A program made the position numbers and the translations under genes. A stretch of 64,000 bases of DNA from Clostridiales bacterium (GTDB taxonomy: Bacteria > Bacillota > Clostridia > Lachnospirales > Lachnospiraceae). Positions 1-64,000 of this stretch are shown piece by piece. Positions within the stretch are counted from its first letter, which is position 1, and each line of letters opens with the position of its first letter. Below the pieces are notes generated by a model, which was given only the letters and a program-made list of their open reading frames with translations, was not told the origin of the DNA and did no database searches. Location: NCBI GenBank assembly GCA_020860565.1, contig JAJBUA010000067.1, forward strand, positions 1 through 64,000, in the 5' to 3' direction.

Positions 1-291
1 TTATCGGAATTTTCAGGGTTTTCAACACTGTTCAATCTTACATTGTCAAGGTTCAGTTCATCTCGCTGTCTTTTTCTCAGCGACAGCCTGTTTACTATAT
101 CACATCCGGCATCGCTTGTCAACAGCTTTTTTAAATCTTTTTTAAATCTCTGTCAAGTTCCCGTTAGAACCTGGCGCCGTTTTCGCGGCACAAGCCATAT
201 ATTATCAAATTCGGGCTTTTCTGTCAACACTTTTTTGAATTTTTTTCAGGCTGAGAATTGGTCTGAAAACCCGAACCCGTATCTGCTCCTT

Positions 292-903
292 TTACGCATT
301 CCGTACGGCTTCAATCATCCTGCGTATCTTGTCTGCGTCCTTCCAGCCGTCTGTTTCCACTCCGCTGCTTACGTCAATAGCATAAGGATGAAGCCTTCGT
401 ATTGCGTCTGCCGCGTTTTCCGGACACATACCTCCGGCGAGGAACCATGGTTTGGTAATCTCTCCCGATTCTTTTAACAGATCATGATCAAAGGTCCTGC
501 CCGTTCCTCCGGCTCCCGCATCAAGAAGGAGATAGTCCACCTCGCTCTGTTTCCATGATTCCGGTTCATATCCCGTCTCCATGCGAAGGGCCTTGATAAT
601 CACCGGATCTGCCAGTCGCTCCCGCAATTCCCGGACATATCTCTCATTCTCCTGCCCGTGGAGCTGAATGACACGGATAATCCCGCGCTGCACGATTTCA
701 CACACCGTCTCCACCGGAGCATTTACAAAAACGCCCACCGGACAAATCGAAGGACGGAGAAGACAAGACAGCTTCTCCGCTTCACTGACAGATACCTGCC
801 TTTTGCTCTTCGCAAATACAAAGCCTATATAATCAGGCTGATATGCGTTCACTGCCTCGATATCTTCTTTTCTTCTCAGACCGCAAACTTTTATTTTTGT
901 CAT
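292..903 (-). CDS. trpF: Phosphoribosylanthranilate isomerase
   Basis: MTKIKVCGLRRKEDIEAVN...YIGFVFAKSKRQVS...LLLDAGAGGTGRTFDHDLL; TrpF motifs; follows trpC with 4-bp overlap. Confidence 0.95.
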   Translation of the reverse strand: MTKIKVCGLRRKEDIEAVNAYQPDYIGFVFAKSKRQVSVSEAEKLSCLLRPSICPVGVFVNAPVETVCEIVQRGIIRVIQLHGQENERYVRELRERLADPVIIKALRMETGYEPESWKQSEVDYLLLDAGAGGTGRTFDHDLLKESGEITKPWFLAGGMCPENAADAIRRLHPYAIDVSSGVETDGWKDADKIRRMIEAVRNA

Positions 904-1688
904 CCTTTTCCCCCGGCACGAAGCATATCCAGTGCCGCCCGCTTGTCGCTGCTCCTCATAAGAGTCTCTCCGATCAGCACGGCATCTGTTCCGTTCTCAT
1001 ACAGCTTTCTGGTATCTTCCGCTCCCCGAATCCCGCTTTCTGACACAAATACGATCTCCCGCGGCACCCGTGCCCTCAGTCGGATCGAATTGTTCACATC
1101 TACAGTAAATGTCCGCAGATCCCGGTTATTAACGCCAATGATCGCGGCTCCCGCCTGCAGCGCCCGCTCTACTTCTCTCTCATCATGCGCCTCTACCAGC
1201 GCCGACAGTCCCAGTTCTCTGGCCTGTGCCTGATATTCCGACAATTCTCCGTCATCCAGAATCGCACAGATCAGCAGGACTGCCGATGCACCGATCACTT
1301 TTGCCTGATCAATCATATACGAATCAACCGTAAAATCCTTGCGCAGAATCGGGATGTTCACCACGCCGGCCACTTCCTGCAGATACCGGTTGTTTCCCTG
1401 AAAGTAATATGGTTCTGTCAGGATGGAAATCGCGGCCGCTCCTGCGCTCTCATATTCTTTCCCGATCTCCAGATATGGGAAATCCGGCGCGATCAGCCCC
1501 CTGGACGGCGATGCTTTCTTAATCTCACAGATAAATGAGAGTCCGGGCGCCCGCAGCGCTGTCTCAAACGGAAATCCGTTATTCACCGGCATTTGTTCCG
1601 CCATACGACGCATTTCTGCCGCAGAAACCTCTCGTTTTTCCTCTGCCACACGTTCGCGGGTCCTGGCCGCAATTTCATCTAATATCAT
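900..1688 (-). CDS. trpC: Indole-3-glycerol phosphate synthase
   Basis: FICEIKKASPSRGLIAPDF, ILRKDFTVD, IIGVNNRDLRTF, VSESGI: canonical IGPS motifs. Confidence 0.96.
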   Translation of the reverse strand: MILDEIAARTRERVAEEKREVSAAEMRRMAEQMPVNNGFPFETALRAPGLSFICEIKKASPSRGLIAPDFPYLEIGKEYESAGAAAISILTEPYYFQGNNRYLQEVAGVVNIPILRKDFTVDSYMIDQAKVIGASAVLLICAILDDGELSEYQAQARELGLSALVEAHDEREVERALQAGAAIIGVNNRDLRTFTVDVNNSIRLRARVPREIVFVSESGIRGAEDTRKLYENGTDAVLIGETLMRSSDKRAALDMLRAGGKG

Positions 1689-1755
1689 CTTATTTTTTAC
1701 TCCTGACCTTTTCCAGAGTTCTATGATTCTCGTTCCAATTTTCTCCGCGTTTCAT

Positions 1756-2769
1756 TCAGCGATTTGACAGCTCAATAAACTTTTCCAGCTGCTCTTTGGC
1801 CTTGCCACTGTCAATCATTTCCGCTGCAATCTGAATTCCTTCTTCGATCGAATCGGCTTTGCCTCCCAGATAAATGGCCGCTCCCGCATTCATCAGAACG
1901 ACATCCCGTTTGGGGCCTTTCGCTCCGTTCAGAATCGCACGGGTAATCTCTGCGTTTTCTTCCGGCGTACCGCCGATCAGTTCCTCTTTGCTGCATCTGG
2001 TAAATCCAAACTGTTCCGGTGTAATCTCATAAGTCGTAAAGTTGCCGTCCTTTACCTCACAGATCTTTGTCGGCGCACTCATGGAAATCTCATCCAGACG
2101 ATCCGCTCCATAGACGACCAATGCCCGTTTTACACCAAGATTTGCCAGTACACGGGCCAGCGGCTCGACCAGTTCTTCACTGTACACGCCCATCAATTCC
2201 ATCGTAGCTCCCGCCGGATTTGCCAGCGGGCCAAGGATATTAAAGATGGTATGGATTCCCAGTTCCTTACGGATCGGTCCGACAAAACGCATCGCCGCAT
2301 GATAATTCTGCGCGAAGAGGAAGCAGATGTTGATCTTATTCAGGATATCCGTACTGATCGCCGGCGCGATCCGGATATTTACTCCCAGCGCCTCCAGGAC
2401 ATCTGCTGCTCCGCATTTGCTGGATGCCGCGCGATTGCCATGCTTGGCAACCGGAACTCCTGCCGCTGAGATAACCAGCGAAGCTGTTGTCGAGATATTA
2501 AAAGAATTAGCTCCGTCTCCACCGGTTCCCACGATCTCCAGCACATCCATATCATGAAGAAGTCTCACACAATGTGCCCGCATTCCGGCCGCGGAACCAG
2601 TGATCTCGTCCACGGTCTCACCCTTCACGGCGAGAGCGGTCAGATATGCGCTCTTCAGCACATCACTTGCCTCTCCTTCCATAATCTCATTCATTACCTG
2701 TTCGGCCTCCGCGTAAGTAAGGTCTTCTCTTCTGGCCAGTTTCTGGATTGCTTCTTTTATCATGATCAT
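1756..2769 (-). CDS. trpD: Anthranilate phosphoribosyltransferase
   Basis: [36 protein letters not shown], HNxLGPLANP-like motif. Confidence 0.96.
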
Positions 2770-2850
2770 TAACCTCCGTTTTATTTTTCTTCTTTTTATA
2801 TATGAAAATGTTGCCAGACGACTGTATTTTGACTATCGCCCGGAACAATC

Positions 2851-3453
2851 TCACTTCGACTGACACTTCTCGCTATGATACGCTTCCACATACTGGAAGA
2901 AATTCTCCATCAGCTTCTTTCCATCCGGAGTCAGGATGGATTCCGGGTGATATTGCACTCCAAACACCGGATACGACTGATGTTCTACCGACATGATCTC
3001 GCCGTCTTCCGTCACAGCGGTCGCCTTCAATTCTGCCGGCATGGTTTCTTTCACCGCTGCCAGAGAATGATAACGTCCAACCGTAATGCTCTTCTCCATA
3101 TTCTGATACAGCGGGCTGCTTACATCCAGCGTAATCTCCGATACCTTTCCATGCATCAGACATTTCGCGTAGGAGATCTCTGCTCCATAAGCTTTACAGA
3201 TCGACTGATGTCCCAGACACACACCGAAAATCGGTATCGTACTCCCCAGCTTCTGCACGGTCTCAATACAGATACCGGCATTCTCCGGTCTGCCCGGCCC
3301 CGGCGACAGGAGAATGGCCTCAGGAGCTTTCCGGCGAATTTCCTCCACCGTAATCCTGTCATTGCGATAAACCTCAATATCCGGCCGCAAGCTTCCGACC
3401 AACTGATAAAGATTATAGGAAAAACTGTCATAATTATCGATTAATAGGATCAT
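2851..3453 (-). CDS. trpG: Anthranilate synthase component II (glutamine amidotransferase)
   Basis: MILLIDNYDSFSYNL, LSPGPGRPENAG, GVCLGHQ, QYHPESILT. Confidence 0.95.
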   Translation of the reverse strand: MILLIDNYDSFSYNLYQLVGSLRPDIEVYRNDRITVEEIRRKAPEAILLSPGPGRPENAGICIETVQKLGSTIPIFGVCLGHQSICKAYGAEISYAKCLMHGKVSEITLDVSSPLYQNMEKSITVGRYHSLAAVKETMPAELKATAVTEDGEIMSVEHQSYPVFGVQYHPESILTPDGKKLMENFFQYVEAYHSEKCQSK

Positions 3454-4919
3454 TCTTCCATTCCCTCCTGTGCCTTCTGTACCGCAAGCATAACCGCCGC
3501 CGCCTTATTCAGGCATTCCTGATGTTCCTGTTCCGGAACGCTGTCCGCCACGATGCCCGCGCCGGATCTCGCGTAAACCTTGCCTTTTCTGGCATATGCA
3601 ATCCGGATGGCAATACATACGTCCATGTTGCCGGAGAAATCCAGATATCCGATCGCTCCTCCATAGATTCCTCTGCGTCCGCCTTCCAGTTCCTGGATAA
3701 TCTCACACGCACGGATCTTGGGTGCCCCGGAAAGTGTCCCTGCAGGCAGGATCGAATCAATCGCATCCACAGCGTCCAACCCTTCCCGGATCCGTCCGCT
3801 CACTGTCGAACCAATATGCATGACGTGGGAATAACGCTCAACTGCCATGTATTTCTCTACCCGCACACTCCCGATCTCACTGACTCTTCCGATATCGTTG
3901 CGTCCGAGGTCGACCAGCATATTATGCTCGGCGCGCTCCTTTTCATCTGCCAGCAATTCTCTTTCGAGAGCTTCATCCTCTTCGAGTGTCGCTCCTCTCG
4001 GCCGGGTACCTGCGAGCGGATAGGTGTATAACTCTCCGTTATCCAGCTTTACCAGTGTTTCCGGCGACGCCCCTGCGATCTCAATATCATCGCTTGAAAA
4101 ATAAAACATATACGGCGACGGATTTGTTGTCCTCAGCACACGATAGGCATCCAGCAGACTTCCCTCCATCTCAGCTTCCAGCTGGTTCGACAGCACTACC
4201 TGGAAAATATCTCCCTCATAGATATAATGCTTTCCTTTTTCCACCATGCGGCAGTATTCGTCTTTGGTAAAATGCGGTTTTAACTCACCTTTCAGTTTCA
4301 GCGGCCGTCTGGGCGCGGGAGTTCCTGTGCGGATCAGCTGCACCAGACGATCCAGTTCCAGCTGCGCCTTGTGGTATTCTTCGTCCACGGCATCTGTCTT
4401 CATATTGACAATCAGTATAATCTTCTGTCGGAAATTATCAAACGCAATCACCTTATCAAACAGCATCAGATCCACATCCTGAAAGGAATCCTCGTCCGCA
4501 TCCGGAAGTTTTAATCCGGGTTCTGCGTATTTAATATAATCATAGGCAAAATATCCGACCAGTCCGCCGCTGAAGGTCGGCATATCCGCAAGCTTCGGGC
4601 TCCGGTTTTCCCGGAGAATCCGGCGGATTGCCTCTCCCGGATGATCGACTTTCTGCTCAATCGTCGCCCCGCTGCGAATCCGCAGATTGCCGTCCTGACA
4701 GGTGATCTCCATCACCGGATCAAATCCAAGGAAGGTATAACGCCCCCAGCGCTTGGATTCTTCCACGCTTTCCAGCAGATAGCAGTGGGTACTGACCTGC
4801 TTCAGTATCCGCAGGACCTCAATCGGTGTGCGGATGTCAGAATAAATCTCCCGGCACAGCGGAATCCGACCATAGATCCCTTCTCCGGCAATCTCTCTGA
4901 CTTTCTCCAATGTCATCAT
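3450..4919 (-). CDS. trpE: Anthranilate synthase component I
   Basis: Chorismate-binding signature ...SNPSPYMFYF..., AGTRPRGAT, NDIGRVSEIGSV, LPAGTLSGAPKIRA. Confidence 0.96.
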   Translation of the reverse strand: MMTLEKVREIAGEGIYGRIPLCREIYSDIRTPIEVLRILKQVSTHCYLLESVEESKRWGRYTFLGFDPVMEITCQDGNLRIRSGATIEQKVDHPGEAIRRILRENRSPKLADMPTFSGGLVGYFAYDYIKYAEPGLKLPDADEDSFQDVDLMLFDKVIAFDNFRQKIILIVNMKTDAVDEEYHKAQLELDRLVQLIRTGTPAPRRPLKLKGELKPHFTKDEYCRMVEKGKHYIYEGDIFQVVLSNQLEAEMEGSLLDAYRVLRTTNPSPYMFYFSSDDIEIAGASPETLVKLDNGELYTYPLAGTRPRGATLEEDEALERELLADEKERAEHNMLVDLGRNDIGRVSEIGSVRVEKYMAVERYSHVMHIGSTVSGRIREGLDAVDAIDSILPAGTLSGAPKIRACEIIQELEGGRRGIYGGAIGYLDFSGNMDVCIAIRIAYARKGKVYARSGAGIVADSVPEQEHQECLNKAAAVMLAVQKAQEGMEE

Positions 4920-4989
4920 TTTTGTCTTCCTCCTTTACCCTGCACTTCTGTCCGGAATCTTTTTCTTTCCCAAAATAAAGTTTAAGGAA

Positions 4990-5280
4990 ATAAAAAAGTC
5001 CCTGACAGAATGCTGCAACATCTGTCAAGGACGGGAAATCGTACCACCCGCGGTGCCACCTTGATTCACGAGACCGGCTGCCCGGTTTACGTGCGCTTTA
5101 CGGGATACTATCATATCCCTGGCAACTGACGTATGCCCTACGTCGCAGAATACTCAAATAATCTCTCTGCCTGTTCCCAGACCCCGGATCATCCTTTGAC
5201 TGCGCCCTCCGCGGTCCATTTAGTAAGCTGCGTTCTGACGGTTCTCAACATCCCGTCTCTCTGTAAGTGCACGAATTACT
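4990..5280 (-). promoter_or_regulatory. T-box leader (tryptophan-type) upstream of the trp operon
   Basis: Minus strand has AAGGTGGCACCGCGGGTGGTACG (T-box sequence, 5048-5062 region), the AGAGAG motif of stem I (5256-5261) and an apparent specifier UGG in AAAUGGACC (5216-5218). Confidence 0.93.
4992..5031 (-). terminator. Intrinsic terminator of the trp T-box
   Basis: TCCTTGACAGA-TGTTGCAGCAT-TCTGTCAGGGA followed by CTTTTTTA on the minus strand. Confidence 0.9.
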
Positions 5281-5474
5281 TTTATCTCCGCATCATCGGT
5301 TTTTCAGGAAATATTCATTTAAAATGTCTGATTTGTGTTTATTTTACGCTTGTTGTTTTCATTTGTCAATCGGTTTTTTCACGCAAATATTTTTGATAGT
5401 CAGCTGTCCATTTGCCTATATCGGGTATAGTCAAATTCAGCAGTATATTATGCAAATATTTTTCTGATGCAGCA

Positions 5475-7163
5475 TTATTCCTTTCCGCTGTCTTCTTCTG
5501 CCATTTTCTTCACGGTTTCCTCATCTACAAGCGCCAATGTAAACCAGAATTCGACACCGCCGTCGACATTCCTTACACCGCAGCTCTGATGATGGGCGTC
5601 CATAACCGCCTTAACGATGGAAAGGCCGATCCCGCTGCCGCCATATTCACGGGTTCTTGCTTTATCTACCTTATAGAACTTGGTCCACAGATTCGGAATC
5701 GACTCATCAGGAATCGCTTCCCCTGTATTAAACACCGTGACTCTCGCGAGATCACCCACCCGCTCAGCTGTGAAGCGGATCCTGCGCTCATCATTCACAT
5801 GGTTTAACGCATTATTGAAATAATTGATGACAACTTCCTCAATCTTGAACTCGTCAGCATAGACATAAACCGGCTCCTCGCAGATGAATTCCACTTCTAC
5901 TTCTTTCTGCTGTGTCAGAATCGAAGCAGAATTGATCAGGCTGCGAATCAGCTCTGCTATGTCAAATGTCTCAAATACCGGCGTATCATTTCCAAACTCC
6001 AAGGCTGTCAGCGTCAGCAGCTGCTTCACCATTTTGTTCATCTTATTGGCTTCGTCCATGATGACTTCGCAGTAATAATTGCGGCTGTCCTCATCATCCG
6101 CCATGCCTTCCGTCAGGCCCTCGGCATAACCCTGGATCAGCGCGATCGGCGTCTTTAACTCATGCGACACATTGGCAATAAATTCCTTGCGCATATCGTC
6201 GATCTCGATCTTCTCCTGGATATCATGCTGCAGCCGGATATTGGCCTTCCGCAATTCTCCAACCGTCTCCTTCAGCTTCTCGGACAGCACATTCATACTA
6301 TGGCCCAGCACGCCTACTTCGTCCAGTTCATCTCCTTCATAATGCACATCAAAATCCAGTTCTGACATCCGCTCAGAGAGTGTAGCCAGCTTCATGATCG
6401 GCTCTGTCACACGACGCGTCACAAAATACATGATCGCACAGCCAAAAACCAGGATCACCATACCGACACTGCTCGTAAATTTATTCGCCAGTCCCACACT
6501 TTCCCGGATACTTGCCAGCGGCATCTGCATCATAAACTGCGTATTCATATCGGAAAAATATCCCCATGCTTCCAGGTAATTGGTATTATAACGCGGATCG
6601 TTCGTTCTGATGATCTGATAATTATCATACTCCGCAAGCACGGTTTCACTGTTGTCGCCCTGTCCCAGGACATATCTCACAAGCTTTTGCGCCAGAAAAT
6701 CGCTCTCTCTCCCAAAATCCAGCATCACCTTTCCGGTTGAACTGTCAATCAGGATGATCTTGATATTATTTTTTTCGCTGTAATCGCGAATGGTGCTGAT
6801 CAGAAAGCCCTGCAGCTCCTTCTGGACATCTTCATCCATAGGCTCCTCTGTGAAAGAATTCTCATTGTCTGCGGCCGGACGATCACCCTTTTTGATCGTC
6901 TTCTGCGGCGGGGTCAGTTCACTCCAGAGATCCCATTCACGGGTAAGCTCCCGACTGAGCACATCCTCGATTGATTCGCCGTTATTCACCCGCTCCATAA
7001 TCGCCGCGTTCATGTCATCGTAAGCCTGTTCCATCACCTTCAACTTCTGATTGGTATAATAATTTTCCAGAAAACAGTTATTCACTGCCAGAATCGCGAG
7101 GAGCATCGCCGCCATCAGACCGATGAAGATCAACATGATTCTGGTTCTGATTGACCGTTTCAT
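5475..7163 (-). CDS. Sensor histidine kinase (HAMP + HisKA + HATPase)
   Basis: N-terminal TM, second TM before HAMP, FIANVSHELKTPIALIQGYAEGL H-box, GGSGIGLSIVKAVMDAH G-box. Confidence 0.95.
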   Translation of the reverse strand: MKRSIRTRIMLIFIGLMAAMLLAILAVNNCFLENYYTNQKLKVMEQAYDDMNAAIMERVNNGESIEDVLSRELTREWDLWSELTPPQKTIKKGDRPAADNENSFTEEPMDEDVQKELQGFLISTIRDYSEKNNIKIILIDSSTGKVMLDFGRESDFLAQKLVRYVLGQGDNSETVLAEYDNYQIIRTNDPRYNTNYLEAWGYFSDMNTQFMMQMPLASIRESVGLANKFTSSVGMVILVFGCAIMYFVTRRVTEPIMKLATLSERMSELDFDVHYEGDELDEVGVLGHSMNVLSEKLKETVGELRKANIRLQHDIQEKIEIDDMRKEFIANVSHELKTPIALIQGYAEGLTEGMADDEDSRNYYCEVIMDEANKMNKMVKQLLTLTALEFGNDTPVFETFDIAELIRSLINSASILTQQKEVEVEFICEEPVYVYADEFKIEEVVINYFNNALNHVNDERRIRFTAERVGDLARVTVFNTGEAIPDESIPNLWTKFYKVDKARTREYGGSGIGLSIVKAVMDAHHQSCGVRNVDGGVEFWFTLALVDEETVKKMAEEDSGKE

Positions 7164-7858
7164 GCCGTCACCTCGAACTTATAGCCCATCCCCCATATGG
7201 TCTTGATATAATCGCCCTTTTCTCCCATCTTGCTGCGCAGCTTCTTGACATGCGTATCAATCGTACGGGCATCCCCAAAATAATCATAATTCCAGACATG
7301 GTTGAGAATCTTCTCCCGCGACAGCGCGATCCCCTGATTCTCAATAAAATAGGTCAGAAGTTCAAATTCCTTAAAGCTCAGTTCGATTGGTTTCCCGTCA
7401 ACGGTAACCTGATGAGCTGCCTTATCCAGGCGGATGCCTCCCACTTCGGTTGCCTCCGTCACGGAGACCTGACTCCGTCTGAGGATCGCTTCCACACGGG
7501 CCACCAGAATCTTGGGGCTGAATGGTTTGGAAATATATTCATCGACTCCCAGATCAAAGCCCTGGAGTTCATCTCTCTCTTCTCCCCGCGCCGTCAGCAT
7601 GATAATCGGCACCTTCGAATACTGACGGATCGTCTTGCAGACCTCCCATCCGTCCATCTTGGGCATCATAACATCCAGTATGATCAGAGTAATATCCTTA
7701 TCCTTAAAAAAAAGGTCGACAGCCTGCTCGCCGTTTTCCGCTTCCAGAACAATAAATCCCTTCACTGTCAGGAAATCCTTTACAAGTTTACGCATCCGGG
7801 CTTCATCATCGACCATAAGTATTTTCAGCTGTTCCATGATAATAACCTCCTTGTGCAA
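7160..7858 (-). CDS. OmpR/PhoB-family response regulator
   Basis: ILMVDDEARMRKLV...IILDVMMPKMDGWEVC...VDEYISKPFSP plus winged-helix DNA-binding domain; 4-bp overlap with kinase. Confidence 0.95.
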   Translation of the reverse strand: MHKEVIIMEQLKILMVDDEARMRKLVKDFLTVKGFIVLEAENGEQAVDLFFKDKDITLIILDVMMPKMDGWEVCKTIRQYSKVPIIMLTARGEERDELQGFDLGVDEYISKPFSPKILVARVEAILRRSQVSVTEATEVGGIRLDKAAHQVTVDGKPIELSFKEFELLTYFIENQGIALSREKILNHVWNYDYFGDARTIDTHVKKLRSKMGEKGDYIKTIWGMGYKFEVTA

Positions 7859-8000
7859 CTATTTTAACAAATCACTTTCATGATTTCCACCTTTTCACAG
7901 ACATTTCACAAAGAAGCGCCGAAATACAAAATGCCTGATCCGCCCGTGCGCATCCTGCCCGGAGGGCTTTTTATCTTATAGGACGAACTTTCCTATGAAT

Positions 8001-8033
8001 AAAAATGCGGCGGGAAACCAGATTCCCCACCGC
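8001..8033 (-). terminator. Intrinsic terminator downstream of aspS
   Basis: Minus strand GCGGTGGGGAA-TCTGG-TTTCCCGCCGC followed by ATTTTTATTC. Confidence 0.75.
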
Positions 8034-8102
8034 ACGATTTCAATTCTCATTCTGAACTTTTATCTCACAGCTATTCTCTCCTGTTGCATCAATATACACC
8101 CG

Positions 8103-9899
8103 TTACTCCCCGGTCACCGATTCGGAGATCTCGATGCCGAGCTCCTCCAGCTGCTTTGCATCTACCGGCGACGGCGCTTCTGTCATCAGACAGGATGCGT
8201 CCTTGACCTTCGGGAATGCAATTACTTCGCGGATGCTGTCGCAGCCGCCCATCAACATCGCCACACGGTCGAGGCCGTAGGCAAGACCCGCATGAGGCGG
8301 GACTCCGTACTTAAATGCCTCCAGCAGAAATCCGAACTGTTCCTGTGCTTTCTCCGGTGTAAAGCCCAATACTTCAAACATCTTGGACTGAATATCACTC
8401 TGATGGATACGAACGGAACCACCGCCAAGCTCCGTACCGTTCAGCACAATGTCATATGCTTTTGCACGGACAGCTCCCGGATCGGAGTCAATCAGGTGCC
8501 AGTCCTCATCCATCGGCATCGTAAACGGATGATGCATTGCCACAAATCGTCCCTGCTCTTCGGAATATTCCAGCAGCGGGAACTCCGTCACCCACAGGAA
8601 ACGGAAGTCATCTTTCTTAAGAAGGCCGAGCTGACCTGCGATCTCAACGCGCAGCGCGCCCAGTACATCCCAGACAACCTTATTCTTATCTGCCGCGAAC
8701 AGCAGCAGATCTCCAGGCTCTCCGTCCATGGCGGCAATCAGCGCCGTCATCTCTTCCTCGGTCATGAATTTGGCAAACGAAGATTTACGGGTACCATCCG
8801 GCTGGATCGCGATATAAGCCAGCCCCTTCGCTCCGTATCCCTTCGCAAACTCAACCAGCGCGTCGATCTTTTTGCGCGGCATCGCGCCCTGCCCCTTTGC
8901 GTTGATTCCCCGCACCGTACCGCCTGCCTCCAGCGCATTGTGGAACACGACAAACTTACTGTCTTTTACTACTTCGGAAACATTGGTAAGCTCCATGCCA
9001 AAACGGATATCCGGTTTATCGGAACCATAACGGTCCATCGCTTCCTGCCAGGTCATCCGCGGAATCGGCAGCGGTATCTCGATATTGAGAATTTCCTTAA
9101 ACAATTTATGAATCAGGCGTTCATTGACATCCAGTACATCATCCACATCCGCAAAGGAGAGCTCCATATCGATCTGGGTAAACTCCGGCTGACGGTCGGC
9201 TCTCAGATCCTCATCCCGATAGCATCTGGCAAGCTGGAAATAGCGGTCATATCCCGCGCACATCAGCAGCTGCTTGAACAGCTGCGGAGACTGCGGCAGT
9301 GCGTAAAAGGAGCCCGGATGTACACGGCTCGGCACCAGATAATCGCGGGCACCCTCCGGTGTACTCTTAATTAAAGTCGGAGTTTCGATCTCTAAAAATC
9401 CCTCCTCCGCAAGGAACTGGCGGGTCAGAACCGCAATCCGGCTGCGAAGCATCAGATTTCTCTGCAGGTCCGGACGGCGCAGGTCGAGGAAGCGGTATTT
9501 CAGGCGCAGTTCCTCCCTGGTCTTTGAGTTTTCTTCAATCGGGAACGGAGGCGTCTCCGACTCAGAGAGGATACGCAGGCTCTCGGCGCGCACCTCAATG
9601 GAACCGGTCGCCAGATTTTGATTGACCGCACCGGTACGGGCTTCTACCCGGCCGACGACGGCAATGACAAACTCACTGCGCAGCTTTTCCGCTTTTGCGA
9701 AGCCCTCCGGCCCGCAATCCTTTTCTTCAAAAATAATCTGCAGAATCCCGGAGCGGTCTCTCAGATCCACAAAGATAATCCCGCCCTTATTTCTGCTTTT
9801 CTGCACCCAGCCCATAACGGTCACTTTCCGGCCGATATCAGCGGTACCCAATTCCGTACACCGATGAGACCGTTTCAGGCCCAGCATTGACTCTGGCAT
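8103..9899 (-). CDS. aspS: Aspartyl-tRNA synthetase
   Basis: N-terminal OB-fold, RYRFLDLRRPDLQ-like motif, SPQLFKQLLMCAGYDRYFQLARCYRDEDLRADRQPEFTQID, bacterial insertion domain, GLAYGLDRVAML. Confidence 0.97.
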   Translation of the reverse strand: MPESMLGLKRSHRCTELGTADIGRKVTVMGWVQKSRNKGGIIFVDLRDRSGILQIIFEEKDCGPEGFAKAEKLRSEFVIAVVGRVEARTGAVNQNLATGSIEVRAESLRILSESETPPFPIEENSKTREELRLKYRFLDLRRPDLQRNLMLRSRIAVLTRQFLAEEGFLEIETPTLIKSTPEGARDYLVPSRVHPGSFYALPQSPQLFKQLLMCAGYDRYFQLARCYRDEDLRADRQPEFTQIDMELSFADVDDVLDVNERLIHKLFKEILNIEIPLPIPRMTWQEAMDRYGSDKPDIRFGMELTNVSEVVKDSKFVVFHNALEAGGTVRGINAKGQGAMPRKKIDALVEFAKGYGAKGLAYIAIQPDGTRKSSFAKFMTEEEMTALIAAMDGEPGDLLLFAADKNKVVWDVLGALRVEIAGQLGLLKKDDFRFLWVTEFPLLEYSEEQGRFVAMHHPFTMPMDEDWHLIDSDPGAVRAKAYDIVLNGTELGGGSVRIHQSDIQSKMFEVLGFTPEKAQEQFGFLLEAFKYGVPPHAGLAYGLDRVAMLMGGCDSIREVIAFPKVKDASCLMTEAPSPVDAKQLEELGIEISESVTGE

Positions 9900-9913
9900 A
9901 GTACTTCTCCTTT

Positions 9914-11176
9914 CTACTTTAACGCTTCCCGGTAAAATTCCACAAATTCCGTATAGCCGTCCTTTGACAGCTGGTCCTTCTGGAACTTTTTATTTTTATT
10001 CATCTGAGAAACCAGGATCTGGCATCCCGCTTTCCGTTCCTCCATCGCCTGCTTCATGATCGCAGTCAGACGTTCCTGATCCATCCCTTTTTCGATCAGA
10101 TAAGCTTTTCTCGGCGCCTGCTCCGCGTCGATGCCTCCCTGATCCATGAGGATCGTGATAATACGTTCAAAGCCGATGGAAAAGCCGCAGGCCGGTGTCT
10201 TCTGGCCGGTAAACTTGCCGATCATCTCGTCATAACGGCCGCCGCCGGCAACTGAACCGCCAAAACCTTCCATCGAAACCTCAAAAATCGTGCCCGTGTA
10301 ATAAGACATCCCGCGTACCAACGTCGGATCGAATTCCAGCTTAAACTCAGTCTCAGCTACTCCGGTCACGGTATCCATGATACCCGCAAGATTTTCCGTT
10401 ACTGTTTTCGGCAGCACACCGTCCAGTGTATCGCCAAGCACACGCACAGCCGCAACCGACGTGCCGGTATCTGCCAGCAGGCTGACATATTTCTCCACGC
10501 TGTCTGCCTCATAACCCAACTCCAGAAGCTCTGCCTTCACCCCGTCAGCGCCAATCTTGTCCATCTTGTCCAATGTGATAAAGACCTGATCCATCGATTC
10601 CTCCGGGAAACCGCTGTAGAGCGCCATTCCCTTTAAGATCCTGCGGTCATTAATCCGCACGGTAAATGCGTTTTTCGGACAGATCTTTGCCAGAGCCGTC
10701 GTCGTCGCCAGGATCAGTTCGATCTCCGCCATGCTCCCGGCCTCGCCGAGGATATCGATATCACACTGAGTAAACTGACGGAATCTCCCCTTCTGAGGAC
10801 GGTCCGCACGCCACACGCTGCCCATCTGCAGCGCCTTAAACGGCGACTGCAGCTGCGCTGCGTTATTAGCGTAATAACGCGAAAGCGGCAGGGTCAGATC
10901 ATACCGCAGTCCGCTGTCAGTAAGATCATTTTCTTCCTGTGCTGCTGCCAGGTTCAGCTTCTCACCCCGTTTTAAAATTTTAAATATCAGCTTTTCATTA
11001 TCTCCGCCCTGCTTGCTGGTCAGATTTTCAATATGCTCCACACAGGGAGTTTCAATCTGAGTAAATCCAAAGCTCTGATAGGTCTCCCGGATCTGGTTCA
11101 TCACATATTCGCGAACCCTCATCTCTGCCGGGAGCACATCCCGCATACCGGTCACAGGTTTCTTTTTCAATGCCAT
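9914..11176 (-). CDS. hisS: Histidyl-tRNA synthetase
   Basis: GMRDVLPAE, LRYDLTLPLSRYYA, FRQFTQCDIDILG, GGRYDEMIGKF, GFSIGFERI. Confidence 0.95.
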   Translation of the reverse strand: MALKKKPVTGMRDVLPAEMRVREYVMNQIRETYQSFGFTQIETPCVEHIENLTSKQGGDNEKLIFKILKRGEKLNLAAAQEENDLTDSGLRYDLTLPLSRYYANNAAQLQSPFKALQMGSVWRADRPQKGRFRQFTQCDIDILGEAGSMAEIELILATTTALAKICPKNAFTVRINDRRILKGMALYSGFPEESMDQVFITLDKMDKIGADGVKAELLELGYEADSVEKYVSLLADTGTSVAAVRVLGDTLDGVLPKTVTENLAGIMDTVTGVAETEFKLEFDPTLVRGMSYYTGTIFEVSMEGFGGSVAGGGRYDEMIGKFTGQKTPACGFSIGFERIITILMDQGGIDAEQAPRKAYLIEKGMDQERLTAIMKQAMEERKAGCQILVSQMNKNKKFQKDQLSKDGYTEFVEFYREALK

Positions 11177-11202
11177 GATTCTCGATTCTCCATTATTTTA
11201 CT

Positions 11203-11363
11203 ATGAAAGTGTTGCCAAGCGGCTGGACGGACTGCGTGTTTACACGCAAGGACGTACAGACATTTGGCAACCAAGCCAGTATGAGCAAGTAGCACGATAG
11301 TGCGAATTGCGAATTCTGGCAGCGATTGCGGGAGCGCATAAGCGCGGAGCAACCGACTTTCAT
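11203..11363. repeat. Nested palindromic intergenic element between hisS and hemZ
   Basis: Outer arms ATGAAAGT (11203-11210)/ACTTTCAT (11356-11363), then GTTGCCAA/TTGGCAAC, GCGTGTTTACACGC, GCACGATAGTGC and GAATTGCGAATTC. Confidence 0.6.
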
Positions 11364-11410
11364 GCTCAAAGATACCACGAATTCCCACAAATATCAAGCC
11401 TGCGACAGCT

Positions 11411-12844
11411 TTACAGCAGACTCTCTTTTCTCGCGATCATCTCATCGATCCGCGCGATATACTGCTCCACATTCTTGACATTTTCCACCCGCTCGATCCG
11501 GCTCTCATCCGCGAATACCCGTTTCGTCGAGGTTCCCGCTCCGCAGCCGATGATCGTCTGGCGTTCTTCCATGATCAGAATGTTATACAGACAGGCCTTC
11601 CCCGGCGCCGCATAACCGACATTTTCAAAATTGCCGGCCATATTTTTCTGCCGGTACAGATAATAAGGCTCCAAACCCATCCCGCGCGCGTAAGCAGCGG
11701 TCAGATCGATCATTTCCTGAGTATTGGTGATCTTCAGATCCCGGTACACCTCTTTCATCGTGTTCAGACGGGCTGCGCGCTTGATGGCAAGCGAATGCAC
11801 CGTGACACTGTCCGGGGCAAGCCCGCGGATCTGCTCCATCGTATCCCGCAGATCATCCAGATCTTCCTCCGGCAGGCCGCAGATCAAGTCCATATTAATA
11901 TTATCAAAGCCCAGGCTTCTGGCCAGGCGGAATTTGTCCTTTACTTCCTGTACCGTATGTCTGCGCCCGATCAAATCCAGCGTTTCCTGCTTCATCGTCT
12001 GCGGATTGATCGAAATCCGCGTGACTCCATACTTTTGCAGCACACGCAGTTTTTCCTCCGTAATACTGTCCGGACGCCCCGCCTCTACGGTAAATTCCCG
12101 CACAGACGTAAAATCAAACGTTTCCCGCACCTTTGCCAGCAGCCGCTCCAGATCCTCCGCAGACAGAGATGTCGGCGTCCCGCCGCCAAAATAAACCGTA
12201 TTCAACGTACAGCCTCGTTTCTTTGCCGCGACATAATCCAGTTCCCGAAACAGAGCTGTGAAATAATCACCGATCTTATCCTTCCAGCGGCTGATCGGAT
12301 AGGAGGTAAATGAACAGTATAAACAGGTCGTCGGACAGAAAGGAATCCCCACATAGAGACTGTACCCATCCTTATAATCAATCGAAGAGAGAAGCTCCCG
12401 TTCGCGGCAGGCAATCTCTACGCTGAGCGCCGCCTTTTCATCGCTGCACTCATAACACTCCTTCATATGCCGGAAAATTGTCTCACGGTCCCAGCCTTCT
12501 TCCAGCTTTGTCATCGCGATCTTGGTCGGCCGGATCCCCGTCAGGCTCCCCCAGGGCAAGGTCCCTGCGGTACGCGCAGTCAGCATCTCATAAAATCTCC
12601 GTTTGATACGGTTTTTCGTCTCGACACGCTGACCCGGAACCGCTTCGATGGTTACCGGCTCTTCCCCGCAAAAGCCCAGCCGCAATACACTCCTGTCCTC
12701 ATTCCAGACGCCCTCGACAGCAAAATCCATCTCCGGTTCTGCCTCATGGCAAAATGTCTGCCCCGGGTAAAAAGCCATCAGAAGCTCCCGGATATCCTGT
12801 TCAAAGCGCTCATCATTTAATAAAATCCCTATCATCAATCGCAC
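11411..12844 (-). CDS. hemZ: Coproporphyrinogen dehydrogenase HemZ (radical SAM)
   Basis: LYVGIPFCPTTCLYCSFTSYPI (CxxxCxxC), VYFGGGTPTSLS, INMDLICGLPEE. Confidence 0.9.
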   Translation of the reverse strand: MRLMIGILLNDERFEQDIRELLMAFYPGQTFCHEAEPEMDFAVEGVWNEDRSVLRLGFCGEEPVTIEAVPGQRVETKNRIKRRFYEMLTARTAGTLPWGSLTGIRPTKIAMTKLEEGWDRETIFRHMKECYECSDEKAALSVEIACRERELLSSIDYKDGYSLYVGIPFCPTTCLYCSFTSYPISRWKDKIGDYFTALFRELDYVAAKKRGCTLNTVYFGGGTPTSLSAEDLERLLAKVRETFDFTSVREFTVEAGRPDSITEEKLRVLQKYGVTRISINPQTMKQETLDLIGRRHTVQEVKDKFRLARSLGFDNINMDLICGLPEEDLDDLRDTMEQIRGLAPDSVTVHSLAIKRAARLNTMKEVYRDLKITNTQEMIDLTAAYARGMGLEPYYLYRQKNMAGNFENVGYAAPGKACLYNILIMEERQTIIGCGAGTSTKRVFADESRIERVENVKNVEQYIARIDEMIARKESLL

Positions 12845-12860
12845 CTGTCGCTGTCAGTCT

Positions 12861-13517
12861 TTATCTTCTGCCGCGGCCATAGTAAACCGCGACCGGATTG
12901 TATTTCTTTTCATATTTGATTACTGTCGGATCCCCGTGTCCCGGATAAACCATCGTGTCCTCCGGCAATACCAGCAGACGATCGCGGATCGAACGCACAA
13001 TCTCCGCTGAACTTCCGGTCGGGAAATCGGTTCGTCCCAGACTTCCCTCAAACAGAGTGTCTCCGCTGAGAAGGATCTCCTCCGATTCAATATAATAACA
13101 GACAGAGCCTGCCGTATGTCCCGGCGTCTCCAGCACCTTCCAGTCAAAACCGATCAGCGAAATCACCTCATTGTCGCGCACCGGATGATCTGCCCGGATG
13201 CTGACCTGCTTCATCCCCTGATATCCCGTAAGGTTGAGCGCCGGATCCAGCAGCATCTTTTCTTCCTTCCATCCTGCCCAGACCTCGCAGCCATACAGCC
13301 TCTTCACATCTTCAACCGCCATAATATGGTCAAAATGACCATGCGTAAGGAGAATCGCCTCCGGTCTGAGAGCAAGCTCCTCACATTTTCTGCGGATCCG
13401 CTCCGCCTCATCCGCCGGGTCTACAATCACCGCCCGTTTCGTCTGGTTATGATACAGGACATAACAATTGGTGCTGACTGCTCCCAGCACCAATGTTTGT
13501 ATTCGCAAATCACTCAT
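12861..13517 (-). CDS. MBL-fold hydrolase (glyoxalase II-like)
   Basis: LLTHGHFDHIMAVE, TPGHTAGSVCYY, LLSGDTLFEGSLGRTDFP, YPGHGDPT; start MSDLRIQ chosen inside the ORF. Confidence 0.92.
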   Translation of the reverse strand: MSDLRIQTLVLGAVSTNCYVLYHNQTKRAVIVDPADEAERIRRKCEELALRPEAILLTHGHFDHIMAVEDVKRLYGCEVWAGWKEEKMLLDPALNLTGYQGMKQVSIRADHPVRDNEVISLIGFDWKVLETPGHTAGSVCYYIESEEILLSGDTLFEGSLGRTDFPTGSSAEIVRSIRDRLLVLPEDTMVYPGHGDPTVIKYEKKYNPVAVYYGRGRR

Positions 13518-13562
13518 CGCTCTTCCTTTCCGCTGCTTTGTCATCTGACGCAGCATCCGGTT

Positions 13563-15842
13563 TCAGCCTACCGTCCGTCCGATATCCAGCACACCCTCAA
13601 TCTGGCGCAGCTTCTCTGTCAGCTGAGCAAGCTCCTCTTTGCCGTGAATATCAAAGGTCATGACGATCGTCGCCTTCCCCTGTTTATTGGTCCGCACGTT
13701 CAGAGACGTAATATCGATCTGGCGTTCCGTAAACACTTTGGAGATGTCCACAAACATGCCAATCCGGTTATTCGCATAGATCTGAATCTCTGTCGAATAA
13801 CGTTCTCCCGATGCGTCGCCTTCCGTCTTGGACCACTCCGCGTCAATCAAGCGCACTCTCTCATCCTCAGGCAGGTTGATGATATTGATACAGTCTGTAC
13901 GATGGATCGACACGCCGCGCCCACGCGTGATAAAACCGACAATCTCGTCCCCTGGAACCGGACTGCAGCACCGCGAAAAACGGACAGCCACATCATGAAT
14001 GCCCTTTACTACGATTCCACTCTTTGATTTCTTTGCAGCCGGCGCCTTGCTGGACATATTTTCCAGCTCATCCAGCACCTTTTTGTCCGTAACATCTTTC
14101 TTTTGCTTTTTCTTTAATTCCTCCTGCATCTTGTTGATGACCTGGCCCTCTTTGAGGCCGCCATGCCCCACAGATGCAAGCACAGAATCCCAGTCGCGAA
14201 ACGCATAGCGCGTCATCACCTTCTCCTGGAATTCAGGTTTATTTAATTCGGCAAAGTTGATGCCTTTGGCCTTGCAGTAGCGGTCAATCATCTCTTTGCC
14301 CTTGATGATGTTGTCTTCCTTTAATTCATTCTTGAACCACTGGTTGATCTTATTTCTCGCCTGCGTCGACTTGACCAGACTCAGCCAGTCGCGGCTCGGG
14401 CCCTTGGAGTTCTGCGAGGTAATGATCTCTACCCGGTCGCCGTTCTGGATCACATAATCGATATTGACCAGCTTACCGTTGACGCGAGCCCCCACCATCT
14501 TATTGCCCACCGCGCTGTGCACCGCGTAGGCAAAATCAATCGGCGTGGAACCGCTCGGCAGGTTTTTGACATCCCCGGTCGGCGTAAAACAGTAAACCGT
14601 ATCCGAGAAAAGATTCAGGTCGTTTTTAATCAGACTTAAGAATTCTTTGCTGTCGGAGGAGTCGTTCTGCCACTCCAGGATCTGGCGCAGCCACGACATC
14701 TTTGCCGCCTCGTCTCCCGCGGCGATCTTGCCGCTCCCGCTCTCTTTATATTTCCAGTGCGCGGCGATACCATATTCCGCAGTCCGATGCATCTCGTATG
14801 TGCGGATCTGGATCTCAAACGGCTGTCCGTTTGTCCCGATCAGCGTTGTATGCAGAGATTGATACATATTGGGCTTGGGCATCGCGATATAATCCTTGAA
14901 ACGGCCCGGAATCGGCTTATACATCTCATGAATCACACCCAGCGCCGCGTAGCAGTCCATCACTGTGTCTACGATAATGCGCACGGCAAACAGGTCATAG
15001 ATCTGATCCAGAGTCTTATCCTGATTGACCATCTTGCGGTAGATACTGAAAAAGTGTTTTACCCGGCCGTCCACTTTTGCCTTAATGCCGGCCTCCTTCA
15101 TATGCTCGTTTACTTCATTGACAATATCCTGCACAAAAGATTCGCGTGCGCTTTTCGTCAGCGTGATCTTTTCCGATAATTCCTGATAAACATCCGGATG
15201 CAGATATTTTAAGGTCAGGTCGTCCAGTTCCACCTTGATCTTGGAAATACCCAGACGGTCCGCGATCGGCGCGTAGATATCCAGCGTTTCTCTCGCTTTA
15301 TCTCTCTGCTTTGCCGGGGGCATGTACTGGAGCGTACGCATATTATGCAGACGGTCAGCCAGCTTTACGATAACCACACGGATATCCTTTGACATGGCGA
15401 GGAACATCTTGCGCAGGTTTTCCGCCTGGATCTCCACCTTGTCCATGGACCAGGACAGCTGCGTCAGCTTAGTGACACCATCCACCAGCAGGGCGACCTC
15501 GGAACCGAAGATCTTCGTCAGTTCGTCCAGCGACATGGATGTGTCTTCCACGACATCGTGAAGAATGCCCGCCATAATCGTCTCTTTATCCATCTCCAGA
15601 TCCGCCAGGATAATCGCGACACAAAGCGGATGGATAATATACGGCTCGCCCGACTTACGCCGCTGATCCTTATGTGCGTCCCTCGCCACCTGATATGCTT
15701 TCTCGATCATGGAAATATCATCCGAAGGATGGTACTGGCGGATCTTATCGATCAGCTCCTGGTACAACACCTCCGGCCTGGTAAAATCATCCGGTTTTTC
15801 CAGATCGCTATCCATTTTTTTCTCTGTTGTCTCATCTATCAT
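13563..15842 (-). CDS. relA: RelA/SpoT bifunctional (p)ppGpp synthetase/hydrolase
   Basis: HD domain (GILHDVVEDT), RelA/SpoT synthetase domain, TGS domain (FTPTGDVKNLPSGSTPIDFAYAVHSAVGN), C-terminal ACT domain. Confidence 0.96.
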   Translation of the reverse strand: MIDETTEKKMDSDLEKPDDFTRPEVLYQELIDKIRQYHPSDDISMIEKAYQVARDAHKDQRRKSGEPYIIHPLCVAIILADLEMDKETIMAGILHDVVEDTSMSLDELTKIFGSEVALLVDGVTKLTQLSWSMDKVEIQAENLRKMFLAMSKDIRVVIVKLADRLHNMRTLQYMPPAKQRDKARETLDIYAPIADRLGISKIKVELDDLTLKYLHPDVYQELSEKITLTKSARESFVQDIVNEVNEHMKEAGIKAKVDGRVKHFFSIYRKMVNQDKTLDQIYDLFAVRIIVDTVMDCYAALGVIHEMYKPIPGRFKDYIAMPKPNMYQSLHTTLIGTNGQPFEIQIRTYEMHRTAEYGIAAHWKYKESGSGKIAAGDEAAKMSWLRQILEWQNDSSDSKEFLSLIKNDLNLFSDTVYCFTPTGDVKNLPSGSTPIDFAYAVHSAVGNKMVGARVNGKLVNIDYVIQNGDRVEIITSQNSKGPSRDWLSLVKSTQARNKINQWFKNELKEDNIIKGKEMIDRYCKAKGINFAELNKPEFQEKVMTRYAFRDWDSVLASVGHGGLKEGQVINKMQEELKKKQKKDVTDKKVLDELENMSSKAPAAKKSKSGIVVKGIHDVAVRFSRCCSPVPGDEIVGFITRGRGVSIHRTDCINIINLPEDERVRLIDAEWSKTEGDASGERYSTEIQIYANNRIGMFVDISKVFTERQIDITSLNVRTNKQGKATIVMTFDIHGKEELAQLTEKLRQIEGVLDIGRTVG

Positions 15843-15858
15843 AAATCATGCCACCTTT

Positions 15859-15916
15859 ACTACGCAAACATTTCTCAGAGCAAAGAATTTCGCAAAGCGA
15901 AATTCTCCGTCGTAGT
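15859..15916. repeat. Nested hairpin between relA and cbiC
   Basis: Perfect stem AGAATTTCGC-AAA-GCGAAATTCT (15884-15906), outer arms ACTACG/CGTAGT. Confidence 0.7.
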
Positions 15917-15972
15917 GGACAGTTAAGACTGATTATAAATATTTTTGTCATAAATTGCAAGTCTATCTTCAT

Positions 15973-16614
15973 TTACCTGCGATTCACACACAGATACATC
16001 AGTGCGTTGCAGATCGCAGCGGCAATATTACTGCCTCCTTTTCGCCCCCGGGCGACGATGCAGGGAACGCCGGAACGGATGATCGCCTCCTTGGATTCGA
16101 CTACATTGACAAAGCCGACCGGGACGCCGATGACGATCTCCGGGCGGATCTTCCCTTCGTCCATCAGTTCATCCAGGCGAACCAGCGCGGTCGGTGCGTT
16201 TCCGGATGCGATGATCAGCGGACCAGACAGTGTAGCCGCGCGTTCCATGCTGACCGCGGCGCGGGTGATGCCGCGTTCTTTCGCTTCCACGGCGACATCC
16301 GGATCGGCCATGAAGCAGCGAACCTCTCCGTTTAAAGCTGCAAGCGCCCGTTTATTGATCCCCGCCGCAGCCATATTGGTATCCGTGACGATCGTAAACC
16401 CGCCCTTTCTCAGGACCTGCAGTGCCCGCTCTACCGAACCCGGAGCGAAATACAGATTTTTCGCATAATCAAAATCCGCGGAGGTATGAATACAGCGCCG
16501 GACGACCTGCCGTTCCTCCAAAGACCAGGATCCTCGCGGCATCTCCTGCTCGATCAGTTCCATACTCCGCGCTTCAATCTCATCGGGTTTCACCCATGTC
16601 ATATGATGATCCAT
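15973..16614 (-). CDS. cbiC: Precorrin-8X/cobalt-precorrin-8 methylmutase
   Basis: IHTSADFDYA, TDTNMAAAGIN, GNAPTALVRLDELM, VGVPVGFVNVVESKE. Confidence 0.93.
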   Translation of the reverse strand: MDHHMTWVKPDEIEARSMELIEQEMPRGSWSLEERQVVRRCIHTSADFDYAKNLYFAPGSVERALQVLRKGGFTIVTDTNMAAAGINKRALAALNGEVRCFMADPDVAVEAKERGITRAAVSMERAATLSGPLIIASGNAPTALVRLDELMDEGKIRPEIVIGVPVGFVNVVESKEAIIRSGVPCIVARGRKGGSNIAAAICNALMYLCVNRR

Positions 16615-16728
16615 CTGAACTTCTCCTAATCCGGTTAATTTGAAATGCTAATTTCACTGTCTTTCCGTAAATTTCCTTCTGAACCAGCCGGAGTAGAAAT
16701 TTTTCTTTCTGCTACCGCCACTAATAAC

Positions 16729-19230
16729 TCAACGGTCTCCGCTTTCTCCCAGGATCCGATAAACCGCGTCCATATCAAGCGATCGGCGCACCAGACCGGC
16801 CAGCTTATCATACTGTGAATTTTTATAATCGCGGATATTCTCCGGATCGAGATCCAGCGAGATCCCTTTTTTCTCTGCCAGACGGCGAAGCAGATTCTCC
16901 GCAAATCTATCATAGTCAAAAAGCCCGTGGAGATAACTGCCAAAAACCAATCCGTCCTCCCGCACCAGACCGTCCATTCTCCCGTCTGTAAGAATAACTG
17001 CCGGAAATGCCTTTCTCCCGACAGAGTTTCCCTCTGACTCTGCCAGCCGGGTCGTCCCCATATGGATCTCGTAACCGCTTACCTCACAGTCCCCACAGCC
17101 AACGGCCAGCCAGGCAGCTGCTTCTCCGGTCAGTTTCCCTCTGATCCGTGTCCGGGTCTTCTGTTCCTCAAATACCGTAACCGACGGCAGGAGTCCCATG
17201 CCGTGCATCACCGCTCCGGATTCGCCCTCCACGCCGAGCGGATCCTCCAGCCACTCTCCCAGCATCTGGTACCCGCCGCAGATCCCGATCACCAGCGTCT
17301 GCTCCTCCCGGTTCTGACGGCAGATCTCTTCCTCCAGGCCGGACGAGCGCAGCCATTTCAGATCTTCCATGGTATTTTTGGTCCCCGGTATCAGGATACA
17401 GTCCGGATGACCCAGCAGATCCTTCCTTCCTGCATAGCGAAGCGACACGCCCTTCGTGCGTTCCAGCACATTATAATCCGTAAAATTTGCAATGTGAGGC
17501 AGGCGGATCACTGCGATATCTACCATTTCTTCCGCTTTCTTCATCTGCTTTGACCCGCTCAGACGTGACGACAGGCTGTCCTCATCCTCCAGATCAATCT
17601 CCTCCATCGGAATCACACCAATCACCGGGATGTGCAGTCTCTCTTCGATCATCCGCAGTCCCGGCTCCAGAATCTTCACGTCGCCGCGGAATTTATTAAT
17701 CACCAGCCCGCGGATCCTCGCCCGCTCCTCCGGTTTCAGCAGCTCTACTGTCCCATACAGAGAGGCAAAGACTCCGCCCCTGTCAATGTCTGCCACCAGA
17801 ATCACCGGCGCATCCGCGATCTCGGCCATCCCCATATTGACAATGTCATGATCCCGCAGATTGATCTCTGCCGGACTGCCCGCTCCTTCCAGCACAATCA
17901 CATCATATTCCCCGGCCAGACGATCGAAGGACTCCCGGATCACCGGGATCAGCTCCGGTTTGCGCCGGTAATAATCCATCGCGCGCATATTTCCCATCAC
18001 TTCTCCCCGCACGATCACCTGACTGCCCATCTGACTGGTGGGTTTGAGGAGAATCGGATTCATATCCACCGTCGGCTCGATGCCGGCCGCTTCTGCCTGC
18101 ATCACCTGCGCGCGCCCGATCTCAAGGCCGTCCGCTGTGATATAGGAATTGAGCGCCATATTCTGAGACTTAAACGGTGCCGCCCGCAGGCCGTCCTGCA
18201 CGAAGATCCGGCAGAGTGCCGCTGTGAGAAAGCTTTTTCCGGAATTGGACATGGTGCCCTGGATCATGATACGCTTAGCGTGACCGTTTTTTTCTTTCCG
18301 ATCCTTTCGCTCCAAGGCAATATCTAATGTATCTGACTCCCGTATATTCTTTTCTGACAGACTCTTCTCTCCGGAATTTAAAATTATGGAATTCTTTTTT
18401 ATTCGCTCTGTCTCTGCAGTAATTTTTTCACCTGAACCAATATCCAAAGAGTTTCCTTTTAAATCGCACCTGAAAACACTCGCCCGGTATCCGTGGCTGA
18501 ACGTTCCATCATAAAGCCGGGAACACTCAAACTCATCCCCCAGAAACCGCCCCACCATCACCAGCGCGGTTTTGTGAATCCCCGCCGCAGCTACTTTCTG
18601 TGCCAGATCACCCAGGTCGCCGGTCACCTGTTTTTCATCCTCCCAGGACGCTTTATAGACAACCGCCGCCGGAGTATCCGCCGGATATCCGCCGTCAATC
18701 AATCTCCGGCACAGCGTCCCGATTTCGCTGACGCTTAAGAAAATGACCATCGACGCCTGATGCGCAGCGAGCTTCTCAATCTGTTCGGGCTCCGGCACCG
18801 CCGTCCTTCCCTCCATCCGGGTCAGGATCACCGTCTGACTGACTCCCGGCAGCGTATATTCACGATGCAGAGAAGCGGCCGCGGCCAGAAATGAACTCAC
18901 TCCCGGCACGACTTCGTACGCAATTCCCAGTCGATCCAGTTCCCGCATCTGCTCCCGGATCGCACCGTAGATCGATGGATCGCCGGTATGCACACGAACC
19001 ACACGTTTCCCTGCCCGGACTCCTGCCTCCATGACGGCAATCACCTCCGGCAGCGTCATCGCCGCGCTGTTATAAACCACAGCGTCCGGCCGGATATCCG
19101 CTAAAACCTCAGGATTTACCAGAGAACCGGCATAGATAATGATATCCGCCGCATCGATCTGTCTTTTTCCCCGGATGGTGAGGAGATCCGGCGCTCCCGG
19201 CCCCGCCCCTGTAAATACTATTTTTTCCAT
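16729..19230 (-). CDS. Fused precorrin-4 C11-methyltransferase (CbiF/CobM) and cobyric acid synthase (CbiP/CobQ)
   Basis: N-term VFTGAGPGAPDLLTIRGKRQI...HTGDPSIYGAIREQ; after a charged linker, IMIQGTMSNSGKSFLTAALCRIF...PFKSQNMALNSYIT...GICGGYQMLG (cobyric acid synthase). Confidence 0.93.
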   Translation of the reverse strand: MEKIVFTGAGPGAPDLLTIRGKRQIDAADIIIYAGSLVNPEVLADIRPDAVVYNSAAMTLPEVIAVMEAGVRAGKRVVRVHTGDPSIYGAIREQMRELDRLGIAYEVVPGVSSFLAAAASLHREYTLPGVSQTVILTRMEGRTAVPEPEQIEKLAAHQASMVIFLSVSEIGTLCRRLIDGGYPADTPAAVVYKASWEDEKQVTGDLGDLAQKVAAAGIHKTALVMVGRFLGDEFECSRLYDGTFSHGYRASVFRCDLKGNSLDIGSGEKITAETERIKKNSIILNSGEKSLSEKNIRESDTLDIALERKDRKEKNGHAKRIMIQGTMSNSGKSFLTAALCRIFVQDGLRAAPFKSQNMALNSYITADGLEIGRAQVMQAEAAGIEPTVDMNPILLKPTSQMGSQVIVRGEVMGNMRAMDYYRRKPELIPVIRESFDRLAGEYDVIVLEGAGSPAEINLRDHDIVNMGMAEIADAPVILVADIDRGGVFASLYGTVELLKPEERARIRGLVINKFRGDVKILEPGLRMIEERLHIPVIGVIPMEEIDLEDEDSLSSRLSGSKQMKKAEEMVDIAVIRLPHIANFTDYNVLERTKGVSLRYAGRKDLLGHPDCILIPGTKNTMEDLKWLRSSGLEEEICRQNREEQTLVIGICGGYQMLGEWLEDPLGVEGESGAVMHGMGLLPSVTVFEEQKTRTRIRGKLTGEAAAWLAVGCGDCEVSGYEIHMGTTRLAESEGNSVGRKAFPAVILTDGRMDGLVREDGLVFGSYLHGLFDYDRFAENLLRRLAEKKGISLDLDPENIRDYKNSQYDKLAGLVRRSLDMDAVYRILGESGDR

Positions 19231-19272
19231 ATTTTCTCAAGAATTTCCTGTTATTCGTTAAAATTTTCAGAT

Positions 19273-20349
19273 TTACTCCAATCGTTCATAAGCTGCGATA
19301 TGAATATCTTCAAAGGTCGAATTTTCCTTATATACCGCATGTGCCATCTCCAGCAGCGGGAAGAGCATCACCGCTCCCGTCCCCTCTCCGAGCGCCATCC
19401 GCGCATGGATCACCGGCTCCAGTCCCAGCGCCTGCATCGCATGACGGCAAACCGGTTCCCTGCCCATATGGGACGGCAGCAGATAATCGGTTACCAGCGG
19501 GCAGAACTTCCTGGCCAGCAGCGCCGCGGATGCGGAGATCATCCCATCCATCACAATCGGTATTCCGTAGATCGCTCCGCCGAGCATCAACCCGCAGATG
19601 CCGGCAATATCAAGACCGCCGACACTGGCAAGCACCGCCAGCGGATCCTCCGGATCCGGATGATGCATTTCCAGACCCTTGCGGATCACCTCGGTTTTCC
19701 GCACCAGCCCTTCTGCAGAAAGGCCGGCACCACGGCCGGCCACCGCCGCCGCGCCAAGTCCCAGCATCGCCGCCGCGACCGCGCCGGACGTCGTCGTATT
19801 GCCGATCCCCATCTCCCCGGCAGCAACAAGCTGATAACCCATATCCTTCATCTGGCCGGCAATCCGGATCCCCGTATGAAGCGCTTCCAGCGCCTGTTCC
19901 GCCGTCATCGCCGGTCCTTTCAGAAAATTCTCCGTCCCCGGCGCCACCTTACAATCCCAGACGCCCTGCTCATGGATCTCCCCCGACACACCGATATCCA
20001 CCGGAAAGACATCCGTATCTGCCAGCGCGGCCATGCGATTTACGCTCGTAATGCCTTTGGCAAAATTGTCCGTCACGATGGCGGTCACGCTGCTGTCGGT
20101 CTGAGTCACGCCCTCCGCCACCACACCGTTATCCGCACAGAAAATCACCAGCGCCTTCTTATCAATCCTGACCTCCGGCGTTCTCTGGATCCCCGCAATC
20201 TTCGTGATCAGCTCTTCCATCTCTCCCAGGCCGCCGATCGGTTTGGCAATCCCGTCCCAGTGGCTGCGGCTTCGCTCCATGCTCGCGGCGTCCGCCGGAC
20301 GAACGCCGCGGAGCATCACATCTAACTGCTGTCTGTATAATGATTCCAT
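19273..20349 (-). CDS. cobT: Nicotinate-nucleotide-dimethylbenzimidazole phosphoribosyltransferase
   Basis: KPIGGLGEMEELITKIAGIQ, GEMGIGNTTTSGAVAAAMLG, GFDxAG-like motif LDIAGICGLMLGGA. Confidence 0.94.
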   Translation of the reverse strand: MESLYRQQLDVMLRGVRPADAASMERSRSHWDGIAKPIGGLGEMEELITKIAGIQRTPEVRIDKKALVIFCADNGVVAEGVTQTDSSVTAIVTDNFAKGITSVNRMAALADTDVFPVDIGVSGEIHEQGVWDCKVAPGTENFLKGPAMTAEQALEALHTGIRIAGQMKDMGYQLVAAGEMGIGNTTTSGAVAAAMLGLGAAAVAGRGAGLSAEGLVRKTEVIRKGLEMHHPDPEDPLAVLASVGGLDIAGICGLMLGGAIYGIPIVMDGMISASAALLARKFCPLVTDYLLPSHMGREPVCRHAMQALGLEPVIHARMALGEGTGAVMLFPLLEMAHAVYKENSTFEDIHIAAYERLE

Positions 20350-20380
20350 AGATCTTCTCTCCTGCTGTATGATACCTCAA

Positions 20381-21136
20381 TCACTCTGCCCTCTCCGCCG
20401 GATACCCCCGCGGGGTCACCATGCGCCCATTGATCATCCGGGTCTGAGAGTTGCCGATATACACCGTCGTAAACATATCCGCCGGATACTCCCGCAATCT
20501 CTGCAGCGTCATAACCTCTGCCTGTTCCCCGTCCCTGCCAATCTGCCGCACAACTCCGCAGATACATTCTTTCTCCAGCACCGTCATCAGGATCTCACAG
20601 GCCCGCCTCAGATAATCTGACCGTCTGCGGCTCGCAGGGTTATAAAGGCAGATCACCAGATCCGCCTCCGCCGCCAGAAGCAGCCGCTTCGCAATCTTTT
20701 CCCACGGCGTCATCAGATCGCTCAGACTGATTACTGCAAAATCATGCATCAGCGGAGCTCCCAGTACTGCCGCGCCCGCTGTTGCCGCCGTCACGCCGCT
20801 TACGACCTTCACCCCGCACTCCGGATATTCCGGCGCCAGCGAGAGCATCAGCCCCGCCATCCCATAGACTCCGGCGTCTCCGCTGCATACCATCACGACA
20901 CGCTTTCCCATCCCTGCCTGTTCAAAAGCCAGACGGCATCGTTCCTCCTCCCGGCGCATGGGCGTTGAGAGATATTCTTTGTCCGGGAAATACGGCTTCA
21001 TCAATTCGGTATAAACAGTATATCCGATTATTGTATCACATACTTCCAGCTCACGCCAGACCTCCCGTGTCATGGAACCCTCGCCCCCCGGCCCGATGCC
21101 GGCGATGATAATCTTATGCTTTTCCGAAATCACCAT
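20381..21136 (-). CDS. cbiH: Precorrin-3B C17-methyltransferase
   Basis: IAGIGPGGEGSMTREV, VVMVCSGDAGVYGMAGLML, HDFAVISLSDLMTPWE. Confidence 0.92.
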   Translation of the reverse strand: MVISEKHKIIIAGIGPGGEGSMTREVWRELEVCDTIIGYTVYTELMKPYFPDKEYLSTPMRREEERCRLAFEQAGMGKRVVMVCSGDAGVYGMAGLMLSLAPEYPECGVKVVSGVTAATAGAAVLGAPLMHDFAVISLSDLMTPWEKIAKRLLLAAEADLVICLYNPASRRRSDYLRRACEILMTVLEKECICGVVRQIGRDGEQAEVMTLQRLREYPADMFTTVYIGNSQTRMINGRMVTPRGYPAERAE

Positions 21137-21140
21137 TTTC

Positions 21141-22778
21141 TCATTCCTTTACAATCAATATCGTATAGTACCCGGCACTCTCATCCAGTTGATCCGTCCC
21201 TTCACAAATCCGCTCTCCCGGCATCCCGCAGTTTTCCACCATCCAGACACGCTGTCCGGATTCCGCGAGCAGGCGCTGCACCTCTCCGATATTCTTCCCC
21301 ATCTTCATGATGATCTTAGTCCCGGACAGCTTCAGACCCTCCCGGATCTGCTCCGGCTGCGAGAGGATATGGATCTGCTCCGCCCCCTCCGCAAGACCCA
21401 GATTCAGGGCCGCGGCCGCCGCGCAAAATGAGGGCACGCTGTTTACCAGACGTGTCTCATATCCGCGGGACGCCACGATCTGATGAACATACAGGTATGA
21501 GGCATAGACTGTCACGTCACCAAGGTTCAGGAAACCTACGCTTTTTCCTGCATCCAGATACTGACAGACAAGATCCGCAGCCTTCTGATGAGAACGCTCT
21601 CTCACCTGCGGATCGCGGGTCATCGGGAAAGGCACCCCGATACATTCTTTTCTCTCGATCTCCGGCAATGCGCGCAGGGCAATCTGCCAGGCGATACTGC
21701 TGTGGTAATCCTCCCCGGGCGTCATGATCATATCGCATTCCCGTATGGTGCGCACTGCCTTGAGCGTCAGAAGTTCCGGATCTCCGGGGCCGACTCCGAT
21801 GCCGCAGAGGATGCCGCTCTCACATTTTCTGACCAGCGTCATGGGATCTCTCCATTCTCTGTCGCAATTGAAGGTACGATCTTCAGCCACCAGTTCTTCC
21901 TTTTGTGGTAATTCTCCCGCTTCGGACAGTTTGACACGGCCCGCAGATTCCACACCGAGATCTGCCTGCGCACGTGTTCCTGTCAGACCTTTCTCCCACG
22001 CCGACTTCGCATGAGACACATAGATATCCCGGATCCCCGCATATTCTCCCAGTCCCTTCAGGACACAGGTCACATCATAGCCGTCCCTGATAAAACGGGA
22101 TTTCCAGGAGTCCTCTCCCTCCCCCGCCATATCGTTGCAGGCGTGATCTCCCGCCACGACGAGAAACGGAGCCAGTACAATCCTCTGCCTCCCGCGGGTT
22201 TTCTCGATCTCCAGCATATTTTTACACGTCGGGGAAGCCTCCACCGTACCGATCAGAATATCCGCACAACCTGCATCATAAAAGCAACGCTGCAGCCGCT
22301 CATACGAAAAATTTGCCACATGCTCCGTGCCATGGCCCATCAGGATGATATCCGTCTCAGCGTTCCGGCGATCCGCAAATTCTTCCATCATTACTTCCAC
22401 AACCCGGCGGTAGTCTGTTTCATCGGTCAGAAGCGGTTCCCCGCACGCAAACACCTCAAAGGAATCCTCAAATCTGCGGATCGTTTTCATCATCCGGTCA
22501 TATTCAAATCCACGGATCACATGTGTCAGCTGCACCAGGACATGCGTAAAGCCTTCCGCGGCAAGCCGTCTCAGTGCCGTCTCCACGTCGTCAACCTCAA
22601 TCCCGTCGCGCTCCCGCAGGATGTGCCGAATCGTCGGACTCGTAAAAGCCCCGCGAAATGTATGCTCCGGAAATGCCGAACGGATATCCGCTTCAATCGC
22701 TTCGATCGTCTGTTTTCTTGTCTTTTGATAGCTGGTGCCAAAGCTGACCACCAGAACTGCTTTTTTATCCATAATCAT
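21141..22778 (-). CDS. Fused sirohydrochlorin cobaltochelatase (CbiK) and precorrin-2 C20-methyltransferase (CbiL/CobI)
   Basis: N-term VLVVSFGTSYQKTRKQTIEAIEADI...LMGHGTEHVAN (CbiK); C-term GIGVGPGDPELLTLKAVRTI...GFLNLGDVTVYASY (CbiL). Confidence 0.92.
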   Translation of the reverse strand: MIMDKKAVLVVSFGTSYQKTRKQTIEAIEADIRSAFPEHTFRGAFTSPTIRHILRERDGIEVDDVETALRRLAAEGFTHVLVQLTHVIRGFEYDRMMKTIRRFEDSFEVFACGEPLLTDETDYRRVVEVMMEEFADRRNAETDIILMGHGTEHVANFSYERLQRCFYDAGCADILIGTVEASPTCKNMLEIEKTRGRQRIVLAPFLVVAGDHACNDMAGEGEDSWKSRFIRDGYDVTCVLKGLGEYAGIRDIYVSHAKSAWEKGLTGTRAQADLGVESAGRVKLSEAGELPQKEELVAEDRTFNCDREWRDPMTLVRKCESGILCGIGVGPGDPELLTLKAVRTIRECDMIMTPGEDYHSSIAWQIALRALPEIERKECIGVPFPMTRDPQVRERSHQKAADLVCQYLDAGKSVGFLNLGDVTVYASYLYVHQIVASRGYETRLVNSVPSFCAAAAALNLGLAEGAEQIHILSQPEQIREGLKLSGTKIIMKMGKNIGEVQRLLAESGQRVWMVENCGMPGERICEGTDQLDESAGYYTILIVKE

Positions 22779-22851
22779 ACCGCCTGTAATTCTGTTATTT
22801 CATAAACACACGCTCATGCGTACCTGCACAAAATCCATTCGCTGTTACAAA

Positions 22852-23445
22852 TCATGGAATCCTGCGTGCAATCACCATCAGCCGCCCATTTGCCTGTGTA
22901 TACTCACAGGTAACAAGAGCCAGCAGCTCGTCACCGAAACTGACCTCTACACCGGTATCAAAGAACTTTTTTTGCGCCGCGATCTCCCACGCCTCCTGAA
23001 ACTCTTTTTTGTTTGCGGGAAAGAGTACTTTCTGCCACGGCACCTGATTTCCTTCCGCGTCCAGACGAAGCACCATCACAATCTCATAGCTGCCCGCCTC
23101 CGTCAGCGTATCAAACTGAATATACGGGTGCTGCTGATAATACGAAACCAATGTGTAATTCTGCAGAGCCGCGAACATCCGCCCATTTCTCATATGATGA
23201 CCGTAAATCAGCAGACTGCTCCATGAATCAAATTCATAGCCGGTATCATACAGATCCGTACCATACTGCGCCGTATACCAGATCACGGATTCCAGATCCT
23301 GATCCCAGATCCGGTAGATAATATCGGTTTCCGATCTGGTATAAGCCGCCTCAGAAGGCACTGCGCTAAACGGCAGATTCAGTGAGGTAACCACAAGCAC
23401 AGCAATCAGAACTGTTGACAACCGCCGCAGAAAGCCCGAACGCAT
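22852..23445 (-). CDS. Class B sortase
   Basis: Signal/TM N-terminus; LLIYGHHMRNGRMFAAL (catalytic His), LLALVTCEYTQANGRLMVIARR (catalytic Cys and Arg). Confidence 0.85.
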   Translation of the reverse strand: MRSGFLRRLSTVLIAVLVVTSLNLPFSAVPSEAAYTRSETDIIYRIWDQDLESVIWYTAQYGTDLYDTGYEFDSWSSLLIYGHHMRNGRMFAALQNYTLVSYYQQHPYIQFDTLTEAGSYEIVMVLRLDAEGNQVPWQKVLFPANKKEFQEAWEIAAQKKFFDTGVEVSFGDELLALVTCEYTQANGRLMVIARRIP

Positions 23446-23485
23446 GCTTCGCCTTTTCCCGGTTCAGTTGGCGTAAGAATATCTT

Positions 23486-23893
23486 CTACTCATCCCGCTC
23501 CCTCCCCTCTCTGCCTTGTTCCACGCGTCTCCTCGCCACGAGCACGATCATCATGCCGCCGGCCGAAACCAGAACAAGGATCAGCAATAAGAGAAAATGC
23601 GTCACATCTCCCGTCTTTGCCAGCAGATCCGCAAACGGCGCATCGCCATCCTCAAGCGGATAAAGTTCGCCGCCCGGCGTCCCGGAATCTCCGGAAGAAC
23701 CAGAATCGATTCCTGGTCCGGAACCGGAACTTCCGCCGGAGCCCGAACCCGAGCTTCCACCGGATCCACCGCTGTGATCACGTCCACCGGAACTCCCGCC
23801 ACCCGAGCCTGACGTTTCCTCCGGTGCAGTCGTCTCCTCCGGCACCGTTGGCTCCTCCGGGGAATCCTGTATTCTGTTATTCCATCTGCCCAC
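23486..23893 (-). pseudogene. C-terminal remnant of a sortase-anchored surface protein
   Basis: VGRWNNRIQDSPEEPTVPEETT... Ser/Gly-rich spacer, then LLAKTGD + hydrophobic stretch + ARRR cell-wall sorting signal. No signal peptide; only a GTG start; frame blocked by TGA just upstream. Confidence 0.6.
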
Positions 23894-23916
23894 AATGTTT
23901 ACTTTAACATGAAATG

Positions 23917-24732
23917 CTACTGCCAGCTTCGCTTCACTACCTCACTTTTCAGATAAAACCTGCCCTTCTCCGAGTTCTTAACCGGGTGAAGCTTTCCGCG
24001 TTTTGTCAGATCATTAATGTTTTGCCGGGAACAACCAAGGATTTCCGCCGCCTGCGCAGCACTGATCACGCAGTCCTCTACAAATCTTCGGAAATCGGAT
24101 GTGATAAGCGGTACCGTCTCACCCATCTCGTACAGTGCGTAATCCATAATGTCGCGGTTTTCATCCCACGTCACACCATAGCCGCCGACCATAACATGAA
24201 CATGAGGGAAAAATTCTGTTTTCTTTAATAAGATCTGAAGCTCCCTGTGGTCTTCCAGATATTTCTTTAAATAGCATTTTTTTACGAGTCCATTCCGGAA
24301 AAATACCAGAAGAACATATTCACCCAAAACCAGAACATCCTCTACCCGTCTGCAAAAACGCTCCCGGATGTACTCCGGCAAATCATTTTCCCCGAGCGAA
24401 AGCAGATAATAATCATCCTGCGCACATCGACCTCCGGCAATCGTCAGCAGTGCAAATTCATCATACTCCGCTAGCCCATTATCACGCAGGATATATGCCA
24501 GATTCTGGCGATCCGGCGGCACAATTCTCTGTTGCACCCAGACCCTGCTCCAGTAAGGATTTACCGTCTTCTCCCCTCGTTTCACAAACGAAGACAGCAG
24601 CAGCGGAGTCTCCCACGGATCCGCATGATCCGGCAGTTCAATATAGAATTTCTTTCCTGTTTCGTAGTAAAAAAGATATGCCAGATCTTTTTGTCCGACG
24701 TCTGTCTCATCGCGAACAGCGAAAATCTTCAT
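23917..24732 (-). CDS. HipS-like / DUF2442-like / HTH (excisionase-type) protein, putative antitoxin
   Basis: N-term resembles HipA_N (IVPPDRQNLAYILRDNGLAEYDEFALLTIAGGRCAQDDYYLLS), middle resembles DUF2442 (LVFFRNGLVKKCYLKKYLE...GGYGVTWDENRDI), C-term ISAAQAAEILGCSRQNINDLTKRGKLHPVK. Confidence 0.6.
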   Translation of the reverse strand: MKIFAVRDETDVGQKDLAYLFYYETGKKFYIELPDHADPWETPLLLSSFVKRGEKTVNPYWSRVWVQQRIVPPDRQNLAYILRDNGLAEYDEFALLTIAGGRCAQDDYYLLSLGENDLPEYIRERFCRRVEDVLVLGEYVLLVFFRNGLVKKCYLKKYLEDHRELQILLKKTEFFPHVHVMVGGYGVTWDENRDIMDYALYEMGETVPLITSDFRRFVEDCVISAAQAAEILGCSRQNINDLTKRGKLHPVKNSEKGRFYLKSEVVKRSWQ

Positions 24733-25531
24733 ACGTACACCACCTTTTCCAGATCATCTCCCAGATCCTGTTTTGCAGATTCGCCGGAATGATGTTATCA
24801 AGTCCTTCCATAATTACGGTTTTATCCTCCACCCGCAGCGGACTGACGCGCGGATACTTTTCCACTGGAATCAAATGCAGATTTTCCCAGACAGATCGTG
24901 ATCCGATATACGTATTGACACGCCTGTCCTCCATTACATCAAAAGCATTGACGGAAGCATCTGACAGACAATGAAATAAAAGTGACAACCCATGATCAAA
25001 AAGCGGAGCAAGCCGAATTGATTTCCTGCCAGAATTCCTCAGTACCTCAATATTTGCCCCATGACGGTCCCGGTTCAAAATCAGATAATCAACCAGAAAC
25101 ATCTGATAAATATACTCTGACCATCCATTCCGTATACAAAAATCCAAAGGTGTTTCCCCATTCTGGCGCTCATTTTCATAATAAACATCCAAAGCGACTT
25201 TATTTTCGCCCGGCTGTTTGAAATCCTCAGACGCGCAAAGATAGGTCTCAAACCTTGTTTCATTGATCACTACATCCGCATGGATCAGCTGATAATGCAG
25301 ATGATCTATCCCTAAAATATTCAACAAACGGTCAGCAATCAATTCATTTACACATTCATGGCCGATCACTCCACGAATATTGTCAAAATTTGACAGCTTA
25401 TAATAAATTTTTCTGCCGCCCAGTTCAGAATAAGACTTTAAAAACGATCCTGCTGTCCCGGAAGAATTGCGAATTCTCGACCACGACAGATACGTCAGAT
25501 CCTGCTTCTCCAAAATAAGTTCCGTCATCAT
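24707..25531 (-). CDS. Compact HipA/HipT/CtkA-like kinase, putative toxin
   Basis: SSGTAGSFLKSYSELGGRKIYYKLSN, GHECVNELIADRLLNILGI, DYLILNRDRHGANIEVLRN, LAPLFDHGLSLLF; 26-bp overlap with downstream ORF. Confidence 0.75.
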   Translation of the reverse strand: MMTELILEKQDLTYLSWSRIRNSSGTAGSFLKSYSELGGRKIYYKLSNFDNIRGVIGHECVNELIADRLLNILGIDHLHYQLIHADVVINETRFETYLCASEDFKQPGENKVALDVYYENERQNGETPLDFCIRNGWSEYIYQMFLVDYLILNRDRHGANIEVLRNSGRKSIRLAPLFDHGLSLLFHCLSDASVNAFDVMEDRRVNTYIGSRSVWENLHLIPVEKYPRVSPLRVEDKTVIMEGLDNIIPANLQNRIWEMIWKRWCTYEDFRCSR

Positions 25532-25553
25532 GATGAATCACCTCATACCAATC

Positions 25554-25582
25554 ATTCTACACAAGCACTTGTCATGTGTCAA
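25554..25582 (-). promoter_or_regulatory. Sigma-A-type promoter with internal palindrome for the HipT-like module
   Basis: Minus strand TTGACA-17 nt-TAGAAT; spacer carries ACAAGTGCTTGT (25561-25572). Confidence 0.7.
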
Positions 25583-25663
25583 GTCTTATTGTTGAGCGCA
25601 TAAAAAAAGAATACCAGCCACCATAAAATGTCTGATACTCTTCTATAAAAATCAAATTAATAT

Positions 25664-26188
25664 TTACTTTCCCTCATAAACAATCGCCGATTCTACCGCA
25701 TATCCTTCCAGCACATCGCGTCCTTTCAGACCAGCAAGCTCCATGATGAAGCAGACCTTGACGACTTCCCCGCCCAACTGCTCAATCATGCCGATGATTG
25801 CCCTGATCGTCCCGCCGGTAGCGATCAGATCGTCGATCACAACGACTTTCTGTCCCGGACGGATCGCGTCTTTGTGCATCTCGATCTCCGCAGAACCATA
25901 CTCCAGATCATATTTGGCGGAAATCGTCTCTCGCGGCAGCTTGCCCTTCTTGCGCACCGGTACAAACGGTTTTTTCTCCGCGTAGGCAACCGGCATGCCA
26001 AAGATAAATCCGCGGGACTCCGGACCCACGATCACATCATAATCGATGTCCTTTAACATCGCCCGCAGACTGTCGATCGCCAATGTCAGACCGTCAGCGT
26101 CCTGAATGATGGAAGTTACATCCCGGAAAATAATCCCCGGTTCCGGGAAATCCGGAATACTGGTTACATACTCTTCCAATGTCTTCAT
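25664..26188 (-). CDS. apt: Adenine phosphoribosyltransferase
   Basis: FPEPGIIFRDVT, GPESRGFIFGMPVAY, VVIDDLIATGGTIRA. Confidence 0.97.
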   Translation of the reverse strand: MKTLEEYVTSIPDFPEPGIIFRDVTSIIQDADGLTLAIDSLRAMLKDIDYDVIVGPESRGFIFGMPVAYAEKKPFVPVRKKGKLPRETISAKYDLEYGSAEIEMHKDAIRPGQKVVVIDDLIATGGTIRAIIGMIEQLGGEVVKVCFIMELAGLKGRDVLEGYAVESAIVYEGK

Positions 26189-26233
26189 AAGTTATAATCC
26201 CCTTTTTCCTTATAGTTTATTTTCTGAGCAGGC

Positions 26234-27475
26234 TCACTCAAATACCTTCATCAGATTAGCCACTTCCTGCCGGCTCTCGGACTCCTGAAAGGAACTGTAA
26301 GAATAGAAGCAGTAGCCGGACACCTCGCCGCTCTCCCGCCCCGCCAGTACCTGGCGCTCGATGATATCGTTCCGGCGCAGCCACTCAGGCACAGTATTAT
26401 TATCCTTACTGCCGGAACCGGCTTTGTACATCGCAAGTCCCAGATAGAGCTTCACCTTGCCCTGATTTTTCAGGTCAATCCATGTCTGCAGATTATTGTC
26501 AAACGCATATGGTGCCAGCGTCCCATCGGATAATTTCGCCTCAAACCCCCAGTAAATCTGCGGCATCACATAATCCACATAGCCGGTCTGTGACATCCAG
26601 GTATCGATGTCCACAAACAGGCGCTCCTCGCTGCGCAGATTATCCACATAACCCTCCGGGCTGATACCAAACTGCACATGACGATTGACCTTTTTTACCG
26701 CCGCATAGACACCCCGGATCAGAGCATTGACATTGTCCCGCCGCCACTCGCTGATATCCTTCGTGCTTCCCGACGCTTCATACTCCGGCTTGTCAAACCA
26801 TTTATCCGGATTATCATTATCGACGGACGGATAAAAATAATCATCAAAATGGATGCCGTCCACATCGTAATTCTCCACGATCTCCGTCACACCGTCGATA
26901 ATCAGTTGCCGCACTTCGGGAACGGAAGGATTAAAATAATATTCCCCACCCTGTTTTAAGAACCAGCGGTCATTTGACGAATCTTTATCGTACAGCCACT
27001 GCTTTGCCGGATGGTTCTCCGAAACCTGTTCCCAGCGGTTGTGATATCCGGTGATCCGATAAGGATTGATCCAGGCGTGAAACTCCAGATTCCGCTCATG
27101 GGCCGCGTCTGTAAAATAAGCAAGCGGATCATATCCGGGATCCTCGCCCTGTGTACCCGTAATAAACCGCGACCACGGGAAATACTCTGACTCATACATG
27201 GCGTCCGCGTCTGCCCTCACATGGACAAATACGGCATTCATCTTTAATTCGACACAGCGATCCAGCATCTCATCTACCGCCTCTTCAAACGCGACCTGTC
27301 TCCAGGGCAGCTTTTCCCAGTCCAAGTAAGAGATCCAGACGCCGCGCAGTTCTTCCTGTCCGGACTTTGATGTCGTACCGGCCCACGCCGTAGCGGTCAG
27401 AAAATTTACCGATAACAAGAAAACTGCCAGCAGGACTCCCAGGAACCGCCGGCAATTCATCTTTCGAAAAGTCAT
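26234..27475 (-). CDS. Secreted family-10-like glycosyl hydrolase (GHL10/DUF187-type)
   Basis: Signal peptide; ELRGVWISYLDW, FVHVRADADAMYESEYFPWS, LEFHAWINPYRIT, VDGIHFDDYFYP. Confidence 0.88.
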   Translation of the reverse strand: MTFRKMNCRRFLGVLLAVFLLSVNFLTATAWAGTTSKSGQEELRGVWISYLDWEKLPWRQVAFEEAVDEMLDRCVELKMNAVFVHVRADADAMYESEYFPWSRFITGTQGEDPGYDPLAYFTDAAHERNLEFHAWINPYRITGYHNRWEQVSENHPAKQWLYDKDSSNDRWFLKQGGEYYFNPSVPEVRQLIIDGVTEIVENYDVDGIHFDDYFYPSVDNDNPDKWFDKPEYEASGSTKDISEWRRDNVNALIRGVYAAVKKVNRHVQFGISPEGYVDNLRSEERLFVDIDTWMSQTGYVDYVMPQIYWGFEAKLSDGTLAPYAFDNNLQTWIDLKNQGKVKLYLGLAMYKAGSGSKDNNTVPEWLRRNDIIERQVLAGRESGEVSGYCFYSYSSFQESESRQEVANLMKVFE

Positions 27476-27540
27476 AGCCGTCTCCCATTTTTCCAGTCTT
27501 TCCCAAAAGTATACCAAAATGGGGAAATACAGGCAACGAC

Positions 27541-28587
27541 CTACCGTTTAATTTTTTCTGTAGGTTTTCTTTCATTTCTTAAATCTTTGACCGATTCACG
27601 CTCAATCAGCCGGTTATCCAGAAAAACCTTGGAATTATCGACGATCCCGTTCTCAATCCGGGCAATCAGCCGTCTGGTCCCTTCCCTCGCCAGCGCGTTC
27701 ATACTGCGCTCTACCGTCGTCAGACGCATATTTCCATAGGCAGACATATCCCAGTTATCAAAACCGATCAGAGACACATCCTCCAGCACGGAAAGTCCAC
27801 GGTCTGCGATTGCCTGTCTGGCGCCAAACGCCATCTCATCATTAAAGCAGAGAATCGCCGTCGGCTGATAATGCAGCAGCTCCATCGCGCCCTGATACCC
27901 GCTGTTGTATCGATAATTGCCGTAAACATAAGGGATCTCATAGGGATCGATCCCATGACTGCGGACCGAATCCTCCCATCCCTTATGGCGGAGTCTCGTG
28001 GAATCCAGATCCGCATTTCCCTCGATCACGCAGATATTGCGGTGTCCATGTTCCAGGAGATAATCCATCGCCCAGCTCATCGAAAGACGCTCATCCGTCG
28101 TCACATTTGCCATGTCCTCGATGAAAACTTCACGGCAGATCACCACAGCCGGAATCTGCTTTGACATGATCTCTTCGATGAATCTCAGGTCATCATCCAG
28201 CTGACTCAGGACAACAATTCCGTCAAAATGACTGGGATTAAGCGTTCCCGGCTCATGCATATCGATTCCCTTGACTACCACGTTATATTTACTCCCGACG
28301 ACACTGTATACGCCGGTAATCACATCGTGAAGGACAAACGGAGACGTAAGCTTGCTGATCGTAGAAAAATACAGACCCAGTACGCCCGCACGCGAAGACT
28401 GCAGATTAACTGCCGCCTGGTTTTTCACATATCCCATTTCCTGGGCAATTTGCAGAATTTTTTTACTCCGGCCTCCCTTATCGCTGCCAATCCCGTTGAG
28501 CGCGCGGGATACTGTAGAGTAGGAAACGCCGGCTTTTTTCGCAATATCCTTAATCGTGACTGACATGGGGTGTCCTCTTTCACTCAA
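27541..28587 (-). CDS. LacI-family transcriptional regulator
   Basis: VTIKDIAKKAGVSYSTVSRALNG HTH; periplasmic-binding-like sensor domain. Confidence 0.96.
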   Translation of the reverse strand: MSERGHPMSVTIKDIAKKAGVSYSTVSRALNGIGSDKGGRSKKILQIAQEMGYVKNQAAVNLQSSRAGVLGLYFSTISKLTSPFVLHDVITGVYSVVGSKYNVVVKGIDMHEPGTLNPSHFDGIVVLSQLDDDLRFIEEIMSKQIPAVVICREVFIEDMANVTTDERLSMSWAMDYLLEHGHRNICVIEGNADLDSTRLRHKGWEDSVRSHGIDPYEIPYVYGNYRYNSGYQGAMELLHYQPTAILCFNDEMAFGARQAIADRGLSVLEDVSLIGFDNWDMSAYGNMRLTTVERSMNALAREGTRRLIARIENGIVDNSKVFLDNRLIERESVKDLRNERKPTEKIKR

Positions 28588-28690
28588 ATGGATCTACAGG
28601 AACCGTTTAAGCCGTGATGTGAAAGTCATTGAGAGTTTACCTGTATTTTTCCGAACGGTTACATAATCAAAACAATAAACAAACTTAAGG

Positions 28691-30241
28691 TTACATCCAT
28701 TTTTCCAACTTGTCAATATGATTTAACTCAAAAGCCTCTCCAATCTGCCCGTTTACCGATACATCATGCAGAATCAGCGTTTTAATGTTATCCGCATAGA
28801 TACCCTTCTTGCAGCAGAGATCCATCCCCTCCATCATCGCCGGGTATCCTGATTCTGCCTGATCCGCAAAGTAGATATGAACGTTATCCATCGTCACTCT
28901 CCGGATCTTCATCTCCGGCAATCCATACATATAGGCTGCCGCCACATGACAGTTCGTCGCCTCGATATTGATGAAGCTCAGTTCCTTGATCTCCGGCGTC
29001 CGCTCGTCCACAGGCAGTCTTTCCTTTGATGAGACATACTCCGAGTATCCGTCCGGGTCGCAGTTATAAAAGCAGTTAATGACGAACGGAGTCTTTACCT
29101 CGTCCATAATAATATTTTCAAAGTGAATCCGGTCGATCACAGCATCCTGTCCCCGTCCTCTGCGCGACTTAATCCGCAGTCCGCGATCCGTATTCAGGAA
29201 ACGGCAGTTTTTCACCACTACGTCTTTGATCCCGCCGGCCATCTCGCTGCCCAGGGTGATCGAACCGTGCCCGTCCCGCATACAGCACTGATGAATCACG
29301 ATCTTCTGGCATGGCACCTTATATTTCCGTCCCATATAGATCTTGCCGGACTTGATCGCAATACAATCGTCGCCGAGAGAGAAATACACGCCGACAATAT
29401 CTACATCCCGGCAGGATTCCGGATCCAGGCCGTCTGTATTCGGAGAATTTGCCGGGTTGAGAATCTGCATGTCAACAAACCGCAGCCTCTCGGAAAAATA
29501 CGGGTGAATATTCCAGCTCGGACTATTCTGCACCGTGATTCCCTGTACCACGATGTCCTTACAACGGTTCAGGAATATCATACGCGGACGCCAGGCGATC
29601 CGCATCTTTTTCGCATCGTACCACCAGTTATCCGGATCTGCGGAAGCATTTCCATCAATCATCCCTTCTCCGTATATCACCACATGCCGGCACTCAACGC
29701 CGGTAATAATCCCGGTGAACATCGGAAGCGGATTGCCCTCCCAGGAGCCAAGATTATATTCTTTTTTCTCATCATAACTCTGGATCATGCCGGGAAAGAT
29801 CGGGAACTGCGTCCGATCCGTGATACCGGACAAAACCGCGCCCTTCGCAATCTCCAGGCGCAGATCATCTTTCAGAAAGATACTGGTGACCTTGTACTCT
29901 CCTTCCGGGATCAGCACACGACTGTCTTTCGGACAGGCCATAATCGCCGCCTGAATGTAGGCTGTATCATTCTGCACACCGTCCCCTTTGGCTCCAAAAT
30001 CACGGACGTTCAGCGTGATAAACTCCGGATCGGTCTCCACAAACGTTTCAACATCTCCGATGCGAAGCGTATACTCACTGGCCGGTTTCAGATTATAAAT
30101 ACTGGTGATCACGTTCTCCGTCGTCCCATACAGACGGTCGTTTACATAGATCTCATATTCGCGATTGGTATGATAAATGCCTCCGTCCCGTATCTCCACG
30201 GTCACACATCTCGCGGTCGTAAAGACAACTTTAACCTGCAT
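28691..30241 (-). CDS. Glycoside hydrolase family 28 (polygalacturonase)
   Basis: VRDFGAKGDGVQNDTAYIQAAI, NTDGLDPESCRDV, SLGDDCIAIKSG, GHGSITLGSEMAGG. Confidence 0.93.
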   Translation of the reverse strand: MQVKVVFTTARCVTVEIRDGGIYHTNREYEIYVNDRLYGTTENVITSIYNLKPASEYTLRIGDVETFVETDPEFITLNVRDFGAKGDGVQNDTAYIQAAIMACPKDSRVLIPEGEYKVTSIFLKDDLRLEIAKGAVLSGITDRTQFPIFPGMIQSYDEKKEYNLGSWEGNPLPMFTGIITGVECRHVVIYGEGMIDGNASADPDNWWYDAKKMRIAWRPRMIFLNRCKDIVVQGITVQNSPSWNIHPYFSERLRFVDMQILNPANSPNTDGLDPESCRDVDIVGVYFSLGDDCIAIKSGKIYMGRKYKVPCQKIVIHQCCMRDGHGSITLGSEMAGGIKDVVVKNCRFLNTDRGLRIKSRRGRGQDAVIDRIHFENIIMDEVKTPFVINCFYNCDPDGYSEYVSSKERLPVDERTPEIKELSFINIEATNCHVAAAYMYGLPEMKIRRVTMDNVHIYFADQAESGYPAMMEGMDLCCKKGIYADNIKTLILHDVSVNGQIGEAFELNHIDKLEKWM

Positions 30242-30288
30242 GAATGGTCCCCCTTTTTCGTAACTTTAAATTTCCACACTTACCTGTG

Positions 30289-30320
30289 AAAAAAGAGGGC
30301 TTCGCTGTATAGAAGCCCTC
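30289..30320 (-). terminator. Intrinsic terminator/attenuator between permease gene and GH28
   Basis: Minus strand GAGGGCTTC-TATACAGC-GAAGCCCTC followed by TTTTTT. Confidence 0.85.
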
Positions 30321-30362
30321 TTCTCTGCTCTTATCTTGATAACAACGCAGGCATACCGGGCA

Positions 30363-31214
30363 TCAGCCTTTGACACCGCCGGCTGCGATACCTTCAACGA
30401 ACGAATTCTGAGATGCAAAGAATACGATCAGAGAAGGAATAATGGAAATCAGTGACATCGCCAGAACTCGGTTCCACTGGAAACCAACATCACCATCCAT
30501 AGACATACGCAGGTAAATGGAGTTCGTATATTTCGTCATCGTAGAAATATAGATCAACGGTCCCTGGAAGTCGTTGGAAGTCCACATGAACTGGAACAGC
30601 GCGCAGGAAACCAGCGACGGTTTCAGCATCGGAACGATAACATACCACAGTGTCTGAATTGCATTACATCCATCAATCTTGGCTGCTTCTTCGAGTTCTC
30701 TCGGGATACCGCGCAGGAACTGATTCAGCATGAATACGAAGTATGTATCGCAGGCAAACAGCGACGGAATTACCAGCGGTAAATAGCTGTCGGTCCATCC
30801 CCACTTGTTGAACATGATGTACTGCGGCGCATTTAATACTACCTGCGGCAGGAACAGCGTACACATCAACAGGGAGAAGAAAATATTTTTGCCCTTGAAG
30901 TTAAATCTGGCAAAACCATAAGCCGTGATCGTCGCGGAAATCAGAGTGAAGATAACCTTCGGGATAACGATCTTATAGGTGTTGATCATGGACTTGATCA
31001 GGTCGATCTTACCGCCATAGCTCTTGAACGCGTCATTATATCCGTCAAATACCGGATTCTTCGGCCAGAACCACGCGCTGGTGAAGATCTCGGAGTTGGT
31101 CTTAAAGGTAGCGCCTACCATCCAGATCAGAGGATAAACCATGATGATCCCGACCAGAACCAGAACGACATAACGTAATACGGTACTGATTTGATTTTTC
31201 TGTTCTCTTGTCAT
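30363..31214 (-). CDS. Carbohydrate ABC transporter permease (MalG-type)
   Basis: Multiple TM; EELEEAAKIDGCNAIQTLWYVIVPMLKPSL EAA loop. Confidence 0.94.
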   Translation of the reverse strand: MTREQKNQISTVLRYVVLVLVGIIMVYPLIWMVGATFKTNSEIFTSAWFWPKNPVFDGYNDAFKSYGGKIDLIKSMINTYKIVIPKVIFTLISATITAYGFARFNFKGKNIFFSLLMCTLFLPQVVLNAPQYIMFNKWGWTDSYLPLVIPSLFACDTYFVFMLNQFLRGIPRELEEAAKIDGCNAIQTLWYVIVPMLKPSLVSCALFQFMWTSNDFQGPLIYISTMTKYTNSIYLRMSMDGDVGFQWNRVLAMSLISIIPSLIVFFASQNSFVEGIAAGGVKG

Positions 31215-31220
31215 GTCTGA

Positions 31221-32120
31221 TTACCTCCCATCTTCATCCGAATAGTAAACCCACTTCTTCTGGCTGATGAAAGCAATCGCAGTCAGAACAGCAGTGATAA
31301 TGAACAGGATCCACGCCTGCGCACTTGCCATACCCATCTTATGACGAAGGAAAGCGTTGTTATAGATCAACAGGGAAATCAGCGTCGTAGCGCCGTTCGG
31401 TCCGCCCTTGGTTACCAGGAACGGTCCGTTGAATTCCTGGAACGCCTGGCAAAGCTGAGTGATCAGGTTATAGAAAATGATCGGGGTGATCAGCGGTACG
31501 GTAATCTTGAAGAACTGGGTCCACTTGGTCGCGCCATCGATGGAAGCAGCTTCATAAAGATCAACGGATACACCTTTCAAAGCAGCCAGGAAAATAACCA
31601 TTGCAGAACCAAACTGCCATACACGCAGCAAAACGATTACAAACAATGCACCGTTCGCCGTGGCCATCCAGTTAATCTGAGGAACCCCAAAGATGCCAAG
31701 CACCGTATTGACCAGACCTTCTGTATTCCAGACTGCTCTCCACAGGATCGCGATTGCGATGGAGCCGCCAAGAATGGAAGGAATGTAATAAGCGGTTCTG
31801 AAAATATTAACACCTTTCAGTTTGAAATTCAGAATATAAGCGATGAATAACGCGAATACCAGTTTTAACGGTACGTCAAAAATCGCATACTTAAATGTTA
31901 CCAGGAAAGCGCGGACAATATCCTCATCCGTAAAAATCTTCTGATAGTTCATAAGACCCGTCTGGGAGATACCGGAGAACAGATCATAGTTCGTAAAGCT
32001 GTAGTACAGCGATGAAGCGAACGGATATACCTTAAACAGCAAAAATCCGATCAGCCACGGAATTATGAAGAAAAAGCCGACATTCTCACTCAGGGTCTTT
32101 TTAAAACTCTTTTCCTGCAT
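31221..32120 (-). CDS. Sugar ABC transporter permease (MalF-type)
   Basis: Multiple TM; LYEAASIDGATKWTQFFKITVPLITP EAA loop. Confidence 0.94.
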   Translation of the reverse strand: MQEKSFKKTLSENVGFFFIIPWLIGFLLFKVYPFASSLYYSFTNYDLFSGISQTGLMNYQKIFTDEDIVRAFLVTFKYAIFDVPLKLVFALFIAYILNFKLKGVNIFRTAYYIPSILGGSIAIAILWRAVWNTEGLVNTVLGIFGVPQINWMATANGALFVIVLLRVWQFGSAMVIFLAALKGVSVDLYEAASIDGATKWTQFFKITVPLITPIIFYNLITQLCQAFQEFNGPFLVTKGGPNGATTLISLLIYNNAFLRHKMGMASAQAWILFIITAVLTAIAFISQKKWVYYSDEDGR

Positions 32121-32139
32121 GTGTGTTTCCCCTCCTGTA

Positions 32140-32478
32140 TTATTTGTTTAATTCACCGAGCAGTTCCTCATATCGTTCCGGCAGAACGGCTTTTAACTCA
32201 CACGCCCGCGAAACCACATAAGCCAGCTGCTCCCTCATCGAATCGTCCGGGAATGCTTCCCTGCACCCCTTTTCCCGGCAGATCCGTCTGATTCGCTGCA
32301 AGTGATTTTTGAGCATATCGCACAAGGCCCGGTAATTCTCATAAATCTGATCTGACATCTCGCTGATTGTATCCACCAGCAACACAAGCTGATCCGGATC
32401 CGGATCCTTCACGTCCGAAAACCACCTTACAATATCAGCATAATTTGCCTGATCTTTCACAGCTTCTTTAATGTCCAT
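32140..32478 (-). CDS. Hypothetical protein within the sugar-transporter operon
   Basis: Start MDIKEAV preceded by GGAGAGG; coding between MalF-like gene and solute-binding gene; no family recognised. Confidence 0.6.
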   Translation of the reverse strand: MDIKEAVKDQANYADIVRWFSDVKDPDPDQLVLLVDTISEMSDQIYENYRALCDMLKNHLQRIRRICREKGCREAFPDDSMREQLAYVVSRACELKAVLPERYEELLGELNK

Positions 32479-32512
32479 AAGATCCCTCTCCAAACGAATT
32501 CATAATTCATCT

Positions 32513-32605
32513 GCGATCGAGTAGGAGGCGGCTTTTTGCCTCATACTCGCTGCGCCGGGCGGATGCAGCGTCAGCTGCAAAATTTCCTTATCCGCCCGTG
32601 TGCAT
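32513..32605. repeat. Dispersed intergenic repeat, copy A
   Basis: GCGATCGAGTAGGAGGCGGCTTTTTGCCTCATACTCGC...GATGCAGCGTCAGCTGCAAAATTTCCTTATCCGCCCGTGTGCAT; near-identical to 38343-38486 apart from an insertion. Confidence 0.85.
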
Positions 32606-32611
32606 TCAACA

Positions 32612-32640
32612 GAAGCCGCCAGACTTCCTTCGGCGGCTTC
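32612..32640. terminator. Hairpin downstream of the solute-binding gene (terminator or mRNA stabiliser)
   Basis: GAAGCCGCC-AGACTTCCTTC-GGCGGCTTC; no clear T-tract on the minus strand. Confidence 0.5.
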
Positions 32641-32679
32641 CTGTCACCTGTCAAAACAAATTGTTCTTAATCGATTATC

Positions 32680-34044
32680 TTAGTTGCCAAGACACTCATT
32701 GATACCGTCAACCAGAGCTTCCGCTGCTTTCGCACTGTCGTAATCGCCGCTGCTCAGCTTGCCGAATACCTTGTAGTAAACGCCGTCCGGATTTGCCTTC
32801 AGATCGTTGTGCTCGAACTTCGCATCCAGCTGGAACGGGTTGTTTGCGATTGCCTGTGCATTTGCCTCTTTTACCAGCTCATCGCCCAGACCCTTCTCAT
32901 TCAGTACTGCAACTGCTGCTTCCGAACACGGAATACCACGCTCGGTAGACAGGATCTCAGCACCTTCCGGATCATTCAGCATATAGTTGATCAGCATCGC
33001 TGCTTCCTTCGGATGTGCGCAGTTCTTGGTGATCGCGAACGCCATAGAGATCTTGGTGAATCCGCCCTTATAATCGCCAAACTCAAGATCCTCGCCGATG
33101 ACGAATTCCTGATTCGGCTTGTTGGTGGACTCTACGATCGCCTGCTGGAACTTGGTAGCGGAAGAATCCCACTCAAGGATACCGGCATACTTACCATCGA
33201 TCCACTTCGCGTTCTTATCGATGGAGTCAGCCATATCGCCGCTCAGAACCGCGATCGTCGGCATTACATGCTCTGCTTCCATCTTGCAGATGAAATCCAT
33301 GCCTTCCTGAATCTCTTCTACGGAATACTGAAGCTGATTATCTTCTACCCATGCTTTGTTGTACTTGGACTCCAGATAATGTACCAGGAAGATCGCACGG
33401 TCATACTCGCCCATCGCCAACGGATAATAGCTGTCGTCATAAGCCTTGAACGCTGCACCTGCCGCCAGCAGAGAAGCTTCATCAGTCGGAAGAGCTGCGC
33501 CTACCTCGTCAAACGTGGTCTTGTTCCAGTAGAACAGACGTCCGGTCAGAGAAATCGGAACTGCCACCTGCTTGCCGCCCGCTACACACGCGTCAAGAGA
33601 AGTCTGCGGGAACTGAGTCAGATCCAGAACATCCGAATATTCGTTCAGATCCAGGAAGTTCTCACCGTTGTTGGAATAGGACTCGATCCAGTTCCAGTTG
33701 ATCTGCATCACATCTGCTGCGCTGCCGCCAAGGATATTCATCGACTGAGCTTCCTCCCAGCCGTTCCATGCACCGTACTCAGCCTCGATGGTGATGTACG
33801 GATACTTCTCCTGGAATGCTGCGATCGCTGCCTCAGTCGCCTCATGTCTGGAGTCACCGCCCCACCATGAGAAACGCAGGCTTACCGGCTCCTCAGCGCC
33901 TGCCTCGGTCTCCGCCGGAGCTGCCGCGCCGCCTGAGCTCGAACCACTGTCACTGCTACTGCTGCTGCCGCCGCATGCTGCCAGAGACAGCACCATCACG
34001 GACGCCAGCGATAATGAAATTGCTTTCGTAACGTTTTTCCTCAT
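32680..34044 (-). CDS. Extracellular sugar-binding protein (ABC transporter)
   Basis: Lipoprotein signal LSLAACGGSSSSSDSG; SBP family 1 body; paired with permeases. Confidence 0.95.
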   Translation of the reverse strand: MRKNVTKAISLSLASVMVLSLAACGGSSSSSDSGSSSGGAAAPAETEAGAEEPVSLRFSWWGGDSRHEATEAAIAAFQEKYPYITIEAEYGAWNGWEEAQSMNILGGSAADVMQINWNWIESYSNNGENFLDLNEYSDVLDLTQFPQTSLDACVAGGKQVAVPISLTGRLFYWNKTTFDEVGAALPTDEASLLAAGAAFKAYDDSYYPLAMGEYDRAIFLVHYLESKYNKAWVEDNQLQYSVEEIQEGMDFICKMEAEHVMPTIAVLSGDMADSIDKNAKWIDGKYAGILEWDSSATKFQQAIVESTNKPNQEFVIGEDLEFGDYKGGFTKISMAFAITKNCAHPKEAAMLINYMLNDPEGAEILSTERGIPCSEAAVAVLNEKGLGDELVKEANAQAIANNPFQLDAKFEHNDLKANPDGVYYKVFGKLSSGDYDSAKAAEALVDGINECLGN

Positions 34045-34085
34045 AAATAAATTCTCCCTTTCTTATAAAATGGTCAGAGTCCGGG

Positions 34086-34099
34086 TGCAAAGGTTTGCA
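34086..34099. promoter_or_regulatory. Putative LacI-family operator
   Basis: TGCAAAGGTTTGCA palindrome in the leader of the solute-binding gene. Confidence 0.6.
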
Positions 34100-34311
34100 T
34101 CCAAACTCAAAAATATTATGCAACTCTGCTACATTTCTTGTCCCCTTAGCGGTATCTCATGAAGCATTATTGCACGTACTTTGTAGATATTTTTATAATA
34201 ACACCTTTCCCCAGTGATGTCAATTAGTGATTTTGCTCAGTTTGAGATTTTTTAATTTGTTACATTTGGCTAATTCTTTTCTGCCAATTTTGTGCTATTA
34301 TTTCAATAGGA

Positions 34312-34325
34312 TGCAAACGTTTGAA
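34312..34325. promoter_or_regulatory. Putative LacI-family operator
   Basis: TGCAAACGTTTGAA upstream of the GH105 gene. Confidence 0.6.
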
Positions 34326-34367
34326 ATTAAAATGTCACAATTGGTATTTTTCAGAAAAAAGGAGAAG

Positions 34368-35507
34368 ATGTTTATGCAGATTTTAGACCGCTATATCGAG
34401 CAGCTACTGGAAAAGAGCAGCCCGCAGATGCCCATATGGAATATCGAGAAAATCAAGGCCGGAGCCGAGCCTTCGTGGAACTATATGGACGGCTTCATGA
34501 TTCACGCGATCCTCGAACTGTATCATATGACCAAAAAGGAAGAGTATCTCACCTTCGCAGACAATTTTATCGATTACTTTGTCAATGATGATGGTTCGAT
34601 CCAGTCCTATGATCCGTATGAATATAACCTCGACAATGTCAACGCCGGCAAGACTCTTTTTGATCTCTATGAACTGACCGGCAAAGAGAAATACCGCCGT
34701 GCGATCGACACCGTATACAGCCAGCTGAAGGGTCAGCCCCGTACTTCGACCGGCAATTTCTGGCACAAGCTGATCTATCCGAATCAGATCTGGCTGGACG
34801 GCACCTATATGGCGCAGCCGTTCTATATGCAGTATGAGGTTACATTTAACGACTGTGCGAACTGTCTGGACAGCTATCATCAGTTTCTGAATGTCTATAA
34901 CCTGATGCGGGATACGCGCAACGGGCTGTATTATCATGCTTATGATGATTCCCGCCAGATGTTCTGGTGTGACAAGGTCACCGGTCTCTCGGATAATTTC
35001 TGGCTGCGCGCGCTGGGCTGGTACGCAATGGCCCTGATTGACACGATGGACGTTATGCCGGATGATAAGCTCGGTAAAGAGAAGAAGGAACTGAACCGTA
35101 TTTATAAGGAACTGATTGACGCCATGATCCCCTATCAGGATGAGGAATACGGCATGTGGTATCAGGTCGTCAACCGCGGCGGCATCAAACCGAACTATCT
35201 GGAGACCTCCGGCTCGGCGATCTTCGCCTACGCGATCATGCGCAGTGTACGGATGGGATATCTGGATGAGTCTTATTATCAATATGGAAGAAAGGCGTTT
35301 GACGGTATCTGCAGGAAGTATCTGTCGGAAAAGGACGGGGAGCTGCAGCTCGATGGCATCTGCCTGGTGGCCGGACTTGGCAATAAGCAGATGAGAGAAG
35401 GGACCTTTGAATATTATATGAGGGAACCGATCGTCCAGAATGAGGCGAAGGGGGTTGCGCCGCTGATTCAGGCTTATATTGAGATTATGCATCGCGGGGA
35501 GAGCTGA
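34368..35507 (+). CDS. Glycoside hydrolase family 105 (unsaturated rhamnogalacturonyl hydrolase, YteR-like)
   Basis: WNYMDGFMIHAILELYHMT, WLDGTYMAQPFYMQYE, NFWLRALGWYAMALIDTMD, ETSGSAIFAYAIMRSVR; RBS AAAGGAG before ATG. Confidence 0.93.
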   Translation: MFMQILDRYIEQLLEKSSPQMPIWNIEKIKAGAEPSWNYMDGFMIHAILELYHMTKKEEYLTFADNFIDYFVNDDGSIQSYDPYEYNLDNVNAGKTLFDLYELTGKEKYRRAIDTVYSQLKGQPRTSTGNFWHKLIYPNQIWLDGTYMAQPFYMQYEVTFNDCANCLDSYHQFLNVYNLMRDTRNGLYYHAYDDSRQMFWCDKVTGLSDNFWLRALGWYAMALIDTMDVMPDDKLGKEKKELNRIYKELIDAMIPYQDEEYGMWYQVVNRGGIKPNYLETSGSAIFAYAIMRSVRMGYLDESYYQYGRKAFDGICRKYLSEKDGELQLDGICLVAGLGNKQMREGTFEYYMREPIVQNEAKGVAPLIQAYIEIMHRGES

Positions 35508-35553
35508 TTGTTCGAGAAATACATATTATAATATATTTGTCGGTAGACAGTCC

Positions 35554-35697
35554 GTCCCTGAAAAGAAAACATATCCTCCGAGGACCGCTTGCGCTCAGGT
35601 TTTCACGTAGCGGTACTAAACTCGCCGGAAAAACATCCGGTTCGTTAAGTGCCGACGTGAAAAATGTCCTCTGCGGATATGTTTTCTTTTCAGGGAC
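35554..35697. repeat. 144-bp palindromic element
   Basis: Perfect 23-bp terminal inverted repeats GTCCCTGAAAAGAAAACATATCC/GGATATGTTTTCTTTTCAGGGAC plus inner TTTTCACGT/ACGTGAAAA. Confidence 0.9.
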
Positions 35698-35823
35698 TAC
35701 TTTGTTGGCAAATTCTTCATATAATTCTTTCGACGTTTTATCAGTTAACAATGATACATCGTATTTTTATCAAGTTTCTCCTTAAAAGTCCCCGATGCTA
35801 AATCATCGAGGACTTTTTCCACT

Positions 35824-37206
35824 CTATATCCCCGCCGTACGTCTCCACACGCCGCTCCGGTACCGGAGGACGAAGCAGATGCTGCGGGCGATCCAGTCTA
35901 TGACCATCGCGATCCATACACCGATGGCTCCCATCCCCAGACGAACTCCGATTACATAACTCAGGAACACCCGGAAGAGGATCATTGACGTGATGGATAC
36001 CACCATCGGATAGCGCACATCGTTCGATGCTCTCAGCACGTTGCTCAGGGTGAAGGATATCGGCCACAGCAGGATCGCGCTGCCGTCGTGAATCGTTACC
36101 AGAATCGCTGCCAGTGACAGTGCTTCCTGTGAGAGTGCGTACAGCCGCATCGTCAGCGGCATCGTCGCGATGATCAGCACGCAGCAGCTGCCAAGCAGTA
36201 CGTAAGTGATCTTTAACATTTTTTTCGCGTAGTACCGCACCTGCTCATAGTCTCCCGCGCCGACACACTGGCCGATTACGGTGATCATCGCCAGGTTCAT
36301 CGCCTGTCCGGGCAGGATCCCCATACCGTCCAGGTTGTTTGCTACCGCGTTTGCCGCGATCTGCACGGTGCCGAATGTCGCGATGATGCTGACCACCAGC
36401 ACACGCCCCAGCTGGAAGATACTGTTTTCTATGCCGCCGGGAATGCCGATATGTAAGATCCGCCGGATCATTCCGCCATTCCAGCTAAACGGCTCATCGC
36501 CGATATGAATCGGCAGGCTGCGGTCTGTCAGGCGGAAGCATAAGATCAGGCACGCAGTCATACGGGAAATCAGCGACGCGAGTGCGGCGCCGGCCACTCC
36601 CCACTTCATAACGAAGATAAAAAATGCGTTTCCGCACGCGTTCATCAGGTTCATGAGGATCGAGACTTTCATCGAGATTTTGGAATTCTCCATCGACCGG
36701 AACAGCGCCGCGCAGGAATTATAGACAGCGAGAAACGGGTACGACAATGCGGAGAGCCAGAAGTAGACCAGCGCATTTCTCATCACGTCTTCTTCCACCC
36801 CGTGGTACAGGAGTTCCAGAATCTCTCTGCGGAAAATGATCGTGAGTGCCGCGATGCCGACGGAGATCAGCCCTGTGACCAATAATAGCTGCAGCGCCGA
36901 CTCACAGCTTTTCTTTTCATCTTTATGGCCCAGATACTGAGATGCCACGACCGCGCCGCCGGTTGATACTGCCGCGAAGACGTTGATCATCAGATTGTTG
37001 ATCATATCGACCAGTGACACTCCGGACGTCGCTGCTTCGCCGGCGCTCGATACCATCATGGTGTCTACCATACCCACTGTGATTGCCAGCACCTGCTCTA
37101 CGATCAGAGGTGCAATCAGTACCGCGAGTGCACGATTGGAAAACATCCGGTTATCCCGTCTCTCATCTGAAAACAAAGCTGAAAGCTGCATTCCCTGTCC
37201 TTTCAT
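35824..37206 (-). CDS. MATE-family efflux transporter
   Basis: Multi-TM; VDTMMVSSAGEAATSGVSLVD, ASQYLGHKDE, QIAANAVANNLDGMG; start MKGQGMQ inside the ORF. Confidence 0.93.
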   Translation of the reverse strand: MKGQGMQLSALFSDERRDNRMFSNRALAVLIAPLIVEQVLAITVGMVDTMMVSSAGEAATSGVSLVDMINNLMINVFAAVSTGGAVVASQYLGHKDEKKSCESALQLLLVTGLISVGIAALTIIFRREILELLYHGVEEDVMRNALVYFWLSALSYPFLAVYNSCAALFRSMENSKISMKVSILMNLMNACGNAFFIFVMKWGVAGAALASLISRMTACLILCFRLTDRSLPIHIGDEPFSWNGGMIRRILHIGIPGGIENSIFQLGRVLVVSIIATFGTVQIAANAVANNLDGMGILPGQAMNLAMITVIGQCVGAGDYEQVRYYAKKMLKITYVLLGSCCVLIIATMPLTMRLYALSQEALSLAAILVTIHDGSAILLWPISFTLSNVLRASNDVRYPMVVSITSMILFRVFLSYVIGVRLGMGAIGVWIAMVIDWIARSICFVLRYRSGVWRRTAGI

Positions 37207-37433
37207 CCCGTTTATTCCCCTTCTGTAAAAGCTCCACAAGCGGAAATGACTGCCTTGCAATCATCTCCGCTTACAGAACAACAGACTAGCACAACTAAAA
37301 ATAAAAGTCAACCATCTCTCTTTCCGAATACAGGCATCCGGACAGACATCAATCCGAGAAAAATATTGTAATTCCGTTTCTTCTTCATTATAATAAAATT
37401 CAAACAGCAAAACTTATTTCCGGGAGGTTATCT

Positions 37434-38315
37434 ATGAGATACGTAATTGAAAATGACATCCTGCGCGCGGAAATCGATTCCTTTGGCGCTGAGCTGAAAT
37501 CCGTACGCAGAAAAGACAATGACCGTGAGTATATGTGGTACGCGGACAAGAAATACTGGGGCCGCACCTCACCGGTACTCTTTCCCTTCGTGGGAAGCCT
37601 GAAAAATAAAGAGTATATTTATCAGGGGAAACATTATCCCATGGGGCAGCACGGCTTTGCACGCGACATGGAGCATACACTGACATCGCAAACCGATCAC
37701 GAGATCTGGTTTGAACTGGCTTCCACGGAAGAAACTCTGGCGAAATATCCTTTCCTGTTTGTTCTCCGTATCGGCTATGCCCTTGACGGCGCGGATCTTA
37801 AAGTTATGTGGAAGGTTGAGAATCCTGCTCAGCAGACGATGTATTTTTCCATCGGCGCGCATCCGGCTTTTCTCTGTCCGGTTCATGGAGAGAGCAGCAA
37901 AGCTGGTTATCGCCTGTATTTCGGCGGCGTTGACGAGATCCATCATCACGGCAACACTGTGGATACCGGACTGGCCATTAAGACAGAAGATATCGTGATC
38001 CCGCTCACTGACCACCGCGTATCCATCACGGAGGATTTCTTTGACCGCTGCACCTATATGATCGAGGGCGCGCAGACTGGCGAAGTCGGTCTCGAAGATC
38101 CCGAAGGCAAGCGCATCATTACGATGACTTTTGATACCCCGCTTTTTGCTATCTGGTCTCCTGAAGGCAAAAATGCACCTTTCCTCTGTATCGAGCCATG
38201 GTACGGCCGCTGCGACGCCACCGACTTTGACGGTACTCTGGAGGAGCGCGACTATACCAATGTACTCAAAGCAGGGGAAACCTTCAGCGCGGCGTATACG
38301 ATTCGTTATGAATAA
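37434..38315 (+). CDS. Aldose 1-epimerase family protein
   Basis: ENDILRAEIDSFGAELKSVRRK, LFPFVGSLKN, MGQHGFARDME, SIGAHPAFLCP, FLCIEPWYGRCDA; RBS GGGAGG. Confidence 0.92.
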   Translation: MRYVIENDILRAEIDSFGAELKSVRRKDNDREYMWYADKKYWGRTSPVLFPFVGSLKNKEYIYQGKHYPMGQHGFARDMEHTLTSQTDHEIWFELASTEETLAKYPFLFVLRIGYALDGADLKVMWKVENPAQQTMYFSIGAHPAFLCPVHGESSKAGYRLYFGGVDEIHHHGNTVDTGLAIKTEDIVIPLTDHRVSITEDFFDRCTYMIEGAQTGEVGLEDPEGKRIITMTFDTPLFAIWSPEGKNAPFLCIEPWYGRCDATDFDGTLEERDYTNVLKAGETFSAAYTIRYE

Positions 38316-38342
38316 GCAATGAGCATCAGCCGGAAAAATTTT

Positions 38343-38486
38343 GCGATCGAGTAGGAGGCAGCTTTTTGCCTCTTACTCGCCGCGCCGGTTGCTGTGTGCC
38401 GGTGGCACACGTTTAGCAACGACCGGAGCGGAGCGTAGAACAGATGCAACGTCAGCTGCAAAATTTCCATATCCGCCCGTGCGCAT
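38343..38486. repeat. Dispersed intergenic repeat, copy B, with internal hairpin insertion
   Basis: Same termini as copy A, interrupted by GTTGCT-GTGTGCC-GGT-GGCACAC-GTTT-AGCAAC and flanking sequence. Confidence 0.85.
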
Positions 38487-38494
38487 AAAAGGCA

Positions 38495-38540
38495 CCCGGA
38501 ATCAGGCGAAAATAAGAACACCTGATTCCGGGCGTTTTCT
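38495..38540 (+). terminator. Intrinsic terminator after aldose epimerase gene
   Basis: CCCGGAATCAGG...CCTGATTCCGGG followed by CGTTTTC. Confidence 0.75.
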
Positions 38541-38620
38541 GCCTGCTTACGCAAAATTCATCTATCATTCGCACCAGAAGCGTTTCTGGAAACTGTTTCC
38601 AGAAAAAATCCCGCAGGGAA

Positions 38621-39709
38621 TTACCAGTTTTCTTTCAGGAATTCCACCATATCTGCTGCCTTCGGCGGGCATCCCTTCAACGTCTTCGCAAAACACGACG
38701 TACACTGTCCGACGCCGATCTCACCGCTCTGTCCCTTATATCCCTGACCGATCGCAATCTGCGGACGGCCTTTGTGGAGCATCCCTGCGTCGTTTGCCCG
38801 ATCGAGCGCATAAATCAGGGCTCCATAGCAGGCGCTGCAGGCATCCTTCGGTGAGGTATAAGCGGCCAGATTCTGCACCCGGCGCGACATGCGGAATTTT
38901 GCACCCGCCTCTGTGGGCTGGTTCAAATAGACCAGATTGGCATGTTCCACGTCGGTACTGCCGACGCCCAGCTGCTCCGCCATGCGGATATAAGGAATAT
39001 CATCTACGGAATATCCCATGCAGTCGCAGACAAACGAATCACAGAGCACCGGATCCTTGAAGCCCAGGATGCGGTTCATCACAACCGGATTCCCGCCTTC
39101 CTCAAAATCCAGATCTCCGCAGATATTATCGACCAGAATAAAGTCGTTGCGCGCGATCGTATTCAGATGCGCGATCGGCTTGTGCAGACCCAGCGTATGG
39201 AAACGGCGCTTCTCCGAATTGGGAATGATCCCCTTATTATTTTTCAGTGCACAGGTAACCGTCGTCTGACAATGACCTTTTAATACCGGCATATTGATCA
39301 TATACTCGACCGCATGCGCCTGATCGCAGAGTTTGATCCGCATGCCCTTTGCCTCATATTCTTTATAGGAATCGCGCTGAAGATCCACAAAGGGGACGTT
39401 ATATTTTTTGCACACTCTGTCGTAACCGGCGGCACGGAACGCCGACCCGGTCCGGTCGCCCACCCACGAACCTTCCATAATTGTGATATCATGAAAGCCA
39501 TACTCCTGCAGATACTCGACAGTGCCGGCCAGCAGCTCGCTGTGCGTGGTCGCACCACTTGAGGGTTCGCGCGCCGTCACGAGATTTGGCTTCAGCGCGA
39601 TCTTTTTATCCTTTGAACCAATGTCTCCGGCCAGATCGACCTTTTCCAGAAGACGCTTTGTCATTTCCTTATAATCCGTTCCGTGAATCAGGTAAATATC
39701 ATTTTTATT
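38621..39709 (-). CDS. DUF362 domain iron-sulfur protein
   Basis: IALKPNLVTAREPSSGATTHSELLAGTVEYL, LKGHCQTTVTCALKNNKGI, CSACYGALIYAL, GVGQCTSCFAKTLKGCPP. Confidence 0.85.
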   Translation of the reverse strand, partial: NKNDIYLIHGTDYKEMTKRLLEKVDLAGDIGSKDKKIALKPNLVTAREPSSGATTHSELLAGTVEYLQEYGFHDITIMEGSWVGDRTGSAFRAAGYDRVCKKYNVPFVDLQRDSYKEYEAKGMRIKLCDQAHAVEYMINMPVLKGHCQTTVTCALKNNKGIIPNSEKRRFHTLGLHKPIAHLNTIARNDFILVDNICGDLDFEEGGNPVVMNRILGFKDPVLCDSFVCDCMGYSVDDIPYIRMAEQLGVGSTDVEHANLVYLNQPTEAGAKFRMSRRVQNLAAYTSPKDACSACYGALIYALDRANDAGMLHKGRPQIAIGQGYKGQSGEIGVGQCTSCFAKTLKGCPPKAADMVEFLKENW

Positions 39710-39972
39710 CATAACATATCCTCCAACATTTCTTCGCAACTATAGTATAAACGAAGCACGATGTGGATTTCAACACAATTTTTATCTCAGCATATCTTCT
39801 CAAACAGTCCCGATCTCTTCAGCGCACTCATAAGCGGCATATAAGCCGTCACTATCAGATATTACATGAAACAACAGCCGCAGGGTATCTGCTTATTAAA
39901 TGAACACAGAATAACCCTGCGGGCCGTAAACATTATTTTTCAAGCAATATTCAATTACAGGCCTTCACAGCA

Positions 39973-41463
39973 TCAGTCGCTCTCGCCCAGTCCCTTCTCT
40001 TCTTCTGCCTGAATATCCGGGAATGCGGACAGCATCGGCTTGATATTCTGGCCGCCCATATGACGGGCAACGTAGTTCGCAGTGACCTTCATGACGATCG
40101 GAGACAGAGTCAGCACACCGATTAAGTTCGGGATTGCCATCAGACCGTTAAAGGTATCGGACAGATCCCAGGCCAGGCTCAGGCTCATAGTCGCGCCGCA
40201 GAGGATAAACACGATAAAGATTACCCGGTAAATCATCGTAGCGCCTGTGCCGAACAGATAGACAAAAGCAGTTGTTCCGTAGTGACTCCAGCCAAGCACA
40301 GTCGAAAATGCAAACAACAGGATCGCAATCGCGATAAATGCCGGACCGACATTGCCAAACACCGTCGCAAATGCCTGACCAACCAGCGCAGAACCAGAGG
40401 CTTCGGAGATCACTTCCCCGGTCTCCAGATTAACCAGACCGGAGGTCAGCACGGTGAATGCTGTCAGCGTACACACGACAATCGTATCTGCAAATACCTC
40501 AAAGATACCCCACATACCCTGACGAACCGGCTCCTTGACGTTTGAACTCGAATGAACCATAACCGAAGAACCAAGACCGGCTTCATTGCAGAAGACGCCG
40601 CTATTCATACCCCAGGCCCCCTCCAGCGCAACGCCCGAACCGACGATACCGCCGCCGACTGCCTTCATCGCGAACGCACCTTTGATAATCGCAACAAACG
40701 CCGCCGGGATATTCGCACAGTTGATCACGCAGATCACAATTGCACCAATGATGTAAAACACCGCCATAAACGGCACCAGCTTCTCAGTAACCGTAGCAAT
40801 TCTCTTAATACCACCCACAACTACCAGTCCGGCAAAAACCATCAGCACAACACCGGTTACAAGATTCGGCACGCCAAACGCGGACTTCATATTTTCCGCG
40901 ATGGAGTTAATCTGGCTCATATTGCCGATACCAAAGGACGCCAGCAGACAGAACAGGGAGAAAAGCACTGCCAGAACCGCGCCGATTCCCTTCATACCCG
41001 GCTTAGAGCCAAGACCGTCGCGCAGATAGTACATCGCACCGCCGCTCCACTCTCCGCGCTCATTCTTACGGCGATAATAGATACCAAGTACGTTTTCGGA
41101 ATAGTTCGTCATCATTCCAAAAAACGCCACGATCCACATCCAGAAGATCGCACCCGGACCGCCGGCCACCAGAGCTGTCGCAACGCCAACGATATTACCT
41201 GTGCCGATCGTCGCCGCCAGCGCCGTACATAACGACTGGAACTGCGAGATCGACTGGTCGCCGGCCGCCGTGTGCCGGGTAATGTGTTTATCTGTAAAAA
41301 TACTCCCCAGTGTGTGCTTCATCCAGTAACCAAAATGGCTGACCTGGAACACCTTTGTCAGCAGCGTCATCAGAATGCCGGTGCCGACCAGCAGGACCAG
41401 CATGGGCAGTCCCCAGACGAAACTGTTTATCTGCCCGTTTACCTGTGTAATGAGATCAATCAT
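39973..41463 (-). CDS. Sodium:alanine symporter family (AGCS) transporter
   Basis: FQSLCTALAATIGTGNIVGVATALVAGGPGAIFWMW, GAWGMNSGVFCNEAGLGSS. Confidence 0.96.
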   Translation of the reverse strand: MIDLITQVNGQINSFVWGLPMLVLLVGTGILMTLLTKVFQVSHFGYWMKHTLGSIFTDKHITRHTAAGDQSISQFQSLCTALAATIGTGNIVGVATALVAGGPGAIFWMWIVAFFGMMTNYSENVLGIYYRRKNERGEWSGGAMYYLRDGLGSKPGMKGIGAVLAVLFSLFCLLASFGIGNMSQINSIAENMKSAFGVPNLVTGVVLMVFAGLVVVGGIKRIATVTEKLVPFMAVFYIIGAIVICVINCANIPAAFVAIIKGAFAMKAVGGGIVGSGVALEGAWGMNSGVFCNEAGLGSSVMVHSSSNVKEPVRQGMWGIFEVFADTIVVCTLTAFTVLTSGLVNLETGEVISEASGSALVGQAFATVFGNVGPAFIAIAILLFAFSTVLGWSHYGTTAFVYLFGTGATMIYRVIFIVFILCGATMSLSLAWDLSDTFNGLMAIPNLIGVLTLSPIVMKVTANYVARHMGGQNIKPMLSAFPDIQAEEEKGLGESD

Positions 41464-41495
41464 AATCGTTCCCCTCTCTTAATAATAAAAATAAG

Positions 41496-41535
41496 AAAAG
41501 GCAAAGAGAGCGTCCCACCTGTGCGCTTCTTTGCC
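41496..41535 (-). terminator. Terminator-like hairpin in the AGCS leader
   Basis: Minus strand GGCAAAGAAGCG...CGCTCTCTTTGCC followed by TTTTCTTATTTTT, ~30 nt upstream of the start codon. Confidence 0.6.
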
Positions 41536-41628
41536 CGACTTGCGTTAGCATAACATAGATTTTCAGATTTTGTCAATAGAAGAACGATAATTTAATTCGT
41601 TAATTTCTTAAATTGATCCTCTCCAATA

Positions 41629-42006
41629 TCACGAATCCTCCTCAATATGCTCCAGCCCCTGATTAATAATCGTGCGGACGTGAGCATCTGCCAGCGAATA
41701 AAAGACCGATTTCCCTTCTCTCCGGCTCTTGACCAGCTTATTCTGCTTCAGGATACGGAGCTGGTGCGAGATCGCGGACTGTGTCATATTGAGCGCCTGC
41801 GCCAGATCACAGACACAGACCTCCGCCTCAAAAAGGACGAAAAGGATCCGGATCCGGGTAGAATCACCAAAGACTTTGAACAATTCGGCGAGATCATAAA
41901 GTTCTTCTTCCTTCGGCAGCTTTTCTCTGACCGTCTTCAGCAGATCCTCATGTACCTCCGTAACATCACAACATTCACATTCTGCGTCCCGCTCATAATA
42001 CGCCAT
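41629..42006 (-). CDS. ArsR/SmtB-family metalloregulator
   Basis: CECC N-terminus; VCVCDLAQALNMTQSAISHQLRILKQNKLVKSRREGKSVFYSL. Confidence 0.95.
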   Translation of the reverse strand: MAYYERDAECECCDVTEVHEDLLKTVREKLPKEEELYDLAELFKVFGDSTRIRILFVLFEAEVCVCDLAQALNMTQSAISHQLRILKQNKLVKSRREGKSVFYSLADAHVRTIINQGLEHIEEDS

Positions 42007-42029
42007 ATTTTCACTCCTTCATTTTTCTC

Positions 42030-43904
42030 TTACACGGTTTCGACGTCCAGCGCCCGGATCGCGTTAAGTACCGCGATCACCATCACTCCGACATCCGCAA
42101 AAATCGCCATCCACATATTTGCGTAACCGACCGCCCCGAGGATCAGGCAGAGAGCCTTGATGCCAATCGCAAAATAAATATTCTGATAGACGATCCCGAT
42201 ACATTTACGGGAAATGCGGATCGCCTTGGAGATCTTAAGCGGATCATCGTCCATCAGCACGATATCCGCAGCCTCAATCGCTGCATCCGAGCCCATCGCA
42301 CCCATCGCGATCCCGATATCCGCCCGGGAAAGCACCGGCGCGTCGTTGATCCCGTCGCCGACAAAAGCCACCTTTTCCCGGCTGCCCTTTGCCGCGAGAA
42401 CCTTTTCCAGCGCGTTCACCTTATCCGATGGCAGCAGCTCGGCATGAACCTCGTCAATACTCAGCTGTGCGGCCACTGCTTCCGCGGCCTCTCTGCGGTC
42501 GCCGGTCAGCATAACGGTTTTCCTGACTCCGGAATTTTTCAGCGCATATACCGCTTCCTTCGCATGAGACTTCAACCGGTCAGAAATCCGGATCCAGCCG
42601 GCATAGACGCCGTCAACGGCGATATGTACCAGTGTTCCCTGACCCGTGCATGCTTCCGGTTCGACGCCTTCCCGACGCATCAGGCCATCATTTCCAGCCG
42701 CGACCCGCCTGCCGTCCACCTTCGCGCAGACGCCGTTGCCGCTGATTTCCTCCACATCCGTGACACGGGCCGGATCTGCCGTCTTACCATATGCCCTTTT
42801 CAGGCTCTTACTGATCGGATGAGTCGAATAGCTCTCCGCCAGCGCCGCGTACTCCAGCAGCTGAGTCTCATCCATACCGGACGGGTGTGTCTCCGTCACC
42901 TCAAATACACCCTGTGTCAGTGTGCCGGTCTTGTCGAATACCACATATTTTGTTTCCGATAAAGCCTCCAGATAATTGGATCCTTTCACCAGCACGCCCT
43001 GTCTGCTTGCCCCGCCGATCCCCGCAAAGAAGCTCAGCGGGATACTGATGACCAGCGCGCAAGGGCAGCTGATTACAAGGAATGTCAACGCACGGAAAAT
43101 CCAGTCTCCCCATTCCGGAGCCAGTCCCATCGCAAACATCCGCACCAGCGGCGGAAAGATCGCCAGCGCAACCGCGCCATAGCACACCGCCGGCGTATAA
43201 TAATGGGCAAACCGCGAAATAAAATTCTCAGAACGGGACTTCCTTGAACTCGCATTTTCCACCAGTTCCAGGATTCTCGATACCGTAGACTCGCCAAACT
43301 CGCGGGTCGTACGTATCTTCAGGACTCCATTTAAATTAATGCAGCCGCTGATTACTTCATCACCGACCCCGGCTGACCGCGGCACACTCTCCCCCGTCAA
43401 TGCACTGGTATCCAGAGACGCTTTCCCCTCTGTCACCACGCCGTCGATCGGGATCTTTTCTCCCGGCTGTACTACGATCACCGTACCCACCGCGACCTCA
43501 TCCGGATCCGCCTGCTCCAGTCCGCCGTCTGCAGTCTCGATATTGGCATAATCCGGGCGAATGTCCATCAGCTGGCTGATATTGCGCCGACTCCTGCCGA
43601 CCGCGCAGCTCTGAAAGAGTTCGCCGATCTGATAAAAAAGCATAACGGCCACGCCTTCCCGGTATTCGCCCAGCGCAATCGCCCCGACTGTCGCAACCGC
43701 CATCAGAAAGTTCTCATCAAATACCTGATGATTGCGGATCCCCTTTCCCGCTTTCAGCAGGATATCATGACCGATCATAAGATAAGGAACCATGTAGAGA
43801 ATAAACTTGAAGACACCATCAACCGGCAGACATTCGATGCCAATCATCAGAACCGCCGCCGCGATAATCCTCTTTAAAACTTTTTTCTGCTTTTTATTCA
43901 TCAC
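42030..43904 (-). CDS. Heavy-metal translocating P1B-type ATPase (Cd/Zn type)
   Basis: SCPCALVISIP, FDKTGTLTQG, MLTGDRREAA, VGDGINDAPVLSRADIGIAMG; no N-terminal HMA domain. Confidence 0.96.
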   Translation of the reverse strand: MMNKKQKKVLKRIIAAAVLMIGIECLPVDGVFKFILYMVPYLMIGHDILLKAGKGIRNHQVFDENFLMAVATVGAIALGEYREGVAVMLFYQIGELFQSCAVGRSRRNISQLMDIRPDYANIETADGGLEQADPDEVAVGTVIVVQPGEKIPIDGVVTEGKASLDTSALTGESVPRSAGVGDEVISGCINLNGVLKIRTTREFGESTVSRILELVENASSRKSRSENFISRFAHYYTPAVCYGAVALAIFPPLVRMFAMGLAPEWGDWIFRALTFLVISCPCALVISIPLSFFAGIGGASRQGVLVKGSNYLEALSETKYVVFDKTGTLTQGVFEVTETHPSGMDETQLLEYAALAESYSTHPISKSLKRAYGKTADPARVTDVEEISGNGVCAKVDGRRVAAGNDGLMRREGVEPEACTGQGTLVHIAVDGVYAGWIRISDRLKSHAKEAVYALKNSGVRKTVMLTGDRREAAEAVAAQLSIDEVHAELLPSDKVNALEKVLAAKGSREKVAFVGDGINDAPVLSRADIGIAMGAMGSDAAIEAADIVLMDDDPLKISKAIRISRKCIGIVYQNIYFAIGIKALCLILGAVGYANMWMAIFADVGVMVIAVLNAIRALDVETV

Positions 43905-43923
43905 CAGGTCTCCTCATTATCTG

Positions 43924-44142
43924 TCACATAAAGATCTCGCAGTCATCCTCGACTTTCTTACAGTTTGCAAGCACATCCTGCATCACTGCTTTTGCATTCG
44001 CTCCGTCCTCAAACTCGACCGTCATCTTCAGCGCCATAAAATTCACTACCGCGTCCTTCACCCCGGCTGTCTTCTTTGTGGCCTCCTCCATCTTGTTCGC
44101 ACAATTCGCGCAGTCAACATCAATCTTGTACGTTTTCTTCAT
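43924..44142 (-). CDS. Stand-alone heavy-metal-associated (HMA) domain protein
   Basis: MKKTYKIDVDCANCANKMEEATKKTAGVKDAVVNF: CxxC HMA fold; start MKKTYK placed after GGAGG. Confidence 0.9.
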   Translation of the reverse strand: MKKTYKIDVDCANCANKMEEATKKTAGVKDAVVNFMALKMTVEFEDGANAKAVMQDVLANCKKVEDDCEIFM

Positions 44143-44184
44143 TGTGGTAACATCCTCCTCATTTTTAATCTCGTTCATTTTTTC

Positions 44185-44204
44185 ATATGAGCAATCATTC
44201 ATAT
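44185..44204. promoter_or_regulatory. Putative ArsR/SmtB operator
   Basis: ATATGAGCAATCATTCATAT imperfect palindrome upstream of the HMA-ATPase-ArsR operon. Confidence 0.6.
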
Positions 44205-44274
44205 TTATAGGACTATTCTACCACACAGGAAAGGATTGTCAAGCATTATTTCGGGTTCTCATTATTTTCTCAGG

Positions 44275-45099
44275 TCACACGTCAGCTGACTGATTTGTAG
44301 TCTGTAACGTGATCACCACAACTTCCGGTGGGTTACATACCCGGAAGAGGAAATGATTGCCCAGACCGCGGCTGACGATCATCTGCTTTCCCCTTTCTGC
44401 AAAATATCCCGCATCATATTTCGGGAAAAGAGTCAGATCCGGCGAAAGCACTCCGCCCAGATACGGGATGCGCAGGATCCCGCCGTGGATATGCCCGGAC
44501 AGGGTCAGATCGGCTCCCCAGTCGCGGTATGACGGAAAATACAGGGGATTATGAGCAAGAAGAAGGTTAAAACAATCTTTCCCTGCCGTACCCAGCAATT
44601 CTTTCGTATCTTCCGCAGAAAAATATGCGCCCTTCCGGTATTCCCCCAGCGGATCCTTATAATAGACCATTCCCGTTGTGAGACCATAAAGCCGGATCAG
44701 CGAGCCTCGTCTGGATACCGTCTCCCGGCTGTTATCCAGCACATGAACTCCCTGTCCGCGCAGTTCACGCAGAAAATCGGGCGGAGTCATATCCGTCCGC
44801 AGCGTCTGCTCATGGTTGCCGATGCTGTAATAAACGGGGAAATCCTTCGTCAGTTTCCCGCATAAACGGAGCGCCCGTAAAGCCGCATCCCTGGTATTAT
44901 CCGCCATATCCCCGGTCATGGCGACCAGATCCGGATGGATTCCCTGCACTGCGCGGATCAGATTCTCATTTTTCCTTCCGAAAACTGCTCCATGCAGATC
45001 GGATAAATGCACGATCCGGTATCCGTCAAAGGCTGCCGGAAGTTTCTTTGAATGTATCGTATAATGACTGACCTGAAACTTTCTATTACTCTTCTTCAT
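44275..45099 (-). CDS. Metallophosphoesterase (YkuE/YaeI-like)
   Basis: IVHLSDLHGAVFG, AMTGDMADN, SIGNHEQ, LLAHNPLYFP, LTLSGHIHGG; start may be 45099 or 45135. Confidence 0.9.
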   Translation of the reverse strand: MKKSNRKFQVSHYTIHSKKLPAAFDGYRIVHLSDLHGAVFGRKNENLIRAVQGIHPDLVAMTGDMADNTRDAALRALRLCGKLTKDFPVYYSIGNHEQTLRTDMTPPDFLRELRGQGVHVLDNSRETVSRRGSLIRLYGLTTGMVYYKDPLGEYRKGAYFSAEDTKELLGTAGKDCFNLLLAHNPLYFPSYRDWGADLTLSGHIHGGILRIPYLGGVLSPDLTLFPKYDAGYFAERGKQMIVSRGLGNHFLFRVCNPPEVVVITLQTTNQSADV

Positions 45100-45895
45100 T
45101 GATATGTTCTTTCTTTTTCGATTCCTGAACAGCATCTGTTTGTTTTTTCATTTCCTTCAAATAAGCCAACACCGAAGATTTTTTCGCCCGACCTGTCTGC
45201 CGTTCTAAAATGATGTTTATATTTTCTGTTTTTATTCCCTCAGGATTTGTCCTCTGAAAATCCAACAAAACTTCTTTTGCCTGTATTTCGCTTTCCCTGA
45301 TTTGCGCATAAATCGATCCATATTTTCCTGTCTCCAGAATATTACGAATAAATGAAACCGAATCGTGTGGAACAAGATTCCAATTATCATACAAATTTTT
45401 AACAGCAGTATCGATCATCTCATAACTAACCGGCTTTCCTATCGCATCCTGTTCAGCAAGAATTCCCACGATATCCGAAAGGTCATTTTTATACTTTCTT
45501 CCTGCCATCAGTTTCATGGCAATCAGATATTCTCCGGTTATCATTCTCACACGAAGTACCTGATTAAAAGTTTTGTATGGGACAGAATACTGGCTAAGGC
45601 GGTGAGAGTAAGAATCTGTCTTCACAAAATCTGCATTTAACCATCCATTTGGCAGGCCAAAACGATCCCCTACATGGTTGATTGCATCTTTCATAATGGA
45701 AACCGCAGGGAGAATTGCATCAATGTCGGTGGTCATTTCCCGGAATCCATAGTTTTCAATGACAGCAGCACCGCCGATCAGAATAATCTCAACAGGAACA
45801 TTCTTACCTCCGAGTTTTTTATATTCTTTGGATAGTTCTTTCAAATATATGTCCAGATTTTCCTTAGTAAATATCTTACTATTTTCATTTGACAT
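45086..45895 (-). CDS. Nucleotidyltransferase (DUF6036/AbiEii-like), putative toxin
   Basis: EIILIGGAAVIENYGFREMTTDIDAILPA (GG..x..Y..R..T.DID NTase motif), YLIAMKLMAGRKYKNDLSDIVGIL; start MSNENSK. Confidence 0.8.
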   Translation of the reverse strand: MSNENSKIFTKENLDIYLKELSKEYKKLGGKNVPVEIILIGGAAVIENYGFREMTTDIDAILPAVSIMKDAINHVGDRFGLPNGWLNADFVKTDSYSHRLSQYSVPYKTFNQVLRVRMITGEYLIAMKLMAGRKYKNDLSDIVGILAEQDAIGKPVSYEMIDTAVKNLYDNWNLVPHDSVSFIRNILETGKYGSIYAQIRESEIQAKEVLLDFQRTNPEGIKTENINIILERQTGRAKKSSVLAYLKEMKKQTDAVQESKKKEHINEEE

Positions 45896-46454
45896 TTCTG
45901 ATCTCACTTTCCACAATATTAAAGCGGATAAATTCCGGAATTGCGCTTTTGCAGGCCTCTTCTTTCGGTGTATCATCTTTTTCCACTGCACACAGCGCTA
46001 TAATACCTGCCGGATAAATCCTGTCAGCAAGTCTCTGCCCCCGCAAATCGTTATATTCCTCGCAGAGAGGCACATTGTTCTCTCTGCTGATATAATCCAC
46101 CATAGCCAGCAGATACAAACTTTCCGGATACCACTTTTTGCGGTAATAAATACGAATATCATTACTTTCCAGTGTTTCAATCAGAAAATTAATATCGCCC
46201 AGATTTTTCAATTTATGACATACATTACTTTTAAATAATTCAAAGGAACACCGTTCCTGATTCTCAGCTTCCAACAGTTCTTCCATTGACAGGTGAAGTT
46301 CCTGTGCAAGTCGATATACGGTCCCCGCACTGCATTTTGCAAGACTTGTTTTGCCGTTGCAAATGTCATTCAAAGTTGTATATGGAATATTGCTGCTTTT
46401 AGAAAGATAATATTTTGTCATGCCTCGTTCAGCAAGCAAATCTGTAATAATCAT
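45885..46454 (-). CDS. XRE-family HTH protein, putative antitoxin/autoregulator
   Basis: LLAERGMTKYYLSKSSNIPYTTLNDICNGKTSLAKCSAGTVYRLAQELHLSMEELL; GGAGG RBS; 11-bp overlap with NTase gene. Confidence 0.85.
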   Translation of the reverse strand: MIITDLLAERGMTKYYLSKSSNIPYTTLNDICNGKTSLAKCSAGTVYRLAQELHLSMEELLEAENQERCSFELFKSNVCHKLKNLGDINFLIETLESNDIRIYYRKKWYPESLYLLAMVDYISRENNVPLCEEYNDLRGQRLADRIYPAGIIALCAVEKDDTPKEEACKSAIPEFIRFNIVESEIRNVK

Positions 46455-46485
46455 AGCACCGTTCCTCCGTGAATGTTACAGCTTT

Positions 46486-46514
46486 ATTATAGCGGTATAC
46501 CGTTATAATGTCAA
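46486..46514 (-). promoter_or_regulatory. Promoter with overlapping palindromic operator for the XRE-NTase module
   Basis: Minus strand TTGACA-17 nt-TATAAT; palindrome ATTATAGCGGTATACCGTTATAAT at 46486-46509 (one mismatched pair). Confidence 0.88.
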
Positions 46515-46653
46515 CTCCGTGAGAACCATCGCACTCTATTTTATCTGACACGGTGAAATACAGTAAATAATCAATTCCAGACAACTGATCTTGGAAAAAC
46601 GGTTAATTTATAGTATACTAAAATTAAATGAAATGAAACAGCCGGAGGAAACC

Positions 46654-47310
46654 ATGAAAGCCGTAATTTTTGATATGGATGGTCTGATGATTGACAGCGA
46701 ACGCGTCACCTATGACGGATATGTCATAGAATTTAAAAAGCTGGGATATACCTACACCGAGGAGTTCTATAAAAAGCTTCTCGGCAAACGGATGCCTCAG
46801 ATCTATGAGATTCACCGCCAGGCATTTGGCAGGGATATTGATGCCGAAGGGATCTCCGCAAATGTTCACAAATATATGGCTGACCGCTTTGAAACTGAGG
46901 GTGTGCCGCTCAAAAGGGGGCTGATTGAACTTTTGCAGTATTTAAAGGCTCATGGCATCCGAACGGTCGTGGCGACTTCCTCGACAAGAGACCGGGTGGA
47001 TCATATCTTTGAACTGGCGCAAATCGCGGAGTATTTTGACGCATCTGTCTGCGGAGATGAGGTCACCCACAGCAAACCGCATCCGGAAACCTTCCTCAAA
47101 GCCTGTGAAAAGATCGGCGTCTCTCCCTCGGAGGCGATTATACTGGAGGACAGCGAAGCCGGCATCGAAGCTGCTTATCGCGGCCACATCCCGGTCATCT
47201 GCGTCCCGGATATGAAATATCCGGAACCGCAGTTTGAGCAGATGGCGTGGAAAATCGCCGGTTCGCTGCTGGATGTGAAGGATATTCTGGAAGAAAGCAT
47301 GTCTTCCTAA
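46654..47310 (+). CDS. HAD-family hydrolase (beta-phosphoglucomutase-like)
   Basis: MKAVIFDMDGLMIDSE, VVATSSTRDRV, SKPHPETFLKAC, ILEDSEAGIEAA; RBS CCGGAGG. Confidence 0.94.
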   Translation: MKAVIFDMDGLMIDSERVTYDGYVIEFKKLGYTYTEEFYKKLLGKRMPQIYEIHRQAFGRDIDAEGISANVHKYMADRFETEGVPLKRGLIELLQYLKAHGIRTVVATSSTRDRVDHIFELAQIAEYFDASVCGDEVTHSKPHPETFLKACEKIGVSPSEAIILEDSEAGIEAAYRGHIPVICVPDMKYPEPQFEQMAWKIAGSLLDVKDILEESMSS

Positions 47311-47459
47311 AATATCATCTCGCATTCGTTTCAGACAGAATATATTCAGCATTTTGATATCAGCGCATTTCGGCTCCCAATCTCCGGATTTTTCGGACGT
47401 CAGGAGCCATTTTCTGTTTGCTCCCAATGATACTTTCCCTATAATCCTTTCGCTTCTCA

Positions 47460-48887
47460 TTACTCCAGCGACATCGCACAGGTAACCACCATTCCCAGCA
47501 GCATATATTCTCTTACGTTCGTGATCAGAACAACTTCCGGGATATAGGCTCTTGGTATGTACTCCTCCAACTTCTTTATCAGAGAATCCGCGTGGATAAT
47601 CAGCTGGCTGGAGAGGACGATCAGTTCCGGCCCGAGGATAGAGATAAGGGTTGCCATAATCTGTGTTGCCAGCTGAACCGAGCCCTCCGGAGTCTTCCAG
47701 AGCGCGGCAAGCTCCGAGTTGCGGTAAAAGGGCAGATACTGCACCTCGCCCGCAACGTGATGCAGCCCGGTGATAATCTGCCCATTATGAATGCTTCCCA
47801 CCCCGCCGGATGAGCCGATCGACGGCTGAAAAAGCAGGGAGATCGAAGAATATCTGTCCTGAGAAGCATAATAACCGATCGCGATGCTGTTGGCATCATT
47901 TTCCAGAATTACTTTTTTGTGGTATTTCTCCGCTAGCATCCCGACCACATCCACATTATCAATTCCCCGTCCGAGCAGAGTTACCCGCCCCTCATCGATG
48001 ATGCCGGGCATCGCCAGCCCGATCACATCAATATCCGGCAAATGGGCAAAAACCGTGTCACAGATGTCATAAAGATCTGTCAGCGCAAGATGCCGTTTAA
48101 ACATATTCCCGTCATACAGAACGTGATTGGCCTTATCATATACCCGGTACGCGTAATGATACTGCCGTCCCTTTTCATCAATCAGCGCAATGGCCAGCGT
48201 CGACACATCGACATGGATATCCTGTTTCAGCAGCAGAGGCTGTGGTTTGAGGCGCACATCCTCTCCCAGAGCTTTCTTCTGATTTTTTCGTTCCAGATGA
48301 GGGCTGATCTCCTGCAGCAGCTTTCCCACATCGTACGCAGCAAAAATCTTCGTCGGGATCTTCAGCACGACCTGATCAGGCAGAATCTTTTTAATATCCT
48401 CATAAGCATAAAAGATCTGCGGCGCCAGCAGCACGATATCATACTGTCCGCCGACCTGGAAAAGTTCCCGGTAGGGAACCGCATGAAAATCATAATCCAG
48501 GGAAAGCAGCTGAACCGATTCATTTAACTTTGCGGCAAAAAAACCGGTCGTCAGGCCACTGGTACAGCACAGCAGGATCCGTGCGGTCGGCTTATTCGCC
48601 AGTTCGATCATTGCTTCCCGCATCTCCTCAAACAGATTGCAGGCATGTTCGAGTGTATGAATCTGAAAATGGAGGAAAAACTCATGCCGGTCCGTCCGGG
48701 TGTTCAGCACACTCAGCTGAATGATCTCCTTCGGATAAAAGGAAACCTCACCGCGGCAGTAATCTGTTTCCAGCACAATCGTGTCGGTTTCATTTTCCTC
48801 CCGGTACAGTTGATATTCCGGACTCGTCCGGGTCATAATCCAGTCCTGAAAAAGCTTCAGCTGTTCTTTTCTGGATGTTTCGTTCAT
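47460..48887 (-). CDS. ROK-family protein with internal PTS IIB-like domain
   Basis: ILLCCTSGLTTGFFAAKLNE (IIB-like P-loop) followed by ROK sugar-kinase fold VIGLAMPGIIDEG, ILENDANSIAIGYYA, GGVGSIHNGQIITGLHHVAGEVQYLP. Confidence 0.75.
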   Translation of the reverse strand: MNETSRKEQLKLFQDWIMTRTSPEYQLYREENETDTIVLETDYCRGEVSFYPKEIIQLSVLNTRTDRHEFFLHFQIHTLEHACNLFEEMREAMIELANKPTARILLCCTSGLTTGFFAAKLNESVQLLSLDYDFHAVPYRELFQVGGQYDIVLLAPQIFYAYEDIKKILPDQVVLKIPTKIFAAYDVGKLLQEISPHLERKNQKKALGEDVRLKPQPLLLKQDIHVDVSTLAIALIDEKGRQYHYAYRVYDKANHVLYDGNMFKRHLALTDLYDICDTVFAHLPDIDVIGLAMPGIIDEGRVTLLGRGIDNVDVVGMLAEKYHKKVILENDANSIAIGYYASQDRYSSISLLFQPSIGSSGGVGSIHNGQIITGLHHVAGEVQYLPFYRNSELAALWKTPEGSVQLATQIMATLISILGPELIVLSSQLIIHADSLIKKLEEYIPRAYIPEVVLITNVREYMLLGMVVTCAMSLE

Positions 48888-48932
48888 AAGATTCTCTTCC
48901 TCTCTCACATACAGTCAACATTTTTAAGCATC

Positions 48933-50321
48933 TTAGCACATTTCCCCGCTTCTCCCGGCAAAAAGCCTCCGCAGCTTCCCGATACAATGCCAGAACGCCG
49001 GAATCAGGAAACAATCCGCAAAGAGCCATGCTAACGGCGACCCAAAGCAAACCGCCGGATAACCAAACATCGGCACTCCCACAAATCCAACCAACCCCCG
49101 GGCAATCATCTCACAGACGCCTGCCAGAATCGCAAACGCCGAATACCCCATGCCCTGGATCGTAAAACGCCATCCATTGACAACTACCAGCAGGAAATAA
49201 CACAGCGAATTCGCTGACAGATACATATGCGCCTGACGAATCACCTCCGTCTCGCCCGCATCCACAAAGAGCAACGGCAGATAACCGCCAAAGGTAAACA
49301 GCACGATAAAAGCAGCCACCCCATAAATAATTCCCAGAACAGTCGCCGCCTTCACGCCCTGGATGATCCGGTCCACCTTGCCGGCTCCCACATTCTGTCC
49401 GGCATAAGTTGCCATCGTACCGCCCAGCGCGTCAAAGACACAGCAGCAGAAGAGATTAATCTTATCTCCCGCCGTAACAGACGCCACCGCGACTGCTCCC
49501 AGCGTATTAACCGCCGACTGCAGGATCACCGAACCGATCGCCGTGATCGAATACTGCAGTCCCATCGGGATTCCCATATTGCACAGATTCAGACACAGGC
49601 GTACGCGAAAAGCCGTCTCTCCTTCCTCAAACCGCAGAATCTCATACTTCTTTCTCATATAAATCAGGCACAGTACGCCCGAAGCCGCCTGAGAAATCAC
49701 AGTCGCGATCGCCGGTCCCGACACACCAAGTCCCAGCCAGCGGATCGTCACATAGTCCAGCACAATATTGACCAGTGAGGAAAAAACCAGAAAATACACC
49801 GGAGTCCGCGAGTCCCCCAGCGCCCGGATAATACTGGCCGTAACATTATAAAGATAGACCACCGGCATCCCCAGAAAAATAATGAAAATGTAGTGATACG
49901 CTCCCTGAATGATCGTCTCCGGCGTCCGCATCCAGACCAGGATCTTCCACGTGAGAGCGCCCACCACCACTGTCATCACCGCCGCAAAAGCGATACTGAG
50001 CCAGGCCGTATTCGCCACATACTGCCTCATCCCCCGGTAATCCCTGGCTCCGAATCTCTGCGCCACCGGAATCGCAAAGCCTGCGGTAACGCCGATAACA
50101 AATCCGTTAATCATAAAATTAATCGCCGCGGTCGATCCCACCGAAGCCAGCGCCTCCACGCCCAGAAACTTCCCCACGATCACCGTATCCACCATACTGT
50201 AAAACTGCTGAAACAAAATCCCCAGCAGCATCGGGAGCGCAAATCCCAGAATCTGCCTTAATGGATTCCCCTGCGTCATATCCCGCACCGCTGAAGCTGC
50301 CGGTTCTCTCTGACCTTTCAT
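48933..50321 (-). CDS. MATE-family efflux transporter
   Basis: QQFYSMVDTVIVGKFLGVEALASVGSTAAINF, AQRFGARDYRGMRQYVA, TYAGQNVGAGKVDRI. Confidence 0.95.
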   Translation of the reverse strand: MKGQREPAASAVRDMTQGNPLRQILGFALPMLLGILFQQFYSMVDTVIVGKFLGVEALASVGSTAAINFMINGFVIGVTAGFAIPVAQRFGARDYRGMRQYVANTAWLSIAFAAVMTVVVGALTWKILVWMRTPETIIQGAYHYIFIIFLGMPVVYLYNVTASIIRALGDSRTPVYFLVFSSLVNIVLDYVTIRWLGLGVSGPAIATVISQAASGVLCLIYMRKKYEILRFEEGETAFRVRLCLNLCNMGIPMGLQYSITAIGSVILQSAVNTLGAVAVASVTAGDKINLFCCCVFDALGGTMATYAGQNVGAGKVDRIIQGVKAATVLGIIYGVAAFIVLFTFGGYLPLLFVDAGETEVIRQAHMYLSANSLCYFLLVVVNGWRFTIQGMGYSAFAILAGVCEMIARGLVGFVGVPMFGYPAVCFGSPLAWLFADCFLIPAFWHCIGKLRRLFAGRSGEMC

Positions 50322-50495
50322 GATGACTCTATGATCCTTTCTCTCCCCAAATGCCATTCATTATATCACTCTGCATTTCTGACATACAAGATAAATTTTA
50401 AATTCGTAACTATTGCAAAACACAGGGGAAAGCTGATATACTGATTTTCAGCGATTTATTATAAGAATTATAATTCAAAATATGCCAATAAATTA

Positions 50496-50528
50496 GTTCC
50501 TGAGAGCATATTCTTTCCTCTCAGGAAC
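50496..50528 (+). promoter_or_regulatory. Leader hairpin upstream of a MATE gene
   Basis: Perfect 11-bp stem GTTCCTGAGAG/CTCTCAGGAAC, ~45 nt upstream of the start. Confidence 0.5.
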
Positions 50529-50574
50529 GGACGGTTCATCCGTCATATTCTAATCGCAGAAAAGAGAATCCATC

Positions 50575-51912
50575 ATGGCTAAAGATCTTACCACCGGAAA
50601 AATCACCCCGCTCCTGGTGCGTTTCACCATCCCGCTCGTCCTCGGCAACATTTTCCAGCTTACTTACAATGCCGTCGACAGCATCATCGTCGGACACTTT
50701 ATCGGGAAAGAGGCGCTCGCCGCTGTCGGCATCTGCAGTCCGATCATGACAATGATCATTTTATTTCTCAACGGCCTCTGTATGGGCGCCAGTATCCTCA
50801 TGGGCACCCAGTTCGGCGCAAAGGACTACGACACGCTCAACCGCCAGATCAGCACCACCATGCTGGCCGGCGTGATTTTTTCGCTGTCCCTAAGCATCGT
50901 CTGTATCCTGCTGGCCGTGCCGATCCTCACCTGTATGCAGGTCGACGCCTCCATCATGACGCTCACCACACAGTATATGCGGATCATCTTTATGGGGCTG
51001 GTATTTACCTACCTGTATAACTTTTTTTCCAGCACCCTGCGGGCACTCGGCGACGCAAAGACGCCGCTCTATTTCCTGATGATCAGTTCGGTTTTTAATA
51101 TTTTCGGTGATCTCTTTTTCATCGTCGTCTTACATATGGGAAGCATGGGCTGCGCCATCTCGACGGTAATCAGCGAGGCACTTTCCTGCGTCTTCTGCCT
51201 CATCCATATCCAGCGGGCCGTACCGATCCTGCAGCTCGGCAGGAAATGGATGGTCTTTGACCATTCTCTGTTAAGGCAGACCATCTCCTACGGCTGGGCC
51301 TCTGCCATGCAGCAGGCGACGATCCCGCTCGCCAAGATCGCCATCCAGGCTGTCGTCAACACCCTCGGTGTGTCCGCGGCCGCTGCTTTTGCTGTCGTCA
51401 ACCGCATCGATGATTTTGCCTACACACCGGAACAGAATATCGGCCACGCGATGACCGCGCTCATGGCGCAGAACCGCGGCGCAGGGAAACGTGACCGTAT
51501 GCGCGCGGGATTTCGCTGCGGGATGATGCTGGAAGCGATCTATGGCGTCATCGTACTCCTGATCGGATTTTTCTTTGCCCGCCAGCTGATGATGCTCTTT
51601 GTCAGCGATGAAGAAGTCATTACGCACGGCGTCCGCTATCTGAGACTGATCGCCTTTTTCTATCTGCTTCCCGCCGCCACCAACGGCATCCAGGGATACT
51701 TCCGCGGAGTCGGACGGCTCAAGCTCACACTCCGCTGCTCCATCATCAACAGCGGCGTCCGCGTCGCGGCGGCTTTTCTTCTGGTGCTGGCGTTTCATAT
51801 GGGCATCGAAGCGCTGCCCATCTCGTATATGTTCGGGTGGATCGCCATGCTGATCGCTGAGGTGCCGATCCTGGTGAAAAATTACCGGGAACTTGGCCAG
51901 CCGACATCATAA
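50575..51912 (+). CDS. MATE-family efflux transporter
   Basis: QLTYNAVDSIIVGHFIGKEALAAVGICSPI, MGTQFGAKDYDTLNRQIS, MTALMAQNRGAGKRDRM. Confidence 0.95.
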   Translation: MAKDLTTGKITPLLVRFTIPLVLGNIFQLTYNAVDSIIVGHFIGKEALAAVGICSPIMTMIILFLNGLCMGASILMGTQFGAKDYDTLNRQISTTMLAGVIFSLSLSIVCILLAVPILTCMQVDASIMTLTTQYMRIIFMGLVFTYLYNFFSSTLRALGDAKTPLYFLMISSVFNIFGDLFFIVVLHMGSMGCAISTVISEALSCVFCLIHIQRAVPILQLGRKWMVFDHSLLRQTISYGWASAMQQATIPLAKIAIQAVVNTLGVSAAAAFAVVNRIDDFAYTPEQNIGHAMTALMAQNRGAGKRDRMRAGFRCGMMLEAIYGVIVLLIGFFFARQLMMLFVSDEEVITHGVRYLRLIAFFYLLPAATNGIQGYFRGVGRLKLTLRCSIINSGVRVAAAFLLVLAFHMGIEALPISYMFGWIAMLIAEVPILVKNYRELGQPTS

Positions 51913-52719
51913 AAGCTCAATGATCTCTCCATCGTCCGGCACCAGCAGATTGCCATGATAAAACGCGCGTCCTTCCTGCGTATAAAGTGCCTTTCTCTGC
52001 GTCGGATTTTTATCCTCTGTATGCCACAGGACGAGATTTTCCACGCCCAGCTGCTCAGCCAGCTCACAGGCTTCCCTGACCGTGCTGTGGTGCTTCTCGT
52101 ACGGTTCAAACCGGTCGCGGTCCGCATACAGGCAGAACGCCTCGTGCAGGAGCCAGCTGCTCCCCTCCACGTAACGCAGGCAGTCCGGATTAAACGGTTC
52201 ATCTCCGCAGCAGGTAAATTTCTTCCCGTTTTTCAGCGTCATCGTAAATCCATACTGTTTTGCCTTCGTTGACAGGATATCAAAGAATGTCACGTCATAA
52301 TCCAGAATATGCACGGTCTCGCCGTCCCGCACCGGCACGAGCAGGATCCGTTCTCCGATCATTTTGTAAAATTTCCCCTGCATCGTCAGACGGCAGAGAG
52401 TTTTGATCGTCTCAATCAGATCCCCATGACAGTAAATATTCAGATCGCCCTCGTACTTTCCCTTGCGCATCGCTGTCGCCATCATGCGCACCATCCACAC
52501 GATGCCGAGGATGTGATCCGTATGTTCATGCGTCACAAAAATATGGTGGATCCGGCTCAGATCCACGCTCATATCATCGAGAATCCGCAGGATCCCATTG
52601 CCGCCGCCGGCATCCACCATAAAATATTCCCCGCCGTCCTTTATGGCAAAGCAGGTGTTATAGCAGCGCGTCGCCTGCGCGTTGCCCGTGCCAAATACAT
52701 ATAAAAATTCGCTGTTCAT
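51907..52719 (-). CDS. MBL-fold metallohydrolase (RNase Z-like)
   Basis: YFMVDAGGGNGIL, IFVTHEHTDHILGIVW, FTCCGDEPFN, LHEAF, LVLWHTEDKN. Confidence 0.88.
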   Translation of the reverse strand: MNSEFLYVFGTGNAQATRCYNTCFAIKDGGEYFMVDAGGGNGILRILDDMSVDLSRIHHIFVTHEHTDHILGIVWMVRMMATAMRKGKYEGDLNIYCHGDLIETIKTLCRLTMQGKFYKMIGERILLVPVRDGETVHILDYDVTFFDILSTKAKQYGFTMTLKNGKKFTCCGDEPFNPDCLRYVEGSSWLLHEAFCLYADRDRFEPYEKHHSTVREACELAEQLGVENLVLWHTEDKNPTQRKALYTQEGRAFYHGNLLVPDDGEIIELL

Positions 52720-52813
52720 TTTGCTTCCTCCTGATCATTCTGAAACCCGTATCTGTCCCGAATTCTGATCTCAGATGCCATTTTATCAGATATAACCCCG
52801 AAAAGGAAGCACT

Positions 52814-55800
52814 TTACCACGCAAACAACCATATCCCCTTCTCAATCTCAGCCAGAAACGAATCTTCCTCCATCCGTTTCCGGAATTCTTCTTTGTATTC
52901 CTCCAGCCTGCCGTTGGCAATGGTACAGCCGCTTTGAAGCTTTCCTGCATAATATGCCTTGTCAAAATAGATTCTGGCCCGTTCCCTCACGTCTTCATTT
53001 TCTGTCACAAGATAACACATCAGTTCGCTGAAAACGCTGTCCGCAAATCCGGAGTTCTCATAGATTTCCTTTACCAGCGATAACGCCTGTTCCGGCAGTT
53101 CGTCATCCACGGGCAGATCCAGCAGGACATAGATCTTACCGCCATTCTCCCATATGTTCGCTGTCTTAAATACCTCAAGGATCCGCCCGGAGATCTCCGC
53201 GACCGCCTCCCGGTAAGAAAAGCGGAAATCCGCGGCCGTCGCATACTCTCCCGCTTCGTCCGGATTCATCTGCCAGTTCCTGACGGTAAAGGAAAACGGC
53301 ATCGGCGTCCCACTGATCACTTCCTGCCAGAGATCCAGAAACCACTCATAATCTCCGGTAAGCGCGGTCCATTCTTCATCCAGAACCTGGTCAAATACGA
53401 CAGCTCCGCCATCCTCCGTAAGCTCTGCATGCCCTCTCAGATACGGCATATCATCCAGCGTCAGGAAAACCGGATCCTCCAGGTCCTCAAGAATCTCTGC
53501 CAGTTCGTTCCGGCTCGTGGTCGAGAGCTTCAGTCTCCCTGTCCGCAGGTTATCCTCCCCCGCTTCCCAGACAAACGTATCACTCTCGCTTCCCTGCCAC
53601 ACTGCAAGATGCTCAAAGCCGGTCACAACATACACCTGGCTCGTCTTTGCACCGATCATCTCCATAATGAGGTTTCCCATGTGTCCGACTTCCGTCGTGA
53701 CCGCAAGGATGGATTCTGTATCATCCTCCAGAACGCCGACCGCATATGGCTGTCCCAGTGTATCCAGACGGCTCTTAAGAGCTGTTTCCAGATCCAGACG
53801 GTTTCCCTGACTCAGCTCGCCGCTTCCCATGGAATAAGTAATCGTAATCGTCTTACCGCTGATCTGCGCAAAGTTTTGCTGATTTTCCCCGCATATGGAC
53901 GCATCCTCCGGGTCTTCCCAGTCTACCAGATCATTGACGTCGATACTGTAAGAAAAGTTTGACGTCAGACTGTCATGAGTCAGGTTATATACCAGCAGCT
54001 CATCAAAAGCTCCCTGCGCGTCCGAATTGATGATATAAAAGGTCTTGCCATCTCCCGCCGGGAAAGTATCATGATAATACCAGCCGCTCGTCGTCGCCAT
54101 ATCCTGTCCGAACCGGAGCTGATCGCCCCAGCTCTCGATCTCTTCCTGATACGTTTGCGCGCAGGTATCCGTCAGGACAATTTTCAGATACGGATATGTC
54201 TCTGATTCCATGCCATATTCAGAAGCGTCTACACCTTCCACGGACCCCGTCAGCAGCGAAACCTCGTCCAGATCACTTCGCTCCAGCAGAATCTTCTCCC
54301 GGTTATCTTCCGCGTTAAAAGCGTACAGCCGCATCGCCCGCGAAATATAACAGCGCAGAACCTTTTCCCTGTCAACTCCCAGAAATGCCGCCTCCGGGAT
54401 CTGCAGATCGATCCGGTCAATCCCGCTTATCATCTCATAATTACCTTCGCCTGCCAGGATATCCAGGCGGCCCCGGATGATCTCCAGCGCAGCATTATAC
54501 TCCTTTAACGACATCGTGCTGTCAGGCGTCAGGCTGATATGAAGCCGGTTCACCGTCCCGACGGATCCTTCCACGCTTCCGGCATCTTTGGCATCAATAT
54601 TTCCCGATTCTCCGGAGGTTTCCTCCAGCTGCCCGGTTGTGGCGGATTTTCTGTTCCACGCAACAAATACCACGATCAGAACTACCACTGCTGCGAGACT
54701 GAGCAGTGCGAGGAAGACTTTCTTTTTATTTGACAGACCTGCTGCAGAACCGGATTCGAAATCCACAGAGGATTCTTTCTCCTCACTCCCTGTATCCTTA
54801 CTTCCATGCTTCCAGGCAACGGTACATTCGTCCTCTTCGCTGTCCGACACCTCCAGATTGCCGCTCCGCTTCTTATCCCGCTCCAGCGCCTTTCTTAACT
54901 CGCGGACATTCGGGAAACGATCCTCCCGGTTGATCGCCATTCCCTTTTTCAGTACGGCCTCCTGAGTCGGCGTAATGGTAAATCCCATCTCAGACGGCCA
55001 GCGGATCTCATCGTGATGATATCGGTCAAGCGCGTCCGGCGGAGTGATCCCGGTGATGCACTTATAGATGGTTCCGCACAGAGCATAGATATCTGTCCAG
55101 GGTCCCTGTACCCCTCTGGGACGATACTGCTCCTCCGGCGCGTATCCCGCCTTCAGCACAACCGAACGGCTCTGCTGCCCGGAATCTTCCGCCTGTCTCG
55201 CGGCTCCAAAATCCATCAGCTTTAAGGAACCGTTCTTTAACATCATGATATTGTCCGGGCTGATATCCCGATGGATAATTCCCGCTTCATGGATCCGCTC
55301 CAGCGACTCCATTACCGGATCCATCCGGCGGAAGATCTCATCTGCGGAAAAAAGACTATTTTTCAGATGCGTGCGCAGATCTTCGCCGTCCAGATATTCC
55401 ATCACAATATAAGCCGTATCGTTTTCCTCAAAATAATCCCGCACGTCTACAACGCCCGGATTATCGTGAAACTCCGCCAGCGACCGGGCTTCCTTCAGAA
55501 ACTTCTGCTTTCCTGCCTCGATAAAATCCCTCTGCGCCTTATCAACGATCGTCAATCTGGCAGAAACCTCGGAATTGCGGTTGGTGTAGCCGTTCGGATA
55601 GTATTCCTTCACAGCGACCCGCATCTGCAGTTTCTGGTCTCTCCCGATATAGGTAATCCCAAAACCGCCCTGACCGATCGCGTTGCCGATAAGATAACGC
55701 TCGCTTAAGATAGTCCCCGGTTTCAGGCGATGAGGGACTATCTTTTGCTCTCCCGCATATCCGCAGTGCGGACATTTCGTTCCGTTTTCCAACGGCAGCA

Positions 55801-55825
55801 TACATTTCATACAGTATCTGGACAT
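52814..55825 (-). CDS. Membrane Ser/Thr protein kinase with N-terminal zinc ribbon and SecD-like extracellular domain
   Basis: CMKCMLPLENGTKCPHCG ribbon; VAVKEYYP, IIHRDISPDNIMMLKNGSLKLMDFGAARQ; TM FLALLSLAAVVVLIVVFVAW; C-term ALEIIRGRLDILAGEGNYEMISGIDRIDLQIPEAAF resembles the SecD P1 region. Confidence 0.9.
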   Translation of the reverse strand: MSRYCMKCMLPLENGTKCPHCGYAGEQKIVPHRLKPGTILSERYLIGNAIGQGGFGITYIGRDQKLQMRVAVKEYYPNGYTNRNSEVSARLTIVDKAQRDFIEAGKQKFLKEARSLAEFHDNPGVVDVRDYFEENDTAYIVMEYLDGEDLRTHLKNSLFSADEIFRRMDPVMESLERIHEAGIIHRDISPDNIMMLKNGSLKLMDFGAARQAEDSGQQSRSVVLKAGYAPEEQYRPRGVQGPWTDIYALCGTIYKCITGITPPDALDRYHHDEIRWPSEMGFTITPTQEAVLKKGMAINREDRFPNVRELRKALERDKKRSGNLEVSDSEEDECTVAWKHGSKDTGSEEKESSVDFESGSAAGLSNKKKVFLALLSLAAVVVLIVVFVAWNRKSATTGQLEETSGESGNIDAKDAGSVEGSVGTVNRLHISLTPDSTMSLKEYNAALEIIRGRLDILAGEGNYEMISGIDRIDLQIPEAAFLGVDREKVLRCYISRAMRLYAFNAEDNREKILLERSDLDEVSLLTGSVEGVDASEYGMESETYPYLKIVLTDTCAQTYQEEIESWGDQLRFGQDMATTSGWYYHDTFPAGDGKTFYIINSDAQGAFDELLVYNLTHDSLTSNFSYSIDVNDLVDWEDPEDASICGENQQNFAQISGKTITITYSMGSGELSQGNRLDLETALKSRLDTLGQPYAVGVLEDDTESILAVTTEVGHMGNLIMEMIGAKTSQVYVVTGFEHLAVWQGSESDTFVWEAGEDNLRTGRLKLSTTSRNELAEILEDLEDPVFLTLDDMPYLRGHAELTEDGGAVVFDQVLDEEWTALTGDYEWFLDLWQEVISGTPMPFSFTVRNWQMNPDEAGEYATAADFRFSYREAVAEISGRILEVFKTANIWENGGKIYVLLDLPVDDELPEQALSLVKEIYENSGFADSVFSELMCYLVTENEDVRERARIYFDKAYYAGKLQSGCTIANGRLEEYKEEFRKRMEEDSFLAEIEKGIWLFAW

Positions 55826-55893
55826 TATTTCTCCTCTTCCCGGTGATCGTGTCAAAAGTCTCTGACCTCGATGATACCACGATCCGCCATCCT

Positions 55894-56601
55894 TCATCGC
55901 ACCATGATCGCAATCGCGGAATGATTATCTCCGCACTCCGGATTTCTCCGGCCTGTCCGCTCCCGCATCCGTTTCATCCAGACTCCCGCACTGTCCGCGC
56001 CGGCAAGATCTTCAATCAGCTCTTTTTCATCGATCTTCTCCCAGAAGCCATCGCTGCACAGAAGGAACGCATCCCCGCTTCGCACCTGCACGGACACCAG
56101 ATCTGCTTTTACTTCCTCCCCGCCTCCGAGCGCCCGGGTCAGCTGGTGACGCTGGCGGCTGTAACGCACTTCCTCCGGCAGCAGGTCGCCTGCCAGCACG
56201 GAAAGCTGTGCCACGCTGTGATCCAGTGACTGGTAGATCACCTGTCCGTCGCGGAACTGATAGATCCTCGTATCTCCCACGTTGGCAGCGACCGCTCCCA
56301 GCTCGTCAAACCAGAGCACAGCCGCTGTCGTCTTCATCCCGCGGCTGCCTCCCTGCTCCCACAAAGCCGTATTGACATGCTCCAGGGATCTGCGCAGCAG
56401 CGGCACGGATACCGCACTGTTCTGCAGTTCCGAACTGACGATCCGCACAGCGGCCGCCGAAGCCAGCTCTCCGTCCGCATGACCGCCGAGGCCGTCCGCC
56501 GCGATCGCGAGAACCGACCCGCCCTGTTCAAAGAGCCCCACGGCATCCTCATTCGCGTCCCGTCCGCCGATATCCGAATAATAAGAAACGCTGACATTCA
56601 T
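55894..56601 (-). CDS. PP2C-family Ser/Thr protein phosphatase
   Basis: SDIGGRDANEDAVGLF, LAIAADGLGGHADGELAS, ANVGDTRIYQFRDGQ, LLCSDGFWEKI, DNHSAIAIMV. Confidence 0.94.
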   Translation of the reverse strand: MNVSVSYYSDIGGRDANEDAVGLFEQGGSVLAIAADGLGGHADGELASAAAVRIVSSELQNSAVSVPLLRRSLEHVNTALWEQGGSRGMKTTAAVLWFDELGAVAANVGDTRIYQFRDGQVIYQSLDHSVAQLSVLAGDLLPEEVRYSRQRHQLTRALGGGEEVKADLVSVQVRSGDAFLLCSDGFWEKIDEKELIEDLAGADSAGVWMKRMRERTGRRNPECGDNHSAIAIMVR

Positions 56602-56629
56602 CCGATCCCTCTCCTTTGCCGTCTCTCAT

Positions 56630-57415
56630 CTACTCTGTGATCTCCATCGTAAATTTCTCGCTTCCGACCTCCACCAGATCGCCGTTCCTTAACAGGCAGT
56701 GTTCTTCCTCGTCCAGCTCCCGGTCATTAACATAGACCTTGTTGGTTGAGTGATTGTCATAGACCGTACAGTGCCCGTCTGCTACCTCAAAGATCGCATG
56801 AACTCTGCTGACGGTAAGATTATCACTGATCACATAATCACACGCGATATTTCTGCCCACACGGAACTCTTCCTTTGCGATATGGATCTGCTCTGAGGTC
56901 GCCGTCCGGTTCAGATAAAATTCCCGCACGATCCGCTTGGGGATCAATACGGTCTCCTCATCCTCCCGGCACACACCCAGCTGCGGCATCTTCATGATCT
57001 CCTTCAGACATTCCACCCGCGAACCGCAGCATTTCTCAGCCTCGACCACCTGCGCGCAGGCCAGCTGCATCTTCATCACCGGAGAGAGCGCGACCGGTTC
57101 CAGAAATACGCAAAGAGACGGCTTCTTCTCCATCATCGCAGCGTTAAACTCCCTGCGGCAATTGTGTGATTCCATAGACGCCCCGGAGAGAAACGCCAGA
57201 AACACACGGCATCCCGCCAGATGACTGGCCGCCGCCTCCGAACACTCTGCTCCCGGATGATCCTCCTCTTCGTACCAAACCCGGTATCCATTCTCCTCCA
57301 TCAGCCCGATCAGCGGCCAGGTCCGCTCTGCATCCTCATGGCTGCAGCTGATATATACATAGGGATCCTCCCCCTCGTAGGGCGGCTGTATCCTCTTCGC
57401 CATCGTAATCGTCAC
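56630..57415 (-). CDS. TIR-FHA fusion protein
   Basis: VYISCSHEDAERTWPLIGLMEENGYRVWYEEEDHPGAE...FLSGASMESHNCRREFNAAM (TIR, Glu at catalytic position) plus FRVGRNIACDYVISDNLTVSRVHAIFE...DNHSTNKVYVND (FHA). Confidence 0.88.
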   Translation of the reverse strand: MTITMAKRIQPPYEGEDPYVYISCSHEDAERTWPLIGLMEENGYRVWYEEEDHPGAECSEAAASHLAGCRVFLAFLSGASMESHNCRREFNAAMMEKKPSLCVFLEPVALSPVMKMQLACAQVVEAEKCCGSRVECLKEIMKMPQLGVCREDEETVLIPKRIVREFYLNRTATSEQIHIAKEEFRVGRNIACDYVISDNLTVSRVHAIFEVADGHCTVYDNHSTNKVYVNDRELDEEEHCLLRNGDLVEVGSEKFTMEITE

Positions 57416-57416
57416 C

Positions 57417-57833
57417 TCAGCTTTCTATTCCAGATAGTCCAGATAGTCCGGATAATTCTTTCTCTGATAATTCTATCTCAAATAATTCAGAAAAACCGGT
57501 TTCCTCAAAAATGTCCATCACCGATGGCCGGACCCCCTTCAGGCACAGGCTCGCATCCGGATACTCATCGAGGCGCTTCTGAACCGCAAGAAGCGTTTTC
57601 AGGCCCGGACTTACCAGCACATCCACCCCGGAGAAATCGATGACGATCCTGCTACACACGGTTGTCGCCGCCATCAGCTCATCTTCAAAGTCATGAGCAA
57701 CATTCATCGTGACATTCCCATCCAGGTGGATATTCATGACCCCGTCTTCATATCTCTCCTGCATCGACAACAGCTTTTTCCCGTTCTCATCCTGGATAAT
57801 AAGACTATCGTTCTCTACGGACCGTTTACTCAT
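57417..57833 (-). CDS. STAS-domain protein (anti-sigma factor antagonist-like)
   Basis: LDGNVTMNVAHDFEDEL, RIVIDFSGVDVLVSPGLKTLLAVQKRL, LKGVRPSVMDIFEETGFSELFEI. Confidence 0.88.
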   Translation of the reverse strand: MSKRSVENDSLIIQDENGKKLLSMQERYEDGVMNIHLDGNVTMNVAHDFEDELMAATTVCSRIVIDFSGVDVLVSPGLKTLLAVQKRLDEYPDASLCLKGVRPSVMDIFEETGFSELFEIELSEKELSGLSGLSGIES

Positions 57834-58035
57834 GCCGTTTTTCCCCTTCTCGTCTCTTTATTTTTTCCACGAAACGCTGGTATGGACTCTGACCCGCCGC
57901 TGCTGTGACCAGTTCCAGATCTTCCTCGCTCAGTTCATCACCGGGCGGCTCTGCAAACCGCACATAGTCCGCGACCTCTTCCATCAGCGTCTCCATATCT
58001 CTGTCACTCCATTTCGGCCGACTGCCCTCTTTCAT
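57826..58035 (-). CDS. Small protein with Nif11/NHLP-like leader motif
   Basis: GDELSEEDLELVTAAAG motif shared with 58197-58538; GGAGG RBS; 8-bp overlap with STAS gene. Confidence 0.7.
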   Translation of the reverse strand: MKEGSRPKWSDRDMETLMEEVADYVRFAEPPGDELSEEDLELVTAAAGQSPYQRFVEKIKRREGEKRHE

Positions 58036-58102
58036 GCCGCATTTCCTCCTGTCTCCTGCTTATTCGGATATCATCGACCTGTGTACCCGTTTGCTGATGT
58101 GG

Positions 58103-58133
58103 AAAAAGGATTCGCAAAGATACCGCGAATCCT
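58103..58133 (-). terminator. Intrinsic terminator downstream of the putative precursor-peptide gene
   Basis: Minus strand AGGATTCGC-GGTATCTTT-GCGAATCCT followed by TTTT. Confidence 0.85.
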
Positions 58134-58196
58134 CCCCCTGCACGGATACGTGAGATAAACCTTCTCACCTGCCAAAACTTTCTTCAGCCTGAAATC

Positions 58197-58538
58197 TCAG
58201 GAAAGACCAAAAAACTTTTTCAAAAAGGTAAGGCAGGAATCTTGTACCTTACTGTTCATCTTATCACATATTTTCAACGCTTCAAATATCTCATCCGCAG
58301 AATAGCTGGTCTTCTTCTTTTTCTTAATGCACAGATCCCAGTATGCCGTAGATACAACCTTAATCGCTTTTATCTTACTCATACCGCCGGCTACCAGCTC
58401 CAGATCTTCTTCGGAAAGTTCACCATCTTCCCCCTCCGGAAGCGCGTCCTTGCTTAATAACGCGAACACATCCTCTGCAGACTGGCAATTCTCTTCCAGT
58501 TCCTTCTGCACAACATCCATTTCATTGATTTCTGCCAT
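58197..58538 (-). CDS. Putative secreted peptide precursor with double-glycine Nif11/NHLP-like leader
   Basis: 52-residue acidic leader ending ELSEEDLELVAGG, then a 61-residue Lys-rich core with three Cys (MSKIKAIKVVSTAYWDLCIKKKKK...ICDK...DSCLTFLKKFFGLS). Confidence 0.8.
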   Translation of the reverse strand: MAEINEMDVVQKELEENCQSAEDVFALLSKDALPEGEDGELSEEDLELVAGGMSKIKAIKVVSTAYWDLCIKKKKKTSYSADEIFEALKICDKMNSKVQDSCLTFLKKFFGLS

Positions 58539-58658
58539 AATAAAATCCTCCTTTTTCTTTCAGCCTTGCTGTTCTTTGATACTTCTTTATACCCACCGGT
58601 TCGTCAATCGTAACAAAAAATTGATTCCGGTAAATATCTTATTTAACCCGGCTTCGTA

Positions 58659-59264
58659 TCAGCCTTCATCCTTACTATCATAAGACAAGCCCATATGATC
58701 CGGCTGAATCCGCGAATGGATCCGGTTGATCATCTCATTCCATTGATCCTGTTCCGGACCGGGCTTCCAGGCACTTTTGGGCAAATTACAGATTTTTTTC
58801 TCCTCGTAGCTTTTTTTCAGCGTGATCGTAAAAGTGTGAATTTCCATGTCGCTCTTAGTAACCTCGACAGAAACTTTCTGAATGTCTTCATAGTTTATCG
58901 GAGCTGCTCCACATGCTACGTACAGGGCGCGGTCTCCCATCCGGAAACTGTCCTCATGAAAACCCTCACTTTTTGAAAAATCAAGCGCATACTCCGGCAT
59001 TTGCGGACTCTCTATGGAACGCCGGTATTCCTTTTTCGCTCTGCTATAGATTCTGATCATACGGCTGCCTAACCAGACCAACACAATGAACTCGAGAATA
59101 CTCACCAAGAGACCTCCACACACCCAGGCCGCTATACCCAGAAAGAAAAAAAAGATCAAAAATCCTATCGCCACAATCGGGTTTCCCGGTCCATACTTCC
59201 CAAATTTTGGTTTTATGTATTCGCAATATTCTTTTTTCACAGAATCACTTACTTCCACTGACAT
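58659..59264 (-). CDS. Membrane protein of unknown function in the export cluster
   Basis: Start MSVEVSD after GGAGGG; hydrophobic segments IVAIGFLIFFFFLGIAAWVCGGLLVSILEFIVLVWLG. Confidence 0.75.
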   Translation of the reverse strand: MSVEVSDSVKKEYCEYIKPKFGKYGPGNPIVAIGFLIFFFFLGIAAWVCGGLLVSILEFIVLVWLGSRMIRIYSRAKKEYRRSIESPQMPEYALDFSKSEGFHEDSFRMGDRALYVACGAAPINYEDIQKVSVEVTKSDMEIHTFTITLKKSYEEKKICNLPKSAWKPGPEQDQWNEMINRIHSRIQPDHMGLSYDSKDEG

Positions 59265-59355
59265 TGCACTGCCCTCCGTTGTCTTCCTGTTCATCCCTCT
59301 GTATATTGATACACGCCAGGGCATGAAATGTAACAAATCATTTTTATCCGTTCAT

Positions 59356-61917
59356 CTACAGGATCTGCCTGCTCGCCAGTTCATAGAAAAGCCCCCGCTT
59401 CTCCATCAGCGTCTCATAAGTCCCTTCCTCAGCGATATTTCCCTGATCCATCACGAGGATCCGGTCGCAGTTTTTGATGGTGCTGAGGCGATGAGCGATC
59501 ACAACGCGCGTGCTGTCCATCTGTTCCAGTGTGGCGCATACCTGTGCCTGCGTGATGTTGTCCAGCGCGCTGGTCGCCTCATCAAAGAAAACGATCTTCG
59601 GACGATTGATCAACGCACGGGCGATCAGAATCCGCTGCTTCTGACCTCCTGAGATCGTATTGCAGTTTTCACTCACAACCGTCTGCAGTCCCATCGGCAT
59701 CGCCCGGATATCCTCTGCCAGACCGACCGCTTCTGCCACTTTCATGACTTCCATCTGACCTGCACGACCCGCCGTCAGTGTGATATTTTCAAAGATACTG
59801 CCGGAGATGAGTTCTCCGTCCTGCAGGACTACTCCGAAGCGTTTGCGCAGCTCCTGCAAATCCAGTTCATTCATATCCTGATTATCATAGTAGATCCGCC
59901 CGGAGTCCGTCTTTTCAAACCCCAGAAGGAGTTTAAGCAGCGTAGATTTTCCACAGCCGGATGCCCCCACAATCCCCACATATTCCCCTGCCCGGATATG
60001 CAGCGACAGGTCTGTAATCACCGGCGGCATATATGGTTCATATGAGAATACCACATGATCCAGATCCACGGCCCCGGTCAGCTGCTCCGGCAGGCGTTTG
60101 GCCTCGTTGGCTTCCGATTCCGTCTCCATCATATCCCGGATACGCTCATACGACATCTTCAGCAGCTGATAACTGATCAATGCGCCGCCAATCCCTGTGA
60201 TGGTGCCGGACACAGTGCCAAAGGCAGACTGAAAACCGACAAATTCACCCATACTAATCCCGGCCGCTCCATAAGCCAGCCCATAGAGCGTCAGCGTAAG
60301 GGCGCCGCCAAAGACTGAACTGATCGTCCCGCTCATGATCGAGATCCGGCTCAGATCCGTCGCAAGCCGTCGCTGCCTGGCAAAGGATTTCATATATTCC
60401 AGGATCGCCCGGTCTTCCACACCCGCGATACGGATTTTCTCAATTCCCCGGATCAGCTGAAACATCTGAGAATCCGTTTTGCCGTCCAGCTCCAGCAGCT
60501 TTTTCTGATATCCCAGCTTTTTCAAGGAAATCCGGTAATCCACCACTGAAAATATCACAAGCAGCAAAAGCGCCGTAACCGACAGTACCATAGAATAAGA
60601 AAACATCCGCGCCAGATAGATCACAGAAACGATCAGGCTGATACCCAGAGAAAAGACTAACTGTGCCGCCCCTTCCGCCAGTCCTCCCACTTCCATGATC
60701 CGCGACGCCAGATCCGCGCTCTCATACCGCCGGAAAAAACGTTCCGGCAATTCAAATACCCGGTAATACACCGCATTCTGCACCTGGCTCTCGATCCTGC
60801 TGGTCAGCCGGAAGGACGACAGACTCTTTACCACAGAAAACGCCACATTTCCGATCATAAAAGCTGCGATCAGGTAGCCGATCTGATAAACCATCGCCAG
60901 CTGCCCCTGCGGGACAAACTCATCATACAGCTTCTGATTTAACGTCGGGATCAGCAAACCGATCAGGCTGGCGATCACCGTAAGGAGCACTACCGAGACC
61001 AGATCTGCCCGGGACAGTCCGCCGATACAATAGCGGGCAAAATCTTTCACACGGATGGCTCCCTGCGGAAGAGGGCGATAAATCATCCAGGCCCTCGGCT
61101 CACACTGGTCCGCCAGTTCGGACGTCAGCTTCACCTTTTTCCGGCCGCTCCGGTACAGCTGATATCCCTGCTGTCCCCTGGGGATGCAGGCAGCCGGTTC
61201 CCGGTCTTCTCCAAAATATACCAGCAGCGCCCCGGCATCCGCCCGGTACCAGTTTTCCTCCAGCACGACCTCCCGGCATGGAAAGTGAGACACCCTGGCA
61301 ATATCCACAAAAGAGGGTTCTGCTTTACAACAGGCTGTAACTCTCTCATAATCCGCGATCGAGATCCCCATCTTACGACAGAGCTCTGATGTTACCTGCC
61401 ACACCGCCATCCCTTCGCTTTTTTTCTCTTCCTGTTTATTCCTGCTGAAAAAGGATGCGATCAGCTGACTGGTCTGGCGGCGTACTTCTTCTCTCTCCCT
61501 GCCCGTCCGCACCAGAAACCCGTCCTCCTGCACCAGATTCATGCGGAAGCGGTTAACCAGCGCATCCTCATAACTTTCCCCGCCGGGATTGGCCACTCCC
61601 GCTCTGTCCAGAAACCGTTTGCGCAGCGGAGCCGTACACATTCCCTCCATACAGGTCAGGGTCGCCTCCTCTACAGCTACCAGACAGAATCGCCACTCTT
61701 CATAATCTCTGTCCCGGTACGCAAAAGCCGGAATCAGTTCCCGCTCCTGTACCTCACACAGCAGCGAACGCCGCCCCGCCTTCTGATCCTTCCACGGCAC
61801 AATATAGACATAGACGCTCCCCGTAACGACCCGGTAAGCGTCATCCCGGTTCCCGGTAATGATACAGGAACTCCCTTTTAAGCGGATGAGATCCGCAGAT
61901 ACTGTTTCCATTCTCAT
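59356..61917 (-). CDS. NHLM/NHLP-type bacteriocin-system ABC transporter (second exporter subunit, no peptidase)
   Basis: N-terminal cNMP-binding-like region, ABC TM domain, VGIVGASGCGKSTLLKLLLGF Walker A, ISGGQKQRILIARAL, KIVFFDEATSALD. Confidence 0.9.
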   Translation of the reverse strand: MRMETVSADLIRLKGSSCIITGNRDDAYRVVTGSVYVYIVPWKDQKAGRRSLLCEVQERELIPAFAYRDRDYEEWRFCLVAVEEATLTCMEGMCTAPLRKRFLDRAGVANPGGESYEDALVNRFRMNLVQEDGFLVRTGREREEVRRQTSQLIASFFSRNKQEEKKSEGMAVWQVTSELCRKMGISIADYERVTACCKAEPSFVDIARVSHFPCREVVLEENWYRADAGALLVYFGEDREPAACIPRGQQGYQLYRSGRKKVKLTSELADQCEPRAWMIYRPLPQGAIRVKDFARYCIGGLSRADLVSVVLLTVIASLIGLLIPTLNQKLYDEFVPQGQLAMVYQIGYLIAAFMIGNVAFSVVKSLSSFRLTSRIESQVQNAVYYRVFELPERFFRRYESADLASRIMEVGGLAEGAAQLVFSLGISLIVSVIYLARMFSYSMVLSVTALLLLVIFSVVDYRISLKKLGYQKKLLELDGKTDSQMFQLIRGIEKIRIAGVEDRAILEYMKSFARQRRLATDLSRISIMSGTISSVFGGALTLTLYGLAYGAAGISMGEFVGFQSAFGTVSGTITGIGGALISYQLLKMSYERIRDMMETESEANEAKRLPEQLTGAVDLDHVVFSYEPYMPPVITDLSLHIRAGEYVGIVGASGCGKSTLLKLLLGFEKTDSGRIYYDNQDMNELDLQELRKRFGVVLQDGELISGSIFENITLTAGRAGQMEVMKVAEAVGLAEDIRAMPMGLQTVVSENCNTISGGQKQRILIARALINRPKIVFFDEATSALDNITQAQVCATLEQMDSTRVVIAHRLSTIKNCDRILVMDQGNIAEEGTYETLMEKRGLFYELASRQIL

Positions 61918-61925
61918 TCCTCCGC

Positions 61926-63998
61926 TCAGTCTGTCGCCATAAATCTTCGGTAATATCCGTCCAGAGCCGCCAGTTCCTCATGCGAACCCCGCTCAACGAT
62001 CGATCCCCGATTCATAACCACGATCTCGTCACTGTTGCGCACAGCGCTCAGCCGATGCGCCACAATCAGACAGGTGCATCCGCGCCGTTTGATATGATCG
62101 ATGATTTTCTTCTCTGTGATCGGGTCCAGCGCACTGGTTGCCTCATCCATAATCAGGATCGTCGGATTGGTCGCCAGCGCCCTGGCAATCTCCAGGCGCT
62201 GCCTCTGTCCTCCGGAGAGATTCGCACCGCCCTCTGCCAGCATAAAATCATACGCTCCCGGCTTCTGTGCGATCACATCATGGATGCAGGCGTCTTTGGC
62301 GGCCTGGATCATATCCTTTTCCAGAACCGCCGGATTCCACATGGTCAGGTTGTCCCGGATCGTACCGGAAAAGAGTGTGATATTCTGGCTCACCGTCGAT
62401 ACACTGGCATGAAGGATCTCCGGCGCGATCTCCCGCAGCGGGATCCCGTCGAACTTCACGCAGCCGCCCCACGGCTGATACAAGCCGCTGACAATCTTGG
62501 AGACTGTCGATTTGCCGCACCCGGACGCACCCACAAAGGCCACCGACCGTCCGGCTTCCAGATTTACGGAAAAATCCGTCACCAGCGGAGGCGCCAGACG
62601 GCTGTAACCAAAAGAAATATCCGCAAGCTCCACCCTGCCGGACAGCTTGGCCTGCGGCATCTTCGCCGTCTCCCTGTCCTCAAACTGCTCATCCTGCGGA
62701 TAACGCATGATATCATCTACCCGCTCCATATCCGCTTTCAATGTCTGAATCTGTTTCACAAAAGATACCAGTTCCTCCACCGGCTCAGAAAAGGAACTGA
62801 ACAGAGAGGTAAACGCCGCCAGCATACCCAGCGTCATCTGTCCCTCTATGACAAGCCTGGCGCCCACGATCAGGAGAATCACGTCAATCAGGCTGCTCAC
62901 GGCCCCGGGCAAAGCCCCGGTAATCGTCTGAAAACGGCTGATTTCCTGCTCCATGCCAAACGCTTTTGCCTCATAGCCCAGGATCCGGGAACTGTATGTT
63001 CCTTCGGCCCCGGACGCTTTTAACGTGGAGGTCACACTGAGCCCCGCGCACACCGCGCCCGCCAGCTTGCCTTTATCCTGCTGCAGCTTCAGCACACGGT
63101 TGGCAATCTCCGCGGACGTCACCTTTACCAGAACCACCTGAAAGACAATCCCCACCAGACCAATCGCTGTCATGACAGGACTGTAAATGAGAAGAAGAAT
63201 CAGATAAAAAGCCGCGACAAAGATATCCAACACGAGATCGGCCAGATTTCCTGTGATAAAAGAATTGACATTATCGTTATTGCCGATGCGGCCCACCAGA
63301 TCACCTGCGGAACGCTGGTCAAAAAAATTGACCGGCAGGCGAAACAGGCTCTCCAGAAATTCCCGTGAGGACAGCAATACCAGTTTATTCTGCATTTTTA
63401 AAAGGAGTTTAGACTGATACAGCTCCAGACCGATCCGAAAGAGCATAACCGCAGCCCAGAATCCCAGAAACTGACCAAACCACGATACTCCCCCTGAGCC
63501 CAGAATCTCATCCAGAAAGATCTGTGAGAGCACCGGCACAATCAGTCCCGGAAGGATCAGCAGGATCCCGATACAGAGCATCTGCGCCAGCGCCGCCTTC
63601 TGTCCGTCCAGCCGCCGGAGGATCAGCGGAAGCAGCGTATTCTCCTTTCTGGCTTTTTCAAACGCCTCTGTCGGCCGGAAGGTCAGAACAACTCCCGTAA
63701 AACTCTCATCCAGTTCCTCCATCGTCAGCCTGCGTCTTCCCATCGCCGGATCATTCAGGTACGCATAATTTCCCTTAAATCCTTCCAACACCACAAAATG
63801 GTTAAAGTTCCAGTGAATCATGCAGGGCAGGTCGATCGTTCGCAGGGCCTCCGGCTCCTTACGGTAGCCGTGGCATTCCATGCCGAACCGTCTGGCTGCG
63901 CGCATGATATTCGCCGCGTTGCAGCCGTCCCGAGACACACCGGTTTCCACACGCATCTGTTCCAGCGGTATGTATTTTCCCCAATACGCACAGATCAT
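61926..63998 (-). CDS. NHLP-family C39 peptidase/permease/ATPase exporter (5' end truncated by window)
   Basis: C39 peptidase remainder (MICAYWGKYIPLEQMR...LPCMIHWNFNHFVVLEGFKGNYAYLNDPA), ABC TM, VAFVGASGCGKSTVSKIVSGLY, LSGGQRQRLEIARAL, ILIMDEATSALD; catalytic Cys would lie beyond the window. Confidence 0.92.
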   Translation of the reverse strand: MICAYWGKYIPLEQMRVETGVSRDGCNAANIMRAARRFGMECHGYRKEPEALRTIDLPCMIHWNFNHFVVLEGFKGNYAYLNDPAMGRRRLTMEELDESFTGVVLTFRPTEAFEKARKENTLLPLILRRLDGQKAALAQMLCIGILLILPGLIVPVLSQIFLDEILGSGGVSWFGQFLGFWAAVMLFRIGLELYQSKLLLKMQNKLVLLSSREFLESLFRLPVNFFDQRSAGDLVGRIGNNDNVNSFITGNLADLVLDIFVAAFYLILLLIYSPVMTAIGLVGIVFQVVLVKVTSAEIANRVLKLQQDKGKLAGAVCAGLSVTSTLKASGAEGTYSSRILGYEAKAFGMEQEISRFQTITGALPGAVSSLIDVILLIVGARLVIEGQMTLGMLAAFTSLFSSFSEPVEELVSFVKQIQTLKADMERVDDIMRYPQDEQFEDRETAKMPQAKLSGRVELADISFGYSRLAPPLVTDFSVNLEAGRSVAFVGASGCGKSTVSKIVSGLYQPWGGCVKFDGIPLREIAPEILHASVSTVSQNITLFSGTIRDNLTMWNPAVLEKDMIQAAKDACIHDVIAQKPGAYDFMLAEGGANLSGGQRQRLEIARALATNPTILIMDEATSALDPITEKKIIDHIKRRGCTCLIVAHRLSAVRNSDEIVVMNRGSIVERGSHEELAALDGYYRRFMATD

Positions 63999-64000
63999 TG

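Follow-up and report, generated by a model that had tools for sequence, protein, structure and literature searches.

The window analyzed in this work is a stretch of 64,000 nucleotides (positions 1 to 64,000) of contig JAJBUA010000067.1 from the Clostridiales bacterium assembly GCA_020860565.1. Its minus strand carries two genes overlapping by 26 bp: the kinase gene (24707..25531), which encodes a 274-aa Ser/Thr kinase of the HipA superfamily that lacks the N-subdomain-1 and represents a putative toxin, and the partner gene (23917..24732), which encodes a 271-aa putative antitoxin and repressor. A previous sequence-only reading had placed two such ORFs at 23917-25582, with the kinase gene first and the partner downstream, and on both points our analysis agrees with it. 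The two ORFs are not a product of chance, given that the kinase is conserved throughout the host's bacterial family and that a scan of species-representative genomes yielded 410 stretches encoding its relatives. The module stretch has a G+C content of 0.45 vs. 0.50-0.57 in its immediate surroundings. In the window, the apt gene lies upstream of the module and a cobalamin gene lies beyond it. In the one congener sampled (genome G172), apt and the homolog of the cobalamin gene are separated by 91 bp, and neither module gene is present in the stretch between them, suggesting that the module is either an accessory insertion here or was lost in the congener. Such an insertion (or loss) would comprise the module and two small ORFs at 22852-23893. 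By eye, these adjoining minus-strand ORFs encode a Sortase-B-like protein (197 aa) and a short Ser/Gly-rich protein with LAKTG and a membrane segment near its end. Elsewhere on the minus strand of the window (45086-46454), there are overlapping genes for a 189-aa Xre-type HTH protein and a 301-aa nucleotidyltransferase-like protein, a pair that by eye is similar to AbiE-type toxin-antitoxin pairs. The same genome also contains a second HipA-like kinase match (G000:C124:362-766; 33% identity) in a frame of 417 aa.

The 274-aa ORF contains the previously reported kinase motifs SSGTAGSFLKS, NRDRHGANIEVL, and APLFDHG, and it is devoid of the HipA N-terminal subdomain, as had been claimed, the Gly-rich loop beginning at residue 23. 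Positions S23, K45, E59, E63, D179, and the block N153-R-D-R-H-G-A-N160 are invariant in 30 kinase homologs. The Gly-rich loop SSGTAG (residues 23-28) is encoded at 25448..25465, the invariant catalytic motif NRDRHGAN (residues 153-160) at 25052..25075, and the invariant Mg-binding motif DHG (residues 179-181) at 24989..24997, all on the minus strand. By analogy with Ser150 of HipA and Ser57/59 of HipT (PMC10627512), the invariant S23 is a candidate autophosphorylation site. The AF2 model of the kinase (pLDDT 92) retrieved CtkA (4e-9), HipA (9e-6), and HipT of HipBST (1.6e-5) in Foldseek searches, and the HipA_C domain was matched at an E-value of 4e-4, which is below the Pfam cut-off. Having the Gly-rich loop, the catalytic and Mg-binding motifs, and the kinase fold, the protein is a HipA-superfamily kinase. 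Matches of the kinase to ankyrin and to a staphylococcal inhibitor were short and chance-like, and were dismissed. NCBIfam contains no family for either the kinase or its partner, apart from a weak excisionase HTH.

The kinase had been described as HipT-like, a designation that is not borne out by profile and tree analyses. The family profile does not match HipT significantly (E-value 0.12 or worse); it matches HipI at E-values of 8e-10 to 1e-5, and further kinases associated with the type of HipS-like domain seen in the partner at 1e-54 to 6e-10. In the maximum-likelihood tree, for which the program warned that long branches meet, HipI and the window kinase family are set apart from HipA and HipT (support 100/99), the window family forming a separate clade that adjoins the sampled HipI proteins and is not within them. 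Among solved structures, the nearest kinase both by sequence and by fold is CtkA (3akj/3akk/3akl); CtkA serves another bacterium as an effector kinase, and the resemblance carries no implication of a common role. Sequence comparison thus places the window kinase not with HipT but on the side of the HipA-like kinases that includes HipI and CtkA.

The partner protein (AF2 model pLDDT 93) has three domains, namely a HipS-like domain (residues 1-112; 24397..24732), a DUF2442-like domain (residues 131-202; 24127..24342), and an HTH_17/MerR-type DNA-binding domain (residues 222-268; 23929..24069), all encoded on the minus strand. The fusion of these three parts in one protein, including the DUF2442-like segment and the HTH, had been recognized in the sequence-only reading and is supported here, the HipS-likeness indirectly via HipN. 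The HTH_17 match (residues 224-265) is above the cut-off (E-value 4e-7). The DUF2442 match is sub-threshold in the window partner (1.5e-3) and reaches 4e-9 in homologs; DUF2442 was found in 15 of 30 homologs at E-values up to 1. The C-terminal half of the partner resembles, by both profile and fold, the putative DNA-binding protein NE0471, whose structure has been solved (2auw). Pfam analysis of the partner revealed DUF2442 and HTH, and no HIRAN domain; a phmmer search of the full partner against PDB gave no matches. The named top matches of the partner among viral structures in Foldseek are HTH proteins, and in PHROGs its C-terminus corresponds to an excisionase-type HTH (8e-15). The excisionase was rejected as the main reading of the protein, which has two other domains besides the HTH and whose gene is linked to that of the kinase. 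The best-conserved part of the partner is its N-terminal 112 residues: the mean frequency of the commonest residue is 0.67-0.73 in the HipS-like domain, 0.51 in the DUF2442 region, and 0.62 in the HTH region. Invariant residues within this N-terminal part are R69, P72, R75, Q76, N77, Y90, G101, and D106.

The relation of the N-terminal domain to HipS was assessed by profile comparison. With hhalign, this domain matches the HipS-like domain of HipN with a probability of 90-95% and E-values of 1e-6 to 4e-8; the scores to HipN are 41-50 vs. at most 19 for column-shuffled profiles, and the probabilities of the controls are at most 2.5%. The confident part of the match spans the helical region (residues 66-114) and not the strands. 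HipN in turn matches HipS/HipA_N with a probability of 90%. However, comparing the domain with HipS/HipA_N directly gave a probability of 0.2%, and no signal appeared with either the 100-sequence set or widened sets. Thus, the relation of this domain to HipS is supported indirectly, by way of HipN, whereas the earlier alignment by eye of the partner N-terminus with HipA_N finds no support in the direct comparison. A search of PDB sequences with the N-terminal-domain profile returned nothing relevant, and the Foldseek search with the whole partner produced a weak match to HipA (prob 0.51, E-value 0.24). The modeled domain consists of three strands, helices, and a final strand, an order similar to that of HipS, which is built of four strands, three helices, and a fifth strand (PMC10627512); relative to HipS, the model lacks one strand and has an additional helix.

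Further evidence is provided by the variants of this domain in other genomes. In loci L025, L028, and L228, the HipS-like domain occurs as a stand-alone protein of 112-130 aa downstream of the kinase, which defines the domain boundary used above, and in L230 it is located upstream of the kinase. In L233:671-2028 (minus strand), a 179-aa Xre-HTH-HipS-like fusion precedes a kinase of 271 aa; the respective genome (G207) also has a module of the window type. In two more cases, L229:676-1965 (minus strand) and L231:1114-2508 (plus strand), the entire module is contained in one polypeptide (429 and 464 aa) with the order HTH, HipS-like domain, and kinase, one HTH being MerR-like and the other Xre-like. 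The HipS-like domain in these single chains is directly N-terminal to the kinase, in the position of the HipA N-subdomain-1. We consider it improbable that the N-terminal domain is unrelated to HipS and that the likeness reflects a short convergent motif. Such a reading would account for the failure of the direct comparison and for the different numbers of strands and helices in the model; yet, it is at odds with the HipN match and its clean controls, with the similar length and element order, and with the fusions that place the domain at the HipA N-subdomain-1 position. The HipN match, the HipS-only partners, the single-chain fusions, and the element order together support HipS-likeness of the domain. 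Downstream of the 112-aa HipS-only partner of L025, we also noticed by eye what looks like a HicA/HicB pair.

In HipS, the segment that extends to the active site of the kinase contains Glu63 and Trp65, and in the Legionella structure the contacts are made by helices 1 and 2 and the loop between them (PMC9325769). The window partner has the loop RIVPPDRQN (residues 69-77; 24502..24528, minus strand), in which R69, P72, R75, Q76, and N77 are invariant. By analogy with the characterized proteins (PMC10627512, PMC9325769), we infer that this loop would occupy the position of the HipS loop extending to the active site of the kinase.

The module had been interpreted as a rearranged HipBST system. 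The hipBST modules of E. coli O127 and Legionella share with the window module the same three functional parts, an HTH, a HipS-like domain, and a kinase without the N-subdomain-1, and the kinase-blocking position of the HipS-like domain is probably the same. Modules of the hipBST type are also present in the bacterial family of the host (L146, L147, L148, and L150; HipS about 109 aa, HipT 313-330 aa), including a HipB-like ORF in L146 and L148. A true HipBST, derived by fusion of hipB with hipS and relocation of the product behind hipT, would account for these shared features; nevertheless, we regard this scenario as very improbable. The known hipBST is composed of three separate genes in the B-S-T order with a HipT-clade kinase and without DUF2442, whereas the window module has two genes with the kinase first, an additional DUF2442 domain, an HTH of the HTH_17/MerR-like and not the Xre type, and a kinase that has no significant HipT match and is separated from HipT in the tree. 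In addition, direct similarity to HipS is undetectable, and the corresponding loop has an invariant R-Q-N in place of the HipS residue Trp65. A kinase of the hipBST type would be expected to phosphorylate TrpS.

The nearest relatives of the window module are rather hipIN and hipJS, that is, the kinase-first pairs with a downstream HipS-HIRAN or HipS partner published in 2021 (Gerdes et al.; PMC8262856). As in hipIN, the downstream partner starts with a HipN-type HipS-like domain; however, it ends in DUF2442 and HTH instead of HIRAN, and the kinase belongs to a clade separate from the sampled HipI. With hipJS, the window module shares the order of the kinase and the downstream HipS-like antitoxin, and the layout of hipJS is that of the HipS-only loci L025, L028, and L228. 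The window partner has two further domains, and while the HipJ-linked HipS branches with the HipS of HipBST according to the published description, HipN is the only protein to which the window domain shows detectable closeness. The arrangement of residues 131-268 of the partner, with an HTH after DUF2442, is found in NE0471-type proteins (2auw), and in Thermus plasmids (PEM; PMC12724237) a DUF2442 protein is the apparent antitoxin of a DUF4160 protein; both the NE0471-type proteins and the DUF4160/DUF2442 pairs are without a HipS domain and without a Hip kinase. None of the organizations listed in PMC8262856 contains DUF2442, and those parts of the literature mentioning DUF2442 that we consulted do not describe its fusion to HipS. 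Thus, the kinase-first order with a HipS or HipS-HIRAN partner is already known from hipJS and hipIN, and what is new here is a family with DUF2442-HTH replacing HIRAN and with a palindromic operator that incorporates the -35 box.

This operator, ACTTGACACATGACAAGT, is located at 25567..25584 on the minus strand, with the core TTGAC-N4-GWCAA at 25569-25582; the outer end of the core, position 25582, coincides with the right limit of the region noted originally. The predicted promoter consists of the -35 hexamer TTGACA (25577..25582, minus strand), which overlaps the left operator arm, and the -10 hexamer TAGAAT (25554..25559, minus strand), separated by a 17-bp spacer, the latter being 22 bp before the kinase start. 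Among 83 upstream regions, 73 contain an exact copy of the core TTGACN4GWCAA (shuffled sequences: mean 0.04, maximum 1) and 78 a copy with up to one mismatch (mean 0.92, maximum 3), counts that are not independent events as the loci are related. Thirteen of the 83 regions contain two exact copies, and in L070 both half-sites carry a matched change. The operator was not found in the 300 bp upstream of the HipS-only loci L025 and L028, nor in the stretches around L228 and the decayed copy L029 (L242 and L241, respectively). The existence of operator-free HipS-only versions in some Clostridia indicates that autoregulation is not obligatory. As far as the DNA itself can tell, the window module is an overlapping two-gene operon with a predicted autoregulatory operator, as is characteristic of type II toxin-antitoxin systems. 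Strict pairing of a kinase with a regulator and a conserved operator would also be expected of a signaling pair, in which the kinase phosphorylates the HTH partner and thereby alters transcription of the operon or of other genes. We find this explanation unlikely, because the extended operator form occurs in the genome once, at the module, in a pattern search, which reveals no regulon beyond it, and because some of the kinases are paired with a HipS domain without an HTH.

Relatives of the kinase were identified in about 30 of 299 sampled genomes of the host's bacterial family, with 34-70% identity and nearly all at full length. Among the best 80 of the 410 stretches, the partner is directly downstream of the kinase in 78, usually with the same 26-bp overlap, and the remaining two loci are at contig ends. 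No third gene is common to the loci, and the neighbors vary (11 loci inspected by eye). This combination of constant linkage and varied neighbors indicates that the unit consists of two genes. Relatives of the kinase are also encoded on a Pseudobutyrivibrio plasmid and on viral contigs. One viral contig (L032:5001-5513) has a 170-aa ORF in which residues 1-84 of the kinase are followed by residues 185-271 of the partner; it appears to be an internal deletion and was rejected as a new architecture. By eye, this ORF is followed by terminase-like genes.

A role in phage defense would fit the kinship with hipIN, for which such a role has been proposed and which corresponds to the PADLOC candidate system PDC-M03 (M03A/B). 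In anti-phage abortive infection, the HipS-like domain would silence the kinase until DUF2442 or the HTH, on sensing a phage factor, sets the kinase free; such a function is compatible with a toxin-antitoxin mechanism and differs from it in purpose and trigger. The kinase matches PDC-M03A over the kinase core (3e-10), and the HipS-like part of the partner matches PDC-M03B (3e-4). The patchy distribution, the empty site in the congener, and the copies on the plasmid and viral contigs point in the same direction. On the other hand, the loci inspected by eye have no consistent defense-island neighborhood, the partner is without HIRAN, and PDC-M03 is itself a candidate system, of which no mention was found in the literature searched. 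An anti-phage purpose is therefore a tentative assignment, and one that we would give real but lesser weight.

Altogether, we consider it likely that the two genes form an autoregulated type II toxin-antitoxin module, in which the HipS-like domain counteracts the kinase and the HTH acts on the operator. This interpretation is based on the linkage of the genes, the intact catalytic motifs, the domain composition of the partner, its homology to HipN, the operator, and the absence of the operator where the HTH is absent. The kinase probably stops growth, which it would do by phosphorylating a cellular target. The HipS-like domain would most likely dock on the N-lobe of the kinase, as HipS and the HipA N-subdomain-1 do, placing its invariant loop (R69, P72, R75, Q76, and N77) near the Gly-rich loop and the active site and so blocking the kinase. 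DUF2442 may serve as a second antitoxin-type module, providing either dimerization or a second contact. The HTH presumably binds the palindrome containing the promoter's own -35 box, and such binding over the -35 box would allow the partner, or its complex with the kinase, to repress the operon. The trigger of the system is possibly a phage.

We further propose, with roughly even chances of being right, that these modules constitute a widespread, unannotated family of Hip kinases in Clostridia, in which one protein combines two antitoxin-type domains, HipS-like and DUF2442, with a repressor and the operator is built into the -35 box. This family would be part of a larger group whose HipS-like domain changes its position around the kinase, being separate, upstream, downstream, or joined to it and an HTH in a single chain. 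The HipA-, HipBST-, and hipIN-like layouts would then be interchangeable forms of one regulatory unit, and the role of the HipS tryptophan in blocking the kinase would fall to a residue of the invariant R-Q-N loop. The operator pattern is a simple means of finding and classifying further members. As HipS-only relatives exist, the partner should be separable along natural boundaries into kinase-facing, DUF2442, and DNA-binding parts. The family adds many gut Clostridia to the range of HipA-like toxin-antitoxin systems. It also bears on whether kinase inhibition in the manner of HipS extends to the HipS-like domains of the HipN branch, and by which residue, and offers a way into what DUF2442 does.
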